Origin: Halopseudomonas pachastrellae
GTDB lineage: Bacteria; Pseudomonadota; Gammaproteobacteria; Pseudomonadales; Pseudomonadaceae
Reading direction: 5' to 3'
DNA: 64,000 nt
Assembly (NCBI RefSeq): GCF_900114765.1
Contig: NZ_FOUD01000008.1
Location: 1 to 64,000, forward strand
Shown: piece after piece, positions 1 to 64,000 of the stretch
Numbering within the stretch: the first letter of the stretch is position 1
Layout of the letters: every line of letters begins with the position of its first letter
Position numbers and translations under genes: made by a program
The notes under the pieces: model-generated
Told to the model about the DNA's origin: nothing
What the model saw: only the letters and a program-made list of their open reading frames with translations
The model's database searches: none

Positions 1-455
1 AAATCGAATGGACGCTAAAGCAGATCAAGCAGCATATCGATGATGACCCGGATCTACGTGGTAAACGTGATCTGCTGGTGAGCATCGACGGCATCGCTGA
101 CAAGACAGCGGCGCTGATCCTGGCTGAGCTGGGCGAGATAGAACGCTTTACCCATTCGCGCGCGGTCACTGCGTTCGCGGGCCTGGACCCACGCCTGCAA
201 GAGTCAGGCGCCTACTACGGTCGTACTCGCATCTCACGAACAGGGTCAGCTCGATTGCGCAGTGCGCTCTACCTACCTGCTGTTGTAGCGATGACCTACA
301 ACCCAGCGATCAAGGCGCAAGTCGAGCGTCTGAGGGCCAGGGGCAAAAAGGGTAAGCAGACCGTGTGCGCGGCCATGCGTAAGTTGCTGAGTATCGCCTA
401 TGGAGTACTCAAATCAGGTAAGCCCTTCGATCCCGCATTGGCCATTGCGCACTAA
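1..455 (+). mobile_element. IS110-family transposase, C-terminal part (cut by window edge)
   Basis: An open frame runs in from the left edge (codons from base 3) and stops with TAA at 453-455. The visible ~150 residues match the C-terminal Transposase_20 (IS116/IS110/IS902) domain: a helix-hairpin-helix-like SIDGIADKTAALILAELG, then FAGLDPRLQESGAYYGRTRISRTGSARLRSALY, with the conserved Ser and Gly residues of this domain. These enzymes are DEDD-type transposases whose N-terminal catalytic part would lie outside the window. IS110 elements usually lack terminal inverted repeats, so the right end cannot be fixed; it must lie in the 85 bp before the glyoxalase gene. The copy looks intact as far as it is visible. 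Confidence 0.85.
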
Positions 456-493
456 GTTCGAAGACGGTATCTACAACAGGGTCCAGAAGCCGG

Positions 494-519
494 GCTGGTC
501 GAGCTCCCGCTCGACCAGC
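494..519. terminator. Perfect 11-bp hairpin after gloA, next to the IS110 end
   Basis: GCTGGTCGAGC (494-504), TCCC loop, GCTCGACCAGC (509-519). It lies 20 bp past the gloA stop on the minus strand and could be its terminator, but no T-run follows, so either it is Rho-assisted or its tail was displaced by the IS. IS110 elements often target palindromic sequences, so it may also be the insertion target. Confidence 0.5.
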
Positions 520-539
520 GTCAGACGAGAGCCGCTCTG

Positions 540-1070
540 TTACGCCATGCCGCCCGGCGCAAAGATCTCGATCCAATACCCGTCCGGGTCACGGATAAAG
601 GCGATGTTGTGCATCTTGCCGTCCTGCGGGCGCTTAACGAAGGACACACCCAGCTCCTCAAAGCGCGCGCAGGCCGCTTCCAGATCCGGCACGGCAAAGC
701 CGATATGGCCGAAACCACGCGGGTCATCGTTACCGTTGTGATAGCTGAATTCCGGATCGTCCTCAGTGCCCCAGTTGTGGGTCAGCTCGAGCATGGCCGG
801 GCGGCCGAAGGTCTGGTGGGTGCGCTCCACCGGATCGTCCGACCAGGTATCCAGCGCATTGCTGTCGACTGCGGCCAGAAAATACAGACTGAACTTACCC
901 GCCGGATAATCCTGCTTCTTCACCAGCGTCATCCCCATCACGCGGGTATAGAAATCCAGCGTCGCCTCAGGGTTCTTGATGCGGAGCATGGTCTGGTTGA
1001 AGACAAAGCCCTCGGTGGCCGCATCGCGGTTCTCGCACAGGCCCGGGGCAGATTCAAAGTGACGACTCAT
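540..1070 (-). CDS. gloA: Lactoylglutathione lyase (glyoxalase I), Zn-type
   Basis: Isomerises the hemithioacetal of methylglyoxal and glutathione to S-lactoylglutathione in the cytoplasm, the first step of methylglyoxal detoxification. The 176-residue protein is full length. Metal ligands are visible as Gln26 (FNQTMLR), Glu95 (MLELTHN), His122 (GFGHIGF) and Glu168 (YWIEIF). Gln at the first site and the long N-terminus match the zinc-dependent class rather than the short nickel-type enzymes. ATG at 1070 was chosen because GGGAG lies 7 bp upstream; an upstream in-frame extension to 1112 lacks both a ribosome site and family similarity. It is monocistronic, downstream of the palindromic repeat 1185-1339. 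Confidence 0.93.
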
Positions 1071-1184
1071 GGCAACAGCTCCCATTAGGTAGAAAAGGCC
1101 AAAGCCTAACACTGAAACGCCCGCACACAGAACGTGCGCGGGCGTCGTATCCGGTCAGCAGTGCGCCAACCGACGCTCGAACAG

Positions 1185-1339
1185 CAGATCGTTGAGAAAC
1201 GTTGCCGAGGCAGGCAGTACAAGGCAAAAGCCGCCGGAAAAGCGATCGGAGTCGCGCTCGACTTTACAAGCAGTAAATGAGCATTTTCCGGCGGCTTTTA
1301 ACGCAGTAATGCCAACGCAGGTAGTTTCTCAGCGATCTG
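1185..1339. repeat. 155-bp palindromic non-coding element (MITE/REPIN-like)
   Basis: The outer arms CAGATCGTTGAGAAAC (1185-1200) and 1324-1339 are inverted repeats with one mismatch in 16. Inside, AAAAGCCGCCGGAAAA (1226-1241) pairs perfectly with 1284-1299. The element ends exactly at the stop codon of the crotonase gene (1340) and holds no credible ORF. Two nested inverted-repeat pairs with a ~42-bp core suggest a small non-autonomous element that may act as a terminator. A shorter GC-rich dyad (about 1117-1148) lies between it and gloA. Confidence 0.65.
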
Positions 1340-2200
1340 TCAGCGGAACTTGCGCTCCTCCCACCACGGGAAGAACGCCGGCTTGTCCGTGCTCGGACGC
1401 AGCTTGAACTGCGGCGCGCGCTTCTCCAGGAAGGAGCTGACGCCCTCTTTCGCATCCGCAGACTCACCCATAAAGGCAATCGCACGGGAGTCCACAATGT
1501 GCGCCTCCATCGGGTGGTCCGCCGCCATCATGCGCCACAGCAGCTGACGGTTCAGCGCGGCAGACATGGCGGAGGTGTTGTCGGCAATTTCACGGGCCAG
1601 TTCACGCGCCGCCGGCAGCAGCTCGTCCGGCTCGTGAACGCTGCGCAGCAGGCCGCCCTTGAGGGCTTCTTCAGCACTAAATACGCGGCCGGTGTAAACC
1701 CACTCGGCCGCCTGCATCGGGCCGACGAGGCGCGGCAGGAACCAGCTGGAGCAGGCTTCCATGGTGATGCCGCGGCGGGCAAACACAAAGCCGAACTTGG
1801 CGTTGGTCGAAGCCATGCGAATATCCGCCGGCAGACTCATGGTCACGCCCACACCCACGGCCGCGCCGTTAAAGGCAACAATGACCGGCTTGGTGCACTC
1901 GTAGATACGCAGCGACACGGTACCGCCGCCATCACGCAGGTCATCACCCTCGGGCTGATCCTGACGCTTGTGACGGTTGAAGGTATCACCGCCCTTCTCC
2001 AGATCCGCACCGGCACAGAACGCACGACCGGCACCGGTCATGATCACAACACGCACCGCATCATCGGCATCGGCAGCATCAAAGGCCGCGATCAGATCTC
2101 GACGCATCTGGCCGTTGAAGGCGTTCATACGGTCAGGACGGTTCAGCGTCAACGTGAGGACACCGTCCTCCACCTGGTAATCGAGGGTTTCGTAAGTCAT
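1340..2200 (-). CDS. Enoyl-CoA hydratase/isomerase family protein (crotonase)
   Basis: A 286-residue crotonase-fold enzyme acting on an acyl-CoA thioester. Oxyanion-hole segments are AFCAGADL (about 61-67) and NGAAVGVG (111-118). Glu148 in GITMEACSSWFLPRLVG sits at the second catalytic glutamate; the first catalytic position (about 128) is not Glu. With only one of the two glutamates it may be an isomerase or a hydratase of atypical substrate. The C-terminal ~60 residues, with a proline/tryptophan-rich end, are typical of the long subgroup. AGGAAAG lies about 7 bp before the ATG. It stands alone, so the substrate is not indicated by context. Confidence 0.85.
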   Translation of the reverse strand: MTYETLDYQVEDGVLTLTLNRPDRMNAFNGQMRRDLIAAFDAADADDAVRVVIMTGAGRAFCAGADLEKGGDTFNRHKRQDQPEGDDLRDGGGTVSLRIYECTKPVIVAFNGAAVGVGVTMSLPADIRMASTNAKFGFVFARRGITMEACSSWFLPRLVGPMQAAEWVYTGRVFSAEEALKGGLLRSVHEPDELLPAARELAREIADNTSAMSAALNRQLLWRMMAADHPMEAHIVDSRAIAFMGESADAKEGVSSFLEKRAPQFKLRPSTDKPAFFPWWEERKFR

Positions 2201-2412
2201 CTGGGCTTTCCTGTGTGGTCAAATGCCGCCCAGTGTAGAACCCACCAGTCACGGTAACCAGTTGAGTTACCGAGGCGTATGTGGGGGTATTGGTGGGGTG
2301 GATGGGTGACCGGCAATAGGCTGGCTTGAGCACAGGCGAGTCGAGTGATAGAACAGAGCAAGGGCTCAGGCCGGCAGCCCCTACCTGCTTGGTCAAACAC
2401 TCGGTAACTGCA

Positions 2413-2790
2413 ATGGAATATGCAATTTTAAAGAGCTACGAAGCGGTAAAACCCTATATCCCCCAAGTGACTGCGACCGCTGATAAACACAAAAATATGT
2501 TTGGGTTCTTAGCGGACTCTGCATACGAGCAGATGGCTATCAAAGACCAGTTTTGGGTAGCGGTAAATGAAAGTCGAGAGCTCAAGGGCTACCTGATGTT
2601 GGGCGGAACCATGCCGACGCTGAAGGTGTTTCAAATATACGCCTGCAAGACCTCAAAGGGTCATCTGCTCGGCCCCAAAATGCTTAGCGAGCTAAAGAAA
2701 TTCGCAAGACACCCACCGGCTCACGCACCCACTCCATGTCCAAGACCTGCGCCATCAGGGTCTGGGCTAGTTCGTGGCGTAGCTGGTTGA
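2413..2790 (+). pseudogene. Truncated GNAT acetyltransferase-like gene
   Basis: From ATG 2413 about 98 residues look like the first half of a GNAT N-acetyltransferase of the toxin/defence-associated type: MEYAILKSY..., a FWVAVNE strand, then YACKTSKGHLLGPKMLSELKKFAR as the start of the acetyl-CoA binding helix. After about 2709 the frame turns into proline-rich sequence without family character, so the C-terminal half is missing. The DNA is less GC-rich and more lysine-coding than its neighbours, which fits acquired DNA. The 180 bp that follow contain only short broken frames; a 40-codon minus-strand stretch there (about 2690-2830) looks like a gene fragment but is not recognised. Confidence 0.5.
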
Positions 2791-2972
2791 CCAGTTCGGT
2801 GTACCTAATGCATTCCTGTTTCAGGTCGCAATGAAAGAGCCTTGCGGCTTAGATGCTGCTGGGCTCAGATGTTATAAAGACTCAGATTGTCGGACAGGCT
2901 CTGACGCATCATCTGGCTGACGGTTCAGCTCCGTCTGCAGCCCTACTCTACCAGTTACCAGATAAGCCACTA

Positions 2973-4280
2973 CTACCCACCCCGCACCTGCCCAACCATG
3001 CCACGAATAACAATGGCTTCAATACTCCGCAGCAGCCGCATCTCTCCGCCAAATGTCGCCTTAAGTTCCGGGCGGGCCTTTACCAACTCAGCATTTTCCG
3101 CCAGCATCTGGTCTAGCAGGGGCAGCGCAGCGGCGCTGATGGCGTCCACCAGTTTGCGTACAGACTGCTTTGCGGTGGCTGGTTTGATGCCCATGGCTTC
3201 TGCGGCCTCGATCAGCAGCTCGGTACTTATCTGTGGCAACCTCTGACGGCCGAGGACGGGCCAGGCCAATTCGGCTTGTTCGGGCCAGCGGTCCTTGTCG
3301 CAGGCTTTGGTGCCGTAGACGGCGGTGCACAGCAGATCGTAGAACGGTGCCAGCTGCACGCCCTTGGGTGTAGGTAAAAAGCTCAGGTTCTTCAGGTGCG
3401 CGTCTTCATTGCCCACCAGCACGTTAAACACCAGCCACTCAAACAGGCGCAGCCTTGCCAACGCGGAGGGTCGGCAGCGGCTTGCCAGGTCGGCCAGCCG
3501 CTCAATACTGCCGGCGCTGTATTTGAACTCGCGGGACAGCCCATCCATCTGGCAGGCGTCGATGCAGTGCAGGCGCGCGCAACCGTCCGGGGTTAAGACC
3601 CGGTCAAAGCGTTCGATGAGAAACACCGGCTCGGGCACATAAAGCCGCGTGACCTTGGGAACCGGCAGGCCGACACGCCCGGCCAGCGTCATGACAAACC
3701 ATTCATTGATCACCGAGTGGCGCCAGTCGTTGCCAGGGTGATTCGGCTTGAGGATGTGCGTTGAAGGCTCGCTGCCTACCGGTTCAAGGAGTTGGCCGTC
3801 ACGATAGATCACCGCCACCTTGTGCTGCGCACCGGCGAGCGACATGCGCTTGGCGGCGCGCTGGGCCAGCGGCACCTCGGGCATGGACTGGATGCGCTGA
3901 GACAGCGTGACAGTCGACAGCGGTTGAGTACTGCCCGGTTGCGGCCGCTCGCCCGGCGGTAACAGGGTGATAGAGCCGGCCGACTCGGCGCCAAAATGCT
4001 GCAGCAAGGCAAAGGCGTCGGCGATGGCTACGCCAGCTGCCTCGGCGATCAGGGTGCGCTGTCCCTCTTCCGGCAGCAGGTTATCGAAGTGCCACTGCAC
4101 CGGGCGCTGCGTGGCGCCATCAATGTGTTCTTCTGCTTGCAACGGCAACAGCGGACACAAGGGATAGGCGCTCGTATCCGCCAGCCAGTCCGAACTGTAA
4201 GCAAAGGCCCAGAGCCCGTTGCTTTCGCGCAGGGTGCCAATACATGTGTGGTTGATCCACGCAATGAGTGTTCTGGCCAT
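2973..4280 (-). CDS. hipA: HipA-family serine/threonine kinase toxin
   Basis: Kinase toxin of a type II toxin-antitoxin system; E. coli HipA phosphorylates glutamyl-tRNA synthetase and induces persistence, but the target here is unknown. The 435 residues cover the N-terminal HipA_N region (about 1-105) and the HipA_C kinase core. By alignment to E. coli HipA: Ser147 (MSLAGAQHK, autophosphorylation loop), Lys178 (ILKP), Asp293 and Asn298 (NEDAHLKN, catalytic) and Asp315 (FYDLL, metal). All key residues are present, so it should be active. ATG 4280 overlaps the antitoxin stop (TAATG), which shows translational coupling; a longer frame reaching 4421 would overlap the antitoxin and is rejected. 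Confidence 0.9.
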   Translation of the reverse strand: MARTLIAWINHTCIGTLRESNGLWAFAYSSDWLADTSAYPLCPLLPLQAEEHIDGATQRPVQWHFDNLLPEEGQRTLIAEAAGVAIADAFALLQHFGAESAGSITLLPPGERPQPGSTQPLSTVTLSQRIQSMPEVPLAQRAAKRMSLAGAQHKVAVIYRDGQLLEPVGSEPSTHILKPNHPGNDWRHSVINEWFVMTLAGRVGLPVPKVTRLYVPEPVFLIERFDRVLTPDGCARLHCIDACQMDGLSREFKYSAGSIERLADLASRCRPSALARLRLFEWLVFNVLVGNEDAHLKNLSFLPTPKGVQLAPFYDLLCTAVYGTKACDKDRWPEQAELAWPVLGRQRLPQISTELLIEAAEAMGIKPATAKQSVRKLVDAISAAALPLLDQMLAENAELVKARPELKATFGGEMRLLRSIEAIVIRGMVGQVRGG

Positions 4281-4573
4281 TAGTCCGCCTTGCTGCCGGC
4301 AGAGGCTGCCCGAGCGTGCAGCTCGTTTAACCTGGCCTGCACCTGCTCGGCAAAGGGCTCGGGTACCTCGACAGAGAGGGTCAGCCCCAGCTCCTGCATG
4401 ACCTGGAACAGCTTGCCCCATTGCACCGAGTCGCTCCCGCGCTCGACCTTGCCGAGGAAGTTCTCAGACACGCCAATGCTGCCGGCGGCATCATCCTGAC
4501 GCAGCTGCATGGCCTTGCGGCTGGCCCTGACCAACGGCCCAATTTGCTCCGGGGAGCTGATGTGGAATTTCAT
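4280..4573 (-). CDS. hipB: HipB-like antitoxin (XRE-type HTH)
   Basis: A 97-residue DNA-binding antitoxin, first gene of the pair. The Cro/C1-type helix-turn-helix spans about residues 12-67, with recognition region QDDAAGSIGVSENFLGKVERGSDSVQWGKLFQVM. It should bind the kinase and autorepress through the four operators just upstream. The ATG at 4573 has GAGG 7 bp upstream; a GTG one codon earlier is possible. The C-terminal tail (about 75-97) is Ala/Glu/Arg-rich and is probably the flexible segment removed by proteolysis, as in E. coli HipB (inference). Confidence 0.87.
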   Translation of the reverse strand: MKFHISSPEQIGPLVRASRKAMQLRQDDAAGSIGVSENFLGKVERGSDSVQWGKLFQVMQELGLTLSVEVPEPFAEQVQARLNELHARAASAGSKAD

Positions 4574-4598
4574 CACCCAACCTCAATAGTCATCTGGC

Positions 4599-4770
4599 AA
4601 TCCTCACGACTGTAAGGAAAGAAGCCGATACCATTGCAACATAGCAGAAAACCGCACGAACGTAAGGATTTTTCCGTCAACATAAGCAAACAGATATAAA
4701 TCCTCACGATTGTGAGGATTTATATACTTTCAGGCTTGATTTAACGCCAATCCTCACGATCGTGCGGATT
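4599..4770. promoter_or_regulatory. Four HipB operators at exact 50-bp intervals
   Basis: Four related ~20-bp boxes begin at 4601, 4651, 4701 and 4751. Their common pattern is WCCKCACGA-N2-GTRMGGA. Box 3 is the best palindrome and extends to 4694-4725 with ATATAAA/TTTATAT arms; box 4 (4749-4770) is symmetric but for one pair. The TCC...GGA half-sites about eight bases apart match the TATCC-N8-GGATA type of E. coli hipBA operators. The set lies directly upstream of the antitoxin start, so it is the likely autoregulatory region. Confidence 0.85.
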
Positions 4771-4857
4771 AAGGACCTGCTATGAGCGACCAAGGTGCGG
4801 GCTTTTAACCTTCTGCCGCTTGTGCGGCAAGGCTCTTGATAGCCCCGGGGGACGACT

Positions 4858-6033
4858 CTAACAATACTTGGCGTTGTTACGCCCCGCGTCCTTGGCCGCG
4901 TACAGGGCGCGGTCGGCGCGGTTGAAGAGGTCGTCAATCGAGGTGTCGTCGCGGCGCCAGTCGGTCAAACCGATACTGACCGTCACGCCGGGTAGCCCGG
5001 GCTCGCTGGTCACGGCGGCCAGCAGCAGGCGGTCGGCCAGTTCGCTGGCCTGCGCCATCGAGGTGGCGGGCAGCAGCAGAATAAACTCCTCGCCGCCCTG
5101 TCTGCCGAATACATCGGACTGCCGCAGGGTGTCTTCCATGCGCCGGCAAAAGGCCTGCAGCACGCGGTCTCCAACCTGATGCCCGTGCTGGTCGTTGATG
5201 GCCTTGAAGTGGTCCAGATCGAGCGACAGCACCGAGAAAGGCTCACCGCTGCGTCGGCTGCGTTTGAACAGGTCGCTGGCGGCGTCTACCACCGCGCGGC
5301 GGCTACGCACGCCAGTCAGCGTGTCGGTCATGGCCAGCTCTTCAAAATTGCTGCGGATACGTTCGGAGACGAGCAGCAGAAAGCCGATGTTGACGATCAC
5401 CAAGCCGAAGCTGAAGGTCCCCAGATAGAGTGCCTGCAGCCAGGACACATCAAGCATGCCCTGCCCGTCTTGCGGCTGAAAGATGGCATGCGCCCAGCGG
5501 GCACCAAACACCAGGGTCGAAAAGACCACCCAGAAAAAGGTAAAACCCGCGCCCAGCAGGCGCTGCTGGTGATCACCGCGGTGGCGATACAGCTCGCGGG
5601 CAAAGACGATGGCGTGCATCAGGCTGGCAGCAAAAACGTAGCCGGTCAGGCTCAGATAGCGGCCACGCAGGCTGTCCTCAACGTGAGTGAAATAGGTCTG
5701 CCCGCACCAGGCCACCACAAACAGCAACACCCAGACCTTGAGCTTTGGTCGGTGGCCGAAGTGCTTGGCGCTGCCAACCCAGTACAACGTGTAGGCCAGC
5801 ATCGCTGCGGTATTTTGCACAGTGAAGGTCAACCAGTCGGGCGCCGAGCCCCGCAGCAGAATCAGCACGCCCGCCAACGCGGTCAGCAGTGACCCCGCCG
5901 CCCAATGATGCACACCCGGAATCCGTGGCCGGGTAGCACGCCCCATCAGCAGCAGAACAATGCCCATGACGCCAACCAGCAGACAGGCCAGCATAATCAG
6001 GGTTTTCGGGTCGTAGAGGGGCGTTACAGCCAT
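4858..6033 (-). CDS. Membrane-bound diguanylate cyclase (GGEEF)
   Basis: Makes cyclic di-GMP from two GTP. Residues 1-225 hold about six or seven hydrophobic segments of an uncharacterised membrane sensor. A short linker (SERIRSNFEELAMTDTLTGVRSRRA) leads into the GGDEF domain. The active-site motif GGEEF is at 313-317, and the RxxD inhibitory I-site (RQSD, 304-307) is at the canonical five-residue spacing, so the enzyme should be active and product-inhibited. It is a single gene, convergent with nothing; a TGCCGC/GCGGCA hairpin (about 4815-4830) lies after its stop. The input signal is not evident. Confidence 0.9.
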   Translation of the reverse strand: MAVTPLYDPKTLIMLACLLVGVMGIVLLLMGRATRPRIPGVHHWAAGSLLTALAGVLILLRGSAPDWLTFTVQNTAAMLAYTLYWVGSAKHFGHRPKLKVWVLLFVVAWCGQTYFTHVEDSLRGRYLSLTGYVFAASLMHAIVFARELYRHRGDHQQRLLGAGFTFFWVVFSTLVFGARWAHAIFQPQDGQGMLDVSWLQALYLGTFSFGLVIVNIGFLLLVSERIRSNFEELAMTDTLTGVRSRRAVVDAASDLFKRSRRSGEPFSVLSLDLDHFKAINDQHGHQVGDRVLQAFCRRMEDTLRQSDVFGRQGGEEFILLLPATSMAQASELADRLLLAAVTSEPGLPGVTVSIGLTDWRRDDTSIDDLFNRADRALYAAKDAGRNNAKYC

Positions 6034-6172
6034 ACAGTGCGCGTCGTCGAGTCAGTAGCTCCTATTATGGGCCATGGCGCGGCTGAGAACATTAAAACTC
6101 TTGCCTTAAGGGACGGCAAAACGCCCTGCCCGTCCGTGACGCAAGCGTCAGAATGGAGGCACAGCATCCAAG

Positions 6173-6201
6173 CTGTCACGCGGCTGTAACCTGCATGTCA
6201 T
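6173..6201 (+). promoter_or_regulatory. Pho box (PhoB binding site)
   Basis: Three 7-bp half-sites on an 11-bp pitch: CTGTCAC (6173-6179), CTGTAAC (6184-6190), ATGTCAT (6195-6201), separated by GCGG and CTGC. This matches the CTGTNAT-N4-CTGTNAT PhoB consensus. It lies 57 bp before the start of the PstS-like/OmpA gene and predicts induction under phosphate limitation. Confidence 0.8.
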
Positions 6202-6257
6202 CTCCTTGTCGCACTCTGGCAGCCCGCACACCCGCTGTCCGATGAATGAGGTCCATC

Positions 6258-7577
6258 ATGCATTCCCTTCGCCGCCCCCTGCGTCACCTCTGGCTCTCCC
6301 TTGCCCTGCTGCCCGGCCTGGTCAGCGCCCACGCACTGGAAGTGCACGGCTCCAACACCATAGGGGCAACCCTGGCGCCGATGCTGATGACCCAGTTTCT
6401 GCAGCAGCTGAGCGGCCAACCGGTGACCAGCGCGGGCACCGGCACCGCCAACGAGACCGTTCTCAGCACCCAACGCGATGGCCAGCCGCTGACCGTGCTG
6501 GTGGCGGCCCATGGCTCCAGCACCGGCTACAGCGCGCTGGCCGCCGGGCAGGCTGATGTCTGGGCCGCCTCAAGACGGGTCAAAAGCAGCGAAGCCCAGG
6601 CCATGGCCAGCCGGGCCGACCTGCTGAGCGGTGATAGCGAGCACATCATCGCCATCGACGGGCTGGCGATTCTGGTGCACCCATCCAACCCGGTGGAGCA
6701 ATTGAACATAGACACCCTGGCGCGCATCTTTGCCGGCCAGATCAGCAACTGGTCGGAGGTTGGCGGGCCAGACCGGGCGATTGATATCTACGCCCGGGAT
6801 GAGCAATCAGGTACCTGGGACACCTTCAAGGAGCTGGTGCTGGCCGGGCGCTATAGTCTAAGCGAGAGCGCGCGTCGCTATGAATCGAATGACCAGTTGT
6901 CTGACGACGTGACCGCCAACCCAGGCGGCATCGGCTTTGCCGGCTTTGCCTCGGTACGCGGTGCCAAGCTGCTGGCCATTGCCGATGGCGAAGCGCCGGC
7001 GCTCAAGCCCAGCAAGCTGACCGTGGCCACGGAAGATTATCCACTGTCGCGACGCCTCTACCTGTACACCCCGGGCACTGGTGGAGAGCCGCTGGCACAG
7101 GAGTTTGTCGCCTTTGCCCAGAGCGAGGCCGGCCAAGCGCTGGTGGCCGAGTCGGGCTTCTTTTCGCAAACGCCCTTCGCCGTGGACCCGGTGATGGACG
7201 ATAGCGTACCCGACAGCCTCAAGCGCCTGACCGCCAACTATCAACGGCTGTCGGTCAACATTCGTTTTGATGAAGGCCACACCGACCTGGACAACAAGGC
7301 CAAGCGCGATCTGCTGCGCATTCAGCAATACCTGGCGCAAAGTGGCAAAAGCAGCCGGGACATCATGCTGATCGGTTTTGCCGACCAGCAAAGCCACGAG
7401 CTGCGCGCCCAGATGATCTCCGAGCTGCGCGCGCTGTCTGCAGCCAAGGTACTGCGGGATATGGGGTCGCCGGTGCAGGGGCACATCGGCTACGGACACT
7501 ACAAGCCGGTCGGCTCGGCGGGCGGGGAAAGTGGCGCGCGGCGCAATGGCCGGGTTGAGGTGTGGGTAAAGCGATGA
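6258..7577 (+). CDS. PstS-like phosphate-binding domain fused to an OmpA domain
   Basis: A 439-residue exported protein. Residues 1-25 are a signal peptide (arginine-rich start, hydrophobic core, VSAHA cleavage region). Residues ~27-310 resemble periplasmic phosphate-binding proteins: HGSNTIG near the start, a DEQSGTWDTFKELVL motif like the phosphate loop of PstS, and NPGGIGFAGFA. Residues ~325-439 are an OmpA/MotB-type peptidoglycan-binding domain (IRFDEGHTDLDNKAKRDL..., then GARRNGRVEVWVKR). GAGG lies 6 bp before ATG 6258; an ATG four codons earlier overlaps that ribosome site and is less likely. The Pho box upstream supports a phosphate role. It could anchor a phosphate receptor to the wall or help OmpA-like adhesion; there are no transporter genes beside it. 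Confidence 0.85.
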   Translation: MHSLRRPLRHLWLSLALLPGLVSAHALEVHGSNTIGATLAPMLMTQFLQQLSGQPVTSAGTGTANETVLSTQRDGQPLTVLVAAHGSSTGYSALAAGQADVWAASRRVKSSEAQAMASRADLLSGDSEHIIAIDGLAILVHPSNPVEQLNIDTLARIFAGQISNWSEVGGPDRAIDIYARDEQSGTWDTFKELVLAGRYSLSESARRYESNDQLSDDVTANPGGIGFAGFASVRGAKLLAIADGEAPALKPSKLTVATEDYPLSRRLYLYTPGTGGEPLAQEFVAFAQSEAGQALVAESGFFSQTPFAVDPVMDDSVPDSLKRLTANYQRLSVNIRFDEGHTDLDNKAKRDLLRIQQYLAQSGKSSRDIMLIGFADQQSHELRAQMISELRALSAAKVLRDMGSPVQGHIGYGHYKPVGSAGGESGARRNGRVEVWVKR

Positions 7578-7593
7578 TTGCGCCGGCCTGACC

Positions 7594-7628
7594 TGTACAC
7601 TATCCTGCACATGTCAATTTTCTGTACA
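7594..7628. promoter_or_regulatory. YefM-YoeB operator (two TGTACA cores)
   Basis: TGTACA occurs at 7594-7599 and 7623-7628, flanked as CCTGTACAC and CTGTACAGG, just before the antitoxin start at 7638. In E. coli the yefM-yoeB operator has long and short palindromes with the same TGTACA core, so autorepression by YefM/YoeB is expected. Confidence 0.75.
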
Positions 7629-7637
7629 GGTGTAATA

Positions 7638-7889
7638 ATGGACGCTATCAGCTATACCGCCGCGCGAACCAATCTGGCCAAGACCATGGATCAGGTCTGC
7701 GAAGATCACGCGCCCATCATTATTACCCGCAGCAAATCTCAGTCGGTGGTCATGATGTCACTGGAGGATTATGAAGCGCTGCAGGAAACGGCCTACCTGT
7801 TGCGCTCGCCGCGCAACGCACGCCGCCTGCTGGACTCGATTGCCGAACTGGAGCAGGGAGAAGGGCAGGAACGGGCACTGGGCGAATGA
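7638..7889 (+). CDS. yefM: YefM-type antitoxin (Phd/YefM family)
   Basis: An 83-residue antitoxin that binds and neutralises YoeB and represses its own operon. The N-terminal Phd/YefM fold is clear: MDAISYTAARTNLAKTMDQV, then IIITRSKSQSVVMMSLEDYEALQETAYLL. The C-terminal segment (SPRNARRLLDSIAELEQGEG) is the toxin-binding tail. ATG 7638 follows the TGTACA operator at the normal distance; an in-frame start at 7578 would run through the operator. The gene overlaps yoeB by four bases (ATGA). Confidence 0.93.
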   Translation: MDAISYTAARTNLAKTMDQVCEDHAPIIITRSKSQSVVMMSLEDYEALQETAYLLRSPRNARRLLDSIAELEQGEGQERALGE

Positions 7890-8140
7890 AACTGATCTTC
7901 GCGCAGAGTGCCTGGGAGGATTATCTGTACTGGCAGAAAACCGACAAGAAGCTGGTCGGCCGCATCAATGTACTAATCAAAAAGATTCAACGTGACCCGT
8001 TCGCTGGCGTCGGCAAGCCGGAGCCGCTAAACCACAACCTCGCCAGCTATTGGTCACGGCGCATCAATAGCGAGCACCGCATCATCTACAAGATGACCGA
8101 CGATGCGCTACTGATCGCCCAGTTGCGTTACCACTACTGA
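7886..8140 (+). CDS. yoeB: YoeB ribosome-dependent mRNA endonuclease toxin
   Basis: An 84-residue toxin that cleaves mRNA in the ribosomal A site. The catalytic residues of E. coli YoeB fall at identical positions: Glu46 (KPEPL), Arg65 (NSEHR), and His83-Tyr84 at the C-terminus (RYHY). The length equals that of the E. coli protein and nothing is damaged, so the toxin should be active. Its translation is coupled to the antitoxin by the ATGA overlap. It ends 11 bp before the convergent trmB stop. Confidence 0.95.
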   Translation: MKLIFAQSAWEDYLYWQKTDKKLVGRINVLIKKIQRDPFAGVGKPEPLNHNLASYWSRRINSEHRIIYKMTDDALLIAQLRYHY

Positions 8141-8151
8141 GACCCGCGCGC

Positions 8152-8883
8152 TCAGTCGACCCGTTCGAACTTCAAGTCCCACACCCCGTGGCCCAGTCGC
8201 TCGCCGCGGCGCTCGAACTTGGTGATCGGGCGCTCTTCCGGGCGCGGTACGTAACCCGCTTCGCCCGCCTGATTGCGGTAGCCGGGGGCAACGTTCATCA
8301 CTTCCAGCATGTGCTCGGCGTAGTGCTCCCAGTCGGTAGCCATGTGAAACACGCCACCCACCTTGAGCTTGCGACGCACCTGCTCGGCAAAGGCCGGCTG
8401 GACGATGCGGCGCTTGTGGTGTTTCTTCTTGTGCCACGGGTCCGGGAAGAACAGCAGCAGGCGGTCCAGGCTGCCGTCCGGAATACAGCGGTTGAGCACC
8501 TCAATGGCATCGCAGTCGAACACCCGTACGTTGCTCAGCCCCTCAGTCAGCAGGCCATTGAGCAGTGCACCCACGCCCGGACGGTGCACTTCAATGCCGA
8601 TGAAGTCCTGCTCAGGGGCAGCAGCGGCCATTTCCAGCAGCGAGTGACCCATGCCAAAGCCGATCTCCAGCGTACGCGGTGCGCTGCGGCCAAACAGGGC
8701 GTCGAGATCAAGCATGCCCTGATCCAGCGTCAGGCCAAAGCGCGGCCAGCCCTGGTCGATACCCTTTTGCTGGCCTTCGGTCATGCGGCCTGCGCGCATG
8801 ACGAAGCTGCGAATGGCGCGGCGCGGTGGGCTATCAGGGGTGGGGGTCTCTGCGCTGTCGGGCAGTTCGGGCGTATCGGACAT
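8152..8883 (-). CDS. trmB: tRNA (guanine-N7-)-methyltransferase
   Basis: Methylates G46 of the tRNA variable loop using S-adenosylmethionine. From ATG 8883 the protein has 243 residues, the family's usual length. The SAM-binding motif is [16 protein letters not shown], the acidic site [12 protein letters not shown], and the catalytic signature [18 protein letters not shown]. The C-terminal [21 protein letters not shown] is diagnostic. A longer frame reaching 9120 enters thiG and is rejected. It follows thiS and thiG on the same strand with a 65-bp gap, the usual pseudomonad arrangement. Confidence 0.95.
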
Positions 8884-8948
8884 GGGGTGCTCGGTAATGG
8901 TCGGATAAAGCGGCGCCCCGCAGGGCGCCTGACGAAAGGATAGCCTGC

Positions 8949-9740
8949 TTAGCGCAGGGTGCCGTCCAGCGGCGAAGATGCCGAGGCGTACAGTTTGCGC
9001 GGCATGCGGCCAGCCTGATAGGCGGCACGACCGGCCACCACGGCGTGGTGCATGGCCTGAGCCATCAACACCGGCTGATCGGCGTGGGCAATAGCGCTGT
9101 TCATCAGTACACCGGCGCAACCCAGCTCCATGGCGATGGTGGCGTCAGACGCGGTGCCAACGCCGGCATCCACCAGCACCGGTACGGTGGCTTCTTCCAG
9201 AATGATGCGCAGGTTCCACGGGTTGCAGATACCCATGCCGGAGCCGATCAGGCCGGCCAGCGGCATCACCGCAACACAGCCCATGGCAGCCAGCTCGCGG
9301 GCGATGATCGGGTCATCGCTGGTGTAGACCATGACGTCAAAGCCGTCCTTGATCAGCACTTCAGCGGCCTTGAGGGTTTCTACCACGTTGGGGAACAGGG
9401 TCTTCTGGTCGGCCAGCACTTCCAGCTTCACCAGCTTGTGACCATCCAGCAGCTCACGGGCCAGGCGGCAGGTGCGCACGGCCTCGTCTGCGGTGTAGCA
9501 GCCGGCGGTGTTGGGCAGGATGGTGTAGCGATCCGGCGAGACCACATCCAGCAGGTTGGGCTCGTCCGGGTTCTGGCCGATATTGGTACGGCGAATAGCC
9601 ACGGTCACGATTTCGGCACCAGAGGCTTCAATGGCGCGGCCGGTCTCGTCCAGGTCCTTGTACTTGCCGGTGCCGACCAACAAGCGGGAACGGTAGCGAA
9701 CGCCGGCGATTTCCAGCGCATCCTGGGTCATATCAGTCAT
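8949..9740 (-). CDS. thiG: Thiazole synthase
   Basis: Condenses deoxyxylulose 5-phosphate, dehydroglycine and ThiS-thiocarboxylate sulfur into the thiazole moiety of thiamine. The 263 residues form a TIM barrel. Lys105 (HKLVKLEV) is the Schiff-base lysine; the phosphate-binding region includes [16 protein letters not shown] and [14 protein letters not shown] 9740 was chosen because GGAG lies 6 bp upstream. The gene sits 23 bp after thiS and is presumably cotranscribed with it. Confidence 0.96.
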
Positions 9741-9763
9741 CAGGGTCTCCAACGAGGATTGGG

Positions 9764-9964
9764 TTAGCCGCCACCGATGGCATGCACGATCTCTACCCGG
9801 TCACCCTCGCTCAGGCGGGTGTCGGCGTGCTGACTGCGCGGCACGATCTCAAGGTTCAGCTCAACCGCCAGGCGCTTGCCGGTCAGGCCCAGCTGATCGA
9901 TCAACGCGCTGAGGGTCAGGGGCTGGTCCAGTTGGTGGGGCTCACCATTCAAGAGAATCTGCAT
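9764..9964 (-). CDS. thiS: Sulfur carrier protein ThiS
   Basis: A 66-residue ubiquitin-fold protein ending in the required GG (HAIGGG), the site of adenylation and thiocarboxylation. It hands sulfur to ThiG, encoded directly downstream. The start [12 protein letters not shown] is the usual first beta strand. The gene opens the thiS-thiG-trmB run; about 108 bp separate it from the DUF423 gene. Confidence 0.95.
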
Positions 9965-10072
9965 GGGCGGCTCGGTAACAGCGGATGGAGATAATAAGGC
10001 AGCGTGGCGCGGCCACTATTGACCGGCGACAAGGGCGCTATGATAACGCCCTTTGCCGCCCGCTGGCCACGC

Positions 10073-10447
10073 TCAGAGCGTACGCCAGATACCCAGGCCC
10101 AGACAGAACCAGGCCACCAGCCAGGTCACGCCGCCCAACGGGGTAATCATGCCCAGCTTGCCCAGGCCGCTGAGCGCCAGCAGATACAGGCTGCCGGAAA
10201 ACAGCACAATACCCACGGCAAAGAGCACGCCGCTGGTTTTCAGCAGGGCGCTGTCCGGACCACGCAACAGCAGCAGGGCCACCCCGATCAGCGCCATGGT
10301 GTGCCATAGCTGATAGCTCACGCCGGTTTGAAAGGCATTAAGCAGGTTTTCCGGCAGCTTGCCGCGCAGCCCGTGGGCGGCAAACGCCCCCAGTGCTACA
10401 CCGGTAAAACCACTCAGTGACGCCAACATCAACAGCCATTTGGCCAT
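10073..10447 (-). CDS. DUF423 family small membrane protein
   Basis: A 124-residue protein with four predicted membrane helices (about 5-25, 45-62, 70-90, 97-118). It starts with the family hallmark GFTGVALGAFAAHGL, matching DUF423 (E. coli YgdD type). The function is unknown. It reads away from mtgA, leaving a 50-bp divergent promoter region, and has thiS downstream on the same strand. Confidence 0.88.
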   Translation of the reverse strand: MAKWLLMLASLSGFTGVALGAFAAHGLRGKLPENLLNAFQTGVSYQLWHTMALIGVALLLLRGPDSALLKTSGVLFAVGIVLFSGSLYLLALSGLGKLGMITPLGGVTWLVAWFCLGLGIWRTL

Positions 10448-10497
10448 GCTTTGCTCCCTCGGTTTATACTCCGGGCAGACTTTCTACCCGGACGCCC

Positions 10498-11250
10498 ATG
10501 TTCAAACTCATCCTGCGCAAGATTGCCAAGTGGCTGCTGATTGTAGCCGCCGTCAGCCTGCTGCCCATCGTGGTGCTGCGCTGGGCACCTGCGCCCGGCT
10601 CCATGCTGATGGTCGAGCGCTGGGTCACCGAGCGCGATACGCCCGGCTATCAGCGCCAATATCAATGGACGCCCTACGCGCAGATCCCCGACAGCATGAA
10701 AATGGCCGTGATCGCCGCCGAAGATCAGCGCTTTGCCGACCACTATGGCTTCGACCTCAAGGCCATCCGCGCCGCCGTGGAACATAACATGCAGGGCGGG
10801 AATTTGCGCGGCGCCAGCACCATCAGCCAGCAGGTCGCCAAGAACCTGTTCCTCTGGTCCGGCCGCAGCTATGTGCGCAAGGGGCTGGAGGCGTGGTTTA
10901 CCCTGGGTATCGAGCTGATCTGGCCCAAGCAACGCGTTCTGGAGATGTATCTGAACATCGCCGAGTGGGATCACGGCGTATATGGCGTAGAGGCGGCGGC
11001 GCGGCACCACTTTGGTGTGGGAGCCAGCTACCTGTCCAGCCAGCAGTCGGCCCAGCTGGCCGCAGTACTGCCCAGCCCGCTCAACTGGGATGCCGCCAGC
11101 CCACCACCGCATGCCCTGCGCCGCGCCAACTGGATTCGTCAGCAGAGCCAGCAGCTGGGCGGGCGACACTACCTGGACCGCATGGAAGCCGGCAAGCCGC
11201 TACCCGACTGGCTGACGCTGCGCTACTGGCGCAACCGGCTGGATATCTGA
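10498..11250 (+). CDS. mtgA: Monofunctional biosynthetic peptidoglycan transglycosylase
   Basis: Polymerises lipid II into glycan strands at the inner membrane without a transpeptidase domain. From ATG 10498 there are 250 residues: one N-terminal membrane anchor (about 10-30) and a GT51 domain. Visible motifs are AVIAAEDQRFADHYGFD with the catalytic Glu, GASTISQQVAKNLFLW and KQRVLEMYLNIAEWDHGVYGVEAAARHHFG. The family length is normal. The frame extends upstream to 10417 but that part overlaps the divergent DUF423 gene and lacks family similarity. Confidence 0.95.
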   Translation: MFKLILRKIAKWLLIVAAVSLLPIVVLRWAPAPGSMLMVERWVTERDTPGYQRQYQWTPYAQIPDSMKMAVIAAEDQRFADHYGFDLKAIRAAVEHNMQGGNLRGASTISQQVAKNLFLWSGRSYVRKGLEAWFTLGIELIWPKQRVLEMYLNIAEWDHGVYGVEAAARHHFGVGASYLSSQQSAQLAAVLPSPLNWDAASPPPHALRRANWIRQQSQQLGGRHYLDRMEAGKPLPDWLTLRYWRNRLDI

Positions 11251-11295
11251 GGCAGCTCGTCAGGCTGCTGCGATGAACGCCAAACAGCCCGATCA

Positions 11296-11322
11296 CCCAT
11301 GCAGCGCAGCGCTGCAGATGGG
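11296..11322. terminator. Hairpin between convergent mtgA and an unknown gene
   Basis: CCCAT-GCAGCG-CAG-CGCTGC-AG-ATGGG forms an 11-bp stem with a two-base bulge. It sits midway between the two convergent stop codons but has no T-run on either side. Confidence 0.45.
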
Positions 11323-11337
11323 CATTGCAGCGCTTGG

Positions 11338-11943
11338 CTACTCGCCAAGGTCCTCGCGCAGGCCAAACATGATGGAATGCGCCTGCTCTTCACCCACGGC
11401 CACCACCGCCCCAACCTTCGGATAAACCCAGGCTTCGCCTTCGCTGACCGGCAGTCGCAGGTCGGGATTGCCGAAGGTGCCCTGCACCTGCGCCAGTGAC
11501 ATCGGCTCGTTGGGGATCATGCTCAGACGCACAACCTTACGGTCCTTTAGGGCATCGCCCACGGCCGAGCTGATCGGCTGGTCGGGCAGGTCCGGCTGCC
11601 AGGCCTGGGCCTGCACCAGGCTGTCGGTTTGCTCGGGCGTCAGCGCGATAACCGCCTGCGCACGCCAGCTCAGATCATCGCTCTCCAGAGTGTAGCGACT
11701 CACCAGCAGCGGCTCACCCTCGGAGCTGATCATCCACAGGGTGCCATGACCGAGCGCCGCACCGGCATCCGCCAGGGTCAGGCGCTGGGCCTGCAGGGGC
11801 TTGAACAGGGACTCCTGATACTGGCCGTACCAGTCCATCGGCTCAGGCGCCGCCGGCCGTGACTGCCAGTAGCCAAAGGCATAAAAAGCGAGGATTACCA
11901 CGGTAAACAGTGTGGCCAGTCGCACACCCTGACGACGCGTCAT
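11338..11943 (-). CDS. Unrecognised membrane-anchored protein
   Basis: A 201-residue protein I do not recognise. Residues 1-10 are basic, 11-28 form one membrane helix (TLFTVVILAFYAFGYWQ), and the rest is soluble and probably periplasmic, with no Cys pairs or catalytic motif evident. Codon use and GC match the neighbours, and it lies in a conserved housekeeping block upstream of mtgA on the opposite strand, so it is a real gene. It reads in the same direction as rpoH but is separated from it by the rpoH terminator. Confidence 0.7.
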   Translation of the reverse strand: MTRRQGVRLATLFTVVILAFYAFGYWQSRPAAPEPMDWYGQYQESLFKPLQAQRLTLADAGAALGHGTLWMISSEGEPLLVSRYTLESDDLSWRAQAVIALTPEQTDSLVQAQAWQPDLPDQPISSAVGDALKDRKVVRLSMIPNEPMSLAQVQGTFGNPDLRLPVSEGEAWVYPKVGAVVAVGEEQAHSIMFGLREDLGE

Positions 11944-12011
11944 GCGTTACTCCTTGGTCTTGTTATCTGATTGGGTACACAAAATGGGGTTATCGGGCGG
12001 GCGGCCTCACC

Positions 12012-12041
12012 AACAAAAAGGGCATCCCGTGGATGCCCTTT
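12012..12041 (-). terminator. Rho-independent terminator of rpoH
   Basis: AAAGGGCATCC (12017-12027), CGT loop, GGATGCCCTTT (12031-12041). On the minus strand the stem is followed by a T-run. It starts 19 bp after the rpoH stop. Confidence 0.9.
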
Positions 12042-12059
12042 CAGTACGACTGAGATGCC

Positions 12060-12923
12060 TTAAATCGCGACCTCGGTCTCGAGGTTCTTTTTCAACTTGT
12101 TCATGGCGTTCTTTTCCAGCTGACGAATACGCTCAGCCGACACCTGATACTTGGCTGCCAGCTCGTGCAGCGTCGCCTTTTCTTCAGCCAGCCAGCGCTG
12201 GTAGAGAATATCGCGGCTGCGCTCGTCCAGCTCATCCAGCCCGCTCAGCAAGCTGCTGCTGGCGCTGTCGGACCAGTCGGCAGACTCCAGCTGGGTAGCC
12301 GGGTCGTAGCGCTTGTCTTCCAGGTAGTGAACCGGTGCGTAGGCGGTGTCGTCGTCATCGTCCTGGGCGCCATCAAAGCCCAGATCCTGGCCGTAGAGAC
12401 GGCTTTCCATCTCGCGCACTTCGCGCTCGGCTACACCCAGATCAGCGGCAACGGCCTGTACTTCATTTTGCGACAGCCAGGCCAGCTTCTTCTTGGCGCT
12501 GCGCAGGTTGAAAAACAGCTTGCGCTGGGCCTTGGTGGTGGCGACTTTGACGATGCGCCAGTTGCGCAGAATGAACTCGTGAATCTCGGCGCGAATCCAG
12601 TGCACCGCAAAGGAGACCAGGCGCACGCCCATCTCCGGATTGAAGCGTTTTACCGCCTTCATCAGGCCGACGTTGCCTTCCTGCACCAGGTCGGACTGCG
12701 CCAGGCCGTAGCCCGAATAGCTGCGGGCGATGTGCACCACAAAGCGCAGATGGGACATAACCAACTGGCGGGCGGCTTCAAGGTCTTCGTGATAGTACAG
12801 GCGGTCAGCCAGCACGCGCTCCTCGTCGGCGCTCAGGACAGGAATGCTGCTGACGCTCTGAATGTAGGCTTCGAGATTCGCTCCCGGAGCCAGATTATGA
12901 ACAGGCTGCAGTGCAGTGCTCAT
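12060..12923 (-). CDS. rpoH: RNA polymerase heat-shock sigma factor sigma-32
   Basis: Directs RNA polymerase to heat-shock promoters. The 287 residues show region 2 ([49 protein letters not shown]), the RpoH box QRKLFFNLR around residue 130, and a region 4 HTH near the C-terminus ([27 protein letters not shown]). Length is normal. It lies downstream of ftsX in the same direction but is separated by 340 bp containing heptad-repeat element A, so it has its own promoter. Confidence 0.97.
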
Positions 12924-13006
12924 GCGCTACCTCACTTAAAATGACGACCCAGTGTATCACCGCAAAATCTGACTGTGAACGTAGGTTAAAGTTCAACGCG
13001 AACTCG

Positions 13007-13181
13007 GGCTGGAGGCTGGAGGCTGGAGGCTGGAGGCTGGAGGCCAGAAGCTTGAAGCTTGAAGCTTGAAGCTTGAAGCAGTCTGAGCTGTTCCGGAGCG
13101 ATTGCTTGGCGGAGCATGAGGAAAAAACCATTGTCCGCAACGACTCGGACTGCTTCAAGCTTCCAGCCTTCAGCTTTCAGC
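13007..13181. repeat. Heptad-repeat element A (between ftsX and rpoH)
   Basis: Five GGCTGGA units (13007-13041), one degenerate unit, then four AGCTTGA units (13049-13076). The next bases, AAGCAGTCTGAG, pair with CTCGGACTGCTT at about 13145-13155 around a 56-bp centre. Degenerate units in the opposite sense follow (CTTCAAGC, TTCCAGCC, TTCAGC; to about 13181). No ORF is credible. The remainder of the 340-bp ftsX-rpoH gap is a CAAACC-rich stretch (13205-13232) and a weak CAACT/AGTTG stem just past the ftsX stop. Confidence 0.85.
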
Positions 13182-13262
13182 CCACCGCCCTAAACCCTTA
13201 CCCCACAACCCAAACCCAAACCCAAACCAAAAACCGTTGCCCAACTAGGCTACGAGTTGCGC

Positions 13263-14261
13263 CTACTGCGGCTCAATCGCCCGTACGTGCTGCCCCACCG
13301 CCAGCCAGGCGCCGGCGAGGCCGAGTAGCATGGCGCCGAACACCAGGGCCAGGCCGTCGGTGAAGGGCATGCCAAACAAGGCGAAGTCGCTCTGATACAG
13401 CGCGGCAACCCGCTCCACGGTGACATTCAGCCAGGCCAGGCCCAGCGCCAGCAGCACCCAGGCCAAGAGGCCGGCCAGCAGGCCGTACAGCACACCTATA
13501 TAGAGGAACGGGCGACGCACGAAGGCGTCGGTGCCGCCGACCAGCTTGATCACCAGAATTTCTTCGCGGCGGCTCTCGATGGCCAGGCGGATGGTGTTGG
13601 CCATAACCAACAGCAGGGCAATGATCAGCAGCACCGCCAGACCGCTGGCAAAGCGCTCAAACATCGCCAGGATGGCAGACAGCCGCTCAACCCAGAGCAG
13701 ATCGATCTGCACCTGATCTACCCCGTCCAGCGCCACCAGCCGATCACGCAGGGGCTCCAGTGCAGCGGCGCCACCCTCGATGCTTTTGGGGGTGACCACA
13801 ATAACGCTGGGCAAGGGGTTGTAGTCGAGCTGCAGCAGGGCGTCACCCATGCCGGCGTGCTGCTGGAACTCGGCCAAGGCCAAGTCCTTATCGAGCAGCT
13901 GGGCGTTGGCAACACCGGCGAGCTGGCCAACCTGCTCGGTCAGCGCCTGTTGCTGCTCGGCGCTGACGCTGTCAGCCAGATACACGGAGATCTGCGCCGC
14001 TTCCTGCCAGTTCACCCCCAGTTGCTTGACCTGATTGATCAGCACCGAGAGCCCCATGGGCAGCGCCAGAGCGATAGTCATGACCAGCACGGTCATGGCA
14101 CTACTGAACGGGTAGTGGCGCACACGCTCCAGTGCCTGCAGAGCGCTGGTACGGTGGCTGCCCAGCCAGCTGCGCAGCGGGTGACGCCAGTTGCGCTGGG
14201 AGCGTGCCGCGCCGCTGGGCACCTTGCGACGGGCGGGCTGGGTGGGTTTGTTGCTGCTCAT
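13263..14261 (-). CDS. ftsX: Cell division protein FtsX
   Basis: Membrane half of the FtsEX complex, which activates septal peptidoglycan hydrolases during division. The 332 residues show a basic cytoplasmic N-terminus, one membrane helix (about 55-80), a periplasmic domain (about 80-205), and three C-terminal helices of the FtsX permease type, with SRREEILVIKLVGGTDAFVRRPFLYIG between them. Its ATG overlaps the ftsE stop by one base (TGATG), so the two are translationally coupled. Confidence 0.96.
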   Translation of the reverse strand: MSSNKPTQPARRKVPSGAARSQRNWRHPLRSWLGSHRTSALQALERVRHYPFSSAMTVLVMTIALALPMGLSVLINQVKQLGVNWQEAAQISVYLADSVSAEQQQALTEQVGQLAGVANAQLLDKDLALAEFQQHAGMGDALLQLDYNPLPSVIVVTPKSIEGGAAALEPLRDRLVALDGVDQVQIDLLWVERLSAILAMFERFASGLAVLLIIALLLVMANTIRLAIESRREEILVIKLVGGTDAFVRRPFLYIGVLYGLLAGLLAWVLLALGLAWLNVTVERVAALYQSDFALFGMPFTDGLALVFGAMLLGLAGAWLAVGQHVRAIEPQ

Positions 14262-14926
14262 CAGGACTCCCCGTCAGCCAGCAGCCGGCCCTGATCGAGG
14301 GTCAGGGTGCGGTGGTGCAGGCGCGCGATCAGCGGCAGGTCGTGACTGGCGATGATCACGGTCACGCCCACCCGGTTGAAGTCTTCGAACAGGCTCATGA
14401 TCTCTGCCGACAACTCCGGGTCGAGGTTACCGGTCGGCTCATCGGCCAGCAGCAGTGCGGGTTTGTGCACCACCGCACGGGCAATGCCAACGCGCTGCTG
14501 CTCACCGCCGGACAGGGCGATGGGGTAGCTGTTTTCCTTGCTTAGCAGGCCGACCTTATCGAGCGCGGCGCGCACCCGGCGACCCACTTCATCGCTCGGC
14601 GTGCCATTAATGATCAGCGGCAGCGCGACGTTATCGAAAACGGTGCGATCAAACAGCAACTGGTGATTCTGAAACACCACACCCACCTGACGGCGCAGGT
14701 AAGGTATGTCATCACTGCCCAGATCACGCAGGTTCTGGCCGCCCACGTGCACGGCGCCACTGCTGGGGCGCTCCATGCACATAATCAGTTTCAGCAGGGT
14801 GCTCTTGCCCGCGCCTGAATGCCCGGTAATGAACACCATCTCGCCGGTGCGAATGTGGAAGCTGAGGTTATCCAGCCCCTGATGACCGTTGGAATAGCGC
14901 TTGCTGACCTGCTCGAAACGAATCAT
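14261..14926 (-). CDS. ftsE: Cell division ATP-binding protein FtsE
   Basis: ATPase of FtsEX. The 221 residues hold Walker A GHSGAGKST (about 36-44), the Q-loop (VVFQNHQLL), signature LSGGEQQRVGIARA, Walker B ALLLADEPTGNLD and the H-loop IIASHD. All ATPase motifs are intact. ATG 14926 directly abuts the ftsY stop (TAA then ATG), and the gene overlaps ftsX, so ftsY-ftsE-ftsX form one operon. Confidence 0.97.
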   Translation of the reverse strand: MIRFEQVSKRYSNGHQGLDNLSFHIRTGEMVFITGHSGAGKSTLLKLIMCMERPSSGAVHVGGQNLRDLGSDDIPYLRRQVGVVFQNHQLLFDRTVFDNVALPLIINGTPSDEVGRRVRAALDKVGLLSKENSYPIALSGGEQQRVGIARAVVHKPALLLADEPTGNLDPELSAEIMSLFEDFNRVGVTVIIASHDLPLIARLHHRTLTLDQGRLLADGES

Positions 14927-16129
14927 TTATGGCTTCTGTCCAAACAGTGCCGCCACAAAGTCCGGCGCGGTAAAGGGACGCAGATCATCAATCTGCTCAC
15001 CCACACCGATAAAGCGGATCGGCAGGCCAAACTGCTTGGCCAGCGCGAAGATCACCCCGCCCTTGGCGGTGCCATCGAGCTTGGTCAGGGTCAGACCAGT
15101 CAGACCCACCGCCTGATCGAACAGTTTGGTCTGGGAAATAGCGTTCTGGCCGGTACCGGCGTCGAGCACCAGCATCACCTCGTGCGGCGCGTCGGCATCC
15201 AGCTTGGCCATCACGCGCTTGACCTTGGCCAGCTCGTCCATCAGATGATCCTTGTTGTGCAGACGCCCGGCGGTATCGGCAATCAACACGTCAGCACCAC
15301 GGGCTTTGGCGGCCTGCAGGCCGTCGAAGATCACCGAGGCCGAGTCCGAACCGGTGTGCTGGGCAATCACGCCGATCTTGTTGCGCTCACCCCAGACCTG
15401 CAACTGCTCAACCGCAGCGGCGCGGAAGGTATCGCCGGCGGCGAGCATCACCTGCTTGCCCTCGCCCTGCAGACGCTTGGCCAGCTTGCCGATGGTGGTG
15501 GTCTTGCCGACGCCATTCACGCCTACCACCAGAATCACGTAGGGCTTCTTGCTGGTGTCGATTTCCAGCGGCTTGGCGACATGCGCCAGCAGCGCTTCGA
15601 GCTCATCCTGCAGGGCGCGATACAACGCCTTGCGGCTGGAGACCTGACGGCGGGTGACCCGCTGCTGCAGGGTTTCCATGATCATGGTGGTGGCTTCGAT
15701 ACCCACGTCGGCCATCAGCAGCCGGGTTTCCATCTCCTCCAGCAGCTCGTCGTCGATTTCTTTCTCGCCGAGGAACAGGTTAGCCATGCCCTCGCCGAGA
15801 TTGGCGCTGGTCTTGGACAGCCCCTGGCGCATGCGGGCAAAAAAGCCGCCGCTTTCGGGCTGCGCTACGGGCTCGACTGTCTCGGCCGGCGCTTCAGCGG
15901 GCGCTTGCTGGCCCAGCTCGGAAAACAGCGAGGCCGCCGCTTCACGCGCGGCGGCCTCACGGCCTTCGATGGTATTTAGGTCGCCACTGAGCGGTGCTGG
16001 CGCATCTGCCTGTGCCGGTGTATCGGCGGGCTTGTCCTTGCGCCGGGCCCAGCCAAACAGCCCCTTCTTCTCGGCTTTGCTGTTGTCCTGGGTGTCGGTG
16101 TCTTGCGGCTTGTCTTTGGAACCAAACAT
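14927..16129 (-). CDS. ftsY: Signal recognition particle receptor FtsY
   Basis: GTPase receptor that docks SRP-ribosome complexes at the membrane. The 400 residues start with an acidic A domain (about 1-100, [19 protein letters not shown]...), followed by the NG domain: [15 protein letters not shown] (G1), [20 protein letters not shown] (G3), [10 protein letters not shown] (G4) and the closing [20 protein letters not shown]. It opens the ftsYEX operon. Its upstream region is interrupted by a group II intron whose 3' end lies 45 bp before the ATG, and no strong ribosome site is visible. Confidence 0.97.
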
Positions 16130-16215
16130 GAAGTGTCACTATCTGAGATCGGCGGCGCATGTCCGCCTCATTGAGTCGGGTAGGGACAGGCCATTACTGG
16201 CCCATCCCCCCCTAA

Positions 16216-16249
16216 GAACCGTACGTGCGAGTTTCCTCGCATACGGCTC
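16216..16249 (-). ncRNA. Group II intron domain V
   Basis: A 34-nt hairpin starting GAGCCGTATGCGAG, with a GAAA tetraloop, and ending CTCGCACGTACGGTTC. The size, the asymmetric stem and the AGC-type catalytic base region match domain V, the catalytic heart of group II introns. Domain VI follows toward 16178. Confidence 0.9.
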
Positions 16250-16283
16250 AAGCCTATGAAAAAGCCAGTTTACACTGACCCGG

Positions 16284-18032
16284 TTACGATGAGGAGCGGA
16301 TGTCCTTAATTCCGCTGTGTCTCAGAGCTACTGAACCATGCTGACTATGCAACTGGGCATGGCAATTGGGGTGAAGCAACGCGCGATTTCCCAGCTTGTC
16401 TGACCCACCATCCACACGTCTTACAATGTGATGATCGTGCCAGCCGGTGTCCTTGCTGATCGCGCTCCCGCACAAGGCACACTTGCCTTGCTGTCTCCTG
16501 AAAAGCCACAGAACCTGTTTCCGATAACGCAGCTTGTGCTGCATCCGTTTGATTCTGATCGCTTCCCACTTCAACTCGTGCTCCGGATCGAAGGGGCTAT
16601 ACGCCCCAGGTAGCCGCTTTTGCCGCACGATTGCGGTTTCAGCCAATAGATATAGCTGCTTGTACGTTACTTCACCTTGTTCAGTTTTATAGGGTTTGGC
16701 AAACACCCAATTCCGCCCGCCTATGGAATGGAAGTACTTCTTTCTGATCCATAGAATAGACTTCTTTGGATGCCGCCGTTTTGCCCACCTCCTGAGTCGC
16801 CATTGGATATGCCTATCCAGCGCACTGAAGGTTTCCTTAGCCACTACGGGAGAATGGTAGTTAGCCCACCCCCGCAATATTGGATTCAACCGCCCAATGA
16901 GCGCTTCCTGCGTCATATCCCCACTGCCCCGGATTACTTCTCGTACCTTCCTATAAAACGCCTGCGCGTTTTCCTTGGTTGGCTTGATCAGCAGTTTAGA
17001 GCCCTTGTGATGTGACTTGAGCACGTATTTACGGAAGTTCCACCCCAGAAAATCGAACCCATCTTCAATGCGTACGATCTGCGTTTTCTCCGGAGATAGC
17101 TCCACACTCCGTACAGCCAGGAATGCTTCTATCCACGGTCTGATGGTTTCCTCTAGCAGTTCTTTTGAGCTGGCTAGGACTACGAAATCATCTGCATAGC
17201 GCACTACATTGACCTTGAGTTTGCTCCCTCTGGTTTTTCCGAACTGCTCATACAGATGTGTTTTCAGTTCGGTTTCCAGCCCATTCAAGGTGGCGTTGGC
17301 CAGACAAGGCGAGATGATTCCACCCTGCGGCGTTCCTTCTTCCGTTGCCCTCAGCGTATGCCGGTCAATCACTCCGGCTTTCAGCCATTTCCGAAGCATG
17401 CTCTTGTCCATAGGAACAGACTTAAGCAGCCAGTCATGGCTTATTTTGTCAAAAAAACTTTTGATGTCGGCATCCATAACCCACTGCGGCCCCGTTTTTG
17501 GGGATAGCAGGTGGAATAGTTCCACCATCGCGTCGGCGGTAGATCGGTCGGACCTGAACCCGTAGGATCCGGGGTCGCTTGTCGTTTCTACCACTGGCTC
17601 CAAGGCAAGCAGGTAAAGCGCTTGCATTGCGCGGTCCAGCATCGTGGGAATTCCCAACGGACGCCTTTCCGTTTTCCCGGGTTTGGGTATCCATACCCGC
17701 CGAAGCGGTCTGGGCCTGTACCCTCGCGTTTTTGACAACCTACTAACGGCAGTCCATTTGGCCTTGGGCGTACCCCATGTTTGCCCATCAACACCGGGGG
17801 TCCTACGCCCCCTGTTTTCCGTCACCCGTTTAACGGCCCAACAACGGCCATAAAACGAGCGGGTCAGCAACCGTTGCAGCCTTCCTACTCTCCGCCAGTC
17901 GTTGTCCCGTGTAGCCTGAGCAATCCTTAACTGCGTTTTCCTAACCGACCGATTGATATGACCCCAGTCTAGCTGGTGCCAACCATGGACGGCGGGGGAC
18001 GCAGAATCAGATGTTCCTTCATGATTTTTCAT
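16284..18032 (-). CDS. ltrA: Group II intron reverse transcriptase/maturase with HNH endonuclease
   Basis: Multifunctional intron protein that assists splicing and primes reverse transcription at the target. From ATG 18032 it has 582 residues; GGAGG lies 5 bp before this start, whereas a longer frame to 18089 has no ribosome site. Order: RT domain (GIPTMLDRAMQALYLLALEPV, YGFRSDRSTADAM, GTPQGGIISPCLANATLNGLE, catalytic VRYADDFVVLA), maturase domain X (GWANYHSPVVAKETFSALD..., KKSILWIRKKYF), and an HNH endonuclease (CALCGSAISKDTGWHDHHIVRRVDGG...LLHPNCH). All catalytic motifs are intact, so the element may still be mobile. Confidence 0.95.
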   Translation of the reverse strand: MKNHEGTSDSASPAVHGWHQLDWGHINRSVRKTQLRIAQATRDNDWRRVGRLQRLLTRSFYGRCWAVKRVTENRGRRTPGVDGQTWGTPKAKWTAVSRLSKTRGYRPRPLRRVWIPKPGKTERRPLGIPTMLDRAMQALYLLALEPVVETTSDPGSYGFRSDRSTADAMVELFHLLSPKTGPQWVMDADIKSFFDKISHDWLLKSVPMDKSMLRKWLKAGVIDRHTLRATEEGTPQGGIISPCLANATLNGLETELKTHLYEQFGKTRGSKLKVNVVRYADDFVVLASSKELLEETIRPWIEAFLAVRSVELSPEKTQIVRIEDGFDFLGWNFRKYVLKSHHKGSKLLIKPTKENAQAFYRKVREVIRGSGDMTQEALIGRLNPILRGWANYHSPVVAKETFSALDRHIQWRLRRWAKRRHPKKSILWIRKKYFHSIGGRNWVFAKPYKTEQGEVTYKQLYLLAETAIVRQKRLPGAYSPFDPEHELKWEAIRIKRMQHKLRYRKQVLWLFRRQQGKCALCGSAISKDTGWHDHHIVRRVDGGSDKLGNRALLHPNCHAQLHSQHGSVALRHSGIKDIRSSS

Positions 18033-18579
18033 ACTGTCCTCCAAGAAACCCTGGACGGACGTACCCCTGATGGGGAGGTCCGTCCCCATCGGGTCCTTTA
18101 TTTAGGCTTCAGCAGGTCTTCCTGCCCTCATAAACCAGCAACAAGTCAGCCACCATTTCTGACGTCGGTATGTTTCATCCGATATCCAAGCCATTACAGC
18201 CTGGCATTTGCTTTTTGTTGCCTCCCCTTCCTCACACCCGTCGGCCTTGCTTACGCGCGGCTTGCCAGCGTTAGCTGGCAGGTGGTCAGGATTTCCACGT
18301 TCCCTTCATCGAACCGTTTCACCATTTAGACTTTCTCTTTCCCCCGACAGCTGTGTTGATGCCGTATTCCTTAAACCCACAGGAATAACCAGCTGCGTTG
18401 CCGTTTTGGCTGAGGCCGATAGCTATCGTAGGCCCGTTGATAGTGACGAGGGGTCTGTCGAGAATTCACATATGTTAGTCATGTGGTTACTGCTGCTAGC
18501 CCTATCCCCACGTATAGCTCGCAGAGAAGGCCCTTCCTCACGGTCGGGTTATTAGGACATTGTCGGAGAGGCTTCACAC

Positions 18580-19106
18580 ATACAGGTTGGCCCCGTATGC
18601 ATGCTCTCCTAGCAGACCAGCAGGCATATGCTGGGTCGGATAACGAAACACACGCTTCGTCCCGACATTTCGATGAAGAGCTTGCGCTCTATTATTGAGT
18701 TGCGCCTGCGCTTCGCAGCGTTGGCATGGCAGACGCAACTGTCCCTAGGCAGGGGCAGATGGCCGCCCCTAGGGCACGATTTGCAGTTGGACTAATTGTT
18801 TCCAATTATTACAACCGTCACGAAATGGTTAAATTTCAACCAAGATCGCGAATTTTTAAGGCATTAGGAATGCTTTAACGAACACAGCGGCTCCGCCCCT
18901 GTCTTCTTGTGCTTGCTAGCAACTCTCATGCTGTTTTTCTTGTTTATCAACAAGTTGGGATCAACGGGCCAGCTACCCTACTCCATGAGCGCGACACGTG
19001 TCGCACAGGTTGGGTTATCCTACCCCACTTCAGCCGAGGGCGGTATGACCCGCAGCAGCCGTCTGCCGGCTCGCCCTTCGACCACGCCGTACAACAGGAA
19101 ACCTGC
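18580..19106. other. Intergenic region upstream of the M16 peptidase operon
   Basis: About 525 bp without a credible gene. It holds a GAGCTTGCGCTC mini-hairpin, a dyad GTTGCG...CGCAAC (about 18699-18739), a GC-rich stem CCCTAGG...CCTAGGG around 18744-18775, then an AT-rich stretch (18795-18880) that could contain promoters. Short frames running through it into the M16 gene lack family similarity. This was probably the original ftsY/M16 divergent promoter before the intron inserted. Confidence 0.5.
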
Positions 19107-20453
19107 ATGCAGCCCTTGCGCTACCTCCTGCTTCTGCTTCCGCTGCTGGCACCGCTGGCCCACGCCGAGGCCCGCCAGCCCACCCACAGCTACACCCTGG
19201 ACAATGGCCTGCAGGTCATCATCCGCGAGGACCACCGCGCGCCGGTTGTTGTCTCGCAAGTCTGGTACAAGGTCGGCGGCGTTGATGAGCCGCCCGGACA
19301 AACGGGCCTGTCCCACGCGCTGGAGCACATGATGTTCAAGGGCAGCAAGCACCTTGAGCCCGGCCAGGCATCCCACCTGCTGAGTAGCCTGGGCGCCAGC
19401 GAAAATGCCATGACCAGCCGCGACTACACCGCCTACTACCAGATGCTCAGCCGCGACCAGCTGCCGGTAGCGCTGGAGATGGAAGCCGAGCGCATGCACC
19501 TGCTGACCCTGCCCGAAGACGAGTTCGTCAAGGAGATCGAGGTCATCAAGGAAGAGCGCCGCATGCGCGTGGATGACAACCCCAACGGCCTGGCCTACGA
19601 GCGCTTCCTCGCTCAGGCCTACACCGCCAACCCCTATGGCCAGCCGGTTATCGGCTGGATGCACGACATCGAGCGCATGGGCATCGAGGACCTGCGCGCC
19701 TGGTACCAGCAGCACTATGTGCCGGGCAACGCCGTACTGGTGATTGTCGGCGACGTGTACCCCGAGACGGTCAAGCCGCTGGTCGAGCGTTACTTTGGCG
19801 CCGTGCCGGCCGGCGACGCACCGCAGGTCCGCAAGCCCCTGGAACTGCCGGCGCCCGGCGAGCGCAGCATGACCCTGCACCTGGATCTGCAACTGCCGAC
19901 CCTGCTGATGGGCTTCAACGTGCCGTCGCTGAATACCGTCAGCGAGGCCTGGGAAGTACACGCTCTGCGCCTGCTCGGCGCCGTGCTGGACGGCGGCTAC
20001 AGCGCCCGCCTGCCGAGTCACCTGGAGCGAGGCGATGCGGTCGCCACCTCGGTGGGCACCAGCTACGACGCCTTCACCCGGGGTGACAGCCTGTTTATCT
20101 TCAGCGGCATCCCCAACGAGGCGCGCAACATCGACCTGCCGCAGCTGGAAGAGGCGATCTGGAAAGAGATCGACGAGCTCAAGCAAAACCCGCCCAGCGC
20201 AGACGAGCTGTCCCGCGTGCAGGCCCAGGTGGTCGCCGGGCTGGTCTACGCCCAGGACAGCTTCATGGCGCAGGCCAATCGCATCGGTGAGCTGGAAGTC
20301 GTCGGTCTGCCCTGGGAGCTGGTAGACGAAGACACTGCAGCCCTGCAGGCCATTACCCCCGAACAGATCAGCGAGGTGGCCCGCAAATACCTGACACGCG
20401 AACGCTACACCCGCAGCTACAACCTGCCGCTTGCCGAGGAGGCGCAACCATGA
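19107..20453 (+). CDS. M16 family zinc metallopeptidase (catalytic subunit)
   Basis: Exported pitrilysin-type protease of 448 residues. A signal peptide spans 1-20 (LLLLLPLLAPLAHA). The inverted zinc motif HxxEH is HALEH at 70-74, with the downstream glutamate in EIEVIKEERR (about Glu150). ATG 19107 is preceded by AGGA at good spacing. The gene overlaps the next M16 gene by four bases (ATGA), so the two make an operon and probably a heterodimer in the periplasm. Substrates are unknown; such pairs degrade small peptides in other bacteria. Confidence 0.92.
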   Translation: MQPLRYLLLLLPLLAPLAHAEARQPTHSYTLDNGLQVIIREDHRAPVVVSQVWYKVGGVDEPPGQTGLSHALEHMMFKGSKHLEPGQASHLLSSLGASENAMTSRDYTAYYQMLSRDQLPVALEMEAERMHLLTLPEDEFVKEIEVIKEERRMRVDDNPNGLAYERFLAQAYTANPYGQPVIGWMHDIERMGIEDLRAWYQQHYVPGNAVLVIVGDVYPETVKPLVERYFGAVPAGDAPQVRKPLELPAPGERSMTLHLDLQLPTLLMGFNVPSLNTVSEAWEVHALRLLGAVLDGGYSARLPSHLERGDAVATSVGTSYDAFTRGDSLFIFSGIPNEARNIDLPQLEEAIWKEIDELKQNPPSADELSRVQAQVVAGLVYAQDSFMAQANRIGELEVVGLPWELVDEDTAALQAITPEQISEVARKYLTRERYTRSYNLPLAEEAQP

Positions 20454-22006
20454 GCCCCCGTTCCCCGTTTTCTGCCCTGCGCTGGCTGATTGCCCTGCTG
20501 GTACTGGGCGGCATGCTGTTTCTGCTGGTTGAGCGTGCGCCCGAGCAGTCCATCCCCGAACCGGTCAGCGTGCCCAGCGAGGCGCCGGTGGCCACCGATA
20601 CCGCCAGCGAAGTCTTTGGCGAGCCGCTGCCGGCGCTGCAGTCGCTGGAAGAGCTGGACCTGGACACCCCGCCGGCACGCCGCGGGCTGGACCTGCAGCA
20701 CTGGCAGACCAGTCAGGGCACGCCGGTGTATTACATGCAGGCCGACGAGCTGCCGATGCTGGACGTGCAGATCCTGTTTGCCGCCGGCGCCAGCCGCGAT
20801 GGCGAACTGCCGGGTCTGGCCGGTTTTACCAACGCCATGCTCAACGAAGGCACCGGCAACCTGGATGCCGGCGATATCGCAGCAGGCTTTGAGCGCCTGG
20901 GCGCGCAGTTCAGCAACAGCTCGCACCGCGACATGGGGCTGCTCGGTCTGCGCACTCTGACCGCCAGCGACAAGCTGGAACCTGCGCTGTCACTGTTTGC
21001 GCAGATACTGGCCAAACCCAGCTTCCCCGAGGCCTCGCTGCAGCGTATCCGCGAGCAGATGCTGGCCGGCCTGCGCTATGCCCGCCAGCGCCCGGGCAGC
21101 CAGGCCAGCGACGCGCTCTGGTCGACCCTGTACGCCGGCCACCCCTACGGCATCCCGCCGGACGGGACGGAAGAGAGCATCAACGCGATCACCCGTGAAG
21201 ACCTGCAAGGTTTCCAGCAAACCTACTACAGCGCCGGCAATGCCGTGATCGCCCTGGTTGGCGCGGTTGACCGCCAGCGCGCCGAGCAATTGGCCCAGCA
21301 CCTGGCCGACGCCATGCCGCAGGGCGATGCTGCACCGCGCACCCCGGCCCCCGAGCCGGTCAGCGCCAGCACCCAGCACATCGACTTTGCCAGCAACCAG
21401 ACCCACGTGCTGATCGCCCAGCAGGGCATCAGCCGCGACGATCCGGACTACGCCGCGCTGTATCTGGGCAACCAGATCCTCGGCGGCGGCGGTTTTGGCT
21501 CTCGCCTGGTCGACGAGATTCGTGAGCAACGCGGCCTGGCCTACTCGCCGCGCAGCACCTTCAGCGCCATGCAGGCCCCCGGCCCCTTCTACATCAGCAT
21601 TCAGACCCGCGCCGATCAGGCCGAGCAGGCATTGGACGTAGCCAACCAGGTACTGGACGAGTTCATCCTCACCGGCCCGACCGACACCGAACTGAGCCGC
21701 GCCAAGCAGCAGATGCTGGGCGAGTTTCCGCTGAGCACCGCGAGCAACGGCGCCATCGTCTCGCAACTGGGCGCCATCGGCTTCTATGACCTGCCGCTGA
21801 ATTACATGCAGCTGTTCCTTGACCGCGTGCAGGCCTTGACCACCGGGGACATTCGCGACGCCTTTGCCCGCCATCTGCCCGCCAGCGAGCGCGTGATCAT
21901 CACCGTTGGCCCGCCGCAGCCTGAGCCTGAGACGGAGCAAGACAACACCAACAGCGAGACCGACGGCGACTCGGCCGCCCAGACCACGGAGGGCGAGGAC
22001 GCATGA
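20450..22006 (+). CDS. M16 family protein lacking the zinc motif (partner subunit)
   Basis: A 518-residue partner of the preceding peptidase. An N-terminal membrane anchor lies at about 10-27. Two M16 domains follow, but the position of HxxEH reads LAGFTNAMLNEG, so it cannot bind the catalytic zinc; its R/Y-rich C-terminal domain (GGGGFGSRLVDEIREQRGLAYS) is typical of substrate-binding M16 subunits. The last ~30 residues are acidic and low in complexity. It is coupled by ATGA overlaps to both the upstream M16 gene and rsmD. Confidence 0.9.
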   Translation: MSPRSPFSALRWLIALLVLGGMLFLLVERAPEQSIPEPVSVPSEAPVATDTASEVFGEPLPALQSLEELDLDTPPARRGLDLQHWQTSQGTPVYYMQADELPMLDVQILFAAGASRDGELPGLAGFTNAMLNEGTGNLDAGDIAAGFERLGAQFSNSSHRDMGLLGLRTLTASDKLEPALSLFAQILAKPSFPEASLQRIREQMLAGLRYARQRPGSQASDALWSTLYAGHPYGIPPDGTEESINAITREDLQGFQQTYYSAGNAVIALVGAVDRQRAEQLAQHLADAMPQGDAAPRTPAPEPVSASTQHIDFASNQTHVLIAQQGISRDDPDYAALYLGNQILGGGGFGSRLVDEIREQRGLAYSPRSTFSAMQAPGPFYISIQTRADQAEQALDVANQVLDEFILTGPTDTELSRAKQQMLGEFPLSTASNGAIVSQLGAIGFYDLPLNYMQLFLDRVQALTTGDIRDAFARHLPASERVIITVGPPQPEPETEQDNTNSETDGDSAAQTTEGEDA

Positions 22007-22584
22007 AACCCGTTCGCACCAAGGCGCGCGTCAGCCAGCTGCGCATCATCGCTGGCGAGTGGCGCAGCCGCCGCTTCACCTTTACCGAACAGCCGGGCCT
22101 GCGTCCGACCCCGGACCGGGTGCGCGAAACCCTGTTCAACTGGCTGAGCAGCGACGTACCCGGCGCCCATTGCCTTGATCCGTTCACCGGCAGCGGCGCG
22201 CTCACCCTGGAGGCGCTCTCGCGCGGCGCCGCCAGCGCCCTGGCCGGCGACCTCAGCCGGGATGTGGTGCAGACCCTGCGCGGCCACCTGCAGACACTGG
22301 AGTGCGACCGCGCCGAGGTGGTCCAGCAGGACGGCCTGTCACTGCTGAGCGGCACACCGCCGCGCCAGTTTGATCTGGTGTTTCTCGACCCGCCCTTCCA
22401 TCAGGGCCTACTGGAGCCGGCCTGCACAGCACTGGAAGCCAACGGCTGGCTGGCTGAAGAGGCGCAGATCTATATCGAAAGCGAGCAGTCGCCCAGCCAG
22501 CTGACCCTGCCCGGCAGCTGGCAACTGTACCGTGAAAAGCGCGCTGGCCAGGTCTGGTACAGCCTGTGGCACCGCACAGCGTGA
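22003..22584 (+). CDS. rsmD: 16S rRNA (guanine-966-N2)-methyltransferase
   Basis: Methylates G966 of 16S rRNA in the 30S subunit with SAM. The 193 residues show the family start (SQLRIIAGEWRSRRF...LRPTPDRVRETLFNWL), SAM motif CLDPFTGSGALTLEALSRGA and the catalytic DPPF tetrapeptide (LVFLDPPFHQG). The length is normal. It overlaps the M16 gene by ATGA and the following hydrolase by GTGA, so four genes are packed in one operon. Confidence 0.95.
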   Translation: MKPVRTKARVSQLRIIAGEWRSRRFTFTEQPGLRPTPDRVRETLFNWLSSDVPGAHCLDPFTGSGALTLEALSRGAASALAGDLSRDVVQTLRGHLQTLECDRAEVVQQDGLSLLSGTPPRQFDLVFLDPPFHQGLLEPACTALEANGWLAEEAQIYIESEQSPSQLTLPGSWQLYREKRAGQVWYSLWHRTA

Positions 22585-23582
22585 GCCGCTTTCGGCCTGC
22601 GCGCTGGCTGCCCGGCGGCCACCTGCAGACCCTGTTCAGCCCGCTGCTGCGCCGCCCTCCCCAATTACAGCGCCAGCGTGAACGCCTGACGCTGGCCGAC
22701 GGCGACTTTATTGATCTGGACTGGTTTGGCCCGGACAACCCGGAGCACCCCTGCGTGATTCTGCTGCACGGCCTGACCGGCAGCTCCAGCTCACTGTATA
22801 TCCTCGGTCAGCAGCGGCAGCTGGCCGCACTTGGCTGGCGCAGTGCGGCGGTCAACTGGCGCGGCTGCTCGGGCGAGCCCAACCACAGCGCCCGTGCCTA
22901 CCACTCGGGTGCCAGCGATGATCTGGCCGAGGTGGTCAACCATGTGCTGCTGCGCTACCCCGGGCGCACGCTGGCAGCCGCCGGTTACTCGCTGGGCGGC
23001 AACGTGCTGCTCAAGTATCTAGGTGAATGCGCGGATCAATGCCCGCTGCAGGCAGCGGTCGCGGTCTCGGTGCCATTCCGGCTGGATGAATGCGCCGACC
23101 GCATCAGCGAGGGCTTTTCCCGGGTCTATCAGAGCCGCTTCATGCGCGACATGCTGGCTTATGTCAGCAACAAGAAGCGGCTATTCCAGCACCAGGGCTG
23201 GCATAGCGAGCATGCGCGACTGGATGCGCTGGGCTCAATGGAGGGGATGGATACCTTCTGGGATTTCGATGGCCGGGTGACCGCGCCGCTGCACGGCTAT
23301 GCCAGCGCGCAGGACTATTATCGACGCTGCAGCAGCCGGTACTTTCTGGGCGCAATTCAGGTGCCCTGCCTGCTGATTCAGGCCCACAACGACCCCTTCG
23401 TCTACCCGCACAGCCTGCCGCAGCTGAGCGAACTGGGTCCGCGTACCGAGTTTGAGCTGCATCAGGGCGGCGGCCACGTCGGCTTTATCGAGGGACCGCC
23501 TTGGCGGCCACGCTACTATCTGGAACGCCGCATTCCCGCCTGGCTCCAGCACCAGCTTCAGTCTGCCGCCAGCGGCGAGTAG
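22581..23582 (+). CDS. YheT-family alpha/beta hydrolase
   Basis: A 333-residue cytosolic hydrolase of the YheT/EMB8 family. It begins RFRPARWLPGGHLQTLF, diagnostic for the family. The nucleophile elbow is GYSLGGN, with Asp in AHNDPFVYP and His in GGGHVGF completing the triad. A GTG start at 22581 is preferred since it overlaps the rsmD stop (GTGA); a GTG five codons earlier is also possible. Its last 25 bp overlap the end of the convergent TetR gene. The substrate is unknown, probably a lipid ester. Confidence 0.88.
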   Translation: MSRFRPARWLPGGHLQTLFSPLLRRPPQLQRQRERLTLADGDFIDLDWFGPDNPEHPCVILLHGLTGSSSSLYILGQQRQLAALGWRSAAVNWRGCSGEPNHSARAYHSGASDDLAEVVNHVLLRYPGRTLAAAGYSLGGNVLLKYLGECADQCPLQAAVAVSVPFRLDECADRISEGFSRVYQSRFMRDMLAYVSNKKRLFQHQGWHSEHARLDALGSMEGMDTFWDFDGRVTAPLHGYASAQDYYRRCSSRYFLGAIQVPCLLIQAHNDPFVYPHSLPQLSELGPRTEFELHQGGGHVGFIEGPPWRPRYYLERRIPAWLQHQLQSAASGE

Positions 23583-24208
23583 AGCCGCTCCAACATCACC
23601 TCAACCTCCGGACGCGCCGCCTCGCTGAGCAGCCCTCTCTCCTGCGCCAGCACCTGATACACACCGCGTCGCAGCATCTGCGGCGTCAGGTCATCCTGTG
23701 CATCGTTGAGCATGGTGGTGCAGAGAAAGTTGACCCAGCTGGTCATCAGCAACCAGCTGTTGAGTGCCAGCACCTCGGCGTTGGCATAGCGCGCATCCAG
23801 AATGCCCGCATCAATGGTGCCCTGAAAGATTGCCTCAATCGCATGCAGCGCATGGCGTGAAAACGCCCGGTAGCGCGCCGCCAGCTGGGTGTCGCTGGCC
23901 AGCAGGTGCTCCAGATCACGCAGCATAAAGCGATAACGCCACATGGTTGCGCCCATCGTCTCCAGATAGCGCGCCTTGTCATCCAGGTCGAGCGCCCGCC
24001 CCTCTGGCAAGGCCAGGTTCTGCTCGGCCTCGGCGGCGTAGCGCTCAAACAGCTCGGCAATGATTTGCTGCTTGTTGCGGAAGTGGTAATAGAGGTTACC
24101 CGGCGACATGCCCAGATGCGCTGCAATGTGGTTGGTGGTGACAGCGCGCTCGCCCTGCTCGTTGAACAACTGCAGACTGGCTTCGATGATGCGGTCGCGG
24201 GTTTTCAT
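23558..24208 (-). CDS. TetR-family regulator of the alcohol/aldehyde oxidation cluster
   Basis: A 216-residue repressor. The N-terminal HTH is typical: RDRIIEASLQLFNEQGERAVTTNHIAAHLGMSPGNLYYHFRNKQQIIAELF. The C-terminal ligand domain is all-helical. The gene is divergent from the aldehyde dehydrogenase gene, with a TAGAG-N6-CTCTA dyad between them, so it most likely represses that operon and itself. Its 3' end overlaps the convergent hydrolase gene by 25 bp. Confidence 0.9.
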   Translation of the reverse strand: MKTRDRIIEASLQLFNEQGERAVTTNHIAAHLGMSPGNLYYHFRNKQQIIAELFERYAAEAEQNLALPEGRALDLDDKARYLETMGATMWRYRFMLRDLEHLLASDTQLAARYRAFSRHALHAIEAIFQGTIDAGILDARYANAEVLALNSWLLMTSWVNFLCTTMLNDAQDDLTPQMLRRGVYQVLAQERGLLSEAARPEVEVMLERLYSPLAAD

Positions 24209-24245
24209 GGTCGTTGGTCGGCTTCACTCACGGATTATTTGACAC

Positions 24246-24265
24246 TTTAGAGCAATTACTCTAGA
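24246..24265. promoter_or_regulatory. Putative TetR operator
   Basis: The dyad TAGAG (24248-24252), CAATTA, CTCTA (24259-24263) lies 40 bp before the regulator start and 110 bp before the aldehyde dehydrogenase start, in an otherwise AT-rich promoter region. Its size and position fit a TetR site. Confidence 0.5.
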
Positions 24266-24372
24266 AATACAGTCCATAACGTACACGGCAGGACTCACAC
24301 CCCTCGCCGACAACACCAAAGCCGATAACAACAAGACAGCGCTGGCTCAACAGCCCAGCCGAGGGAGGCACC

Positions 24373-25815
24373 ATGGTAGCCGATATTGCCTACATGCAAG
24401 AGCAGCAGCACTCCATCAGCCGCATGAACGACCTGTTCGAAGCCCAGCGCGCGGCTTTTCGCAAGGCCCCCATGCCCTCCGCCGACGAGCGCATTCAACA
24501 CCTGCAGGCTCTCAAGCATGGGGTTCTAAAACACCAGCAGGCGCTGATCGATGCCATCGGAGAAGACTTCGGCCGGCGCTCGGCGGATGAGACCCGGCTG
24601 GCCGAGATCATGCCCTCGCTTGAAGGCATTCACTACGCCAGCAAGCGGGTCAAAGGCTGGATGAAGCCTTCACGCCGCAAGGTCGGGCTGGCCTTCCAGC
24701 CGGCCAAGGCGCAGGTCATCTATCAGCCGCTGGGCGTGGTCGGCATTATCGTGCCGTGGAACTACCCCTTGTTTCTGGCTATCGGGCCGCTGATCACCGC
24801 GCTGTCGGCCGGCAACCGGGCGATGATCAAGATGAGCGAATCCACCCCGCGCACCGCCGAGGTACTGGAGCAACTGCTGGGTGAGATATTCCCCGAGGAT
24901 CACGTTGCTGTGGTTACCGGCGAGGCCGAGGTGGGTGTCGCCTTCTCCAAACTGGCCTTTGATCACCTGCTGTTCACCGGTGCCACCAGTATTGGTCGCC
25001 ATGTGATGCGCGCCGCCGCCGACAACCTGACCCCGGTCACCCTGGAACTGGGCGGCAAGTCACCGGCCATCATCTCCGCCGATGTACCGCTGAATGACGC
25101 GGCCGAGCGCATTGCCTTCGGCAAGGGCGTGAATGCCGGCCAGACCTGCGTTGCCCCCGATTACATCCTCTGCCCGCGTAGCCGCATCGAGGACCTGACC
25201 CAGGCTCTGCACCAGCAGTTTGCGCAGATGTACCCGTGTCTGCGCGACAACGCCGACTTCACCCAGGTCATCAACCCGCGCCAATACCAGCGGTTGCAGA
25301 GCTATCTGACCGATGCCGAAGAGAAAGGCGCGCGCATTCTGCCGGTCAACCCGGCCAACGAAGACCTGAGTGGCACGCGCATCATCGCCCCCACCCTGCT
25401 ACTGGACGTGACCGACGATATGAAGGTCATGCAGGACGAGATCTTCGGCCCGCTGCTGCCAATTCTGCCGTACGACAATCTGGATGCGGCGCTCGACTAC
25501 ATTGCCGAGCGCCCCCGCCCGCTGGCGCTCTACTACTTCGGCTACGACAAGGCCGAACAGCAGCGCCTGATGGACCAGACCCACGCCGGTGGCATGTGCA
25601 TCAACGATGCCTTGCTGCACGTGGCCCAGGACGACATGCCGTTCGGCGGCATCGGCGCCTCCGGCATGGGCCATTATCACGGCCACGAAGGCTTCCTCAC
25701 CATGAGCAAGGCCAAGGGCGTGTACATCAAGCAGCGTTACAACGGCGCCAAACCGATCTACCCGCCCTACGGTGGCAAACTACTAAACCTGGTGTACAAA
25801 TTCTTTCTACGCTGA
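24373..25815 (+). CDS. Aldehyde dehydrogenase (coniferyl-aldehyde dehydrogenase type)
   Basis: Oxidises an aldehyde to its acid with NAD(P). The 480 residues are of the short class-3-like ALDH group, in which coniferyl aldehyde dehydrogenases and long-chain fatty aldehyde dehydrogenases fall. Catalytic Cys259 (GQTCVAPDY) and Glu225 (LELGGKSP) are present, with cofactor motifs VPWNYPLFL and FTGATSIGRHV. GGGAGG precedes ATG 24373 by about 6 bp. Next to an alcohol oxidoreductase, the likely job is the second step of alcohol oxidation. The C-terminal end (YNGAKPIYPPYGGKLLNLVYKFFLR) may be membrane-associated. Confidence 0.92.
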   Translation: MVADIAYMQEQQHSISRMNDLFEAQRAAFRKAPMPSADERIQHLQALKHGVLKHQQALIDAIGEDFGRRSADETRLAEIMPSLEGIHYASKRVKGWMKPSRRKVGLAFQPAKAQVIYQPLGVVGIIVPWNYPLFLAIGPLITALSAGNRAMIKMSESTPRTAEVLEQLLGEIFPEDHVAVVTGEAEVGVAFSKLAFDHLLFTGATSIGRHVMRAAADNLTPVTLELGGKSPAIISADVPLNDAAERIAFGKGVNAGQTCVAPDYILCPRSRIEDLTQALHQQFAQMYPCLRDNADFTQVINPRQYQRLQSYLTDAEEKGARILPVNPANEDLSGTRIIAPTLLLDVTDDMKVMQDEIFGPLLPILPYDNLDAALDYIAERPRPLALYYFGYDKAEQQRLMDQTHAGGMCINDALLHVAQDDMPFGGIGASGMGHYHGHEGFLTMSKAKGVYIKQRYNGAKPIYPPYGGKLLNLVYKFFLR

Positions 25816-25848
25816 AAAGCAAACACGACAACAACAAGAAGAAACATC

Positions 25849-26385
25849 ATGTCTGATATCACCTCACCGAGCCTTGGCCGGCGCAGCCTGCTCAAGCTGG
25901 GGCTGGGCGCCACCATGGTGCTCGGCACCGCTGGCCTGACCGCCAGCCTCAGCGGTTGCAGCAGCAGCGGCCCGGCCAAGCACCTTGCCGTGCTGCGCGA
26001 CTCCGACCTGCCCCTGCTGCGCGCGCTCTACCCCGCAGTGATCGGCCCGCATCCGGCCTTTGACGATGGCGAGGCCGTCAACGCCGCGACAGCGCAGCTG
26101 GACCGCTCCCTGCAGGCCGCCTCCCCTTTTGTGCAGGATGAAGTGCTCAACCTCCTGGGCATGCTGTCGCTGCCGCTGACCCGCGGGCCGCTGACCGGCA
26201 TCTGGGGTGATCTCGCCCAGGCCAGCCCGGCTCAGCTGGAGGCCTTTCTACTGCGCTGGCGCGACAGCCGCTTCGAGCTGCTGCGCAAGGGGCACAAGGC
26301 CCTGCTGCAACTACTGCAGCTGTCCTGGTACGCCACCCCGCAATCCTGGGCAGCCGTTGGCTACCCCGGCCCGCCGCAAGTCTGA
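25849..26385 (+). CDS. Tat-exported small subunit of a GMC oxidoreductase
   Basis: A 178-residue protein with a twin-arginine signal (GRRSLLKLGLGATMVLG, residues ~10-30) and a lipoprotein-like SGC just after it. The mature part is helical and resembles gluconate-2-dehydrogenase subunit-3 type proteins that pair with GMC enzymes. It lies 11 bp ahead of the GMC gene. Probably it carries the flavoprotein across the inner membrane in a folded complex or anchors it; the GMC protein has no signal of its own. Confidence 0.8.
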   Translation: MSDITSPSLGRRSLLKLGLGATMVLGTAGLTASLSGCSSSGPAKHLAVLRDSDLPLLRALYPAVIGPHPAFDDGEAVNAATAQLDRSLQAASPFVQDEVLNLLGMLSLPLTRGPLTGIWGDLAQASPAQLEAFLLRWRDSRFELLRKGHKALLQLLQLSWYATPQSWAAVGYPGPPQV

Positions 26386-26396
26386 GAGGTCTTTTC

Positions 26397-27986
26397 ATGC
26401 CCGTACCCGATATATTCCTGCAGGGCCTGGCCCGCGGCTGGCAGGTCATTGATGCGCGCGAGCTGGACAGCGAGCGCGAACTCGAAGCCGACGTCATCAT
26501 CATCGGCACCGGCGCCGGTGGCGGCACCAGCGCCGAAATTCTGGCCAACGCCGGCCTGCGTGTACTGCTGGTAGAAGAAGGCTCGCTGAAAACCTCCAGC
26601 GACTTCAAAAATGACGAAGCCAAGGCCTACGCCGAGCTGTACCAGGAAGCCTCGGCCCGCGCCACTGCCGACGCCACCATTGGCATCCTGCAGGGTCGCA
26701 CCGTGGGCGGCACCACCACAGTCAACTGGACCAGCAGCTTCCGCACACCCGACCCGACCCTGGCGCACTGGGCCAGCGAGCACAATGTGACAGGGCTGGA
26801 CAGCGACAGCATGGCACCCTGGTTCGCCAAGATGGAGGAACGCTTGGGCGTAGCACCCTGGGCTGTACCGCCAAACGCCAACAACGATGTCATTCGTCAG
26901 GGCTGCGAGCAGCTGGGCTACCACTGGAAGGTCATTCCCCGCAACGTACGTGGCTGCTGGAATCTGGGCTACTGTGGCACCGGCTGCCCGACCAACGCCA
27001 AGCAGTCGATGCTGGTAACCACCCTGCCGGCAGCGCTGGACAAGGGCGCCGTGCTGGTACACAGCGCCCGCGCCGAGCGCCTGTCGTTCAGTGGCGACCG
27101 CGTCAGCGCCGTACACTGCCGCGCCATGGACGCCCATCTCAGCCGCCCGGCCGGGCAACGCCTGACGCTGCGCGCACCGCACATCGTGCTGGCCGGTGGC
27201 GGCATCAACAACCCCGGTCTGCTGCTGCGCTCCGAGGCGCCAGACCCGCACCAGCGCGTCGGCAAACGTACCTTCCTGCACCCGGTCAACCTGACCCTGG
27301 CCCAATATGATCGCGACATCCACGGCTACTATGGTGCGCCGCAGTCGATCTACTCGGACCACTTTCAGTGGGATCAGGGCACCAGCGGCCCCATGGGCTA
27401 CAAACTGGAAGTGCCGCCCATGCAGCCCAGCATCACCGCCACCCTGATGGGCGGCTTTGGCATGCAGGGGTTCCAACGCATGGCAGCGCTGCCGCAGAGC
27501 AACATCCTGCTGGCGCTGCTGCGTGACGGTTTCCACGAACAGAGCCAGGGCGGTAGCGTCAGCCTGCGCGACAACGGTGACCCGGTACTGGACTACCCGC
27601 TCAACGACTATCTCTGGGATGGCGTGCGCCGCGCCTACCTGAGCATGGGCGAGATCCAGTTCGCCGCTGGCGCCAAGGCGGTCATGCCGAGCCACGCCCA
27701 CGGGCGCCTGAGCACCAGCTGGGCCGACTTCCAGACGCAGGTTGCCGAGTTGTCCTACCGCGCCCACGACGTGCGCCTGGCCAGCGCTCACGTCATGGGT
27801 GGCTGCGCCATGGGCGATGACCCGCAAACCGCGGTGGTCGACAGCCGGGGCCGCCACCACCAACTGGCAAACCTGTCGATTCTCGATGGCTCGCTGTTAC
27901 CCACCAGCATTGGCGCCAACCCGCAGCTGTCGATCTACGGGCTCGTCGCCCGGCTGGCAAGCCAGCTGGCCAGCGATCTCACCTGA
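26397..27986 (+). CDS. GMC-family FAD alcohol oxidoreductase
   Basis: A 529-residue flavoprotein that oxidises an alcohol. The FAD dinucleotide motif is VIIIGTGAGGGTSAEILANAG (~34-54), followed by QGRTVGGTTTVNW. The active-site His lies in SAHVMGGCAMG and the closing FAD motif is LLPTSIGANPQLSIYGLVARLA. A CWNLGYCGTGCPTNAK segment is typical of the long-chain alcohol oxidase subgroup. With the Tat subunit and the aldehyde dehydrogenase it forms a two-step alcohol-to-acid pathway. The natural substrate, long-chain or terpenoid alcohol, is uncertain. Confidence 0.9.
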   Translation: MPVPDIFLQGLARGWQVIDARELDSERELEADVIIIGTGAGGGTSAEILANAGLRVLLVEEGSLKTSSDFKNDEAKAYAELYQEASARATADATIGILQGRTVGGTTTVNWTSSFRTPDPTLAHWASEHNVTGLDSDSMAPWFAKMEERLGVAPWAVPPNANNDVIRQGCEQLGYHWKVIPRNVRGCWNLGYCGTGCPTNAKQSMLVTTLPAALDKGAVLVHSARAERLSFSGDRVSAVHCRAMDAHLSRPAGQRLTLRAPHIVLAGGGINNPGLLLRSEAPDPHQRVGKRTFLHPVNLTLAQYDRDIHGYYGAPQSIYSDHFQWDQGTSGPMGYKLEVPPMQPSITATLMGGFGMQGFQRMAALPQSNILLALLRDGFHEQSQGGSVSLRDNGDPVLDYPLNDYLWDGVRRAYLSMGEIQFAAGAKAVMPSHAHGRLSTSWADFQTQVAELSYRAHDVRLASAHVMGGCAMGDDPQTAVVDSRGRHHQLANLSILDGSLLPTSIGANPQLSIYGLVARLASQLASDLT

Positions 27987-28052
27987 GCGTCCGGTCGGTG
28001 GCGCCCGAGCGCGCCGCCGACCCCGCATAGCTGGGTTTTCGGCGGTTGTTAA

Positions 28053-28847
<795 letters not shown>

Positions 28848-28851
28848 ACGC

Positions 28852-30561
28852 ATGATGACTCGCCTGCGCCGTACCCTCAGCCTCAGCGTGCTGCTGCTGT
28901 GCAGCACTCCCCTGCTGGCGGCGGACGGCCCAGGCCGCAACGCGGTCGCCAGCGCCCACCCGATTGCCACCGAAGCAGGCCTTGAGATCATGGCCGATGG
29001 CGGCAACGCCTTCGATGCCGCCATCGCGGTGGCGGCCACCCTGGCCGTGGTCGAGCCTTATAGCTCAGGCATTGGCGGCGGCGGCTTCTTCCTGCTGCGC
29101 CAACCCGGCAACGCCGACCAGCCCTACCGCTTTATCGACGCCCGCGAAACCGCACCGGGCAAAGCCGGCCGCGACCTCTACCGCGATGCCAGCGGCGAGG
29201 TACAGCGCGACCCGGCCATCAATGGGCCGCTGGCCGCCGGCATTCCCGGCATCCCGGCTGCACTGGTTCATCTTGCCGAGCACTACGGCCGCCTGCCGCT
29301 GGCCCAGTCGCTGGCCCCCGCCATCGAGGCGGCAGAAAACGGCTTCAACAGCAGCGAGCACTACCGCACGCTGGTCGGCTACCGGCTGGCCGCCATGCAG
29401 CGCGACGCCGAAACCGCGCGGCTGTTTCTGCGTGACAATCAGGCACCCGAAACCGGCACGCTGATTACCCAGCCCGACCTGGCAAACACCCTGCGTGCTA
29501 TTGCCAGCAACGGCCGCGACGGTTTCTACCGTGGCCCGGTTGCCGAACAACTGCTGCGCGGCGTGCAGGCTGCGGGTGGCGTCTGGCAGCAACAGGATCT
29601 GGACAACTACCGGGTTATCGAACGCAGCCCCATTCGCTTTTCCAGCGGCGGCTATCAGGTCATCAGCGCGCCGCTGCCGTCCGCTGGCGGCATTGCGCTG
29701 GCCGGCATTCTGCAGGCGCTGCCCGCGCTACCTGCCAGCCCCAATCGCTCAATTGAGCAGACCCACCAGCTGGTCGAGCTGATGCGCCGCGTCTACCGCG
29801 ACCGCGCCATGCTGCTGGGCGACAACGATTTTGTATCGGTACCGGTGGCCGATCTGACCTCCAAGGCCTACGCCGTGGCTATGGCGCAGGACATCAACCC
29901 TGAGCGCGCAACTCCGAGCAGCGAGCTGGGGCCGCTGCGTGACTTCCACGAGGGCACCAACACCACCCATTTCTCGCTGATGGACGCCGATGGAAATGCC
30001 GTGTCGGCCACCCTGAGCATCAACCTGCCCTTTGGCGCGGCCTTTACCCCGCCCGGCACCGGCGTGCTGCTCAACAACGAAATGGACGACTTTGCCGCCG
30101 ACCCGAGCGGCAGCAACGCCTACGGCCTGGCCGGCAGCGAGGCCAATGCTATCGCCCCCGGCAAGCGCCCGCTCTCAAGCATGACTCCGACCATGCTGGA
30201 AAACGACCAGCAGTTGGCGCTGCTCGGCACCCCCGGCGGCAGCCGCATCATTACCATGGTGCTGCTCGGAGCGCTGGAAGCCATGCATGGCGAGCCGGTC
30301 GACCGCTGGGTCAGCCGCCCGCGCTTTCACCACCAGTATCTGCCGGACTACATTCAGGTCGAAGACGCCGCCTTCACAGAGCAGGAGCGTGAAACCCTTG
30401 AAGCCATGGGCCATCGCATCGAGCCTGTCGGCCGCGATTACGGCAACATGCACGCGGTCTCCTGGGACAAGACCGAGAACCGCGTCAGCGCGGCCAGCGA
30501 CCCTCGCGGTATCGGCGCGGCCAGCGTGCAGGAGCAGGCGGCACCGGTACCAAGCGAATAA
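28852..30561 (+). CDS. ggt: Gamma-glutamyltransferase
   Basis: Periplasmic enzyme that cleaves gamma-glutamyl bonds of glutathione. The 569-residue precursor has a signal peptide (1-24, LLLCSTPLLAA), then the large subunit and the self-cleavage site: Thr371 in GTNTTHFSLMD is the processing and catalytic nucleophile. LSSMTPTML and GTPGGSRIITMVL belong to the small subunit's binding site. The gene lies 4 bp after the ferredoxin stop. The start could be either of two adjacent ATGs. Confidence 0.95.
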   Translation: MMTRLRRTLSLSVLLLCSTPLLAADGPGRNAVASAHPIATEAGLEIMADGGNAFDAAIAVAATLAVVEPYSSGIGGGGFFLLRQPGNADQPYRFIDARETAPGKAGRDLYRDASGEVQRDPAINGPLAAGIPGIPAALVHLAEHYGRLPLAQSLAPAIEAAENGFNSSEHYRTLVGYRLAAMQRDAETARLFLRDNQAPETGTLITQPDLANTLRAIASNGRDGFYRGPVAEQLLRGVQAAGGVWQQQDLDNYRVIERSPIRFSSGGYQVISAPLPSAGGIALAGILQALPALPASPNRSIEQTHQLVELMRRVYRDRAMLLGDNDFVSVPVADLTSKAYAVAMAQDINPERATPSSELGPLRDFHEGTNTTHFSLMDADGNAVSATLSINLPFGAAFTPPGTGVLLNNEMDDFAADPSGSNAYGLAGSEANAIAPGKRPLSSMTPTMLENDQQLALLGTPGGSRIITMVLLGALEAMHGEPVDRWVSRPRFHHQYLPDYIQVEDAAFTEQERETLEAMGHRIEPVGRDYGNMHAVSWDKTENRVSAASDPRGIGAASVQEQAAPVPSE

Positions 30562-30614
30562 CCCGGCACTAGCCCGACCGCATCACGACGCAAAGGTATT
30601 CGTATAAAAACCTT

Positions 30615-31271
30615 TTAATGGCGGCGCTTTTCGGCTTCCTTGCTGTCATCGGCCATCAGGCTAAACTCCGGGTTGGCCCGCACCTTGAGCGCACAACGGG
30701 TGATATTGAGCACACCCGAGCCAATCAGCAGCAGAAACAACATGGAGCGCAAGCCGGCGCCGGAGTAAATCGGCACCTCGGCGATCATCTGCCCCAGGCC
30801 AGTGTTGATCGGGTTCAGCACCCCGGCGGAGAACCCGGCGGTCGTCACCAGCAGCGCGACGCCCACTGCAGTAATACTGTCAAAACGCAGTGCGATCATC
30901 AGCGGCAGAATAAGCACGGAGCGGTTGGCAAGGCGGCGAGTCAGCTTGTCCACGGCGATGTCGATCACGCCCGTGGTGCGGATGACTATGAACAGGCCGC
31001 CGATGATAAAGGTGAAGAACACCACCATGGAGGCATCGACCAGGCCCTGGGGAATCGCCAGCACGAACTACTCCAGACTGACCGGGGTCGCCTCGACCTG
31101 GCGATAACTCTCGGGGTTGATTGCAACCCGACCGTTCTTCAGCATTACCCGGTCATACAGGCCGGCAGAAATAAAGTGCGTGAGCACCACTGCGATGGCG
31201 GTAAATACAAAAAGAATGACGTAGATGTGCGGCGCCTGAAATGCCGACGCGCTCTTTAACGAAGGCGTCAC
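30615..31271 (-). pseudogene. Decayed YfcC-family transporter gene
   Basis: Minus-strand remnant of a YfcC/C4-dicarboxylate-type membrane transporter. From GTG 31271 the start reads FQAPHIYVILFVFTAIAVVLTHFISAGLYDRV, as in YfcC proteins, but an in-frame TAG interrupts at 31068-31070 (PVSLE*FVLAIPQGL). The frame then continues unbroken to 30615. A central stretch of about 30 residues is missing between ILPLMIALRF and DSITAVGVALL, and the protein stops after NPEFSLM, lacking the C-terminal half of the family. One nonsense codon plus two deletions make function very unlikely. Confidence 0.75.
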
Positions 31272-31582
31272 CGCCCTGCTCTATATCACGTGCCTCTCCG
31301 TTCGGCCGATTGATATCAAGGCGCTGCAAAGCTACTGCAACAAAAAGCGGACCATAACAGCCGGACACCCCATGCGCCGCCAGATCACGCTGGCTGATGC
31401 GCCAAAATGGCAAAGTCCCATGATCCCAATGCCCGGCAGGAGCCTTTATCGACACCCAACACGCCCACCGCCAGACAGGCGGCAGCGGGCTTAACACCAT
31501 TTCATCGTAAAAGCCGAGAGTTTCTTTTCCGATTCCTGTATATTAACCGCCTGTTTTTTCCACCCGGCTATCAGAGAGTGCC
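31272..31582. other. Region between the transporter remnant and the EF-G gene
   Basis: About 310 bp. No gene is supported. The last 80 bp (TTTCTTTTCC...TGTATATTAACC) are AT-rich and probably hold the EF-G promoter. The part nearer 31300-31480 may be leftover coding sequence from the decayed locus. Confidence 0.4.
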
Positions 31583-33667
<2,085 letters not shown>

Positions 33668-33690
33668 GGCTCGCGTTACTCTGCACCGAA

Positions 33691-33723
33691 AAACGCCTGA
33701 TGCTCTGCATCAGGCGTTTTTTT
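33691..33723 (+). terminator. Rho-independent terminator of the EF-G gene
   Basis: AAACGCCTGATGC (33691-33703), TCT loop, GCATCAGGCGTTT (33707-33719), then a T-run to 33723. It is a textbook terminator 24 bp after the stop. Confidence 0.95.
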
Positions 33724-33893
33724 ATGGGTTATCGGGAATCAGCAAGGAGCGATATCTCCAGCGGCGCACCTCCCTACTTTTGCGTTGCGAGCCCATCCTG
33801 TTGCAACCCAGTATCTTCGGCATCGTGCTGGTGCTAAGTCCGCCTTTCGCCTTTACGGCGAGCCAAGGGGGGCTGCTTGCCCAGCCCCCCAAA

Positions 33894-34158
33894 GGGAAGC
33901 GCTAATCCATTTCACACGCCCTCTGCGAGTGCTCAAGCATGCAGATACAAGGCGCGATGGGCAGCCAATAGTGGTTCTATTGGCAAGCAGCGCAACGCGG
34001 TCAGATGCATGCTTGAGCGCTCGCCCTGCGGGGCGGTCAGGCCAGTCCGAACTCTGCGTTGTGATTTCTCGACAGGTCCCGACATGCCTTCGAAACCACG
34101 CCTTGATTGCGGACTGGCCTGAACGCCAGAGGGCATGTGAAATGGATTAGCGCTTCCC
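33894..34158. repeat. 265-bp MITE-like nested palindromic element
   Basis: Outer inverted repeats: 33894-33916 and 34136-34158 match perfectly over 23 bp (GGGAAGCGCTAATCCATTTC...), and the match continues inward for another ~9 bp with one mismatch. Inside are two further dyads: AGTGCTCAAGCATGC (from 33928) against GCATGCTTGAGCGCT, enclosing CCAATAG-TGGTT-CTATTGG; and CAGGCCAGTCCG against CGGACTGGCCTG. No ORF is credible. The flanks (33724-33893 and 34159-34405) hold a CGCCTTTACGGCG hairpin and low-value sequence without genes. Confidence 0.7.
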
Positions 34159-34405
34159 TGAATCCCCCGGGGCACCCGACTACGCGGCCCTTCGGGTTCG
34201 CTGCGTTGCTCGGCCTGACGGGGGTGGCCGGCGAGGTAGCGGCAGAACTCGTCGCTACGCTCCTCAGACATGCTGCCGCTCTTTTTCCCGCCAGCCCTGC
34301 GCTACTCGCCCGCGTAAACGGGACTAAATTCCGTGCACACCCCACCATCCGAGCGTTTAGCAAAGTGTCTCAGCGCAGCGGACTATTAGTAGGAGGCATG
34401 TCAAC

Positions 34406-36220
34406 TCACCTTTCAGCAAGATCCGCCGGAATGCTCAGGGCGTCGTGGGCGGCACGCAGGTTGGCGCTGGATTCCAGCAGGTAGTGCAGGTCATTCAGCA
34501 AGCTGGTGGCTTGCCAGCCGTCCAGCTCACCGGCGCGTAGCTGCTGGTTCAGGCGCTGCTCAAACTGGCTGCGGAACAACTGCTGCTGGTCCACATAGGC
34601 CGCCGAGCGCTGCTGTTCAGCCTCGGCAGACAAGCCGTCGGCCTCACGCCGGGCCTGATCGCTAAGCAGCAAACGCCCTTGTTCACGCAGCTGGCGGTAA
34701 CCTTCGCGCATCGCCGGGCGGGCGCTGTCGACGTGTTTGCGCAGGTTAGTCTGCAGGTGCTTGGCCGCCTTGACCGCCTCCACCAGATCCCGCGCAGCCA
34801 GGTTCAACTGCATCAGCGCCTGCTGCTGCTCGGGCAAGGGGTCGCAGTCCAGATGGCTGAGAAAGTCGACGATATCCGCGTAAATACCTTTGATGTGCTG
34901 GTGATAGAGCGCATCGGCATCTTCACGCTCTGCCAGCGGCGGCACCGACAAAGGGTCGCTCAGGGCGCGTTCGCGGGTCATGTCCTGGCGGAACTCGGCG
35001 GGTAGATACAGCGCCGAGGCAATCACCTGACGGCTGGTAGCCGCCAGGTGCCTCAGCTCCTGCTGCAGCACCTTGAGCGCGGTGTCGGCATGGCGCCGCG
35101 CCGCCTCGTCCAGATACAGAGCGTGGGAACGCGGTTGCTCGGCCAGGTCCTCGCCGGACGCCAGTGCCGGGGCCGGTAACCAGCGCGGCAGCCAGCGCAC
35201 CAGCGCCGGCACCAGCGGCAGCATCAGCAGCAGGCCAAGCAGGTTAAACAGGGTGTGAAACAGCGCCAACTTGAGGGTGTAGGCCGTTGCCTGCATGCCC
35301 AGCCAGTCAGCCAGCTGGTCAACCAGAGTGGCCAGCAGCGGCAAAATAGCCAGCGCCACCAGCGCGGTCAGCAGGTTGAACAGGATATGCGCCGCCGCCA
35401 GCTGACGGCCGGCGTTGTTGGCACCCAGCGCCGCTATCAACGCGGTCACCGTGGTCCCCAGGTTGGCACCCACTGCCATCGCCAGGGCATTGCTGTAATC
35501 CAGCTGTCCGCTGGCCAGTGCCGCCAGGGTAATCATCAGGGTCGCGTGGCTGGACTGCATCAGCACCGTCGCCAGTGTGCCCAGCAGGGCATAGAGCGCA
35601 ATGCCGCGCCAGCCCTCAACCTGATACGCCGCCAGATCAAACACCTGATCCAGCCCGGCGAAGCCTGCCTTCATCTGATCAATGCCAAGAAACAGCAGGC
35701 CGATACCCAGCAGCACCTGCCCGGTACCACGCCAACGCGCCTGACGATTGCGCTCCAGCACCACGCCAAATACCAGCAGCGGCATGCCGACCTGCGCCAG
35801 ATCCAGCTTTAGGCCCACCAGGGCAATCAACCAGGCCCCGGTGGTTGTGCCGAGGTTGGCCCCGAATACGATGCCGATCCCGGCCGTCAGGCTGATCAGC
35901 CCGGCACTGAGAAAGGCAATACTGAGCAGGGTAATCAGTGAACTCGACTGCACCAGCGCGGTACTCAGGGTACCAAAGGTCAGGCTCTTCCAGAGCCGGT
36001 CGGTACTGGCTGCCAGCCAGCGCTCCAGCGCACCGCCGGTAAAGGCGCGAAAGCCGTCTTCGAGGTAGCGCATACCCAACAGAAACAGCGCAACGCCGGC
36101 AAACAGCTGGGCAAGGGAGGGATGTTGCAGAAACAACAGGACCACAACGACCAGGCCGAGCAGCAGCCCGGCCGGACGCAGCAACGCCGCCGGTGCCGGC
36201 AGCGATCGGGGCTCACTCAT
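34406..36220 (-). CDS. Na/Pi cotransporter family protein (NptA/PhoU type)
   Basis: A 604-residue inner-membrane protein. Residues ~12-355 carry two repeats of the Na/Pi-cotransporter II fold, with the QSSS-type motifs ALVQSSSLITLL and LMQSSHATLMI and the GANLGTT signatures after each. Residues ~390-604 are a PhoU-like helical cytoplasmic domain. The protein probably moves phosphate (or another anion) with sodium. No Pho box is seen upstream. It is followed by the non-coding region around the MITE-like element. Confidence 0.88.
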   Translation of the reverse strand: MSEPRSLPAPAALLRPAGLLLGLVVVVLLFLQHPSLAQLFAGVALFLLGMRYLEDGFRAFTGGALERWLAASTDRLWKSLTFGTLSTALVQSSSLITLLSIAFLSAGLISLTAGIGIVFGANLGTTTGAWLIALVGLKLDLAQVGMPLLVFGVVLERNRQARWRGTGQVLLGIGLLFLGIDQMKAGFAGLDQVFDLAAYQVEGWRGIALYALLGTLATVLMQSSHATLMITLAALASGQLDYSNALAMAVGANLGTTVTALIAALGANNAGRQLAAAHILFNLLTALVALAILPLLATLVDQLADWLGMQATAYTLKLALFHTLFNLLGLLLMLPLVPALVRWLPRWLPAPALASGEDLAEQPRSHALYLDEAARRHADTALKVLQQELRHLAATSRQVIASALYLPAEFRQDMTRERALSDPLSVPPLAEREDADALYHQHIKGIYADIVDFLSHLDCDPLPEQQQALMQLNLAARDLVEAVKAAKHLQTNLRKHVDSARPAMREGYRQLREQGRLLLSDQARREADGLSAEAEQQRSAAYVDQQQLFRSQFEQRLNQQLRAGELDGWQATSLLNDLHYLLESSANLRAAHDALSIPADLAER

Positions 36221-36261
36221 GCGAGCGCCTCCGTTACAACAGGGTCAGTACCTGCACCGGC

Positions 36262-36278
36262 GAGCCCCATCGGGGCTC
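36262..36278. terminator. Short GC-rich hairpin
   Basis: GAGCCCC (36262-36268), ATC, GGGGCTC (36272-36278). It lies 15 bp past the stop of the small exported protein on the minus strand and may attenuate readthrough into the cotransporter gene; there is no T-run. Confidence 0.4.
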
Positions 36279-36292
36279 ACGGCACCCGCAGC

Positions 36293-36625
36293 TCAGCGAG
36301 CTTCATCCTGCTGCTTGCGGCCATAGCCGGCGCGGGAGCAACCCAGGCAACGTACGAAGGTTTCTTCTGCGGGACGAATAACCAGCTCGTGGCCGGCCTC
36401 ACCAACGTTGCCGCCCATGGCACTGAACGGCAGGCTGACCAGGAAGGCACCAGCGCCAACCAGCGTCACACCCAGCAGCAGCGGGCGGGCGATGACCAGA
36501 TCACCGACCATGGCAAAGTAGCCCGGCTCATCCTGGTGATAATCGTTATAGGAGTCCGCAGCCATGACGCTGGCGCTCATCAGCAGGCCGGCGATAAGTG
36601 CGGTGGAATGACGTAACAGGCGCAT
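36293..36625 (-). CDS. Small exported membrane protein of unknown function
   Basis: From ATG 36625 the protein has 110 residues. A signal peptide (1-22, LIAGLLMSASVMAA) is followed by SYNDYHQDEPGYFAMVGDLVIARP, one hydrophobic segment (about 48-68, LLLGVTLVGAGAFLVSLPFSAM) and GNVGEAGHELVIRPAEETFVRCLGC. I recognise the pattern as a conserved pseudomonad hypothetical but know no function. CAGGG precedes the start; a longer frame upstream has no family character. Confidence 0.72.
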   Translation of the reverse strand: MRLLRHSTALIAGLLMSASVMAADSYNDYHQDEPGYFAMVGDLVIARPLLLGVTLVGAGAFLVSLPFSAMGGNVGEAGHELVIRPAEETFVRCLGCSRAGYGRKQQDEAR

Positions 36626-36757
36626 AGTTAATCCCTGGTTGTGGCCCGAAAGGCATGGTTCTTGTGGCCCGACCCAATTCCTCTGGATCGATGGCCTCCG
36701 CTTCATTGTAGGCACAATCGGGCAAATACGGAACGCACCGACTGCAAATGCCGATTA

Positions 36758-37570
36758 TCAGCGCTGACAGTTGCGACAGAATACCGAACTGCGCTGCCCC
36801 AGACGGACCTCGGAGAGGGTTGTGCCGCACTGTTTACACAGCTGCCCGCCTCGGCCGTAAACGAACAGCTCCTGCTTGAAGTAGCCGGGCTGCCCATCAC
36901 CACCTACAAAGTCCCGCAGCGTGGTGCCGCCGCGCTCGATGGCGGCGGCCAGAATACGCTTGATCTCCTCGGCCAGGCGCAGATAGCGCTGCCGACTGAT
37001 ACGCCCGGCCTCGCGGCGCGGATCAATGCCGGCGGCAAACAGCGCCTCACTGGCATAGATATTACCCACGCCAACCACCACCGCGTTGTCCATGATGAAC
37101 GGCTTGACCGCCGTGCTCTTGCCGCGCGAGAGCTGATACAGCCGCTCGCCGTCAAAGGCCGCCGACAGCGGCTCCGGTCCCAGCTTGCCCAGCAGCGCGT
37201 GGGGCTCGTCGGCCCGCGCCCAGAGCAGCGCGCCAAAGCGGCGCGGGTCGGTGTAGCGCAGCGCCATACCCGACTCCAGCTCGATATCAACATGATCATG
37301 CTTGCCCGCCGGCGTGCCTGCCGGCACCAACCGCAGACTGCCCGACATTCCGAGATGGCCGATGAGTGTGCCACCGCCGATGCGCAGCAACAGGTACTTG
37401 GCCCGGCGCTCGATGGCGTCAAAGCATTGCCCCTCGATCTGGATCGCCAAATCTTCCGGGATGGGCCAGCGCAGGCGCCGCTCACGTACCACCAGGCGGC
37501 TTACCCGCTGGCCCTGCAGGTGGGGCGCGATACCGCGCCGGGTGGTTTCGACTTCAGGTAATTCAGGCAT
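36758..37570 (-). CDS. mutM: Formamidopyrimidine-DNA glycosylase
   Basis: Removes 8-oxoguanine and formamidopyrimidines from DNA and nicks the abasic site. From ATG 37570 there are 270 residues beginning [12 protein letters not shown], where Pro2 is the Schiff-base nucleophile and Glu3 the acid. The helix-two-turn-helix reads [20 protein letters not shown], and a C-terminal zinc finger uses C-x2-C...C-x2-C (LCKQCGTTL...VFCRNCQR). It lies one base after the permease stop on the same strand. Confidence 0.97.
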
Positions 37571-37571
37571 C

Positions 37572-38918
37572 TCAGCTTTGCTGCCAATAGGTAAAAAAGA
37601 TAAGCAACAGCAGCAGCGGCATGACACTGGCGACAAAGCGCCCGTTCCAGCCGAAAGCCACCCGATAGGGTGTTTCACCACTGTAGCGCGACAGAATAAG
37701 GGTGGAGGGCCCAAAGGGCGAGAAGATCATGGCCAGCGAAAAGCCGCACATCAGCCCCACCGCCGGCGTCATGATCGGCACGCCCAGGTGCGCCAACTGC
37801 GCCAGCAGGCCGGCGGTCAGCGATAACGACACAATCGGCGCCAGCCCCAGCACCGCCAGCACAATAGTGCTGAACAGCGCGCCGATGGCCAGCAACACGT
37901 TGTATTTGGGCTCCTGCGCCAGCCAGGCGGCAATATCTTCCAGCGGCGCCACCGCGCCCAACACCCCACCGAGCAGCGCAGCACAACCAAAGATAAACAT
38001 CTCGTTGTGCATGCTGACCATGTTGCCGGTCACCTCCTCCACCACGGTCCGCGGCGAGCGCTCACGCCACAGCAAGTAGCTGATCACCCCGGCCGGCACC
38101 AGCACCATCGCAGACTGGGAGGCGCTGAGGTCGGTCACCGAGGCCAGCAGACCAATGGCGCCCAGCCCCAGCAGGCTACCAATCAGCAGCTGCGGCATGC
38201 CGTCGGCCTTGCTGGTGTCACCAATGTTGTCACGCAGCGCCAGCAGGCCGGTGGTTTCACGACGCCAGCCGACCACAATCATCATCAGCGCCGCCACCGC
38301 ACCGTAAGGCACCATAGTGCTCCAGGACTGCTCGGGCATCTCGCGCGAGATGATTGCGATGGTCACACTGGTCGGCGCCAGCAGGGGCACCAGCGCAAAA
38401 CCACGCAGGGTGGTGACCATCACACTGCGCAGGCCTGCGCGGCGCTGCTCGTCGGTGAGCGGATAGCGCTTGAGGTGATCAGTCAGGGTGCCGCAGAGCA
38501 GGTTCATCATGCCGAAGTTGAGAATCGAGCCGATGCTACCCGCCGCCAGCACATAACGCGGATACAAAACCACCTTGGAGCCGGACAGCAGCGCCTTATG
38601 CAGCTCGCGCAGCTGCGGCAGGCGCTGCGCCAGTAACTGCATCAGCCCGAGCGCGCCGAGAAAGCTGGTGTAATAGGCCACCGAGCTGGCCAGCTTTGGC
38701 CACAGGCTCGCCTCGGGGCGGGCAAACCATACCGCTGCCGCAAGCACCACCAGGGTGACGATACCCAGCCAGCGCGGATACGGGTTGAGGCGCCGAAAAT
38801 ACAGCAGAAAGTAGACACTGAAGGCCAGCGCCGCTGCCCAGCTGAGCGGCGGCAGATGAGCAAGCAGGGCGGCCAGCTCCAGCACCACCCCAAGGGGTAG
38901 CAGCCAGGCAGGGGTCAC
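37572..38918 (-). CDS. Polytopic permease of unknown substrate
   Basis: A 448-residue protein with about eleven or twelve hydrophobic segments. It resembles ion-transporter-superfamily permeases of the DUF401 kind: [16 protein letters not shown] in the middle and [36 protein letters not shown] near the end, the latter like a substrate-binding hairpin. GTG 38918 overlaps the thioesterase stop (GTGA), so the two are coupled and the substrate may be an organic acid. mutM follows one base later. Assignment to a family is tentative. Confidence 0.6.
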
Positions 38919-39343
38919 GGCAGGTCCTTGCGGTAGGCGCCCTTCTTGAATACACCCTCACCAAAACCAATCAGCTTGTCGTTCTCGTCCAGCAGATCAC
39001 AGCTGGCCATGAAGATCTTGTGACCCGCGTTGCGGCAGGTGGCCACGGCGCGCACATGGGTACCGACCGGCGCGGTCGAGGTGAAGTTGGTGTTCAACGA
39101 CAGGGTAATGGCAACACGACGCTCCTGCGGTGAGGCCACCCAGGTGCCGCACAAGCCCATGGCGATGTCCAGCAGGCTGGCGGTGACACCACCGTGCAGG
39201 GAGCTGGCGTTATTCATGTGCTTCTCGGTCAGAGTCAGGCCGACTACGGCACGCCCCTCCGAGTACTCCTCCAGCTGGGCGCCCAGCTCCTGAAAAAAGC
39301 CGGTTACGGTACTGGCAATAGCCTGACGTTGATCCTGATTCAC
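38915..39343 (-). CDS. PaaI-type hotdog-fold acyl-CoA thioesterase
   Basis: A 142-residue cytosolic hotdog protein. The motif SLHGGVTASLLDIAMG is the HGG(x)ASLxD signature, with the Asp as likely catalytic base. It hydrolyses a CoA thioester, perhaps a dead-end intermediate of the acyl-CoA pathway encoded nearby. A GTG start at 39343 is supported by AGGTGA about 7 bp upstream. It is coupled by GTGA overlap to the downstream permease and diverges from the 3-hydroxyacyl-CoA dehydrogenase gene. Confidence 0.85.
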   Translation of the reverse strand: MNQDQRQAIASTVTGFFQELGAQLEEYSEGRAVVGLTLTEKHMNNASSLHGGVTASLLDIAMGLCGTWVASPQERRVAITLSLNTNFTSTAPVGTHVRAVATCRNAGHKIFMASCDLLDENDKLIGFGEGVFKKGAYRKDLP

Positions 39344-39538
39344 GGGTGAGTCACCTTTTATTCACTACACTCGATCTGGCCGGCTGGACGAGAAGCCCCG
39401 GTTTGGCGGCCTGCGCGGCGCAAAATACGACCAGTTTGGAGTCGACGAGTATGCCACGGCAAAGGGCGCGCAGACTGTCGCCAAACTTGCACTCCTACTG
39501 CGCAAGATTTAATCTCGCTGCACTTTAAACGAAATACC

Positions 39539-39555
39539 GTTTCGCCATGCGGAAC
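39539..39555. promoter_or_regulatory. 17-bp palindromic operator (IclR-type), site A
   Basis: GTTTCGC-CAT-GCGGAAC ends 26 bp before the start of the 3-hydroxyacyl-CoA dehydrogenase gene. It matches the RTTTYGC-N3-GYGAAAC pattern of three other sites in this catabolic region, with one mismatch (GCGGAAC). Confidence 0.65.
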
Positions 39556-39581
39556 AATGAGCGTACTTCAGGAGGCAAAGC

Positions 39582-41096
39582 ATGTTCAAGCGGATTGGCG
39601 TCATCGGCGCCGGGGCCATGGGGCGCGGCATCGCGCAACTGTTCGCCAGCAGTGGTCAGCAGGTTCTGCTGTTCGATACCCGTGCAGAAGCCATCGACGA
39701 TGCTCTGGCCTTCAACCGCAACCTGCTGCAACGGGCGCAGGCCAAGGGCAAGATGACCGAAGCCGAATTGGCAGCAACCATCGCCCGCATGCAACCGGCG
39801 CAAACGCTGGAACAGCTCAAAGACTGCGACCTGGTGATTGAAGCCATCGTCGAGCTGCTGGACGTCAAACAGAAGCTGTTTGCCGACCTCGAAGCCATTG
39901 TCAGCGAAGACTGCGTACTGGCTACCAACACCTCCTCGCTGTCGGTCACCCGCATCGCCAGCACCGCCAAGCACCCTGAGCGGGTTGCCGGCTTCCACTT
40001 CTTCAACCCCGTTCCGCTGATGAAGATCGTCGAAGTCGTACGCGGCGAGCGCACCGATGAGCGCCACGTACAGGCACTGGTGGCGCTGGCAGAGCAAGCA
40101 GGGCACTTCCCGGCCATCACGCCCGACACCCCCGGCTTCCTGGTCAACCACGCCGGTCGTGCCTTTGGCACCGAAGCGCTGCGCATGCTCAGCGAAGGCG
40201 TTGCCAGCGTGCAACAGATCGACCGCATCCTGCGGGACGGCCCAGGCTTTCGCATGGGGCCGTTCGAGCTGTTCGATCTGACTGGCCTGGACGTCTCCCA
40301 CGCGGTGATGGAGTCGGTCTACGAGCAGTTCTACCACGACCCGCGCTACACCCCATCGTTCATCGCCGCCCAGCGCGTTGCTGCCGGCCTGCTGGGTCGC
40401 AAGACCGGCCAGGGCTTCTACCGTTACGAAGACGGCCAGAAGATCGAGCAGCCCGAGCAGCAGCCAGAAACCGTGCTGATCAACCGCCCGTTCTGGCTGG
40501 AGACCGATGATGATGCACTGCGTAGCCAGGTCGAAGAGGTCTTGACCACGGCCGGCGCCACATTGGAAACCGCCAGCAAGCCATCGGACGACGCCATCTG
40601 CCTGATCACCCCGCTGGGCGATGACTGCAGCACCGCCCTGACTCAGCTGGGTCTGCCGGCAGATCGCACGCTGGCACTGGACAGCTTCGCCAACTGGGAC
40701 AAACGCCGCACCCTGATGCGCCAGCCTGCCGCCAGCGCCAACGTCGTCGCCCAGGCGCGCCAGGCCCTGAGCGCCGATGGCGTGCCAGTGGAGGTCATCA
40801 ACGATTCAGCCGGCTTTGTCATCCAGCGCCTGATCGCCAGCGTCGTCAACCTGGGTTGCGAAATCGTGCAGAAAGGCATCACCGCACCGCAAACGCTGGA
40901 TCGCGCCATTCAACTGGCACTGGGCTATCCGAAAGGCCCGCTGGCCTTCGGTGAGCACTATGGCAAAGCCAACATTCTCGCTGTTCTCAACAATATTCAG
41001 GCCGTTTACGGCGAGCCGCGCTACCGCCCCAGCCCCTGGCTGCGTCGCCGCGTGCAGCTGGAACTGCCTTTGACTACACCCGACTTCCAGGAGTAA
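39582..41096 (+). CDS. 3-hydroxyacyl-CoA dehydrogenase (two-domain PaaH type)
   Basis: NAD-dependent oxidation of an L-3-hydroxyacyl-CoA. The 504 residues start with the Rossmann motif GVIGAGAMGRGIAQ, then ATNTSSLSVT and the catalytic His in GFHFFNPVPLMKIVEVV, with the first C-terminal helical domain (GPGFRMGPFELFDLTGLD). A second partial dehydrogenase domain (~310-504) repeats the C-terminal fold, as in PaaH/HBD proteins of ~500 residues. It precedes the thiolase gene by 4 bp, so reactions 3 and 4 of beta-oxidation are encoded together. IclR-type operator A lies directly upstream. Confidence 0.92.
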   Translation: MFKRIGVIGAGAMGRGIAQLFASSGQQVLLFDTRAEAIDDALAFNRNLLQRAQAKGKMTEAELAATIARMQPAQTLEQLKDCDLVIEAIVELLDVKQKLFADLEAIVSEDCVLATNTSSLSVTRIASTAKHPERVAGFHFFNPVPLMKIVEVVRGERTDERHVQALVALAEQAGHFPAITPDTPGFLVNHAGRAFGTEALRMLSEGVASVQQIDRILRDGPGFRMGPFELFDLTGLDVSHAVMESVYEQFYHDPRYTPSFIAAQRVAAGLLGRKTGQGFYRYEDGQKIEQPEQQPETVLINRPFWLETDDDALRSQVEEVLTTAGATLETASKPSDDAICLITPLGDDCSTALTQLGLPADRTLALDSFANWDKRRTLMRQPAASANVVAQARQALSADGVPVEVINDSAGFVIQRLIASVVNLGCEIVQKGITAPQTLDRAIQLALGYPKGPLAFGEHYGKANILAVLNNIQAVYGEPRYRPSPWLRRRVQLELPLTTPDFQE

Positions 41097-41100
41097 GAGC

Positions 41101-42300
41101 ATGACTGCCTACATCTATGATGGTTTGCGCACCCCCTTCGGCCGCCACGCCGGCGCCATCGCCAGCGTGCGCCCCGATGACCTGCTGGCCGAGGTGATTC
41201 GCGCCGTCGTTACCCGCAACCCCTTCGACGGTGCGGATTACGAAGACGTGGTCATGGGCAACACCAACCAGGCCGGTGAAGACGCGCGCAACGTTGCTCG
41301 CCACGCTGGGCTGATGTCCGGCCTGCCGCAGGACGTGGCCGGTGTTACCGTCAACCGTCTGTGCGGCTCCGGCCTGGCGGCCATCCTCGACGCCGCTCGT
41401 GCAGTCAAAGCCGGTGAAGGCGACCTGTTCGTTGCCGGTGGCGTGGAAAGCATGAGCCGCGCGCCCTTCGTTATCGCCAAGAGCGAAAGTGCCTACAGCC
41501 GCGACTTCCGCGCCTTCGACAGCACCATCGGTGCGCGCTTCCCGAACCCCAAGGTGGAGAAGCAGTTCGGCGATGACACCATGCCGCAAACCGCCGACAA
41601 CGTTGCTGCCGACCTGGGTATCACCCGCGAAGAAGCCGACACCTACGCCGCACGCAGCCAGGCGCTGTACGAAAAGGCCCGTGCCGACGGCTTCTTCGCT
41701 GAAGAAATCCACCCGATTGAAGTCTCTCAGGGCCGCAAGAAGCCGGCCAAGGTGGTCGATCAGGACGAACACCCGCGTCCGAGCAGCGACCTGGCCGCCC
41801 TGTCCGGTCTGCGTCCACTGTTTGAAGGTGGCGTGGTCACCGCCGGCAACGCCTCCGGCGTCAACGACGGCGCGGCTGCGCTGATCATCGGCAGCGAAGC
41901 GATTGGCCAGAAGTACGGCATCAGGCCGCGCGCACGCATCCTCGCCGGCGCCGTCTCCGGTGTCGCCCCGCGTGTCATGGGCCTGGGCCCGGTTGAAGCC
42001 TGCAAAAAAGCCCTGAGCCGCGCCGGCCTGAGCCTGGACGACATGGATGTGATCGAAATCAACGAGGCTTTCGCCTCGCAGGTTCTGGGCTGCGCCAAGC
42101 AACTGGGCATCGCCTTTGACGATCCGCGCCTGAACCCGAACGGCGGCGCCATCGCTGTCGGCCACCCGCTGGGCGCCTCCGGCGCTCGCCTGGCCCTGAC
42201 CGCCCTGCGCCAACTTGAGGGCACCGGCAAGCGCTACGCGCTGGTCAGCCTGTGCATCGGCCTGGGTCAGGGTGTAGCAGCGGTGATCGAGCGCGTTTAA
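41101..42300 (+). CDS. Acetyl-CoA acyltransferase (thiolase)
   Basis: Thiolytic cleavage of a 3-oxoacyl-CoA to acetyl-CoA plus a shortened acyl-CoA. The 399 residues show Cys88 (NRLCGSGL, acyl acceptor), His355 (GHPLGASGAR) and Cys385 (SLCIGLGQG), so the active site is complete. It is of the beta-ketoadipyl/acetyl-CoA acyltransferase type rather than a FadA partner of a trifunctional complex. The stop codon lies inside a GAGCGCG/CGCGCTC hairpin, directly followed by heptad-repeat element B. Confidence 0.94.
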   Translation: MTAYIYDGLRTPFGRHAGAIASVRPDDLLAEVIRAVVTRNPFDGADYEDVVMGNTNQAGEDARNVARHAGLMSGLPQDVAGVTVNRLCGSGLAAILDAARAVKAGEGDLFVAGGVESMSRAPFVIAKSESAYSRDFRAFDSTIGARFPNPKVEKQFGDDTMPQTADNVAADLGITREEADTYAARSQALYEKARADGFFAEEIHPIEVSQGRKKPAKVVDQDEHPRPSSDLAALSGLRPLFEGGVVTAGNASGVNDGAAALIIGSEAIGQKYGIRPRARILAGAVSGVAPRVMGLGPVEACKKALSRAGLSLDDMDVIEINEAFASQVLGCAKQLGIAFDDPRLNPNGGAIAVGHPLGASGARLALTALRQLEGTGKRYALVSLCIGLGQGVAAVIERV

Positions 42301-42472
42301 CGCGCTCACGCAGCTGGAAGCTGGAAGCTGGAAGCTGGAAGCTGGAAGCTGGAAGCCAAAACAGCGTGGATCGGCGCCGAAGACCGTCAGCGTTGGGCGA
42401 CCAAGAAAAGCAGTCCGACACAGCTCGGACTGCTTCAAGCTGATCACTTCCAGCTACAGCCTCCAGCGCCTT
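42289..42472. repeat. Heptad-repeat element B (after the thiolase gene)
   Basis: Hairpin GAGCGCG-TTTAA-CGCGCTC (42289-42307) encloses the thiolase TAA. Six perfect AGCTGGA units follow (42312-42353). Then comes AAGCAGTCCGA (42408-42418), loop CACAGC, TCGGACTGCTT (42425-42435), a perfect 11-bp stem. Degenerate opposite-sense units (TTCAAGC, TTCCAGC, CTCCAGC) run to about 42468. The AAGCAGTCYGA/TCGGACTGCTT core is shared with element A, 29 kb away. Confidence 0.85.
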
Positions 42473-42515
42473 TTTTGCTAAGGTAGCGCCTCCACTTTCT
42501 TTCAGCGACCCTTGC

Positions 42516-42812
42516 ATGCAGCTCAACTCCAGCCCCTTTGAATGGCTCGGCTCGGCCATTGGTACCGTGGTCCGTGTCGTCATCGACAGCCTGATCTGGC
42601 TGTTCACCCTGCTGAGCAACGCCAGCTCCGATTTTATCAACGGGTTTGCCCGCGCGTTGGGGGTCAACAGCAATCTGCTGAGCATCGCCGCCGTCATTCT
42701 CGGCCTGTTTCTTATCTACACCGGCGTACGCGCCTTTATCCGCCGCAAGATCGTGTTGGGTATCGTCTGGGTACTGCTCGGACTCTGGCTGCTGAGCGCC
42801 CTGATCAAGTGA
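42516..42812 (+). CDS. Small membrane protein, unknown
   Basis: A 98-residue protein with two or three hydrophobic segments (about 8-33, 51-71, 75-95) and a basic loop IRRKIV between the last two. I do not recognise the family. The start is preceded by no strong ribosome site but the frame has normal pseudomonad codon use, and it ends 66 bp before the YbhB-like gene. It is probably real; no function can be offered. Confidence 0.55.
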   Translation: MQLNSSPFEWLGSAIGTVVRVVIDSLIWLFTLLSNASSDFINGFARALGVNSNLLSIAAVILGLFLIYTGVRAFIRRKIVLGIVWVLLGLWLLSALIK

Positions 42813-42877
42813 CACGTGCCTGTCGCCAGGCAGGTGCATACTAGGTAGTTTTCAGCTCATAACCTAAGGAGAACACC

Positions 42878-43360
42878 ATGGGATTCGCATTTTCCAACGA
42901 CCTGGAACTGACCAGCAGCGCGTTTGGCAACAACGGCGCCATCGCCGCCAAGCACACCGGCGATGATGTCGACGTGTCTCCCGCGCTGAGCTGGAAGAAC
43001 GCACCGGCCGGCACCAAGTCCTTTGCCGTCATCTGCCACGACCCGGATGCCCCGCTGATTTCCGCCAACGGCACCTACGGTTTTGTGCATTGGGTGCTTT
43101 ACAACATTCCCGCCAGCGTCAGCGAACTGGCCGAAGGCTGCGCCGACTACACCCAAGGCGTGAACAACTTTGGCAACAGCGGTTACAACGGCCCGCTGCC
43201 GCCGGAAGGCCACGGCCAGCACAAGTACTATTTCTGGGTCATTGCGCTGGACGCTGAGCTGGACCTGCCAGCCGGCCTGACCCTGTGGCAACTGCTGGAA
43301 AAGATCGAGCCGCACGCCACTGTAATGAACCGCCTGATCGGCACCTACCAGCGCGGTTGA
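42878..43360 (+). CDS. YbhB/YbcL-family (Raf kinase inhibitor-like, PEBP) protein
   Basis: A 160-residue phosphatidylethanolamine-binding-protein fold. Family motifs are SPALSWKNAPAGTKSFAVICHDPDAP, HWVLYNIPASVSEL, YNGPLPPEGHGQHKYYFWVIALD and a closing GTYQRG. There is no signal peptide, so it is cytoplasmic, as for E. coli YbhB. Ribosome site AAGGAG lies 7 bp before the ATG. The role is unknown; it may bind a small anionic ligand. Confidence 0.92.
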   Translation: MGFAFSNDLELTSSAFGNNGAIAAKHTGDDVDVSPALSWKNAPAGTKSFAVICHDPDAPLISANGTYGFVHWVLYNIPASVSELAEGCADYTQGVNNFGNSGYNGPLPPEGHGQHKYYFWVIALDAELDLPAGLTLWQLLEKIEPHATVMNRLIGTYQRG

Positions 43361-43530
43361 TGCGCTCTACGGGCGGCACTCGACAGCAGTGCCGCCTTGT
43401 CTTTTCCAGGCGCATTCGGCCTGGTCGATAACGGCGGATTCACGGCATCAAGCTTGATGGCAAAACCGTCTGATCGCCTACTATTATGACCATCATATTT
43501 ATACCTTTCCCGCCGTAACGGAATTTGCAG

Positions 43531-44355
43531 ATGACCACACCCGCCCCCACCAGCCACGCCTTTGACCGCGCAATCAACCTGACCGCGGCCGGCACCAACC
43601 TGTTCAGGGGCGAGGTCGACGACAGCTTTCAGAACATGGTCGGCCCGTTCGGCGGCGTCACCGCCGCCACCCTGCTCAATGGTGCGCTGCAGCACCCGGA
43701 GCGCATTGGCGAGCCGGTCTCGCTGACCGTGAACTTTGCCGGCCCGGTCCAGCTGGGCGCCTTCGAGCTGGAAGCCATCCCGCTGCGCACCAACCGCTCA
43801 ACCCAGCACTGGCTGTTGCTGCAAAAGCAAGGCGGTGAGGTCGTCACCAGCGGCACCGCCTTCTTTGCCACCCGCCGTGAGACCTGGTCCGAGCAGCAGC
43901 ACGAGATGCCCACGGCACCGGCTGCAGACAGCCTGCCGCAGCTGGTACGCAGTGAGCGCAACTGGTTCCGCAATTACGATTTCCGCTACGTGTCCGGCCT
44001 GTTCGACCCCAGCCGATCTGACACCATTGAGGATGCCGACAGCGAGACCCTGCTATGGACCCGCGACCACCCCGCCCGGCCACTCGACTTTGCCTCGCTG
44101 ACGGCACTGGGCGACGTCTTCGCCCCGCGCATCTTCCACCGCCGCCAGCGCTTCACCCCCGCGGGCACGGTGTCACTGACCCACTACTTCCACGCCGATA
44201 CCGAGCAACTGGCGCGCGCAGGCGATCGCCACGTGCTCGGCCACGCCCGTGCAACGCGCATGCACAACAACTACTCGGATCAGGTCGCACACCTGTGGAG
44301 TGATGACGGCCAGCTGCTGCTGACCACCACGCAGGTCGCGTACTTCAAGGAATAA
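43531..44355 (+). CDS. Acyl-CoA thioesterase (TesB-like double hotdog)
   Basis: A 274-residue protein with two fused hotdog domains. The N-terminal half has GPFGGVTAATLLNGALQHP and the C-terminal half SLTHYFHAD...HVLGHARATRMHNNYSDQVAHLWSDDGQLLLTTTQVAYF, as in TesB-like thioesterases. It would release CoA from acyl-CoAs. ATG 43531 is chosen over a TTG two codons earlier. It lies between the PEBP gene and the convergent crotonase-ligase operon. Confidence 0.86.
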   Translation: MTTPAPTSHAFDRAINLTAAGTNLFRGEVDDSFQNMVGPFGGVTAATLLNGALQHPERIGEPVSLTVNFAGPVQLGAFELEAIPLRTNRSTQHWLLLQKQGGEVVTSGTAFFATRRETWSEQQHEMPTAPAADSLPQLVRSERNWFRNYDFRYVSGLFDPSRSDTIEDADSETLLWTRDHPARPLDFASLTALGDVFAPRIFHRRQRFTPAGTVSLTHYFHADTEQLARAGDRHVLGHARATRMHNNYSDQVAHLWSDDGQLLLTTTQVAYFKE

Positions 44356-44410
44356 ATAGAAAGGAAAGGTGGAGCATCTGCTCGACCAACGGGTCAGCCT
44401 GCAAAACTAA

Positions 44411-44430
44411 GGCCGAGTTGGAACTCGGCC
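44411..44430. terminator. Hairpin between convergent operons
   Basis: GGCCGAGT-TGGA-ACTCGGCC, 56 bp after the thioesterase stop. A degraded copy (GGCCGAGCTGGAAGTCGGGCC) lies about 75 bp further on, just past the end of the convergent crotonase gene, so each operon may have its own hairpin. T-runs are weak. Confidence 0.5.
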
Positions 44431-44515
44431 CACCCAAAAACCCGAGGCTCATCGTCTAGTCAGCCCGTGAAGGTACTGTGCAGCGCCATGGCCGAGCTGG
44501 AAGTCGGGCCTCCAG

Positions 44516-45184
44516 TCACCCCTGCAGCGCAGTAAACGCCTCACGCAGCGGCGCATTAAGCAGCGCGCGCGTCTCACGATAGGCCCGGCGGTCCAGCCCG
44601 GCCAACTGACGGGTCTTGGCGCGGGCGCGCTCAAGCAGTTGCTCGGCCGGCTGCAGTTCGTCGAAGAACCCAGCCTCCAGCGCGCCGGCCGAGGCAAAGA
44701 CTTCTGCCTGCAACACGCAGCGATTCAGCCATTGCGGCGACAGACGCGCACGCGCCTGCAACACGGCGCCGTCCGGCATGGTCATGCCGATAGCCACCTC
44801 GTTCAGCGACACGCGGTAATCACCTTCAGCCCCCAGGCGGTAGTCAGCCAGCAACAGCATAAACGCCGCCTTGGCCATCGCGTGGCCGGTCGCGGCAATG
44901 ACCAGCGGCGCGGGATAGTCGAGCAGCGCCAGGGTCAGCCTGTCGCCAGCTGCGCGCATGGCATCGCAGGCCGGGCCGCCGGCGTCGATCAGCTTACGGT
45001 CGTACCCGCCACTGAAGATACCGGGGCGGCCGCTGATCAACAGCGCCGCATCAGTCTCGGCCGCCTTGGCGATTGCGGCCAGCAGTTGCTCGAGCATGTT
45101 TTCCGACAGCGCGTTGACCTTGCCGTCATCGAGCAGGATCTCGGCGACACCACCCTGCAGGCTGAACTGCAGCGGCGCGCTCAC
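44516..45184 (-). CDS. Enoyl-CoA hydratase/isomerase family protein (short)
   Basis: A 222-residue crotonase-fold protein. The oxyanion loops are LISGRPGIFSGGYD and VIAATGHAMAKAAFMLLLADYRLG, and SLNEVAIGMTMPDGA holds the region of the catalytic glutamate. It is shorter than typical hydratases (about 260) and has GHAMAKA instead of the usual NGxAxGGG, so its reaction may differ. A GTG start overlaps the ligase stop (GTGA), which shows coupling: ligase first, then this enzyme. Confidence 0.85.
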   Translation of the reverse strand: MSAPLQFSLQGGVAEILLDDGKVNALSENMLEQLLAAIAKAAETDAALLISGRPGIFSGGYDRKLIDAGGPACDAMRAAGDRLTLALLDYPAPLVIAATGHAMAKAAFMLLLADYRLGAEGDYRVSLNEVAIGMTMPDGAVLQARARLSPQWLNRCVLQAEVFASAGALEAGFFDELQPAEQLLERARAKTRQLAGLDRRAYRETRALLNAPLREAFTALQG

Positions 45185-46806
45185 GCCTTGGCCTCACCGC
45201 GCGCTTCGTCGCGCAACACGCGACGCAGCAGTTTGCCCACGGTCGACTTGGGCAGGTCGTCGCGAATCTCAACGTGCTTGGGCACCTTGTAACCGGTCAG
45301 GTTCTCACGGCAGTGGGCAATAATTGCCGCCTCGTCCAGCGCTGCATCGTTGAGGCTAACGAAGATCTTGATCGCCTCGCCAGTGCGCTCATCCGGCACA
45401 CCCACGGCGACACACTCGCGGATACCGGCGTGGCGCATGACGGCATCTTCGACATCGTTGGGGTAGACGTTGAAACCGGAGACCAGAATCATGTCCTTCT
45501 TGCGGTCGACCAGTTTGAGAAAGCCTTCCTGATCGAGCACGCCCACATCACCGGTTTTCAGCCAGCCATCGTCAGAGAACGTCGCTGCGGTTTCATCCGG
45601 ACGGTGCCAGTAGCCCTGCATCACCTGCGGGCCCTTGATCAGCACCTCGCCCGGCTCGCCGCGCGGCGTCTCATTGCCGTCGTCGTCCACAGTCTTGACC
45701 CAGGTATCGATCACCGGTTTACCGATGAACCCTTCCTTATGAGGCGTCTTGGAGGTAGAGGCAACCACCACCGGCGAGGTCTCGGTCAGACCGTAACCTT
45801 CACGCACCACACTGCCGGTCCGCTCCTGCCAGCGACGGGCAATCTCGGTGTTCAGCGGCGCGCCACCGGAGTTGACCCACTTCAGGCGACTGAAATCGAC
45901 GTTGTCGAATTCAGGGTGGTTCATCAGCGACACGAACAGTGAATTGATACCCGTCAGCAGAGTAAAGGGGTGGCGCTTGAGGTCGGCAATCAGCCCGTCC
46001 AGATCACGCGGGTTGGTGATCAGAATGGTGTGGAAGCCGGTAAACACGGAGGCGATGCAGTTCGCCGTAAAGGCAAAGATATGGTACAGCGGCAGCGGTG
46101 AAACCCGCACTTCGCCGCCGTAGTTCACGTCGCCTTCCTTCAGGATGCTCACCGCCTGCAGCACATTACAGAGGATGTTGCGGTGGGTCAGCATCGCGCC
46201 CTTGGATACGCCGGTGGTACCGCCGGTGTATTGCAGCAGTGCCAAATCGTCGAGGCCGCGCTCGGTCTCGATGGCCGGCAGCTCATCACCCAGGCGCAGT
46301 GCTTGCATAAAGCGCACCTCGTCCGACTCGCTGCTGTCGAACTGCGGATTGCTGTAGTCATCCATGCTGGTGACGATCAGCGTCTCGATCTCGGTAGCAC
46401 CTTGCGTCTTGCGCACCAGCGGAACCAGCTTGTCGAGCACCACCACGGCGCGGGCACCGGAGTCGGCAAACTGGTGGCGGGTTTCATGATAGGTGTACTG
46501 GGGGTTGGTGTTGACGATCACCAGTCCGGCACGCAGGGCGCCGAAAATGGCGATGGTGTACTGCAGCAGGTTGGGCAGCTGAATGGCCAGCCGGTCGCCC
46601 GGTTGCAAACCAGCATGCTGGCGCAGGTAGCGCGCAAAGGCGTCGGCCCGTCCGCGCAGCTGGTTAAAGGTCAGAGTGTCGGCACCGCAGGAAAATGCCG
46701 GGCTGTCGCCATAGCGGCTGCAGGACTGCTCCAGGATATCGAAGATCGTGGTGTGACCCAGTTCTGCCAGTTGCGCACTGACGGCATAGTGCTCAGGTGT
46801 AGACAT
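45181..46806 (-). CDS. Acyl-CoA ligase (AMP-forming, long-chain-fatty-acid type)
   Basis: Activates a carboxylic acid to its CoA thioester with ATP. The 541 residues show the AMP-binding P-loop LLQYTGGTTGVSKGA, NSGGAPLN, YGLTETSP, the TGD motif (GWLKTGDVGV), KDMILVSGFNVYPNDVEDAV and the C-terminal catalytic lysine region KSTVGKLLRRVLRDE. ATG 46806 has GAGG upstream; a longer frame to 46926 passes through the operator and is rejected. It leads a two-gene operon with the crotonase and carries operator B 26 bp upstream. Confidence 0.93.
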   Translation of the reverse strand: MSTPEHYAVSAQLAELGHTTIFDILEQSCSRYGDSPAFSCGADTLTFNQLRGRADAFARYLRQHAGLQPGDRLAIQLPNLLQYTIAIFGALRAGLVIVNTNPQYTYHETRHQFADSGARAVVVLDKLVPLVRKTQGATEIETLIVTSMDDYSNPQFDSSESDEVRFMQALRLGDELPAIETERGLDDLALLQYTGGTTGVSKGAMLTHRNILCNVLQAVSILKEGDVNYGGEVRVSPLPLYHIFAFTANCIASVFTGFHTILITNPRDLDGLIADLKRHPFTLLTGINSLFVSLMNHPEFDNVDFSRLKWVNSGGAPLNTEIARRWQERTGSVVREGYGLTETSPVVVASTSKTPHKEGFIGKPVIDTWVKTVDDDGNETPRGEPGEVLIKGPQVMQGYWHRPDETAATFSDDGWLKTGDVGVLDQEGFLKLVDRKKDMILVSGFNVYPNDVEDAVMRHAGIRECVAVGVPDERTGEAIKIFVSLNDAALDEAAIIAHCRENLTGYKVPKHVEIRDDLPKSTVGKLLRRVLRDEARGEAKA

Positions 46807-46831
46807 CTCAGCCTCTTGTTTTTGAACTATT

Positions 46832-46848
46832 GTTTTGCACTGCGAAAC
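46832..46848. promoter_or_regulatory. 17-bp palindromic operator (IclR-type), site B
   Basis: GTTTTGC-ACT-GCGAAAC, a near-perfect palindrome ending 26 bp before the ligase start, the same distance as site A from its gene. It probably blocks transcription just downstream of the promoter. Confidence 0.7.
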
Positions 46849-47065
46849 GAAATACCAAAAAGATGCTAGTCTATTAAAGGCTGGCTGTGCAATGATCGAG
46901 ACACCTGACACTGCCACGATTAACAAAACAGATACAGAGTATCAGTGTGTCACTGTGCGGGGATTGATCATGGTATCTTTCCGCGCGTTAGCGACAGCAG
47001 CGAACTGAAAAGCACCACATTACATTCGGTCGCATCCTCTGATGCGCCACAAGGTACGCAACCCG

Positions 47066-47860
47066 ATGAAAGATGAGCTGGAAACCACAGTAAAGGACGC
47101 CCCTGCCAAGGACCGCAAGTTCGTAGAAGCGCTGTCGCGCGGACTGGACGTATTGCGCGCCTTCAGCCAGGGATCAGTGGTCATGGGCAACCAGGATATC
47201 GCCCGCATCACCGGCCTGCCCAAGCCAACGGTCTCGCGCATGACCTACACGCTGACCAAGCTGGGCTACCTGAGCTACTCCACTCAGCTGGAAAAGTACC
47301 AGCTTGACTCGGGCGTACTGGCGCTGGGTTACGCCTATGTCTCCAACTTGCGGGTGCGCCAACTGGCCAAGCCCTACCTTGATGAATTTGCGCGCAACAC
47401 CAATACCTCGGTTGGCCTGACCTGCCGTGACCGCCTGTCGATGATCTACGTCGAGAACTGCCGCCCGTCGGAATCCACCTCCCTGCGCATGGACGTGGGT
47501 GAGCGCCTGCCGCTGGCCACCACCGCTGCCGGCCGGGCCTATCTGGCTGCCATGAAGGAAGACGAGCGCAGCCACCTGCTCGACGCCATCAAGGCCCGCA
47601 ATCCGGACACCTGGACGGAACTGTACGCCTCCCTGCAACGCAGCTTCGCCGAATATCAGGACCAGGGCTTCTGCCTCTCGCTTGGCGATTGGGACCGCAA
47701 CGTCAACGCCGCCGGCGTGCCTCTGCACCTACAAGACGGCAGCCTGATGGTCCTCACCTGCGGCGCCCCGTCCTATCTGGTCTCTGAAGAACGCGTCAAA
47801 AACCAGCTCGCCCACCAGCTGGCCATGCTGGCACGGGATATCGAGCGGCTGGGGGTTTGA
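47066..47860 (+). CDS. IclR-family transcriptional regulator
   Basis: A 264-residue regulator. The N-terminal winged HTH reads SRGLDVLRAFSQGSVVMGNQDIARITGLPKPTVSRMTYTLTKLGYLSYS; the effector domain covers ~95-260 (RLSMIYVENCRPSESTSLRMDVGERLPLATTAAGRAYLA, then GFCLSLGDWDRNVNAAGVPL). It is divergent from the ligase operon and precedes the bifunctional enzyme, and shared 17-bp palindromes stand before three operons around it. It is therefore the likely regulator of the whole cluster; the effector is probably an acid or acyl-CoA (inference). ATG 47042 is an alternative start. Confidence 0.9.
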   Translation: MKDELETTVKDAPAKDRKFVEALSRGLDVLRAFSQGSVVMGNQDIARITGLPKPTVSRMTYTLTKLGYLSYSTQLEKYQLDSGVLALGYAYVSNLRVRQLAKPYLDEFARNTNTSVGLTCRDRLSMIYVENCRPSESTSLRMDVGERLPLATTAAGRAYLAAMKEDERSHLLDAIKARNPDTWTELYASLQRSFAEYQDQGFCLSLGDWDRNVNAAGVPLHLQDGSLMVLTCGAPSYLVSEERVKNQLAHQLAMLARDIERLGV

Positions 47861-48109
47861 CCCCAGCGGCAAGCCACAAGCTGCAAGCTTCAAGCTTCAA
47901 GCGGCAAGAAAAACCCGGACCTATTGTGAGCCGGGTTTTTTGTGCCCGCCTGAAACAGCGTCTCCTTCAGTTCGGGGTTCGCTTGAAGCTTGCGGCTTGC
48001 GGCTTGCGGCTTGCGGCTTGCGGCTTGCGGCTTGCGGCTTGCGGCTTGCGGCTTGCGGCTTGCGGCTGTGATGAATCTGGCCCGCGCTAGCGCAGGCCAG
48101 ATTCATCAC
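47848..48109. repeat. Heptad-repeat element C (after the IclR gene)
   Basis: The IclR TGA sits in the loop of GCTGGGG-GTTTGA-CCCCAGC (47848-47867). Six units of AGCNNCA type run 47865-47906 and abut a terminator. After a 40-bp gap come GCTTGAA and eleven perfect GCTTGCG units (47981-48064). A perfect 15-bp stem, GTGATGAATCTGGCC (48068-48082) with 48095-48109, closes the element. A frame of about 60 codons on the minus strand (KPQAASR repeats) is a by-product of the array. Confidence 0.87.
47909..47941 (+). terminator. Rho-independent terminator of the IclR gene
   Basis: AAAAACCCGG (47909-47918), 12-nt loop, CCGGGTTTTTT (47931-47941). It is embedded in heptad-repeat element C. Confidence 0.9.
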
Positions 48110-48170
48110 CTTAACTAATAAACCCCCATTTCCTTTTCCCGAGGCATCGACAAGCGGTTTTATTTTTTGT

Positions 48171-48187
48171 ATTTTGCCTAGCGAAAC
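48171..48187. promoter_or_regulatory. 17-bp palindromic operator (IclR-type), site C1
   Basis: ATTTTGC-CTA-GCGAAAC, upstream of the bifunctional hydratase/dehydrogenase gene. It is centred 28 bp before site C2. The AT-rich stretch around it is the probable promoter. Confidence 0.7.
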
Positions 48188-48198
48188 ATGATTCCGCT

Positions 48199-48215
48199 AT
48201 TTCGCGTAGTGAAAC
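48199..48215. promoter_or_regulatory. 17-bp palindromic operator (IclR-type), site C2
   Basis: ATTTCGC-GTA-GTGAAAC, ending 29 bp before the ATG, the same distance as in sites A and B. Two sites here suggest tighter or cooperative control of this operon. Confidence 0.7.
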
Positions 48216-48243
48216 ACACCCAATAAACAGACGGAGATCGAGC

Positions 48244-50337
48244 ATGTCTGATGTGGTCACTCTGGAGCGCAAAGGCGCCATCGCGGTCGTCACCGTGAAC
48301 AACCCGCCGGTCAATGCCCTGGGCATCGCTGTGCGCGAAGGTCTGCAGCAAAGCTTCAAGGCTGCAGAAGCCGATCCGGACGTAAAGGCGATCGTACTGG
48401 TCTGTGAAGGCATGACCTTCATGGCCGGCGCGGACATCAAGGAATTTGGCAAGCCGCCGAAAGAGCCGAGCCTGCCCGACGTGGTCAACGGCATCGAAGC
48501 CGGCAGCAAGCCGAGCGTCGCTGTCATCCACGGCACCGCACTGGGCGGTGGCCTGGAAGTGGCCGTCAGCTGCCACTACCGCATCGCCGTCAAGAGCGCC
48601 AAGGTCGGCCTGCCGGAAGTCAAACTCGGCCTGCTGCCGGGCGCTGGCGGCACTCAGCGCCTGCCGCGTCTGGTTGGCGTTGCCAAGGCTCTGGACATGA
48701 TCGTCAGCGGCAACCCGATCGGTGCCGTCGAAGCCCACGACCTAGGTGTAATCGACGAGCTGGTTGAAGGCGACCTGACCGCTGCCGGTATCGCCTTTGC
48801 CGAAAAGCTGCTGGCCGAGGGCAAGGGCCCGCGCCGCACCGGTGAGCGCACCGACAAGCTCGATGGCGTCGACAACGCCGCTGCCGTTGCTGCCAAGCGC
48901 GCAGAAATCGAGAAGAAAATGCCGGGCCTGTTCTCGCCCCAGCGCTGCGTCTCCGCTGTTGAAGCCGCCTTCGCCCTGCCGCTGGCAGAGGGCCTGAAGC
49001 GCGAGCGCGAACTGTTCGCCGAGTGCCTGGTTTCCCCGCAGCGTGCCGCACTGGTCCACGCTTTCTTCTCCGAGCGTCAGGCCTCCAAGATCAACGACCT
49101 GCCCAAAGACACCCCGGTACGCGACGTCAAGTCGGCTGCGGTCATCGGTGGCGGCACCATGGGCGTCGGCATTGCCATCTGCTTCGCCAACGCCGGCATC
49201 CCGGTCAAGATCCTGGAAATCAGCTCAGAGGCCCGCGACAAGGCCCTTGAGCGTGCCCGCGACACCTACGGCATGAGCGTCAAGCGCGGCAGCCTGACCC
49301 AGGACGCGCTGGAACAGCGCATGACCCTGATCAGCGGCGTGACCGACTATGCCGACCTGTCCGACGTCGACGTTGTTGTCGAAGCCGTGTTCGAAGACAT
49401 GGGCGTCAAGCAGAAGGTGTTCGAGGCACTGGATGCCAACTGCAAGCCGGGCGCTATCCTCGCCTCCAACACCAGCTCGCTGGATCTGAACGCGATTGCT
49501 CAGTTCACCAAGCGTCCGCAGGACGTCGTTGGTCTGCACTTCTTCAGCCCGGCCAACGTCATGCGTCTGCTGGAAGTCGTCCGTGGCGAGAAAACCGCCA
49601 AGGACGTGCTGGCCACCGCCATGGCGATCGGCAAGAAACTGAAGAAGGTCTCGGTGCCGGTTGGCGTCTGCGACGGCTTTGTCGGTAACCGCATGGTGTT
49701 CCAGTACGGTCGCGAGTCCGAATTCCTGCTGGAAGAAGGCGGCACACCGGAGCAGATCGACGGCGCCCTGCGCAAGTTCGGTCTGGCCATGGGCCCGTTC
49801 GCCATGCGTGACCTGTCCGGTCTGGACATCGGCCTGGCTATCCGTACCCGTCAGCGTCAAACCCTGCCGGCCGAGTTCAAACTGCCGGTCGTACTGGACA
49901 AGATGGCCGAAGCCGGCCTGCTGGGTCAGAAGACCGGCAAAGGCTTCTACGTTTACGAGAAGGGCTCGCGCACTCCGCTGCCGAACCCCGAGCTGCCGGC
50001 CATCATGGAAGCCGCCTCGAAGGAACAGGGCATTGAGCGCCGCGAACTGAGCGATGAGTACATCATCGAGCGCACCATCTACGCCCTGATCAACGAAGGT
50101 GCCAAGATCCTGGAAGAAGGCATTGCCCAGCGCGCCAGCGATATCGACGTCATCTACCTGAACGGCTACGGCTTCCCGGCCCACCAGGGTGGCCCGATGT
50201 TCTATGCTGACGCGGTCGGCCTGGATCGCGTATACGCCCGCATCTGCGAATTCCACGAGCAACACGGCGCCTGGTGGAAACCGGCCGCCCTGCTGGAAAA
50301 ACTTGCTAAGGAAGGGCGCAAGTTCGCCGACCTGTGA
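48244..50337 (+). CDS. Bifunctional enoyl-CoA hydratase / 3-hydroxyacyl-CoA dehydrogenase
   Basis: Catalyses hydration and NAD-dependent oxidation in beta-oxidation. The 697 residues have an N-terminal crotonase domain with both catalytic glutamates, Glu105 (GGGLEVAVSCHYR) and Glu125 (GLPEVKLGLLPGAGG), and oxyanion loop MAGADIKEF. The dehydrogenase domain follows, with VIGGGTMGVGIA (about 300-311), NTSSLD, catalytic His in GLHFFSPANVMRLLEVV, and two C-terminal domains. The FadB-like size is normal. No fadA follows; instead the acyl-CoA dehydrogenase pair comes next. The thiolase at 41.1-42.3 kb could serve it. Two IclR-type operators stand upstream. Confidence 0.94.
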   Translation: MSDVVTLERKGAIAVVTVNNPPVNALGIAVREGLQQSFKAAEADPDVKAIVLVCEGMTFMAGADIKEFGKPPKEPSLPDVVNGIEAGSKPSVAVIHGTALGGGLEVAVSCHYRIAVKSAKVGLPEVKLGLLPGAGGTQRLPRLVGVAKALDMIVSGNPIGAVEAHDLGVIDELVEGDLTAAGIAFAEKLLAEGKGPRRTGERTDKLDGVDNAAAVAAKRAEIEKKMPGLFSPQRCVSAVEAAFALPLAEGLKRERELFAECLVSPQRAALVHAFFSERQASKINDLPKDTPVRDVKSAAVIGGGTMGVGIAICFANAGIPVKILEISSEARDKALERARDTYGMSVKRGSLTQDALEQRMTLISGVTDYADLSDVDVVVEAVFEDMGVKQKVFEALDANCKPGAILASNTSSLDLNAIAQFTKRPQDVVGLHFFSPANVMRLLEVVRGEKTAKDVLATAMAIGKKLKKVSVPVGVCDGFVGNRMVFQYGRESEFLLEEGGTPEQIDGALRKFGLAMGPFAMRDLSGLDIGLAIRTRQRQTLPAEFKLPVVLDKMAEAGLLGQKTGKGFYVYEKGSRTPLPNPELPAIMEAASKEQGIERRELSDEYIIERTIYALINEGAKILEEGIAQRASDIDVIYLNGYGFPAHQGGPMFYADAVGLDRVYARICEFHEQHGAWWKPAALLEKLAKEGRKFADL

Positions 50338-50401
50338 TGAATCAGTACGGTCAGCCCCCCGGGCTGACCGTCGGATACCCGTATTACAACGAGGAACCAC
50401 A

Positions 50402-51598
50402 ATGGAAATCCATTTTTCTCCCGAACAGCTCGCCTTCCGTGATGAAGTGCGTGAATTCCTGAAGCAGGAGCTGCCTGCCGACATCGCCCAGAAGGTCAAA
50501 CTGGGCAAACACCTGCACAAGGCTGACCACGAGCGCTGGCAGAAAATCCTGTCCAAGCGCGGCTGGTACGCGCCGGGCTGGCCGGTAGAGCACGGTGGCA
50601 CTACCTGGGGCCCGATCGAGAAGCATATCTTTGACGAAGAGTCCGCCGCTGCCGGCGCACCGCGTCTGGTACCGTTCGGCGTCAACATGGTTGCTCCGGT
50701 AATCATCAAGTTCGGCACCGAAGAACAGAAAGCCACTTACCTGCCGCGCATCCTCGACGGCACCGACTGGTGGTGTCAGGGTTACTCCGAGCCGGGCGCC
50801 GGTTCCGACCTGGCGTCGCTGAAGACCCGCGCCGTGCGCGATGGCGATCACTACATCGTCAACGGTCAGAAAACCTGGACCACGCTGGGCCAGCACGCCA
50901 ACTGGATCTTCTGTCTGGTACGTACCGACCCCGAAGCTCAGCAGCAGCGTGGTATCTCCTTCCTGCTGATCGACATGGCGACCCCTGGTATCACCGTTCG
51001 CCCGATCATCACCCTGGACGGCGACCACGAAGTCAACGAAGTCTTCTTCGATGACGTGAAAGTGCCGGTCGAGAACCTGGTTGGCGAAGAGAACAAGGGC
51101 TGGACCTGCGCCAAGTACCTGCTGACTCACGAGCGTACCGGCCTGGCTGGTATCGGTGCCTCCAAAGCAGCACTGACCAACCTCAAGCGTATTGCCTCCA
51201 AGCAGCAGAAGAACGGCAAGCCGCTGCTCGAAGACGCCCTGTTCCGCAGCCAGATCGCCGAAGTCGAAATGTCGCTGATGGCGGCTGAAATGAGCACCCT
51301 GCGTATCGTTGCCGCGGCTTCCGAAGGCGGCGTACCGGGCTCCGAGAGCTCCATCCTGAAAGTGCAGGGCACTGAAATCCGCCAGGCCATCACTCACCTG
51401 ATGCGCAAGGCACTGGGCCCGTACGCCCTGCCCTTCCTGCCGGAAGAAATGGAACTGGACTTTGATGGCGAGATGCTGGTTGACGACTACGCGGCCACCC
51501 CGGCCTCGCAGTACTTCAACATGCGCAAACTGTCGATCTTCGGTGGATCCAACGAGATCCAGAAGAACATCGTCTCGAAAATGATTCTTGAGCTCTAA
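50402..51598 (+). CDS. Acyl-CoA dehydrogenase, large subunit of a pair
   Basis: FAD-dependent alpha,beta-desaturation of an acyl-CoA. The 398 residues match the pimeloyl-CoA-dehydrogenase large-subunit type: WCQGYSEPGAGSDLASLKTRAV (FAD site), GQKTWTTLGQHANW, and KLSIFGGSNEIQKNIVSKMIL at the C-terminus. The position that holds the catalytic Glu in medium-chain enzymes (YEGT) is FGGS, so the base must come from elsewhere. GAGG lies before ATG 50402; a longer frame runs back into the preceding gene and is rejected. It is cotranscribed with the small subunit 11 bp on. Confidence 0.91.
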   Translation: MEIHFSPEQLAFRDEVREFLKQELPADIAQKVKLGKHLHKADHERWQKILSKRGWYAPGWPVEHGGTTWGPIEKHIFDEESAAAGAPRLVPFGVNMVAPVIIKFGTEEQKATYLPRILDGTDWWCQGYSEPGAGSDLASLKTRAVRDGDHYIVNGQKTWTTLGQHANWIFCLVRTDPEAQQQRGISFLLIDMATPGITVRPIITLDGDHEVNEVFFDDVKVPVENLVGEENKGWTCAKYLLTHERTGLAGIGASKAALTNLKRIASKQQKNGKPLLEDALFRSQIAEVEMSLMAAEMSTLRIVAAASEGGVPGSESSILKVQGTEIRQAITHLMRKALGPYALPFLPEEMELDFDGEMLVDDYAATPASQYFNMRKLSIFGGSNEIQKNIVSKMILEL

Positions 51599-51609
51599 GG
51601 AGGCCGACC

Positions 51610-52743
51610 GTGGATTTCAAACTGACTGAAGAGCAGCAAATGCTCAAAGAAACCGCTGAACGCCTGGTTCGCGACGTTTACGATTTCGAAAGCCGCAGCA
51701 AATTCAGCGCCAGCGAAGCCGGTTTCAGCACCGCTTTCTGGCAGCAGCTGGGTGAGCTGGGCCTGACCGCCATTCCGTTCTCTGAGGAACTGGGCGGCTT
51801 CGGTGGCACCGGCGTTGAAACCATGCTGATCATGGAACAACTGGGCAAGGGCATCTGCCTGGAACCCTACATGGAGTCCGTGGTTCTGGCTGGCGGCCTG
51901 ATCGGCCAGCTGGGCAGCGACGCGCAGAAAGAAGAGCTACTGGGCGGCATTGCTACCGGTGAGCTGCAAGCCGCCGTTGCATTGGACGAGCTGAACAGCC
52001 ACTACGACCTGGCCAACGTCACCACCACTGCTACCGAGCAAGGCGGTAGCTGGAGCCTGAGCGGCCGTAAGGGTGTTGTGATCGGCGGTCAGACTGCCGG
52101 CAAGATCCTGGTCTCTGCCCGTACCGCTGGCAACAGCCGTGACGAGCAAGGCATCAGCCTGTTCGTGGTTGACCCGAACGCTGCCGGCGTAACCCGCCGC
52201 GTGTACGCCACCGTTGACGGCCGCAAGGCCTGCGAGCTGTTCCTGGACAACGCCCAGGGCGAGCTGCTGGGCGAAGCCGGCAAGGCGTTCGACGCCATCC
52301 GCTACCAGAGCGGCCGCGCCATCGCTGCCCTGTGTGCAGAAGCCGTTGGCGCCATGCGCACTGCCTGCGACCTGACCCTGGACTACCTCAAGACCCGCAA
52401 GCAGTTCGGCGTGCCGATCGGCAAGTTCCAGGTTCTGCAGCACCGTATGGTCGACATGATCAGCGAGCTGGAGCGTGCTACCTCCATGGCCATCCTGGCT
52501 GCCTCGCTGGCAGACGATGCCGACAGCGCCGAGCGCAGTGCCAAGCTGGCCGCCGCCAAGTTCATCGTCAACCGCGCTGGCCGTTACGTTGCCGAACAGT
52601 GCATCCAGCTGCATGGCGGTATCGCCATGACCTGGGAGTACAACGGTGCTCACTACGCCAAGCGCCTGGTCATGATCAGCCACCAGTTCGGTGATGACGA
52701 CCACCACCTGGAAGCCTACGCAGCGCAACTCGGCGCCGCATAA
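51610..52743 (+). CDS. Acyl-CoA dehydrogenase, small subunit of a pair
   Basis: Partner of the preceding dehydrogenase, 377 residues with the same three-domain fold but shorter N-terminal part. RKQFGVPIGKFQVLQHRMVDM and QCIQLHGGIAMTWEYNGAHYAKRL are clear, the latter with a Glu in the segment that holds the base in some relatives. A GTG start at 51610 has AGGAGG 7 bp upstream. Paired dehydrogenases of this kind act as heteromers on dicarboxyl- or ring-bearing acyl-CoAs (established for pimeloyl- and steroid-type enzymes), so the substrate is probably not a plain fatty acyl-CoA. Confidence 0.9.
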   Translation: MDFKLTEEQQMLKETAERLVRDVYDFESRSKFSASEAGFSTAFWQQLGELGLTAIPFSEELGGFGGTGVETMLIMEQLGKGICLEPYMESVVLAGGLIGQLGSDAQKEELLGGIATGELQAAVALDELNSHYDLANVTTTATEQGGSWSLSGRKGVVIGGQTAGKILVSARTAGNSRDEQGISLFVVDPNAAGVTRRVYATVDGRKACELFLDNAQGELLGEAGKAFDAIRYQSGRAIAALCAEAVGAMRTACDLTLDYLKTRKQFGVPIGKFQVLQHRMVDMISELERATSMAILAASLADDADSAERSAKLAAAKFIVNRAGRYVAEQCIQLHGGIAMTWEYNGAHYAKRLVMISHQFGDDDHHLEAYAAQLGAA

Positions 52744-52755
52744 GCCCCTCCGGAC

Positions 52756-52795
52756 TGCCGGGTTAGCGACGATCGGTCACTAACCCGGCATTTTT
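52756..52795 (+). terminator. Rho-independent terminator of the dehydrogenase operon
   Basis: TGCCGGGTTAG (52756-52766), 13-nt loop, CTAACCCGGCA (52780-52790), TTTTT. It separates the dehydrogenase operon from etfB, so ETF has its own promoter. Confidence 0.92.
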
Positions 52796-52910
52796 GTCCA
52801 ACAAAGCGACAATTTGTACTTTCGGGCGCTGAATCTGCCCGGTATCCTATGCACCCCTTTTAACGTCGTGCGCCCGCGGGCGTCTCAAGACTTGTGGAGG
52901 ACTAACGTCC

Positions 52911-53660
52911 ATGAAAATCCTCGTTGCCGTTAAGCGCGTGGTCGATTACAACGTCAAGGTTCGCGTCAAGGCCGATAACTCCGGTGTTGACCTGGCCAAC
53001 GTCAAGATGTCGATGAACCCCTTCTGCGAAATCGCCGTAGAAGAAGCCGTACGCCTGAAAGAAAAAGGCGTTGCGACCGAAATCGTCGCTGTCACTGTCG
53101 GCCCGACTGCCGCCCAGGAACAACTGCGTACCGCCCTGGCATTGGGCGCCGACCGCGCTGTTCTGGTTGAGTCCGCAGAGGAGCTGAGCTCCCTGGCCAT
53201 CGCCAAGGCGCTGAAAGCCGTTGTTGATAAAGAGCAGCCGCAGCTGGTTATCCTCGGCAAGCAGGCCATCGACTCCGACAACAACCAGACTGGCCAGATG
53301 CTGGCTGCACTGTCTGGCTACGCTCAGGGCACCTTTGCCTCTGAAGTTGCCGTTGAAGGCGACAGCGTCAAAGTCACCCGCGAAATCGACGGCGGTCTGC
53401 AGACCGTTGCGCTGAAACTGCCGGCCATTGTTACCACTGACCTGCGTCTGAACGAGCCGCGCTACGCGTCGCTGCCGAACATCATGAAGGCCAAGAAAAA
53501 GCCGCTGGAAACCCTCAAGCCGGAAGACCTGGGTGTGAGCACTGCCTCCACCGTCTCCACCCTGAAGGTTGAAGCCCCGGCTGCCCGCAGTGCTGGCATC
53601 AAGGTCAAGAGCGTTGACGAGCTGGTCGACAAACTGAAGAACGAAGCCAAGGTGATCTGA
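52911..53660 (+). CDS. etfB: Electron transfer flavoprotein beta subunit
   Basis: With EtfA, accepts electrons from acyl-CoA dehydrogenases and passes them to ETF:ubiquinone oxidoreductase. The 249 residues show [20 protein letters not shown], the AMP-binding [17 protein letters not shown], and the diagnostic [23 protein letters not shown] with the dehydrogenase recognition loop. It is separated from etfA by 2 bp. It lies just behind the acyl-CoA dehydrogenase operon but after a terminator, as a shared housekeeping acceptor. Confidence 0.96.
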
Positions 53661-53662
53661 AC

Positions 53663-54592
53663 ATGAGCATTCTGGTTATTGCTGAACACAACAACGCCGA
53701 GCTGAACGCAGCTACTCTGAACACCGTTGCGGCCGCTCAGGCTATCGGTGGCGACATCGATGTACTGGTTGCCGGCGCTGGCTGCGCAGCCGTTGCTGAC
53801 GCCGCTGCCAAAGTTGCTGGCGTAAGCAAGGTCCTGCTGGCTGATAACGCTGCCTACGCAAACCTGCTGCCGGAAAACGTTTCCCTGCTGATCGCTGAGC
53901 TGGGCAAGGGTTACACTCACATCCTGGCGCCGGCCAGCACCAATGGTAAAAACTACCTGCCGCGCGTTGCTGCGCTGCTGGACGTTGATCAGATCTCCGA
54001 GATCACTGCTGTTGAGAGCGCTGACACCTTCAAGCGCCCGATCTACGCCGGTAACGCGATTGCCACCGTGCAATCCAGCGCCGCCATCAAAGTCATCACC
54101 GTACGCGCCACCGGCTTTGACGCCGTTGCGGCCGAAGGCGGCAGCGCTGCCGTTGAAGCCGTTGCCTCTGCCCACGACGCTGGCACCTCCAGCTTTGTTG
54201 GCGAAGAGCTGGCCAAGTCCGACCGTCCGGAACTGGCAGGCGCCAAGATCGTCATCTCCGGTGGCCGCGGCATGCAGAACGGCGACAACTTCGAAATGCT
54301 GTACAAGGTCGCCGACAAGCTGGGCGCTGCTGTAGGTGCCTCGCGCGCCGCGGTTGACGCAGGCTTTGTACCGAACGACATGCAGGTTGGTCAGACCGGC
54401 AAGATCGTTGCGCCGCAGCTGTACGTTGCGGTCGGCATCTCCGGCGCCATCCAGCACTTGGCCGGTATGAAAGACTCCAAGGTGATCGTTGCGATCAACA
54501 AGGACGAAGAAGCGCCGATCTTCCAGGTAGCCGACTACGGCCTGGTTGCCGACCTGTTCGAGGCGGTACCGGAGCTGGAAGGTAAGCTCTAA
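53663..54592 (+). CDS. etfA: Electron transfer flavoprotein alpha subunit
   Basis: Binds the FAD of ETF. The 309 residues end with the FAD domain: [77 protein letters not shown], all conserved. The length is normal. The TAA stop (54590-54592) lies inside a perfect 10-bp hairpin, GCTCTAAGCC-GAC-GGCTTAGAGC (54586-54608), immediately followed by heptad-repeat element D. Confidence 0.96.
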
Positions 54593-54817
54593 GCCGACGG
54601 CTTAGAGCCAGCGGCAAGCTTCAAGCCGCAAGCTGCAAGAAAACCCCGGACTCGCAAGAGCCGGGGTTTTTCTTTAGAAGGCAGCTGCAAGCTTCAAGCT
54701 ACAAGCTGCAAGAAACAGCCAAACCAGCACGTGCCTGGGTTTGCCTTTGCTTGTAACTTGTAGCTTGCGGCTTGAAGCTTGCCGCTACCGCTAGGCCAGC
54801 GTTGCTGGCCTAGCGGT
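54586..54817. repeat. Heptad-repeat element D (between convergent etfA and MCP genes)
   Basis: It begins with the etfA stop-codon hairpin. Four units of AGCNNCA type (54610-54637) abut a terminator; four more run 54683-54710; five units in opposite sense run 54748-54782. Bases 54610-54639 and 54757-54786 form a 30-bp inverted repeat with one mismatch. A perfect 14-bp stem, ACCGCTAGGCCAGC (54787-54800) with 54804-54817, encloses the stop of the convergent chemotaxis gene. A further AAACCAG...CTGGGTTT stem lies in the middle (about 54720-54742). Confidence 0.9.
54640..54673 (+). terminator. Rho-independent terminator of etfBA
   Basis: AAAACCCCGG-A-CTC, loop GCAA, GAG-CCGGGGTTTT, then TTC. It is embedded in heptad-repeat element D and resembles the IclR terminator in placement and sequence. 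Confidence 0.9.
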
Positions 54818-56933
54818 CGGCGCTAACCTGAAACGTATCCGACAACTGATGCAGCCGCGATGCGGTTTCCTTCACCTGCCCGGAGCTGGCGCGCAGTGCG
54901 GTGATTACCTGGCTCATCGAGCGGGTTGCGTCGGCGACGTGGCCTGCCTGGCGGCCGTGTTCCTTGCTGTTGGTGTCCATCACCGAGATCACCTCGAACA
55001 ATTCCTCCACGGTCTTGTGCAGCAGGTCGTTGTCATCGGAGGCGCTGGCGGCCTGTTGCAGCTGCACGTCGACGTCGGCCACGCCACGCTCCATGACGAC
55101 CACGGTTTGGCGAGTGGCGTCGCGGATGCTGGTGATACCCTGGCTGATCTCCTCTGCCGCCTTGGCGGTGCGCGAGGCCAGTGCTCGAACCTCATCGGCG
55201 ACCACGGCAAAGCCTCGTCCGTGTTCGCCTGCGCGCGCAGCTTCGATAGCCGCGTTGAGTGCCAAGAGGTTAGTTTGGCTGGTGATGTCGGTGATCAGCG
55301 ACACCATGCCGACGATCTCGCCGGTCCGGTTATCCAGCACCTGCACGCTGGCCGCCGAGCTTTCAACGATGTCGCGGATCTTTCGGGTGCCGCTGGTGAC
55401 AGTGTCCAGCCGGGCACGTGCTGCCTCGACCACCGACGCCATATTGGCTTTCATCTGCGCTGCGGTTTCCGAGGCGGAGTTCACCGTCTGCAGCTGCGCT
55501 TCGATCATGGTGAGCATCTGCTGGATATTGGTGGTCACTTCCTCGGCAGTATCACTGGCCTGCTGGTTGCGGCCAAGCATCTGCTCGCTGTTTTGCAAGG
55601 CGTGGCGGCTGGCCTGCTTGACCCGGCCCACGATGGTGTCGAGGTTGTCGATAAAGCTGTTGATCCAGCGCCCCAGCTCGCCGGTCTCGTCGGCCACCAG
55701 GCGGGTAGTGTCCATGCGCTGGCTGAGATTGCCCTCGCCCTCGGCAATATTGCGGATGATCTCGGTCATGCGGCCCAGCCGGCGAGCCAGCTTGCGCGTT
55801 GCGGCAAAGCGGAACCACAAGCCCGCACCCAACAGAATGCCAACGTGCGCCAGATGCATGGCCCAACCCTGCAGACCGGCCCAGGCAAACCCCAGCTGCG
55901 CCGCAAACACCAGCACCGCCAGCAACCAGAACTGCTTCATCAGCGAGAAGCTGAGCGAGCGGTAGCGATAAACCTCTTCCAGGTCAGCCTCGCACATCAT
56001 GCCCCAGCGATCAGGCGAGCCGGGCAGGCTGAAGGTAACGCCCTTGCCGATGACCGGAATGTGCCGGTAATCGGAATAGCCGGGATATTTGACGTAGAGG
56101 TTTTCGCCGTGACGGATGGTTTCACGCACACCCGGGTGCAACTCACCGGTCGCCGGGTCGGTAAAGCGCACCTCGAACTCGGTGTGCTCACGCACTGAGA
56201 CGGTGCCCCATCCGGTTTTGATGCCGCTTTTCAGGTTGTCTCCGTGACTGAAAGTACTGTCTTCAAAACGCGAGCGCGACAGCGCCCGCCCGGGCTCGAT
56301 ACTCGGGTTGAAGCGCGACTCAACCATGAAGATGTAATTGTCGCCGGACTCCTGATAGATATGCCCGGCCTCGCGCTGAATCAGATCACCCAGCACGTCG
56401 TTGGGGATCCGGGCGCACAGGCAACCCAGCGGCGCCCCGGCCGCGTTACTAAGCGGCAAGTAAAACATCAGGGTGACGGCGTCATGGAAACTGGAGGTGG
56501 ACGGCCCCAGCTGACGGGTGCGCTGGTCGACATAAGGGCCGTGCAGAAAGCGGTGCTGCAGGCCGGCGCGCACCGCCTGGGGCTCTGGCTGCAGACTGCC
56601 CAGCTGGCCGGCACTGCTGCATTGAGGCTGACCAGTGCTGTCGAGCAGGAACAGTTCGGAGGCATCCGGCAGCTTGTTGCGCAGCTTGAGCAAGGTGGCC
56701 TCGTCAATCGCGCCGATGTCGTCACCCAGATGCTGGGCAACGCTCTGCAGACCACTCCACTGGTTCTCGCACCATTGCTGCAGCAGGCGCACCCGAGTAG
56801 CTGCGAAGCTGTCAAAGATCGACTCCAGCTGCGCGTAGCGGTTCTGGTTGACCCAGCAGGCCCAGCCCATGGCCAGCTTGCCGCTGGGACCAAACCACGG
56901 CAGCCAACGACGTTCGGCTGCAGACAGATTCAT
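54810..56933 (-). CDS. Methyl-accepting chemotaxis protein with N-terminal sensor
   Basis: A 707-residue transducer. Residues ~20-320 look like a Cache-type sensor ([56 protein letters not shown]). Two adjacent membrane helices follow (about 335-352 and 358-375), then a HAMP-like region and a signalling domain with the hairpin tip [52 protein letters not shown]. There is no membrane helix before the sensor, so both the sensor and the signalling part should be cytoplasmic. ATG 56933 is preceded only by GAAG; a longer frame to 57008 has no extra helix. The stop lies in a 14-bp hairpin. Confidence 0.9.
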
Positions 56934-57203
56934 TTGATCGCTTCGAAGGGTCACGGTGGCGGCCTCGCAGAATGAGTCGGAACAAGACGTTTGCAAAAAG
57001 CACACCACTATAGTGGCACCCCGCCATACAGGCGTAATACGGCCACCCGGGCATCAACAAGCACCCGGCGATGCACCACAATTGAACACGAAAGGGCACC
57101 AGCGCGGGGCTGGCGCACCAAAACGAAACCCTACTTGTCCAGATGGTCGGGTTTTACCGGCTTGCTAGCGGGCAGGCTAGCTGATGGCAGGGCCAGAGAC
57201 GCC

Positions 57204-58223
57204 CTAGATCAGTGCAACCGGCGACACGGGCGAGCCGACTGCGCCGGGCAGGCGCAGCGGTGGCGCCGTCAGCATAAAGCGCTGTCGGCCGAGCTGGCGC
57301 AGCGCCTGAGCCAGTTCGGTCAGATACCACAGCTCGCCCAGGTGAATGCCCAGCTTGAACAGGCAATGCTCATGCAGCGGCAAGGCAGCGCAGCAGCCCT
57401 CGCCTTCACGCGCCGGGTAGGCCTCCACCGCGTAGTTGTCGGCAATCAGCACACTCAGACCGCTGTCGGTGATCCACTGCAGCAGCGCCGGATCACGCCC
57501 GTCGAGCACCGCGCAGCTCGATGCCAGACGTTGCGCATCGGGCTCACGCGCCATCTCCAGAATCACATCGGCAAACCCGGTGTACAGACAGACCATATCG
57601 CCCGGCTCTACCACCACGCCGTCAGCCTGCATGATCTGCTGCAGCCGGGCGTAGTCGACCAGCACCCGCTCACGGCCGCAGTGGCGCTCCAGATCAATCA
57701 GCACCGCGCGGCCACTCACCGCCGTTTCAGCCATCTTCTCGATGCCCAGCCGCGCCGCATTCACTCCTTCCAGCGCGTCCTCGTGCCCGGCTGGCCCGCA
57801 GATATGCTCTCCGGCCTTCCAGCCGTTGTAATACAGCGGCTCGGGCACGCCGTCGCCATCGGCATCAAACAGGCCGCCCACATGTGACAGCGCATCCCAT
57901 TGGGTCGAGTACTGGGTATACAGCAATACGGCATCGTCGCTGACCACGTCGGTAAAGTCCGGGTTCATCCGATGCAGCTCGAAGTTGTAGTTAAGCTTGT
58001 CGCCGCGTCCGGAAGTAAAGCGCCGCGGCGGGTGGCGCAGGCGATTGAGCGCATTGCCGCCTGGGTAGTCGAGCGGCAGGCTCAGACAAAAGCTGCGGCC
58101 TTCACGCACCTCGGCCACGCCTTGCAGCACCTTGTCTGCGGTCAGCAAATTGAGCCGACCCAGTTCGTCGTCGGCACCAAAGTCACCCCAGTTGGAACCC
58201 TCGGGTCGATGTGTCCAGCGCAT
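57204..58223 (-). CDS. Cyclase-family hydrolase (kynurenine formamidase-like fold)
   Basis: A 339-residue metal-dependent hydrolase of the cyclase superfamily. The metal-site segment reads YSTQWDALSHVGGLFD, the TQWDALxH variant of the H-x-GTHxD-x-P motif, with later GDMVCLYTGFAD and LIADNYAVEAYP. Such proteins hydrolyse amides or lactones; the substrate here is unknown. It is monocistronic, flanked by the chemotaxis gene and the divergent uppP. About 80 bp downstream of it hold nothing obvious. Confidence 0.85.
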   Translation of the reverse strand: MRWTHRPEGSNWGDFGADDELGRLNLLTADKVLQGVAEVREGRSFCLSLPLDYPGGNALNRLRHPPRRFTSGRGDKLNYNFELHRMNPDFTDVVSDDAVLLYTQYSTQWDALSHVGGLFDADGDGVPEPLYYNGWKAGEHICGPAGHEDALEGVNAARLGIEKMAETAVSGRAVLIDLERHCGRERVLVDYARLQQIMQADGVVVEPGDMVCLYTGFADVILEMAREPDAQRLASSCAVLDGRDPALLQWITDSGLSVLIADNYAVEAYPAREGEGCCAALPLHEHCLFKLGIHLGELWYLTELAQALRQLGRQRFMLTAPPLRLPGAVGSPVSPVALI

Positions 58224-58467
58224 ATGTGTCTCCTGCCTGCTGTCTGTTGTTTTATTTGTTCGACAATGCCACGCAATGTGAACACGGAACCATCACCCCG
58301 TCGGTCGATCAATGAGCGTGTTGATTACGCATAATCAGCAAGAGAAGCGCTGCTCAGCCGCCCAAAGGGTCGCGCCCGGCACGCCGGCGTGCTTTACTTG
58401 CGCGTCTTTTGCATCAGCGACGCCAAAGGCGTCCGACCACCCTTAACTCACGGAGCACAGCGTCAAC

Positions 58468-59265
58468 ATGGATTGGCTGCAGGTCGTCATCCTGGCAATT
58501 GTTCAGGGCATTACCGAATTTCTTCCCGTTTCCAGTTCTGCCCACCTGATTCTGGTGCCGGTACTGACCGATTGGCCCGATCAGGGCCTGGCCTTTGACG
58601 TGGCGCTGCACCTGGGCAGCCTGTCGGCAGTGCTGATCTATTTTCGTCAGGACATCATCAACATGCTGCAGAGCTGGACGCGCTCGCTGCATACCCGCCA
58701 GCTGGACGCCGATGCCAAACTGGCCTGGGCGGTGATCCTTGGCACCATCCCGGTGGGGCTGGCCGGCCTGCTGCTGAAAGATACCGTGGAGACCGTACTG
58801 CGCTCGCCGATCTACCTGTCGATCGGGCTGATTGGCTTTGGCCTGCTGCTGGGGTGGGCGGACTGGCGCTTTCGCGGCAGCCGCAGCGAGTATCAGATGA
58901 ACTGGAAGGACGTGCTGTTCATTGGCTGCGCGCAGGCACTGGCGCTGTTCCCGGGCACCTCGCGTTCGGGCATCACCATGACCGCCGCGCTGATGCTGGG
59001 GCTGAGCCGCGAGGCCTCGGCGCGCTTCTCGTTCCTGCTGTCGATTCCGGTAATCGTGCTGGCCTGCGGCCTGGAAACCATTGAACTGATCAAAAGCCAG
59101 GTGGCCGTAGACTGGCTGCAGATGGCGGCGGGCGTGGTGCTCTCCGGCATCAGCGCCTACCTGTGCATCCACTACTTCCTGGCCTTCATCAAGCGCATCG
59201 GCATGCAGCCGTTCGTGGTGTACCGCATTGTGCTGGGCGCGCTGCTGCTGTGGATCTTTCTGTAA
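58468..59265 (+). CDS. uppP: Undecaprenyl-diphosphatase
   Basis: Dephosphorylates undecaprenyl pyrophosphate at the inner membrane to recycle the lipid carrier of wall synthesis; overexpression gives bacitracin resistance. The 265 residues have about eight hydrophobic segments and both active-site motifs: QGITEFLPVSSSAHL (~15-29) and ALFPGTSRSGITMTAAL (~160-176). The region before it (58224-58467) holds a GCACGCC/GGCGTGC palindrome (58379-58392) and a GACGCC-AAA-GGCGTC stem (about 58419-58433). Confidence 0.96.
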   Translation: MDWLQVVILAIVQGITEFLPVSSSAHLILVPVLTDWPDQGLAFDVALHLGSLSAVLIYFRQDIINMLQSWTRSLHTRQLDADAKLAWAVILGTIPVGLAGLLLKDTVETVLRSPIYLSIGLIGFGLLLGWADWRFRGSRSEYQMNWKDVLFIGCAQALALFPGTSRSGITMTAALMLGLSREASARFSFLLSIPVIVLACGLETIELIKSQVAVDWLQMAAGVVLSGISAYLCIHYFLAFIKRIGMQPFVVYRIVLGALLLWIFL

Positions 59266-59280
59266 GGGCCATGGCACGGG

Positions 59281-59319
59281 GCTGATCAATTGCACAGCAC
59301 GACAGTGCAGTTGATCAGC
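59281..59319. terminator. Bidirectional hairpin between uppP and the EAL gene
   Basis: GCTGATCAATTGCAC (59281-59295) pairs with 59305-59319 with one mismatch in 15. Its right arm ends on the first base of the stop codon of the convergent EAL gene. There is no long T-run. Confidence 0.6.
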
Positions 59320-61592
59320 TAGCTCTGCACCCGGTCCAGCATGCTCTCCAGCTCGGTGGCAGGCATGGGCCGGTTATACAGATAGCCCTGCCCCAGATCG
59401 CACCCCAGATCGCGCAGCAACGTCTCCTGCGCCGCAGTCTCCACCCCCTCGGCAATGACCCGCAGATGCAGGCTCTTGCCCAGCGCAATGATGGCCCGGG
59501 CCATGGCGCTGTCACTGTCGCTGCAGGGCAGATCAACCACAAAGCCGCGATCGATCTTCAGCTTGTTTACCGGCATGCGCTTGAGCCGCAGCAGTGACGA
59601 ATGGCCGGTACCAAAGTCATCAATGGCCAGGCCAACGCCCAACGCAGCCAGGCGGTCCAGCAGCGCCACGCCCTTCTCACCGAAGTGCATCATTTCATCC
59701 TCGGTGACCTCCAGCTCCAGGCACTCGGGCGGCAGTGCGTGGCGCTCCAGCGCCTGCTGAACCCGCCCGACAATGTCGCCGCGCTCCATCCAGAATCCGG
59801 ACATGTTGACCGCGACCGAGCTAACGTCATAACCGGCATCCCGCCAGCTGCGCAGCTGGCGACAGGCCTCCTCCAGCACATACTCGTCAATGTCGGCAAT
59901 CAGGCCGGTCTGGCGCGCCACCGCGAGGAACTCGCCGGGGGCAATCAGGCCGCGCACCGGATGCTGCCAGCGCACCAGCGCCTCGACACTGACCCAGCGA
60001 CCACTGTCGAAGGCTTTCTGCAGCTGATAGTGCACGCGCAGCTGGCCACGCTGGATGGCCTCGTGCAGGTCGGTTTCCAGCGTCAGCCGCAGCCGCGCCT
60101 GCTCTGTCATATCCTGGGTATAAAAGGCATAGCTGTTGGCGCCTCGCTGCTTGGCCACCGACATCGCCGAGCCGGCGTTCTTGAGCAGCTCCGCCCCATC
60201 TGCAGCGTCTGTCGGGAACATCGCCAGACCAACACTGGCACTCATGTGCACCAGATGGCCCGCCAGATCAAAGGGGGTCTGCAGCAGCTGCAGAATGCTC
60301 TCTGCCAGCTTGCCCAACTGCTCAACCCCAAGCGGGCGCTCCAGCAGCAGGGCGAACTCATCGCTGCTCAGGCGCGCCAGGGTGTCGCTGTCATCACACA
60401 GCTGCAAAAGGCGCTGGGCAACCAGTTGCAGCAACTGGTCACCGGCATTGTGGCCCAGGCTGTCGTTGACGCCTTTGAACCGGTCCAGGTCGATAAACAG
60501 CAGCGCCAACTCGCTGTCCTGACGACGGGTACGCGCCATCGCCGTGTTCAGGCGCTCGGTCAGCAGCAGGCGATTGGGCAGCTTGGTCAAGGGGTCATGG
60601 TGGGCCAGGTAGTCAATTTCTTCCTGGGTGCGCTTAAGCGTACTCATGTCAGCAAAAACCGCAACAAAGTGGCTCAGCTCGCCGCGCTGGTCGCGTACCG
60701 CGATGATGTTCTGCCACTGCGGATAAATCTCGCCATTTTTGCGTCGGTTCCAGATTTCCCCGGACCACCGTCCGCTGCACATCAGCTGCTGCCACATCTG
60801 GCGGTAAAAGTCGCTGTCGTGACGGCCGGACGCCAACAGGTTCGGCTGGCGACCAATCACTTCCTCGGCTCGGTAACCGGTGATCTTGCAGAAGGCGTTG
60901 TTGACGTCAATGATGTTTTGCCCGGCGTCACAGATCAGCATGCCCTCGCTGGTGCAGTCGAACATCACGCCGGCCTGAAGCAGCCGCGTCTCCCGCGCGA
61001 CCTGCTCGCTGACATCGCGCACCACGCCAACCAACCGCGTGGCGCGGCCTTCGGCGTCGCGCAGAGCACGCCCACCGGCATGCACCCAGCTGACCCCGTT
61101 CACAGGCCGGGCCAGGCGATAGGTAATGTCCAAGCGTTCGGTGGTGCCCCTCAGGTGCTGCACCAGGGCCGCATGCACGGCTGCGCGATCCTCTGCGGCC
61201 AGCAGGTGCTGCCAGTCTCCCAACGGCGAACTGCCGACCGGCAGGCCGAATAGCTCGCAGCTGCGCGGCGACAGGTACAAACTCTTGTTGACGATATCCC
61301 AATCCCAGATGCCGTCATTGCCGCCGATCAGCGCCAGATCAAAGCGCTCACTCCCAAGTCGCAGGGCGTCTTCCTGCTGCCTGCGGCGACGCAAGTGGTA
61401 GCGCACAGAAAAAAACAGCAGCGCACCGGTTACCAACACAAAACCAACGCCTTTAAGGCTCTGCAGGCGCTGCTGATCCTCCAGCGCCAGCATCAGCAGC
61501 AAGCCGTCACTGAACAGCACCCACAAGGTCGCAACCAGCACGTAGGAAAGAGTGACGACCCAGGCCCAAGCGTTCGCGGTCATACCGGCCAT
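59319..61592 (-). CDS. PAS-GGDEF-EAL protein, probable c-di-GMP phosphodiesterase
   Basis: A 757-residue membrane protein. Two helices (about 11-33 and 48-65) are followed by two PAS domains (about 80-200 and 205-320), a GGDEF domain and an EAL domain. The GGDEF site is degenerate (RLSSDEF, 409-413), so it should not make c-di-GMP but may bind GTP. The EAL site is intact: EAL 537-539, Asn596, Glu628 (EVTE), DDFGTG 658-663, Lys679 and Glu714. It should hydrolyse c-di-GMP in response to a PAS ligand. A second ATG three codons in is an equal start candidate. Confidence 0.92.
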   Translation of the reverse strand: MAGMTANAWAWVVTLSYVLVATLWVLFSDGLLLMLALEDQQRLQSLKGVGFVLVTGALLFFSVRYHLRRRRQQEDALRLGSERFDLALIGGNDGIWDWDIVNKSLYLSPRSCELFGLPVGSSPLGDWQHLLAAEDRAAVHAALVQHLRGTTERLDITYRLARPVNGVSWVHAGGRALRDAEGRATRLVGVVRDVSEQVARETRLLQAGVMFDCTSEGMLICDAGQNIIDVNNAFCKITGYRAEEVIGRQPNLLASGRHDSDFYRQMWQQLMCSGRWSGEIWNRRKNGEIYPQWQNIIAVRDQRGELSHFVAVFADMSTLKRTQEEIDYLAHHDPLTKLPNRLLLTERLNTAMARTRRQDSELALLFIDLDRFKGVNDSLGHNAGDQLLQLVAQRLLQLCDDSDTLARLSSDEFALLLERPLGVEQLGKLAESILQLLQTPFDLAGHLVHMSASVGLAMFPTDAADGAELLKNAGSAMSVAKQRGANSYAFYTQDMTEQARLRLTLETDLHEAIQRGQLRVHYQLQKAFDSGRWVSVEALVRWQHPVRGLIAPGEFLAVARQTGLIADIDEYVLEEACRQLRSWRDAGYDVSSVAVNMSGFWMERGDIVGRVQQALERHALPPECLELEVTEDEMMHFGEKGVALLDRLAALGVGLAIDDFGTGHSSLLRLKRMPVNKLKIDRGFVVDLPCSDSDSAMARAIIALGKSLHLRVIAEGVETAAQETLLRDLGCDLGQGYLYNRPMPATELESMLDRVQS

Positions 61593-61730
61593 CCGCAGGC
61601 AATCAACATTCGGTAACTATAGCAAGGGGGCCTGGGCGACCCGCGGTCATGTTCATCGTACATCTGTTGGTCCATAATCGGCCCGACGCAGGCCTGACGC
61701 CTGCGTATTCTAACGAGGTATTCTAGCTTT

Positions 61731-62912
61731 ATGTGGTACAACGGCTTACTTGATCTGTCTGTGTGGCAACTGATTGCAGTCACGCTTGTCCTGACGCACA
61801 TTACCATCGTCAGCGTCACAGTGTACCTGCATCGCTACTCGGCGCACCGCTCTCTTGAGCTGCACCCGGCGCTCAAGCACTTTTTCCGCTTCTGGCTCTG
61901 GCTCACCACCAGCATGAACACCCGCGAGTGGACCGCCATCCACCGCAAACACCACGCCAAGTGCGAAACCCCCGACGACCCCCACAGCCCCGTTCACAAG
62001 GGCCTGGGCACCGTGCTGCGCAAAGGCGCAGAGCTTTACATGGAAGAGGCCAAGAACGAGGAAACCCTGCGCATCTACGGCAAGAACTGCCCCGATGACT
62101 GGATTGAGCGCAACCTTTACAGCCGCTTCCCGATTGCCGGCGTCACGCTGATGGCCATTATCGATCTGGCGCTGTTCGGCGTGCTCGGCATCACCGTCTG
62201 GGCGGTACAGATGATGTGGATTCCCGTGCTCGCTGCCGGCGTCATCAACGGGCTGGGCCATGCCCTGGGCTATCGCAACTTCGAGTGCCGTGACGCGGCC
62301 ACCAACATCCTGCCCTGGGGCATCCTGATTGGCGGCGAAGAGCTGCACAACAACCACCATACCTACCCCAACTCGGCCAAGCTGTCGGTCAAGAAGTGGG
62401 AGTTCGACATGGGCTGGCTGTGGATTCGCCTGTTCAGCCTGCTCGGCCTGGCCGAGGTACGCCGCACCGCGCCCATCGCCCACCGCGTCGAGGGCAAGCA
62501 GACCCTGGATATGGACACCGCCATGGCGATCCTCAACAACCGCTTCCAGATCATGGCCCAGTACCGCAAGCTGGTCATCAAGCCTGCGGTACGCAGCGAA
62601 CTGGCGCGCATGGATGAATCGGTTCGCCACCTGTTCCGCCGCGCCAAGCGCCTGCTCAGCCGCGAAACCACCCTGCTGGACGACCGCCACCAGGCGCGCA
62701 TTCAGACCATGCTGGAGCATAGCCAGGCTCTCAAGGTGATCTACGAGAAGCGCCTGGCGCTGCAGCAGATCTGGGGACGCACCAGCGCCAACAGCCACGA
62801 GATGCTGCAGGCCCTGAAAGACTGGTGTAACCAGGCCGAAGAAAGCGGTATCAAGGCGCTGCAGGAGTTTGCCGACTCGCTGCGCACCTATTCCCTGCGC
62901 CCGGCCAGCTGA
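61731..62912 (+). CDS. Delta-9 fatty acyl desaturase (DesB/DesC-like)
   Basis: Membrane di-iron desaturase of 393 residues. The three histidine boxes are HRYSAHR (34-40), HRKHHAK (71-77) and HNNHHTY (about 208-214). Two pairs of membrane segments surround them. The C-terminal ~130 residues are a helical, charged extension (KRLLSRETTLLDDRHQARIQ...), as in pseudomonad DesB proteins of the same length. It inserts a double bond in acyl-CoA or phospholipid acyl chains. A perfect hairpin ACGCAGGC/GCCTGCGT (61686-61706) lies in the leader. No DesT-type regulator is adjacent. Confidence 0.9.
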   Translation: MWYNGLLDLSVWQLIAVTLVLTHITIVSVTVYLHRYSAHRSLELHPALKHFFRFWLWLTTSMNTREWTAIHRKHHAKCETPDDPHSPVHKGLGTVLRKGAELYMEEAKNEETLRIYGKNCPDDWIERNLYSRFPIAGVTLMAIIDLALFGVLGITVWAVQMMWIPVLAAGVINGLGHALGYRNFECRDAATNILPWGILIGGEELHNNHHTYPNSAKLSVKKWEFDMGWLWIRLFSLLGLAEVRRTAPIAHRVEGKQTLDMDTAMAILNNRFQIMAQYRKLVIKPAVRSELARMDESVRHLFRRAKRLLSRETTLLDDRHQARIQTMLEHSQALKVIYEKRLALQQIWGRTSANSHEMLQALKDWCNQAEESGIKALQEFADSLRTYSLRPAS

Positions 62913-62988
62913 CAGATGCAGGTCGCCATGGCCCGCGTTCAGCGCTAGACTCGCCAGAAAGCACTAATCACAACAAAGGTAGCAGCGG

Positions 62989-63876
62989 ATGCGTGCCTTA
63001 CTGCCAACCCTCTTGCTGGTCAGCCCCCTGGCGCTGGCCGGCAATATCTATAAGTACACCGATGCCAACGGTGTCACCACCTATACCGACCAACGCGTGG
63101 CCGGTGCACAGGTTATTGTCTTTCGCGATGCCATGGTGGAGAACGTCGACCGCGAGGTCTATGTGACCAAGAAGCGCCATGCCGGCGGAGAGACGCTGAT
63201 TGTCCACAACGACCTTTATGCACCGGTCGAAATTCGCCTGACCATCAGCAATGCCCAGAATGTGCTTGGCGCACCCAGCGAACCCATCAACTGGGTATTG
63301 CCGCCACGCCAACAGATCCGTCTGGTCACCCTGCAGCCCACCGCTGATGGCGCACCCAGTTATGACTACCGGCTGGAGCACGCCCTTGGCGACCCCCGCG
63401 CCCAGCAAACCCTGACCCACTACCCACTGCCCTGGCGCGGCGGCCCCTTCCGCATGACCCAGGGCCCGGGCGGGCGCTACAGCCACACCGGCGTCAAGGG
63501 CCGCTATGCCTTTGACATCGCCATGCCCGAGGGCACCCCCATCGTGGCAGCGCGCGCCGGCCAGGTGGTCAAGATCGAGAACAACCAGAGCGGCCGCGGC
63601 ACCAACCCCTCGGGCAACTTTGTGCGCCTGCTGCACGACGACGGCACCATGGGCGTCTACCTGCACCTCAAGCGCGGCTCGGTTGAAGTGCGTGAAGGCC
63701 AGCGCGTCAATCCCGGCCAGCAGCTCGCACTGTCCGGTAACACCGGCAACAGTACCGGTCCGCACCTGCACTTTGTCATACAGAAGAACGTTGGCCTGCA
63801 GACGGTTTCCATCCCCTTCGAGTTCGCCCAGCCCGTCGACAGCCTGCCGAACTTCGCCATCGGCGGCGAGCCGTAG
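62989..63876 (+). CDS. M23 family peptidase with DUF4124 domain
   Basis: Exported 295-residue protein. A signal peptide covers 1-18. Residues ~19-60 are the DUF4124 motif (IYKYTDANGVTTYTDQRVAGAQ). A middle beta domain follows (~65-150), then an M23/LytM domain with ligands His166 (YSHTG), Asp176 (AFDIAMPEGTPI), His226 (VYLHL) and HLHF (259-262), all present. It should cleave peptidoglycan cross-bridges in the periplasm, or act as an activator. It is transcribed with its own promoter after the desaturase. Confidence 0.92.
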   Translation: MRALLPTLLLVSPLALAGNIYKYTDANGVTTYTDQRVAGAQVIVFRDAMVENVDREVYVTKKRHAGGETLIVHNDLYAPVEIRLTISNAQNVLGAPSEPINWVLPPRQQIRLVTLQPTADGAPSYDYRLEHALGDPRAQQTLTHYPLPWRGGPFRMTQGPGGRYSHTGVKGRYAFDIAMPEGTPIVAARAGQVVKIENNQSGRGTNPSGNFVRLLHDDGTMGVYLHLKRGSVEVREGQRVNPGQQLALSGNTGNSTGPHLHFVIQKNVGLQTVSIPFEFAQPVDSLPNFAIGGEP

Positions 63877-63905
63877 AGGCTGCCGCACGCTGAATCACAG
63901 GCAAC

Positions 63906-63933
63906 AAAAAACCCGCTCGAGAGCGGGTTTTTT
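63906..63933. terminator. Bidirectional terminator between M23 gene and rpmG
   Basis: AAAAAACCCGCTC-GA-GAGCGGGTTTTTT with A- and T-runs at both ends, so it can stop transcripts from both the M23 gene and the convergent rpmG. Confidence 0.93.
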
Positions 63934-63950
63934 GTCAGCAAGCGAAGATC

Positions 63951-64000
63951 TTATTTGATCTTGGCTTCCTTGTAAGTCACGTGCTTACGTACGACCGGAT
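63951..64000 (-). CDS. rpmG: 50S ribosomal protein L33, C-terminal end (cut by window edge)
   Basis: The minus-strand frame ending TAA at 63951-63953 reads PVVRKHVTYKEAKIK, the conserved C-terminus of ribosomal protein L33. Only the last 15 residues are inside the window; the rest, and probably rpmB upstream of it, lie to the right. Confidence 0.93.
   Translation of the reverse strand, partial: PVVRKHVTYKEAKIK

Follow-up and report, generated by a model that had tools for sequence, protein, structure and literature searches.

Four palindromic boxes at a 50-bp step upstream of hipBA in Halopseudomonas pachastrellae and the conservation of their spacing

Upstream of the hipBA genes of Halopseudomonas pachastrellae, four related palindromes form a ladder with a step of exactly 50 bp, an arrangement that is real and lies far beyond chance. 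The 50-bp regularity is widely conserved and lineage-specific, and the geometry outlives the operator sequence. The system is ordinary in kind, that is, autoregulation by HipB. We consider it probable that the boxes are autoregulatory HipB operators and that their step is fixed by contacts, which we infer, between neighbouring DNA-bound HipB-HipA complexes.

The hipBA operon and its upstream boxes

Judging from its domains, the kinase encoded in the window (the whole stretch of 64,000 nt that was analysed) would be the HipA-family member of a hipBA type II toxin-antitoxin module. Its HipA_C and Couple_hipA domains are both present, with scores above the cut-offs (PF07804, 175.6 bits; PF13657, 69.2 bits). 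The hipB product scores 25.7 bits with PF13560 (cut-off 27) and 57.3 bits with TIGR03070 (cut-off 71.65), and its gene lies directly upstream of hipA and overlaps it, a position that fits a HipB-type HTH antitoxin. The four boxes sit between hipB and a diguanylate cyclase gene, in the intergenic region 4574-4857 (Table 1). In the same neighbourhood, a second type II pair, a YefM-like antitoxin and a YoeB toxin (PF02604, 92.1 bits, and PF06769, 130.3 bits), is located at 7638-8140 on the plus strand, about 3 kb from hipB, and an IS110/IS116/IS902-type transposase gene (PF02371; 78-455, plus strand) lies about 2.5 kb from hipA.

Table 1. Features of the hipBA region in the window
Feature	Position	Strand	Remarks
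hipA	2973..4280	-	HipA-family kinase, predicted toxin; start codon overlaps hipB stop (TGATG)
hipB	4280..4573	-	97-aa XRE-type helix-turn-helix protein, putative antitoxin/repressor; ATG at 4573, GTG one codon upstream possible
Box 1	4599..4620		closest to hipB; 20-nt core 4600-4619, -46 to -27 of hipB ATG; imperfect palindrome
Box 2	4649..4670		core 4650-4669, -96 to -77; imperfect palindrome
Extended palindrome around box 3	4694..4725	- (hairpin flag)	32 bp, perfect 14-bp arms, 4-nt centre; terminator-like hairpin
Box 3	4699..4720		core 4700-4719, -146 to -127; within the extended palindrome
Tentative promoter	4721..4750	-	TTGGCG-18-TATATA, between boxes 4 and 3; 7 of 12 matches, weak
Box 4	4749..4770		core 4750-4769, -196 to -177; near-perfect palindrome
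Diguanylate cyclase gene (GGDEF)	4858..6033	-	upstream neighbour, codirectional; bounds the intergenic region

A repeat search of the window returned one repeat family of four 22-nt copies, with start-to-start distances of 50, 50 and 50 bp. The sequence-only reading had placed the boxes at 4601, 4651, 4701 and 4751 with a pitch of 50 bp, and had described box 3 as extended to 32 bp and boxes 1 and 2 as imperfect. Each of these descriptions is borne out: the starts given lie two bases inside the repeat copies, box 3 is embedded in the longer palindrome, and boxes 1 and 2 have 6 of 10 half-pairs each, whereas boxes 3 and 4 each have 9. On the minus strand the extended palindrome is followed by a T-rich stretch, and the hairpin, if transcribed, might attenuate read-through.

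When the sequence of box 3 was searched with up to three mismatches, the matches in the window were boxes 3 and 4 only, and none of 100 shuffles gave a match. A weight matrix was trained on relatives, with the window excluded from training; it scored the window's four boxes at 31.9, 31.5, 23.9 and 23.8 bits (maximum 34.2). In the upstream regions of 68 relatives, whose own sites were included in the training, it found 205 sites of at least 10 bits, versus 0-2 per round in five shuffles. Among the matches with up to three mismatches, no second cluster of boxes was seen in the 3.93-Mb genome. The best candidate for a second HipB-controlled site, C8:68477, is the single palindromic two-mismatch site elsewhere in the genome; it has no ladder and lies inside an open reading frame, presumably nqrD, and was rejected.

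Conservation of the step among HipB and HipA loci

Close relatives of HipB were sought across all species genomes of any phylum, and the HipB protein scan of these genomes yielded 64 loci. In addition, 113 of 298 same-family genomes had a HipB match at E <=0.001, from which the best 30 places were taken as loci. Collapsing upstream regions more than 85% alike reduced 94 regions to 68, which come from gamma- and betaproteobacterial and Hyphomicrobium records and have HipB at 50-84% identity. All 68 regions carry at least two boxes of one palindrome (two boxes in 10, three in 48, four in 9 and five in 1). Random spacing of the boxes in relatives, which the sequence-only reading had named as a refutation of its interpretation, was not what we found: 134 of the 137 adjacent intervals are 49-51 bp. 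The individual counts are 48 bp (1), 49 (12), 50 (102), 51 (20), 66 (1) and 201 (1), with no interval near 40 or 60 bp among these relatives. The intervals between boxes 1 and 2, 2 and 3, and 3 and 4 are equally tight, with standard deviations of 0.56 (n=67), 0.43 (n=58) and 0.63 (n=10), respectively. The distance from box 1 to the ATG has a standard deviation of 11.2, a figure that includes one locus whose weak proximal box was overlooked. In 61 of the 68 regions the proximal box starts 21-27 nt ahead of the start codon, which puts its GGAT arm at the Shine-Dalgarno position. In the window and its nearest relative (L008) the entire ladder is located further upstream, with the proximal box at -46 and -57, and the step is the same. 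With no box model assumed, the autocorrelation of the HipB set has its maxima at lags of 50 (z 13.3) and 100 (z 7.7).

More distant loci were collected with a HipB profile, which matched in 59 of 398 Pseudomonadota genomes at E 1e-6; 30 matches were taken as loci. The weight matrix found a ladder in only four of the 30, the window included. A box-free scan for palindrome pairs placed a distance of 49-51 or 99-101 bp among the three best pairs in 22 of them, a count that includes L118, whose pair does not exceed the top score from 30 shuffles. Three of the 30 loci have a pair at 27 or 54 bp among the best three.

In a survey of HipA, the Couple_hipA domain (PF13657) was sought in 299 Pseudomonadota genomes and was present in 96. 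There were 150 places, of which 146 were used, the window's own and three partial matches (G409:C70, G497:C12 and G453:C32) being excluded. The scan covered as much as 650 bp, stopping 150 bp short of the domain match, and looked, again without a box model, for similar palindromes 20 to 130 bp apart. In 83 of 146 loci a pair scored at least 27; the same score was reached in 6 of 146 control regions from hipA coding sequence and in 4 of 438 shuffles. Twenty-four loci fell into a class with steps of 49-51 bp and 26 into a class with steps of 26-28 bp, 33 had other or irregular steps, and no ladder was detected in 63. The 198 resolved steps comprise 27 (57), 28 (18), 30-31 (20), 39-41 (18), 49 (9), 50 (32) and 51 bp (8), with 36 others. 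Within the classes, which were themselves defined by ladders, autocorrelation peaks at 50, 51 and 100 and at 27, 54 and 81. Over all 146 loci, lags 27 (z 4.8) and 54 (z 3.6) are prominent, and lag 51 is weak (z 2.4), below the top value of the coding control (z 2.8). Symmetric alternating ladders also exist, with steps of 28/39/28 (as in E. coli), 31/44-47/31 and 40/46/40 bp. Six loci of deeper HipA clades (L179, L180, L202, L188, L195 and L237) have alternating ladders of 31/44-47/31, 40/46/40 or 30/46/30 bp, and these apparently represent further geometry classes.

The operator sequence varies widely inside a pitch class and tracks the HipB recognition helix. An HTH protein could be aligned for 75 of the 83 ladders, and pairs more than 80% identical were left out of the Mantel test. 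Similarity of recognition helices correlates with similarity of operators (Mantel r 0.355, 75 loci; none of 999 permutations as high), with a partial r of 0.239 after the effect of the rest of the HTH domain was removed. The correlation is 0.51 within the 27-bp class (21 loci) and 0.69 within the 50-bp class (22 loci), although the mean operator-profile correlation in the latter is only 0.35. The operators of the 50-bp class are diverse and include ATCCTCAC..GTGAGGAT, TTCCCG..CGGGAA, ATCGA..TCGAT and AATCACC..GGTGATT.

The pitch class follows the HipA lineage. On a FastTree phylogeny of 140 HipA rows, from which loci with HipA shorter than 250 residues (L155, L166, L184, L192, L219, L241, L250 and L279) were omitted, the pitch labels are clustered, requiring 35 changes for four labels versus 70.5 when shuffled. 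With undetected loci treated as a state, the 50-bp class takes 9 changes and the 27-bp class 10; with these loci omitted, the 50-bp class takes 6 against the rest. A mixture-model tree was built from 61 selected rows. Of these, 55 belong to the 70-row HipA clade in which the 140-row tree places the window and E. coli; three more are S. oneidensis-like, and the remaining three serve as outgroup. On this tree one change, with a support of 99, separates the 50-bp from the short-pitch class (about 17 in shuffles), the short-pitch group being made to include the 28/37-39/28 ladders (E. coli, L154 and L159) and L149 (61, 27, 27, 27). The 15 clade rows omitted are L164 and L169 (27 bp), L175 (50), L150 (53), L168 (102), L176 (26, 54), L207 (77), L226 (55), and, with no ladder detected, L145, L153, L156, L158, L165, L167 and L174. 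L201 and L261 fall outside the clade of the window and E. coli; the ladder that put L201 in the 50-bp class is one GC-rich pair and is probably due to chance. Ladderless or irregular rows were rescanned with looser settings, a pair being accepted if no more than 4 of 200 shuffles equalled it. Pairs at the pitch of the class, or at a multiple of that pitch, were recovered in 3 of 6 rows on the 50-bp side and 10 of 11 on the 27-bp side. On the 50-bp side L135, L246 and L199 gave this signal, L203 was marginal, and L257 and L150 gave none. Two loci that fall within the 50-bp portion of the HipA tree, L200 and L223, have steps of 38-39 bp (one of 36), about one helical turn below 50, which shows that the step can change. 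Class-specific residues of HipA are not concentrated in N-subdomain 1, the dimer surface in E. coli (8 of 99 columns versus 25 of 296 elsewhere).

What may fix the step

In the mechanism that we favour, a HipB dimer would sit on each 20-22-bp palindrome and carry HipA on both sides. Adjacent HipB2HipA2 complexes would touch, presumably through one HipA of each, and the rigid contact so formed would set the 50-bp step, with a different contact geometry in the 50-bp and short-pitch lineages. The array would cover the promoter, its -10 element abutting a box, and full occupancy would silence the operon and hold HipA in an inactive array. Since the contact geometry would belong to the protein assembly, the step would be inherited with the HipA/HipB lineage, while operators co-evolve with the recognition helix and spacers drift. 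The sequence-only reading had called the boxes HipB operators, an assignment that gains indirect support from their position before hipB, their palindromic form and the operator similarity that follows the recognition helix across loci; HipB is predicted to bind them in H. pachastrellae. The suggestion of that reading that stacked dimers or a HipBA multimer lie behind the strict pitch is likewise supported indirectly: the step persists in distant HipBA systems whose spacers and operators differ, and intervals near 40 or 60 bp are missing in the close relatives. A multimer might also wrap the DNA, as the same reading proposed. The HipA dimer, reportedly described by Schumacher in 2015, is said to hide the active site. 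Counting against the mechanism, 63 of the 146 survey loci are without a ladder and 33 lie outside the two main classes. Other points against it are the 38-39-bp steps of L200 and L223, the larger number of label changes on the 140-row tree and the class-specific HipA residues, which show no enrichment in N-subdomain 1. In addition, our confidence is slightly lowered by the off-ladder sites noted below, by the weak lag 51 and by a non-cooperative reading of Legionella HipBST.

More tentatively, and with less chance of being right than otherwise, HipBA complexes might assemble as protein filaments, with DNA as their template and a repeat length characteristic of the toxin-antitoxin lineage. The ladder would then be a genomic ruler, with 50 bp for extended, S. 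oneidensis-like and 27/28 bp for compact, E. coli-like complexes, and lattice contacts would keep HipA inactive. If so, the number and spacing of operators would tune the ease of toxin release. The longest of the 83 ladders, at L173, has eleven HipB-like boxes, each exactly 27 bp from the next, in the stretch from 574 to 304 bp ahead of the hipA domain, and would be a good substrate for seeing a filament.

It is unlikely that the promoter alone sets the step, such that a 20-bp operator is followed by 30 bp just holding the -35/-10 core of a sigma-70 promoter and the polymerase site has a box on either side. A sequence resembling a sigma-70 promoter, with 9 or more of 12 matches, occurs in 31 of the 68 relatives' regions versus 8 of 68 in one shuffle round, and in 18 of these 31 the -10 element begins 4 bp ahead of the proximal box. 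Of the other 13, 11 have it one or two steps further upstream, within 2 bp of the same register, and the proximal spacer of 42 loci shows a weak consensus TTGgCA-17-nATAAT. In the window the tentative -10 element starts 7 bp ahead of box 3, the commonest offset in relatives being 4 bp ahead of a box. However, steps 2-3 and 3-4 are as tight as step 1-2, though presumably one spacer alone holds the promoter, and this makes promoter geometry less likely as the sole cause. Moreover, the 27/28-bp class is equally regular without room for a promoter inside the spacer.

Helical phasing by itself, whereby HipB dimers face a given side of the DNA and bending or looping does the rest with no fixed contact between complexes, also seems improbable to us. 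E. coli HipB is described as bending its operator by 70 degrees (PMC3920265), and steps of 28, 39 and 50 bp differ by 11 bp, about one turn. Phasing would, however, permit 39-40 or 60-61 bp in close relatives, where none of the 137 intervals has such a length; L200 and L223 at 38-39 bp are more distant. Finally, that the step is a functionless relic of the tandem duplication of a 50-bp unit of operator plus spacer, as the exact period of the four copies had suggested, is hardly credible and was rejected, because spacers within a locus are 27% identical versus 26% when shuffled (78 pairs; 17-33% in the window), spacer columns in 42 loci show little conservation beyond A/T box flanks and the weak promoter-like signal, and the step persists among loci with unrelated operators, where traces of duplication would be erased.

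Returning to contacts between HipB-HipA complexes, operator spacing can be read from sequence alone, and if the pitch classes reflect quaternary structure, genomes report how HipBA packs on DNA. The proposed role of HipA-HipA contacts in quieting a persistence toxin would then be testable by spacing mutants outside E. coli. The ladder also provides a signature by which hipBA operators can be found in sequence even when they are too diverged to be recognised.

Comparison with known systems

Evenly spaced HipB operators are already known from E. coli, Caulobacter and Legionella HipBST. A published conserved operator step, or published HipBA pitch classes, were not found in the titles and abstract openings among the matches listed, which mostly leave out subscription literature and give weak evidence of absence. 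The hipBA1 and hipBA2 promoters of Caulobacter crescentus resemble the window in their repeated series of inverted repeats; these are described as identical, at intervals consistent with the higher-order complexes of E. coli (PMC7029023), with three operator sites each (PMC8545095). For Legionella HipBST, PMC10653801 reports three HipB sites that are evenly spaced in nearly all of 28 species and to which HipB binds in gel shifts. The authors suggest that the Legionella sites can show intermediate occupancy, unlike those of E. coli, where HipB binds cooperatively. The even spacing is shared with the window, but in Legionella the gaps are 53 bp, the motif is another one and the toxin is split into HipS and HipT, whereas the window encodes a single 435-aa HipA with both domains.

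E. coli K-12 has four palindromic HipB sites (O1-O4) upstream of hipBA, described as cooperative operators with HipA as co-repressor (PMC3920265). The sequence-only reading had drawn this parallel, which holds for the number of operators and fails for their form: the E. coli steps are 28/39/28 bp instead of 50/50/50, and the E. coli consensus is TATCCN8GGATA, with N8 between ATCC and GGAT, instead of ATCCN12GGAT. In the tree of 61 selected rows, E. coli HipA belongs to the short-pitch clade and the window's HipA to the 50-bp class.

The nearest solved relative of the window's HipA is S. oneidensis HipBA (PDB 4PU3, 4PU5; 134.8 bits versus 105.6 for E. coli), which is also the nearest solved relative of the HipB profile. 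According to PMC10627512, this complex is extended, like E. coli HipBST, whereas that of E. coli HipBA is compact, with two HipA head-to-tail around HipB. The N-terminal subdomain of HipA is described as taking part in dimerisation on DNA (PMC6581861), and PMC7029023 gives the view that hipA7 disturbs the dimerisation of HipA in its complexes with HipB and operator. The extended versus the compact complex, together with HipA dimerisation on DNA, leads us to propose that contact between neighbours sets the step; that an extended complex of the S. oneidensis type needs 50 bp is suggested by one solved structure and its relatives. Nineteen of 20 loci with S. oneidensis-like HipA, three of which were already in the survey, have at least two consecutive steps of 48-51 bp, and the twentieth has a pair at 99 bp; five of the 20 (L298, L300, L296, L299 and L304) carry an additional site off the ladder, at a distance of 41, 44, 90 or more bp. 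A second such set has a ladder of about 50 bp in seven of nine loci, with one pair at 99 bp and one locus without a ladder. A genome whose HipA is 93% identical to that of S. oneidensis over the 307 residues compared, and in which the ladder was read, has steps of 51/50/50 bp, with an operator (AAGTGTA..TACACTT) unrelated to the window's boxes. With a HipA on the S. oneidensis side of the HipA tree (support 99, selected rows) and a step of about 50 bp, the window groups with the S. oneidensis type.
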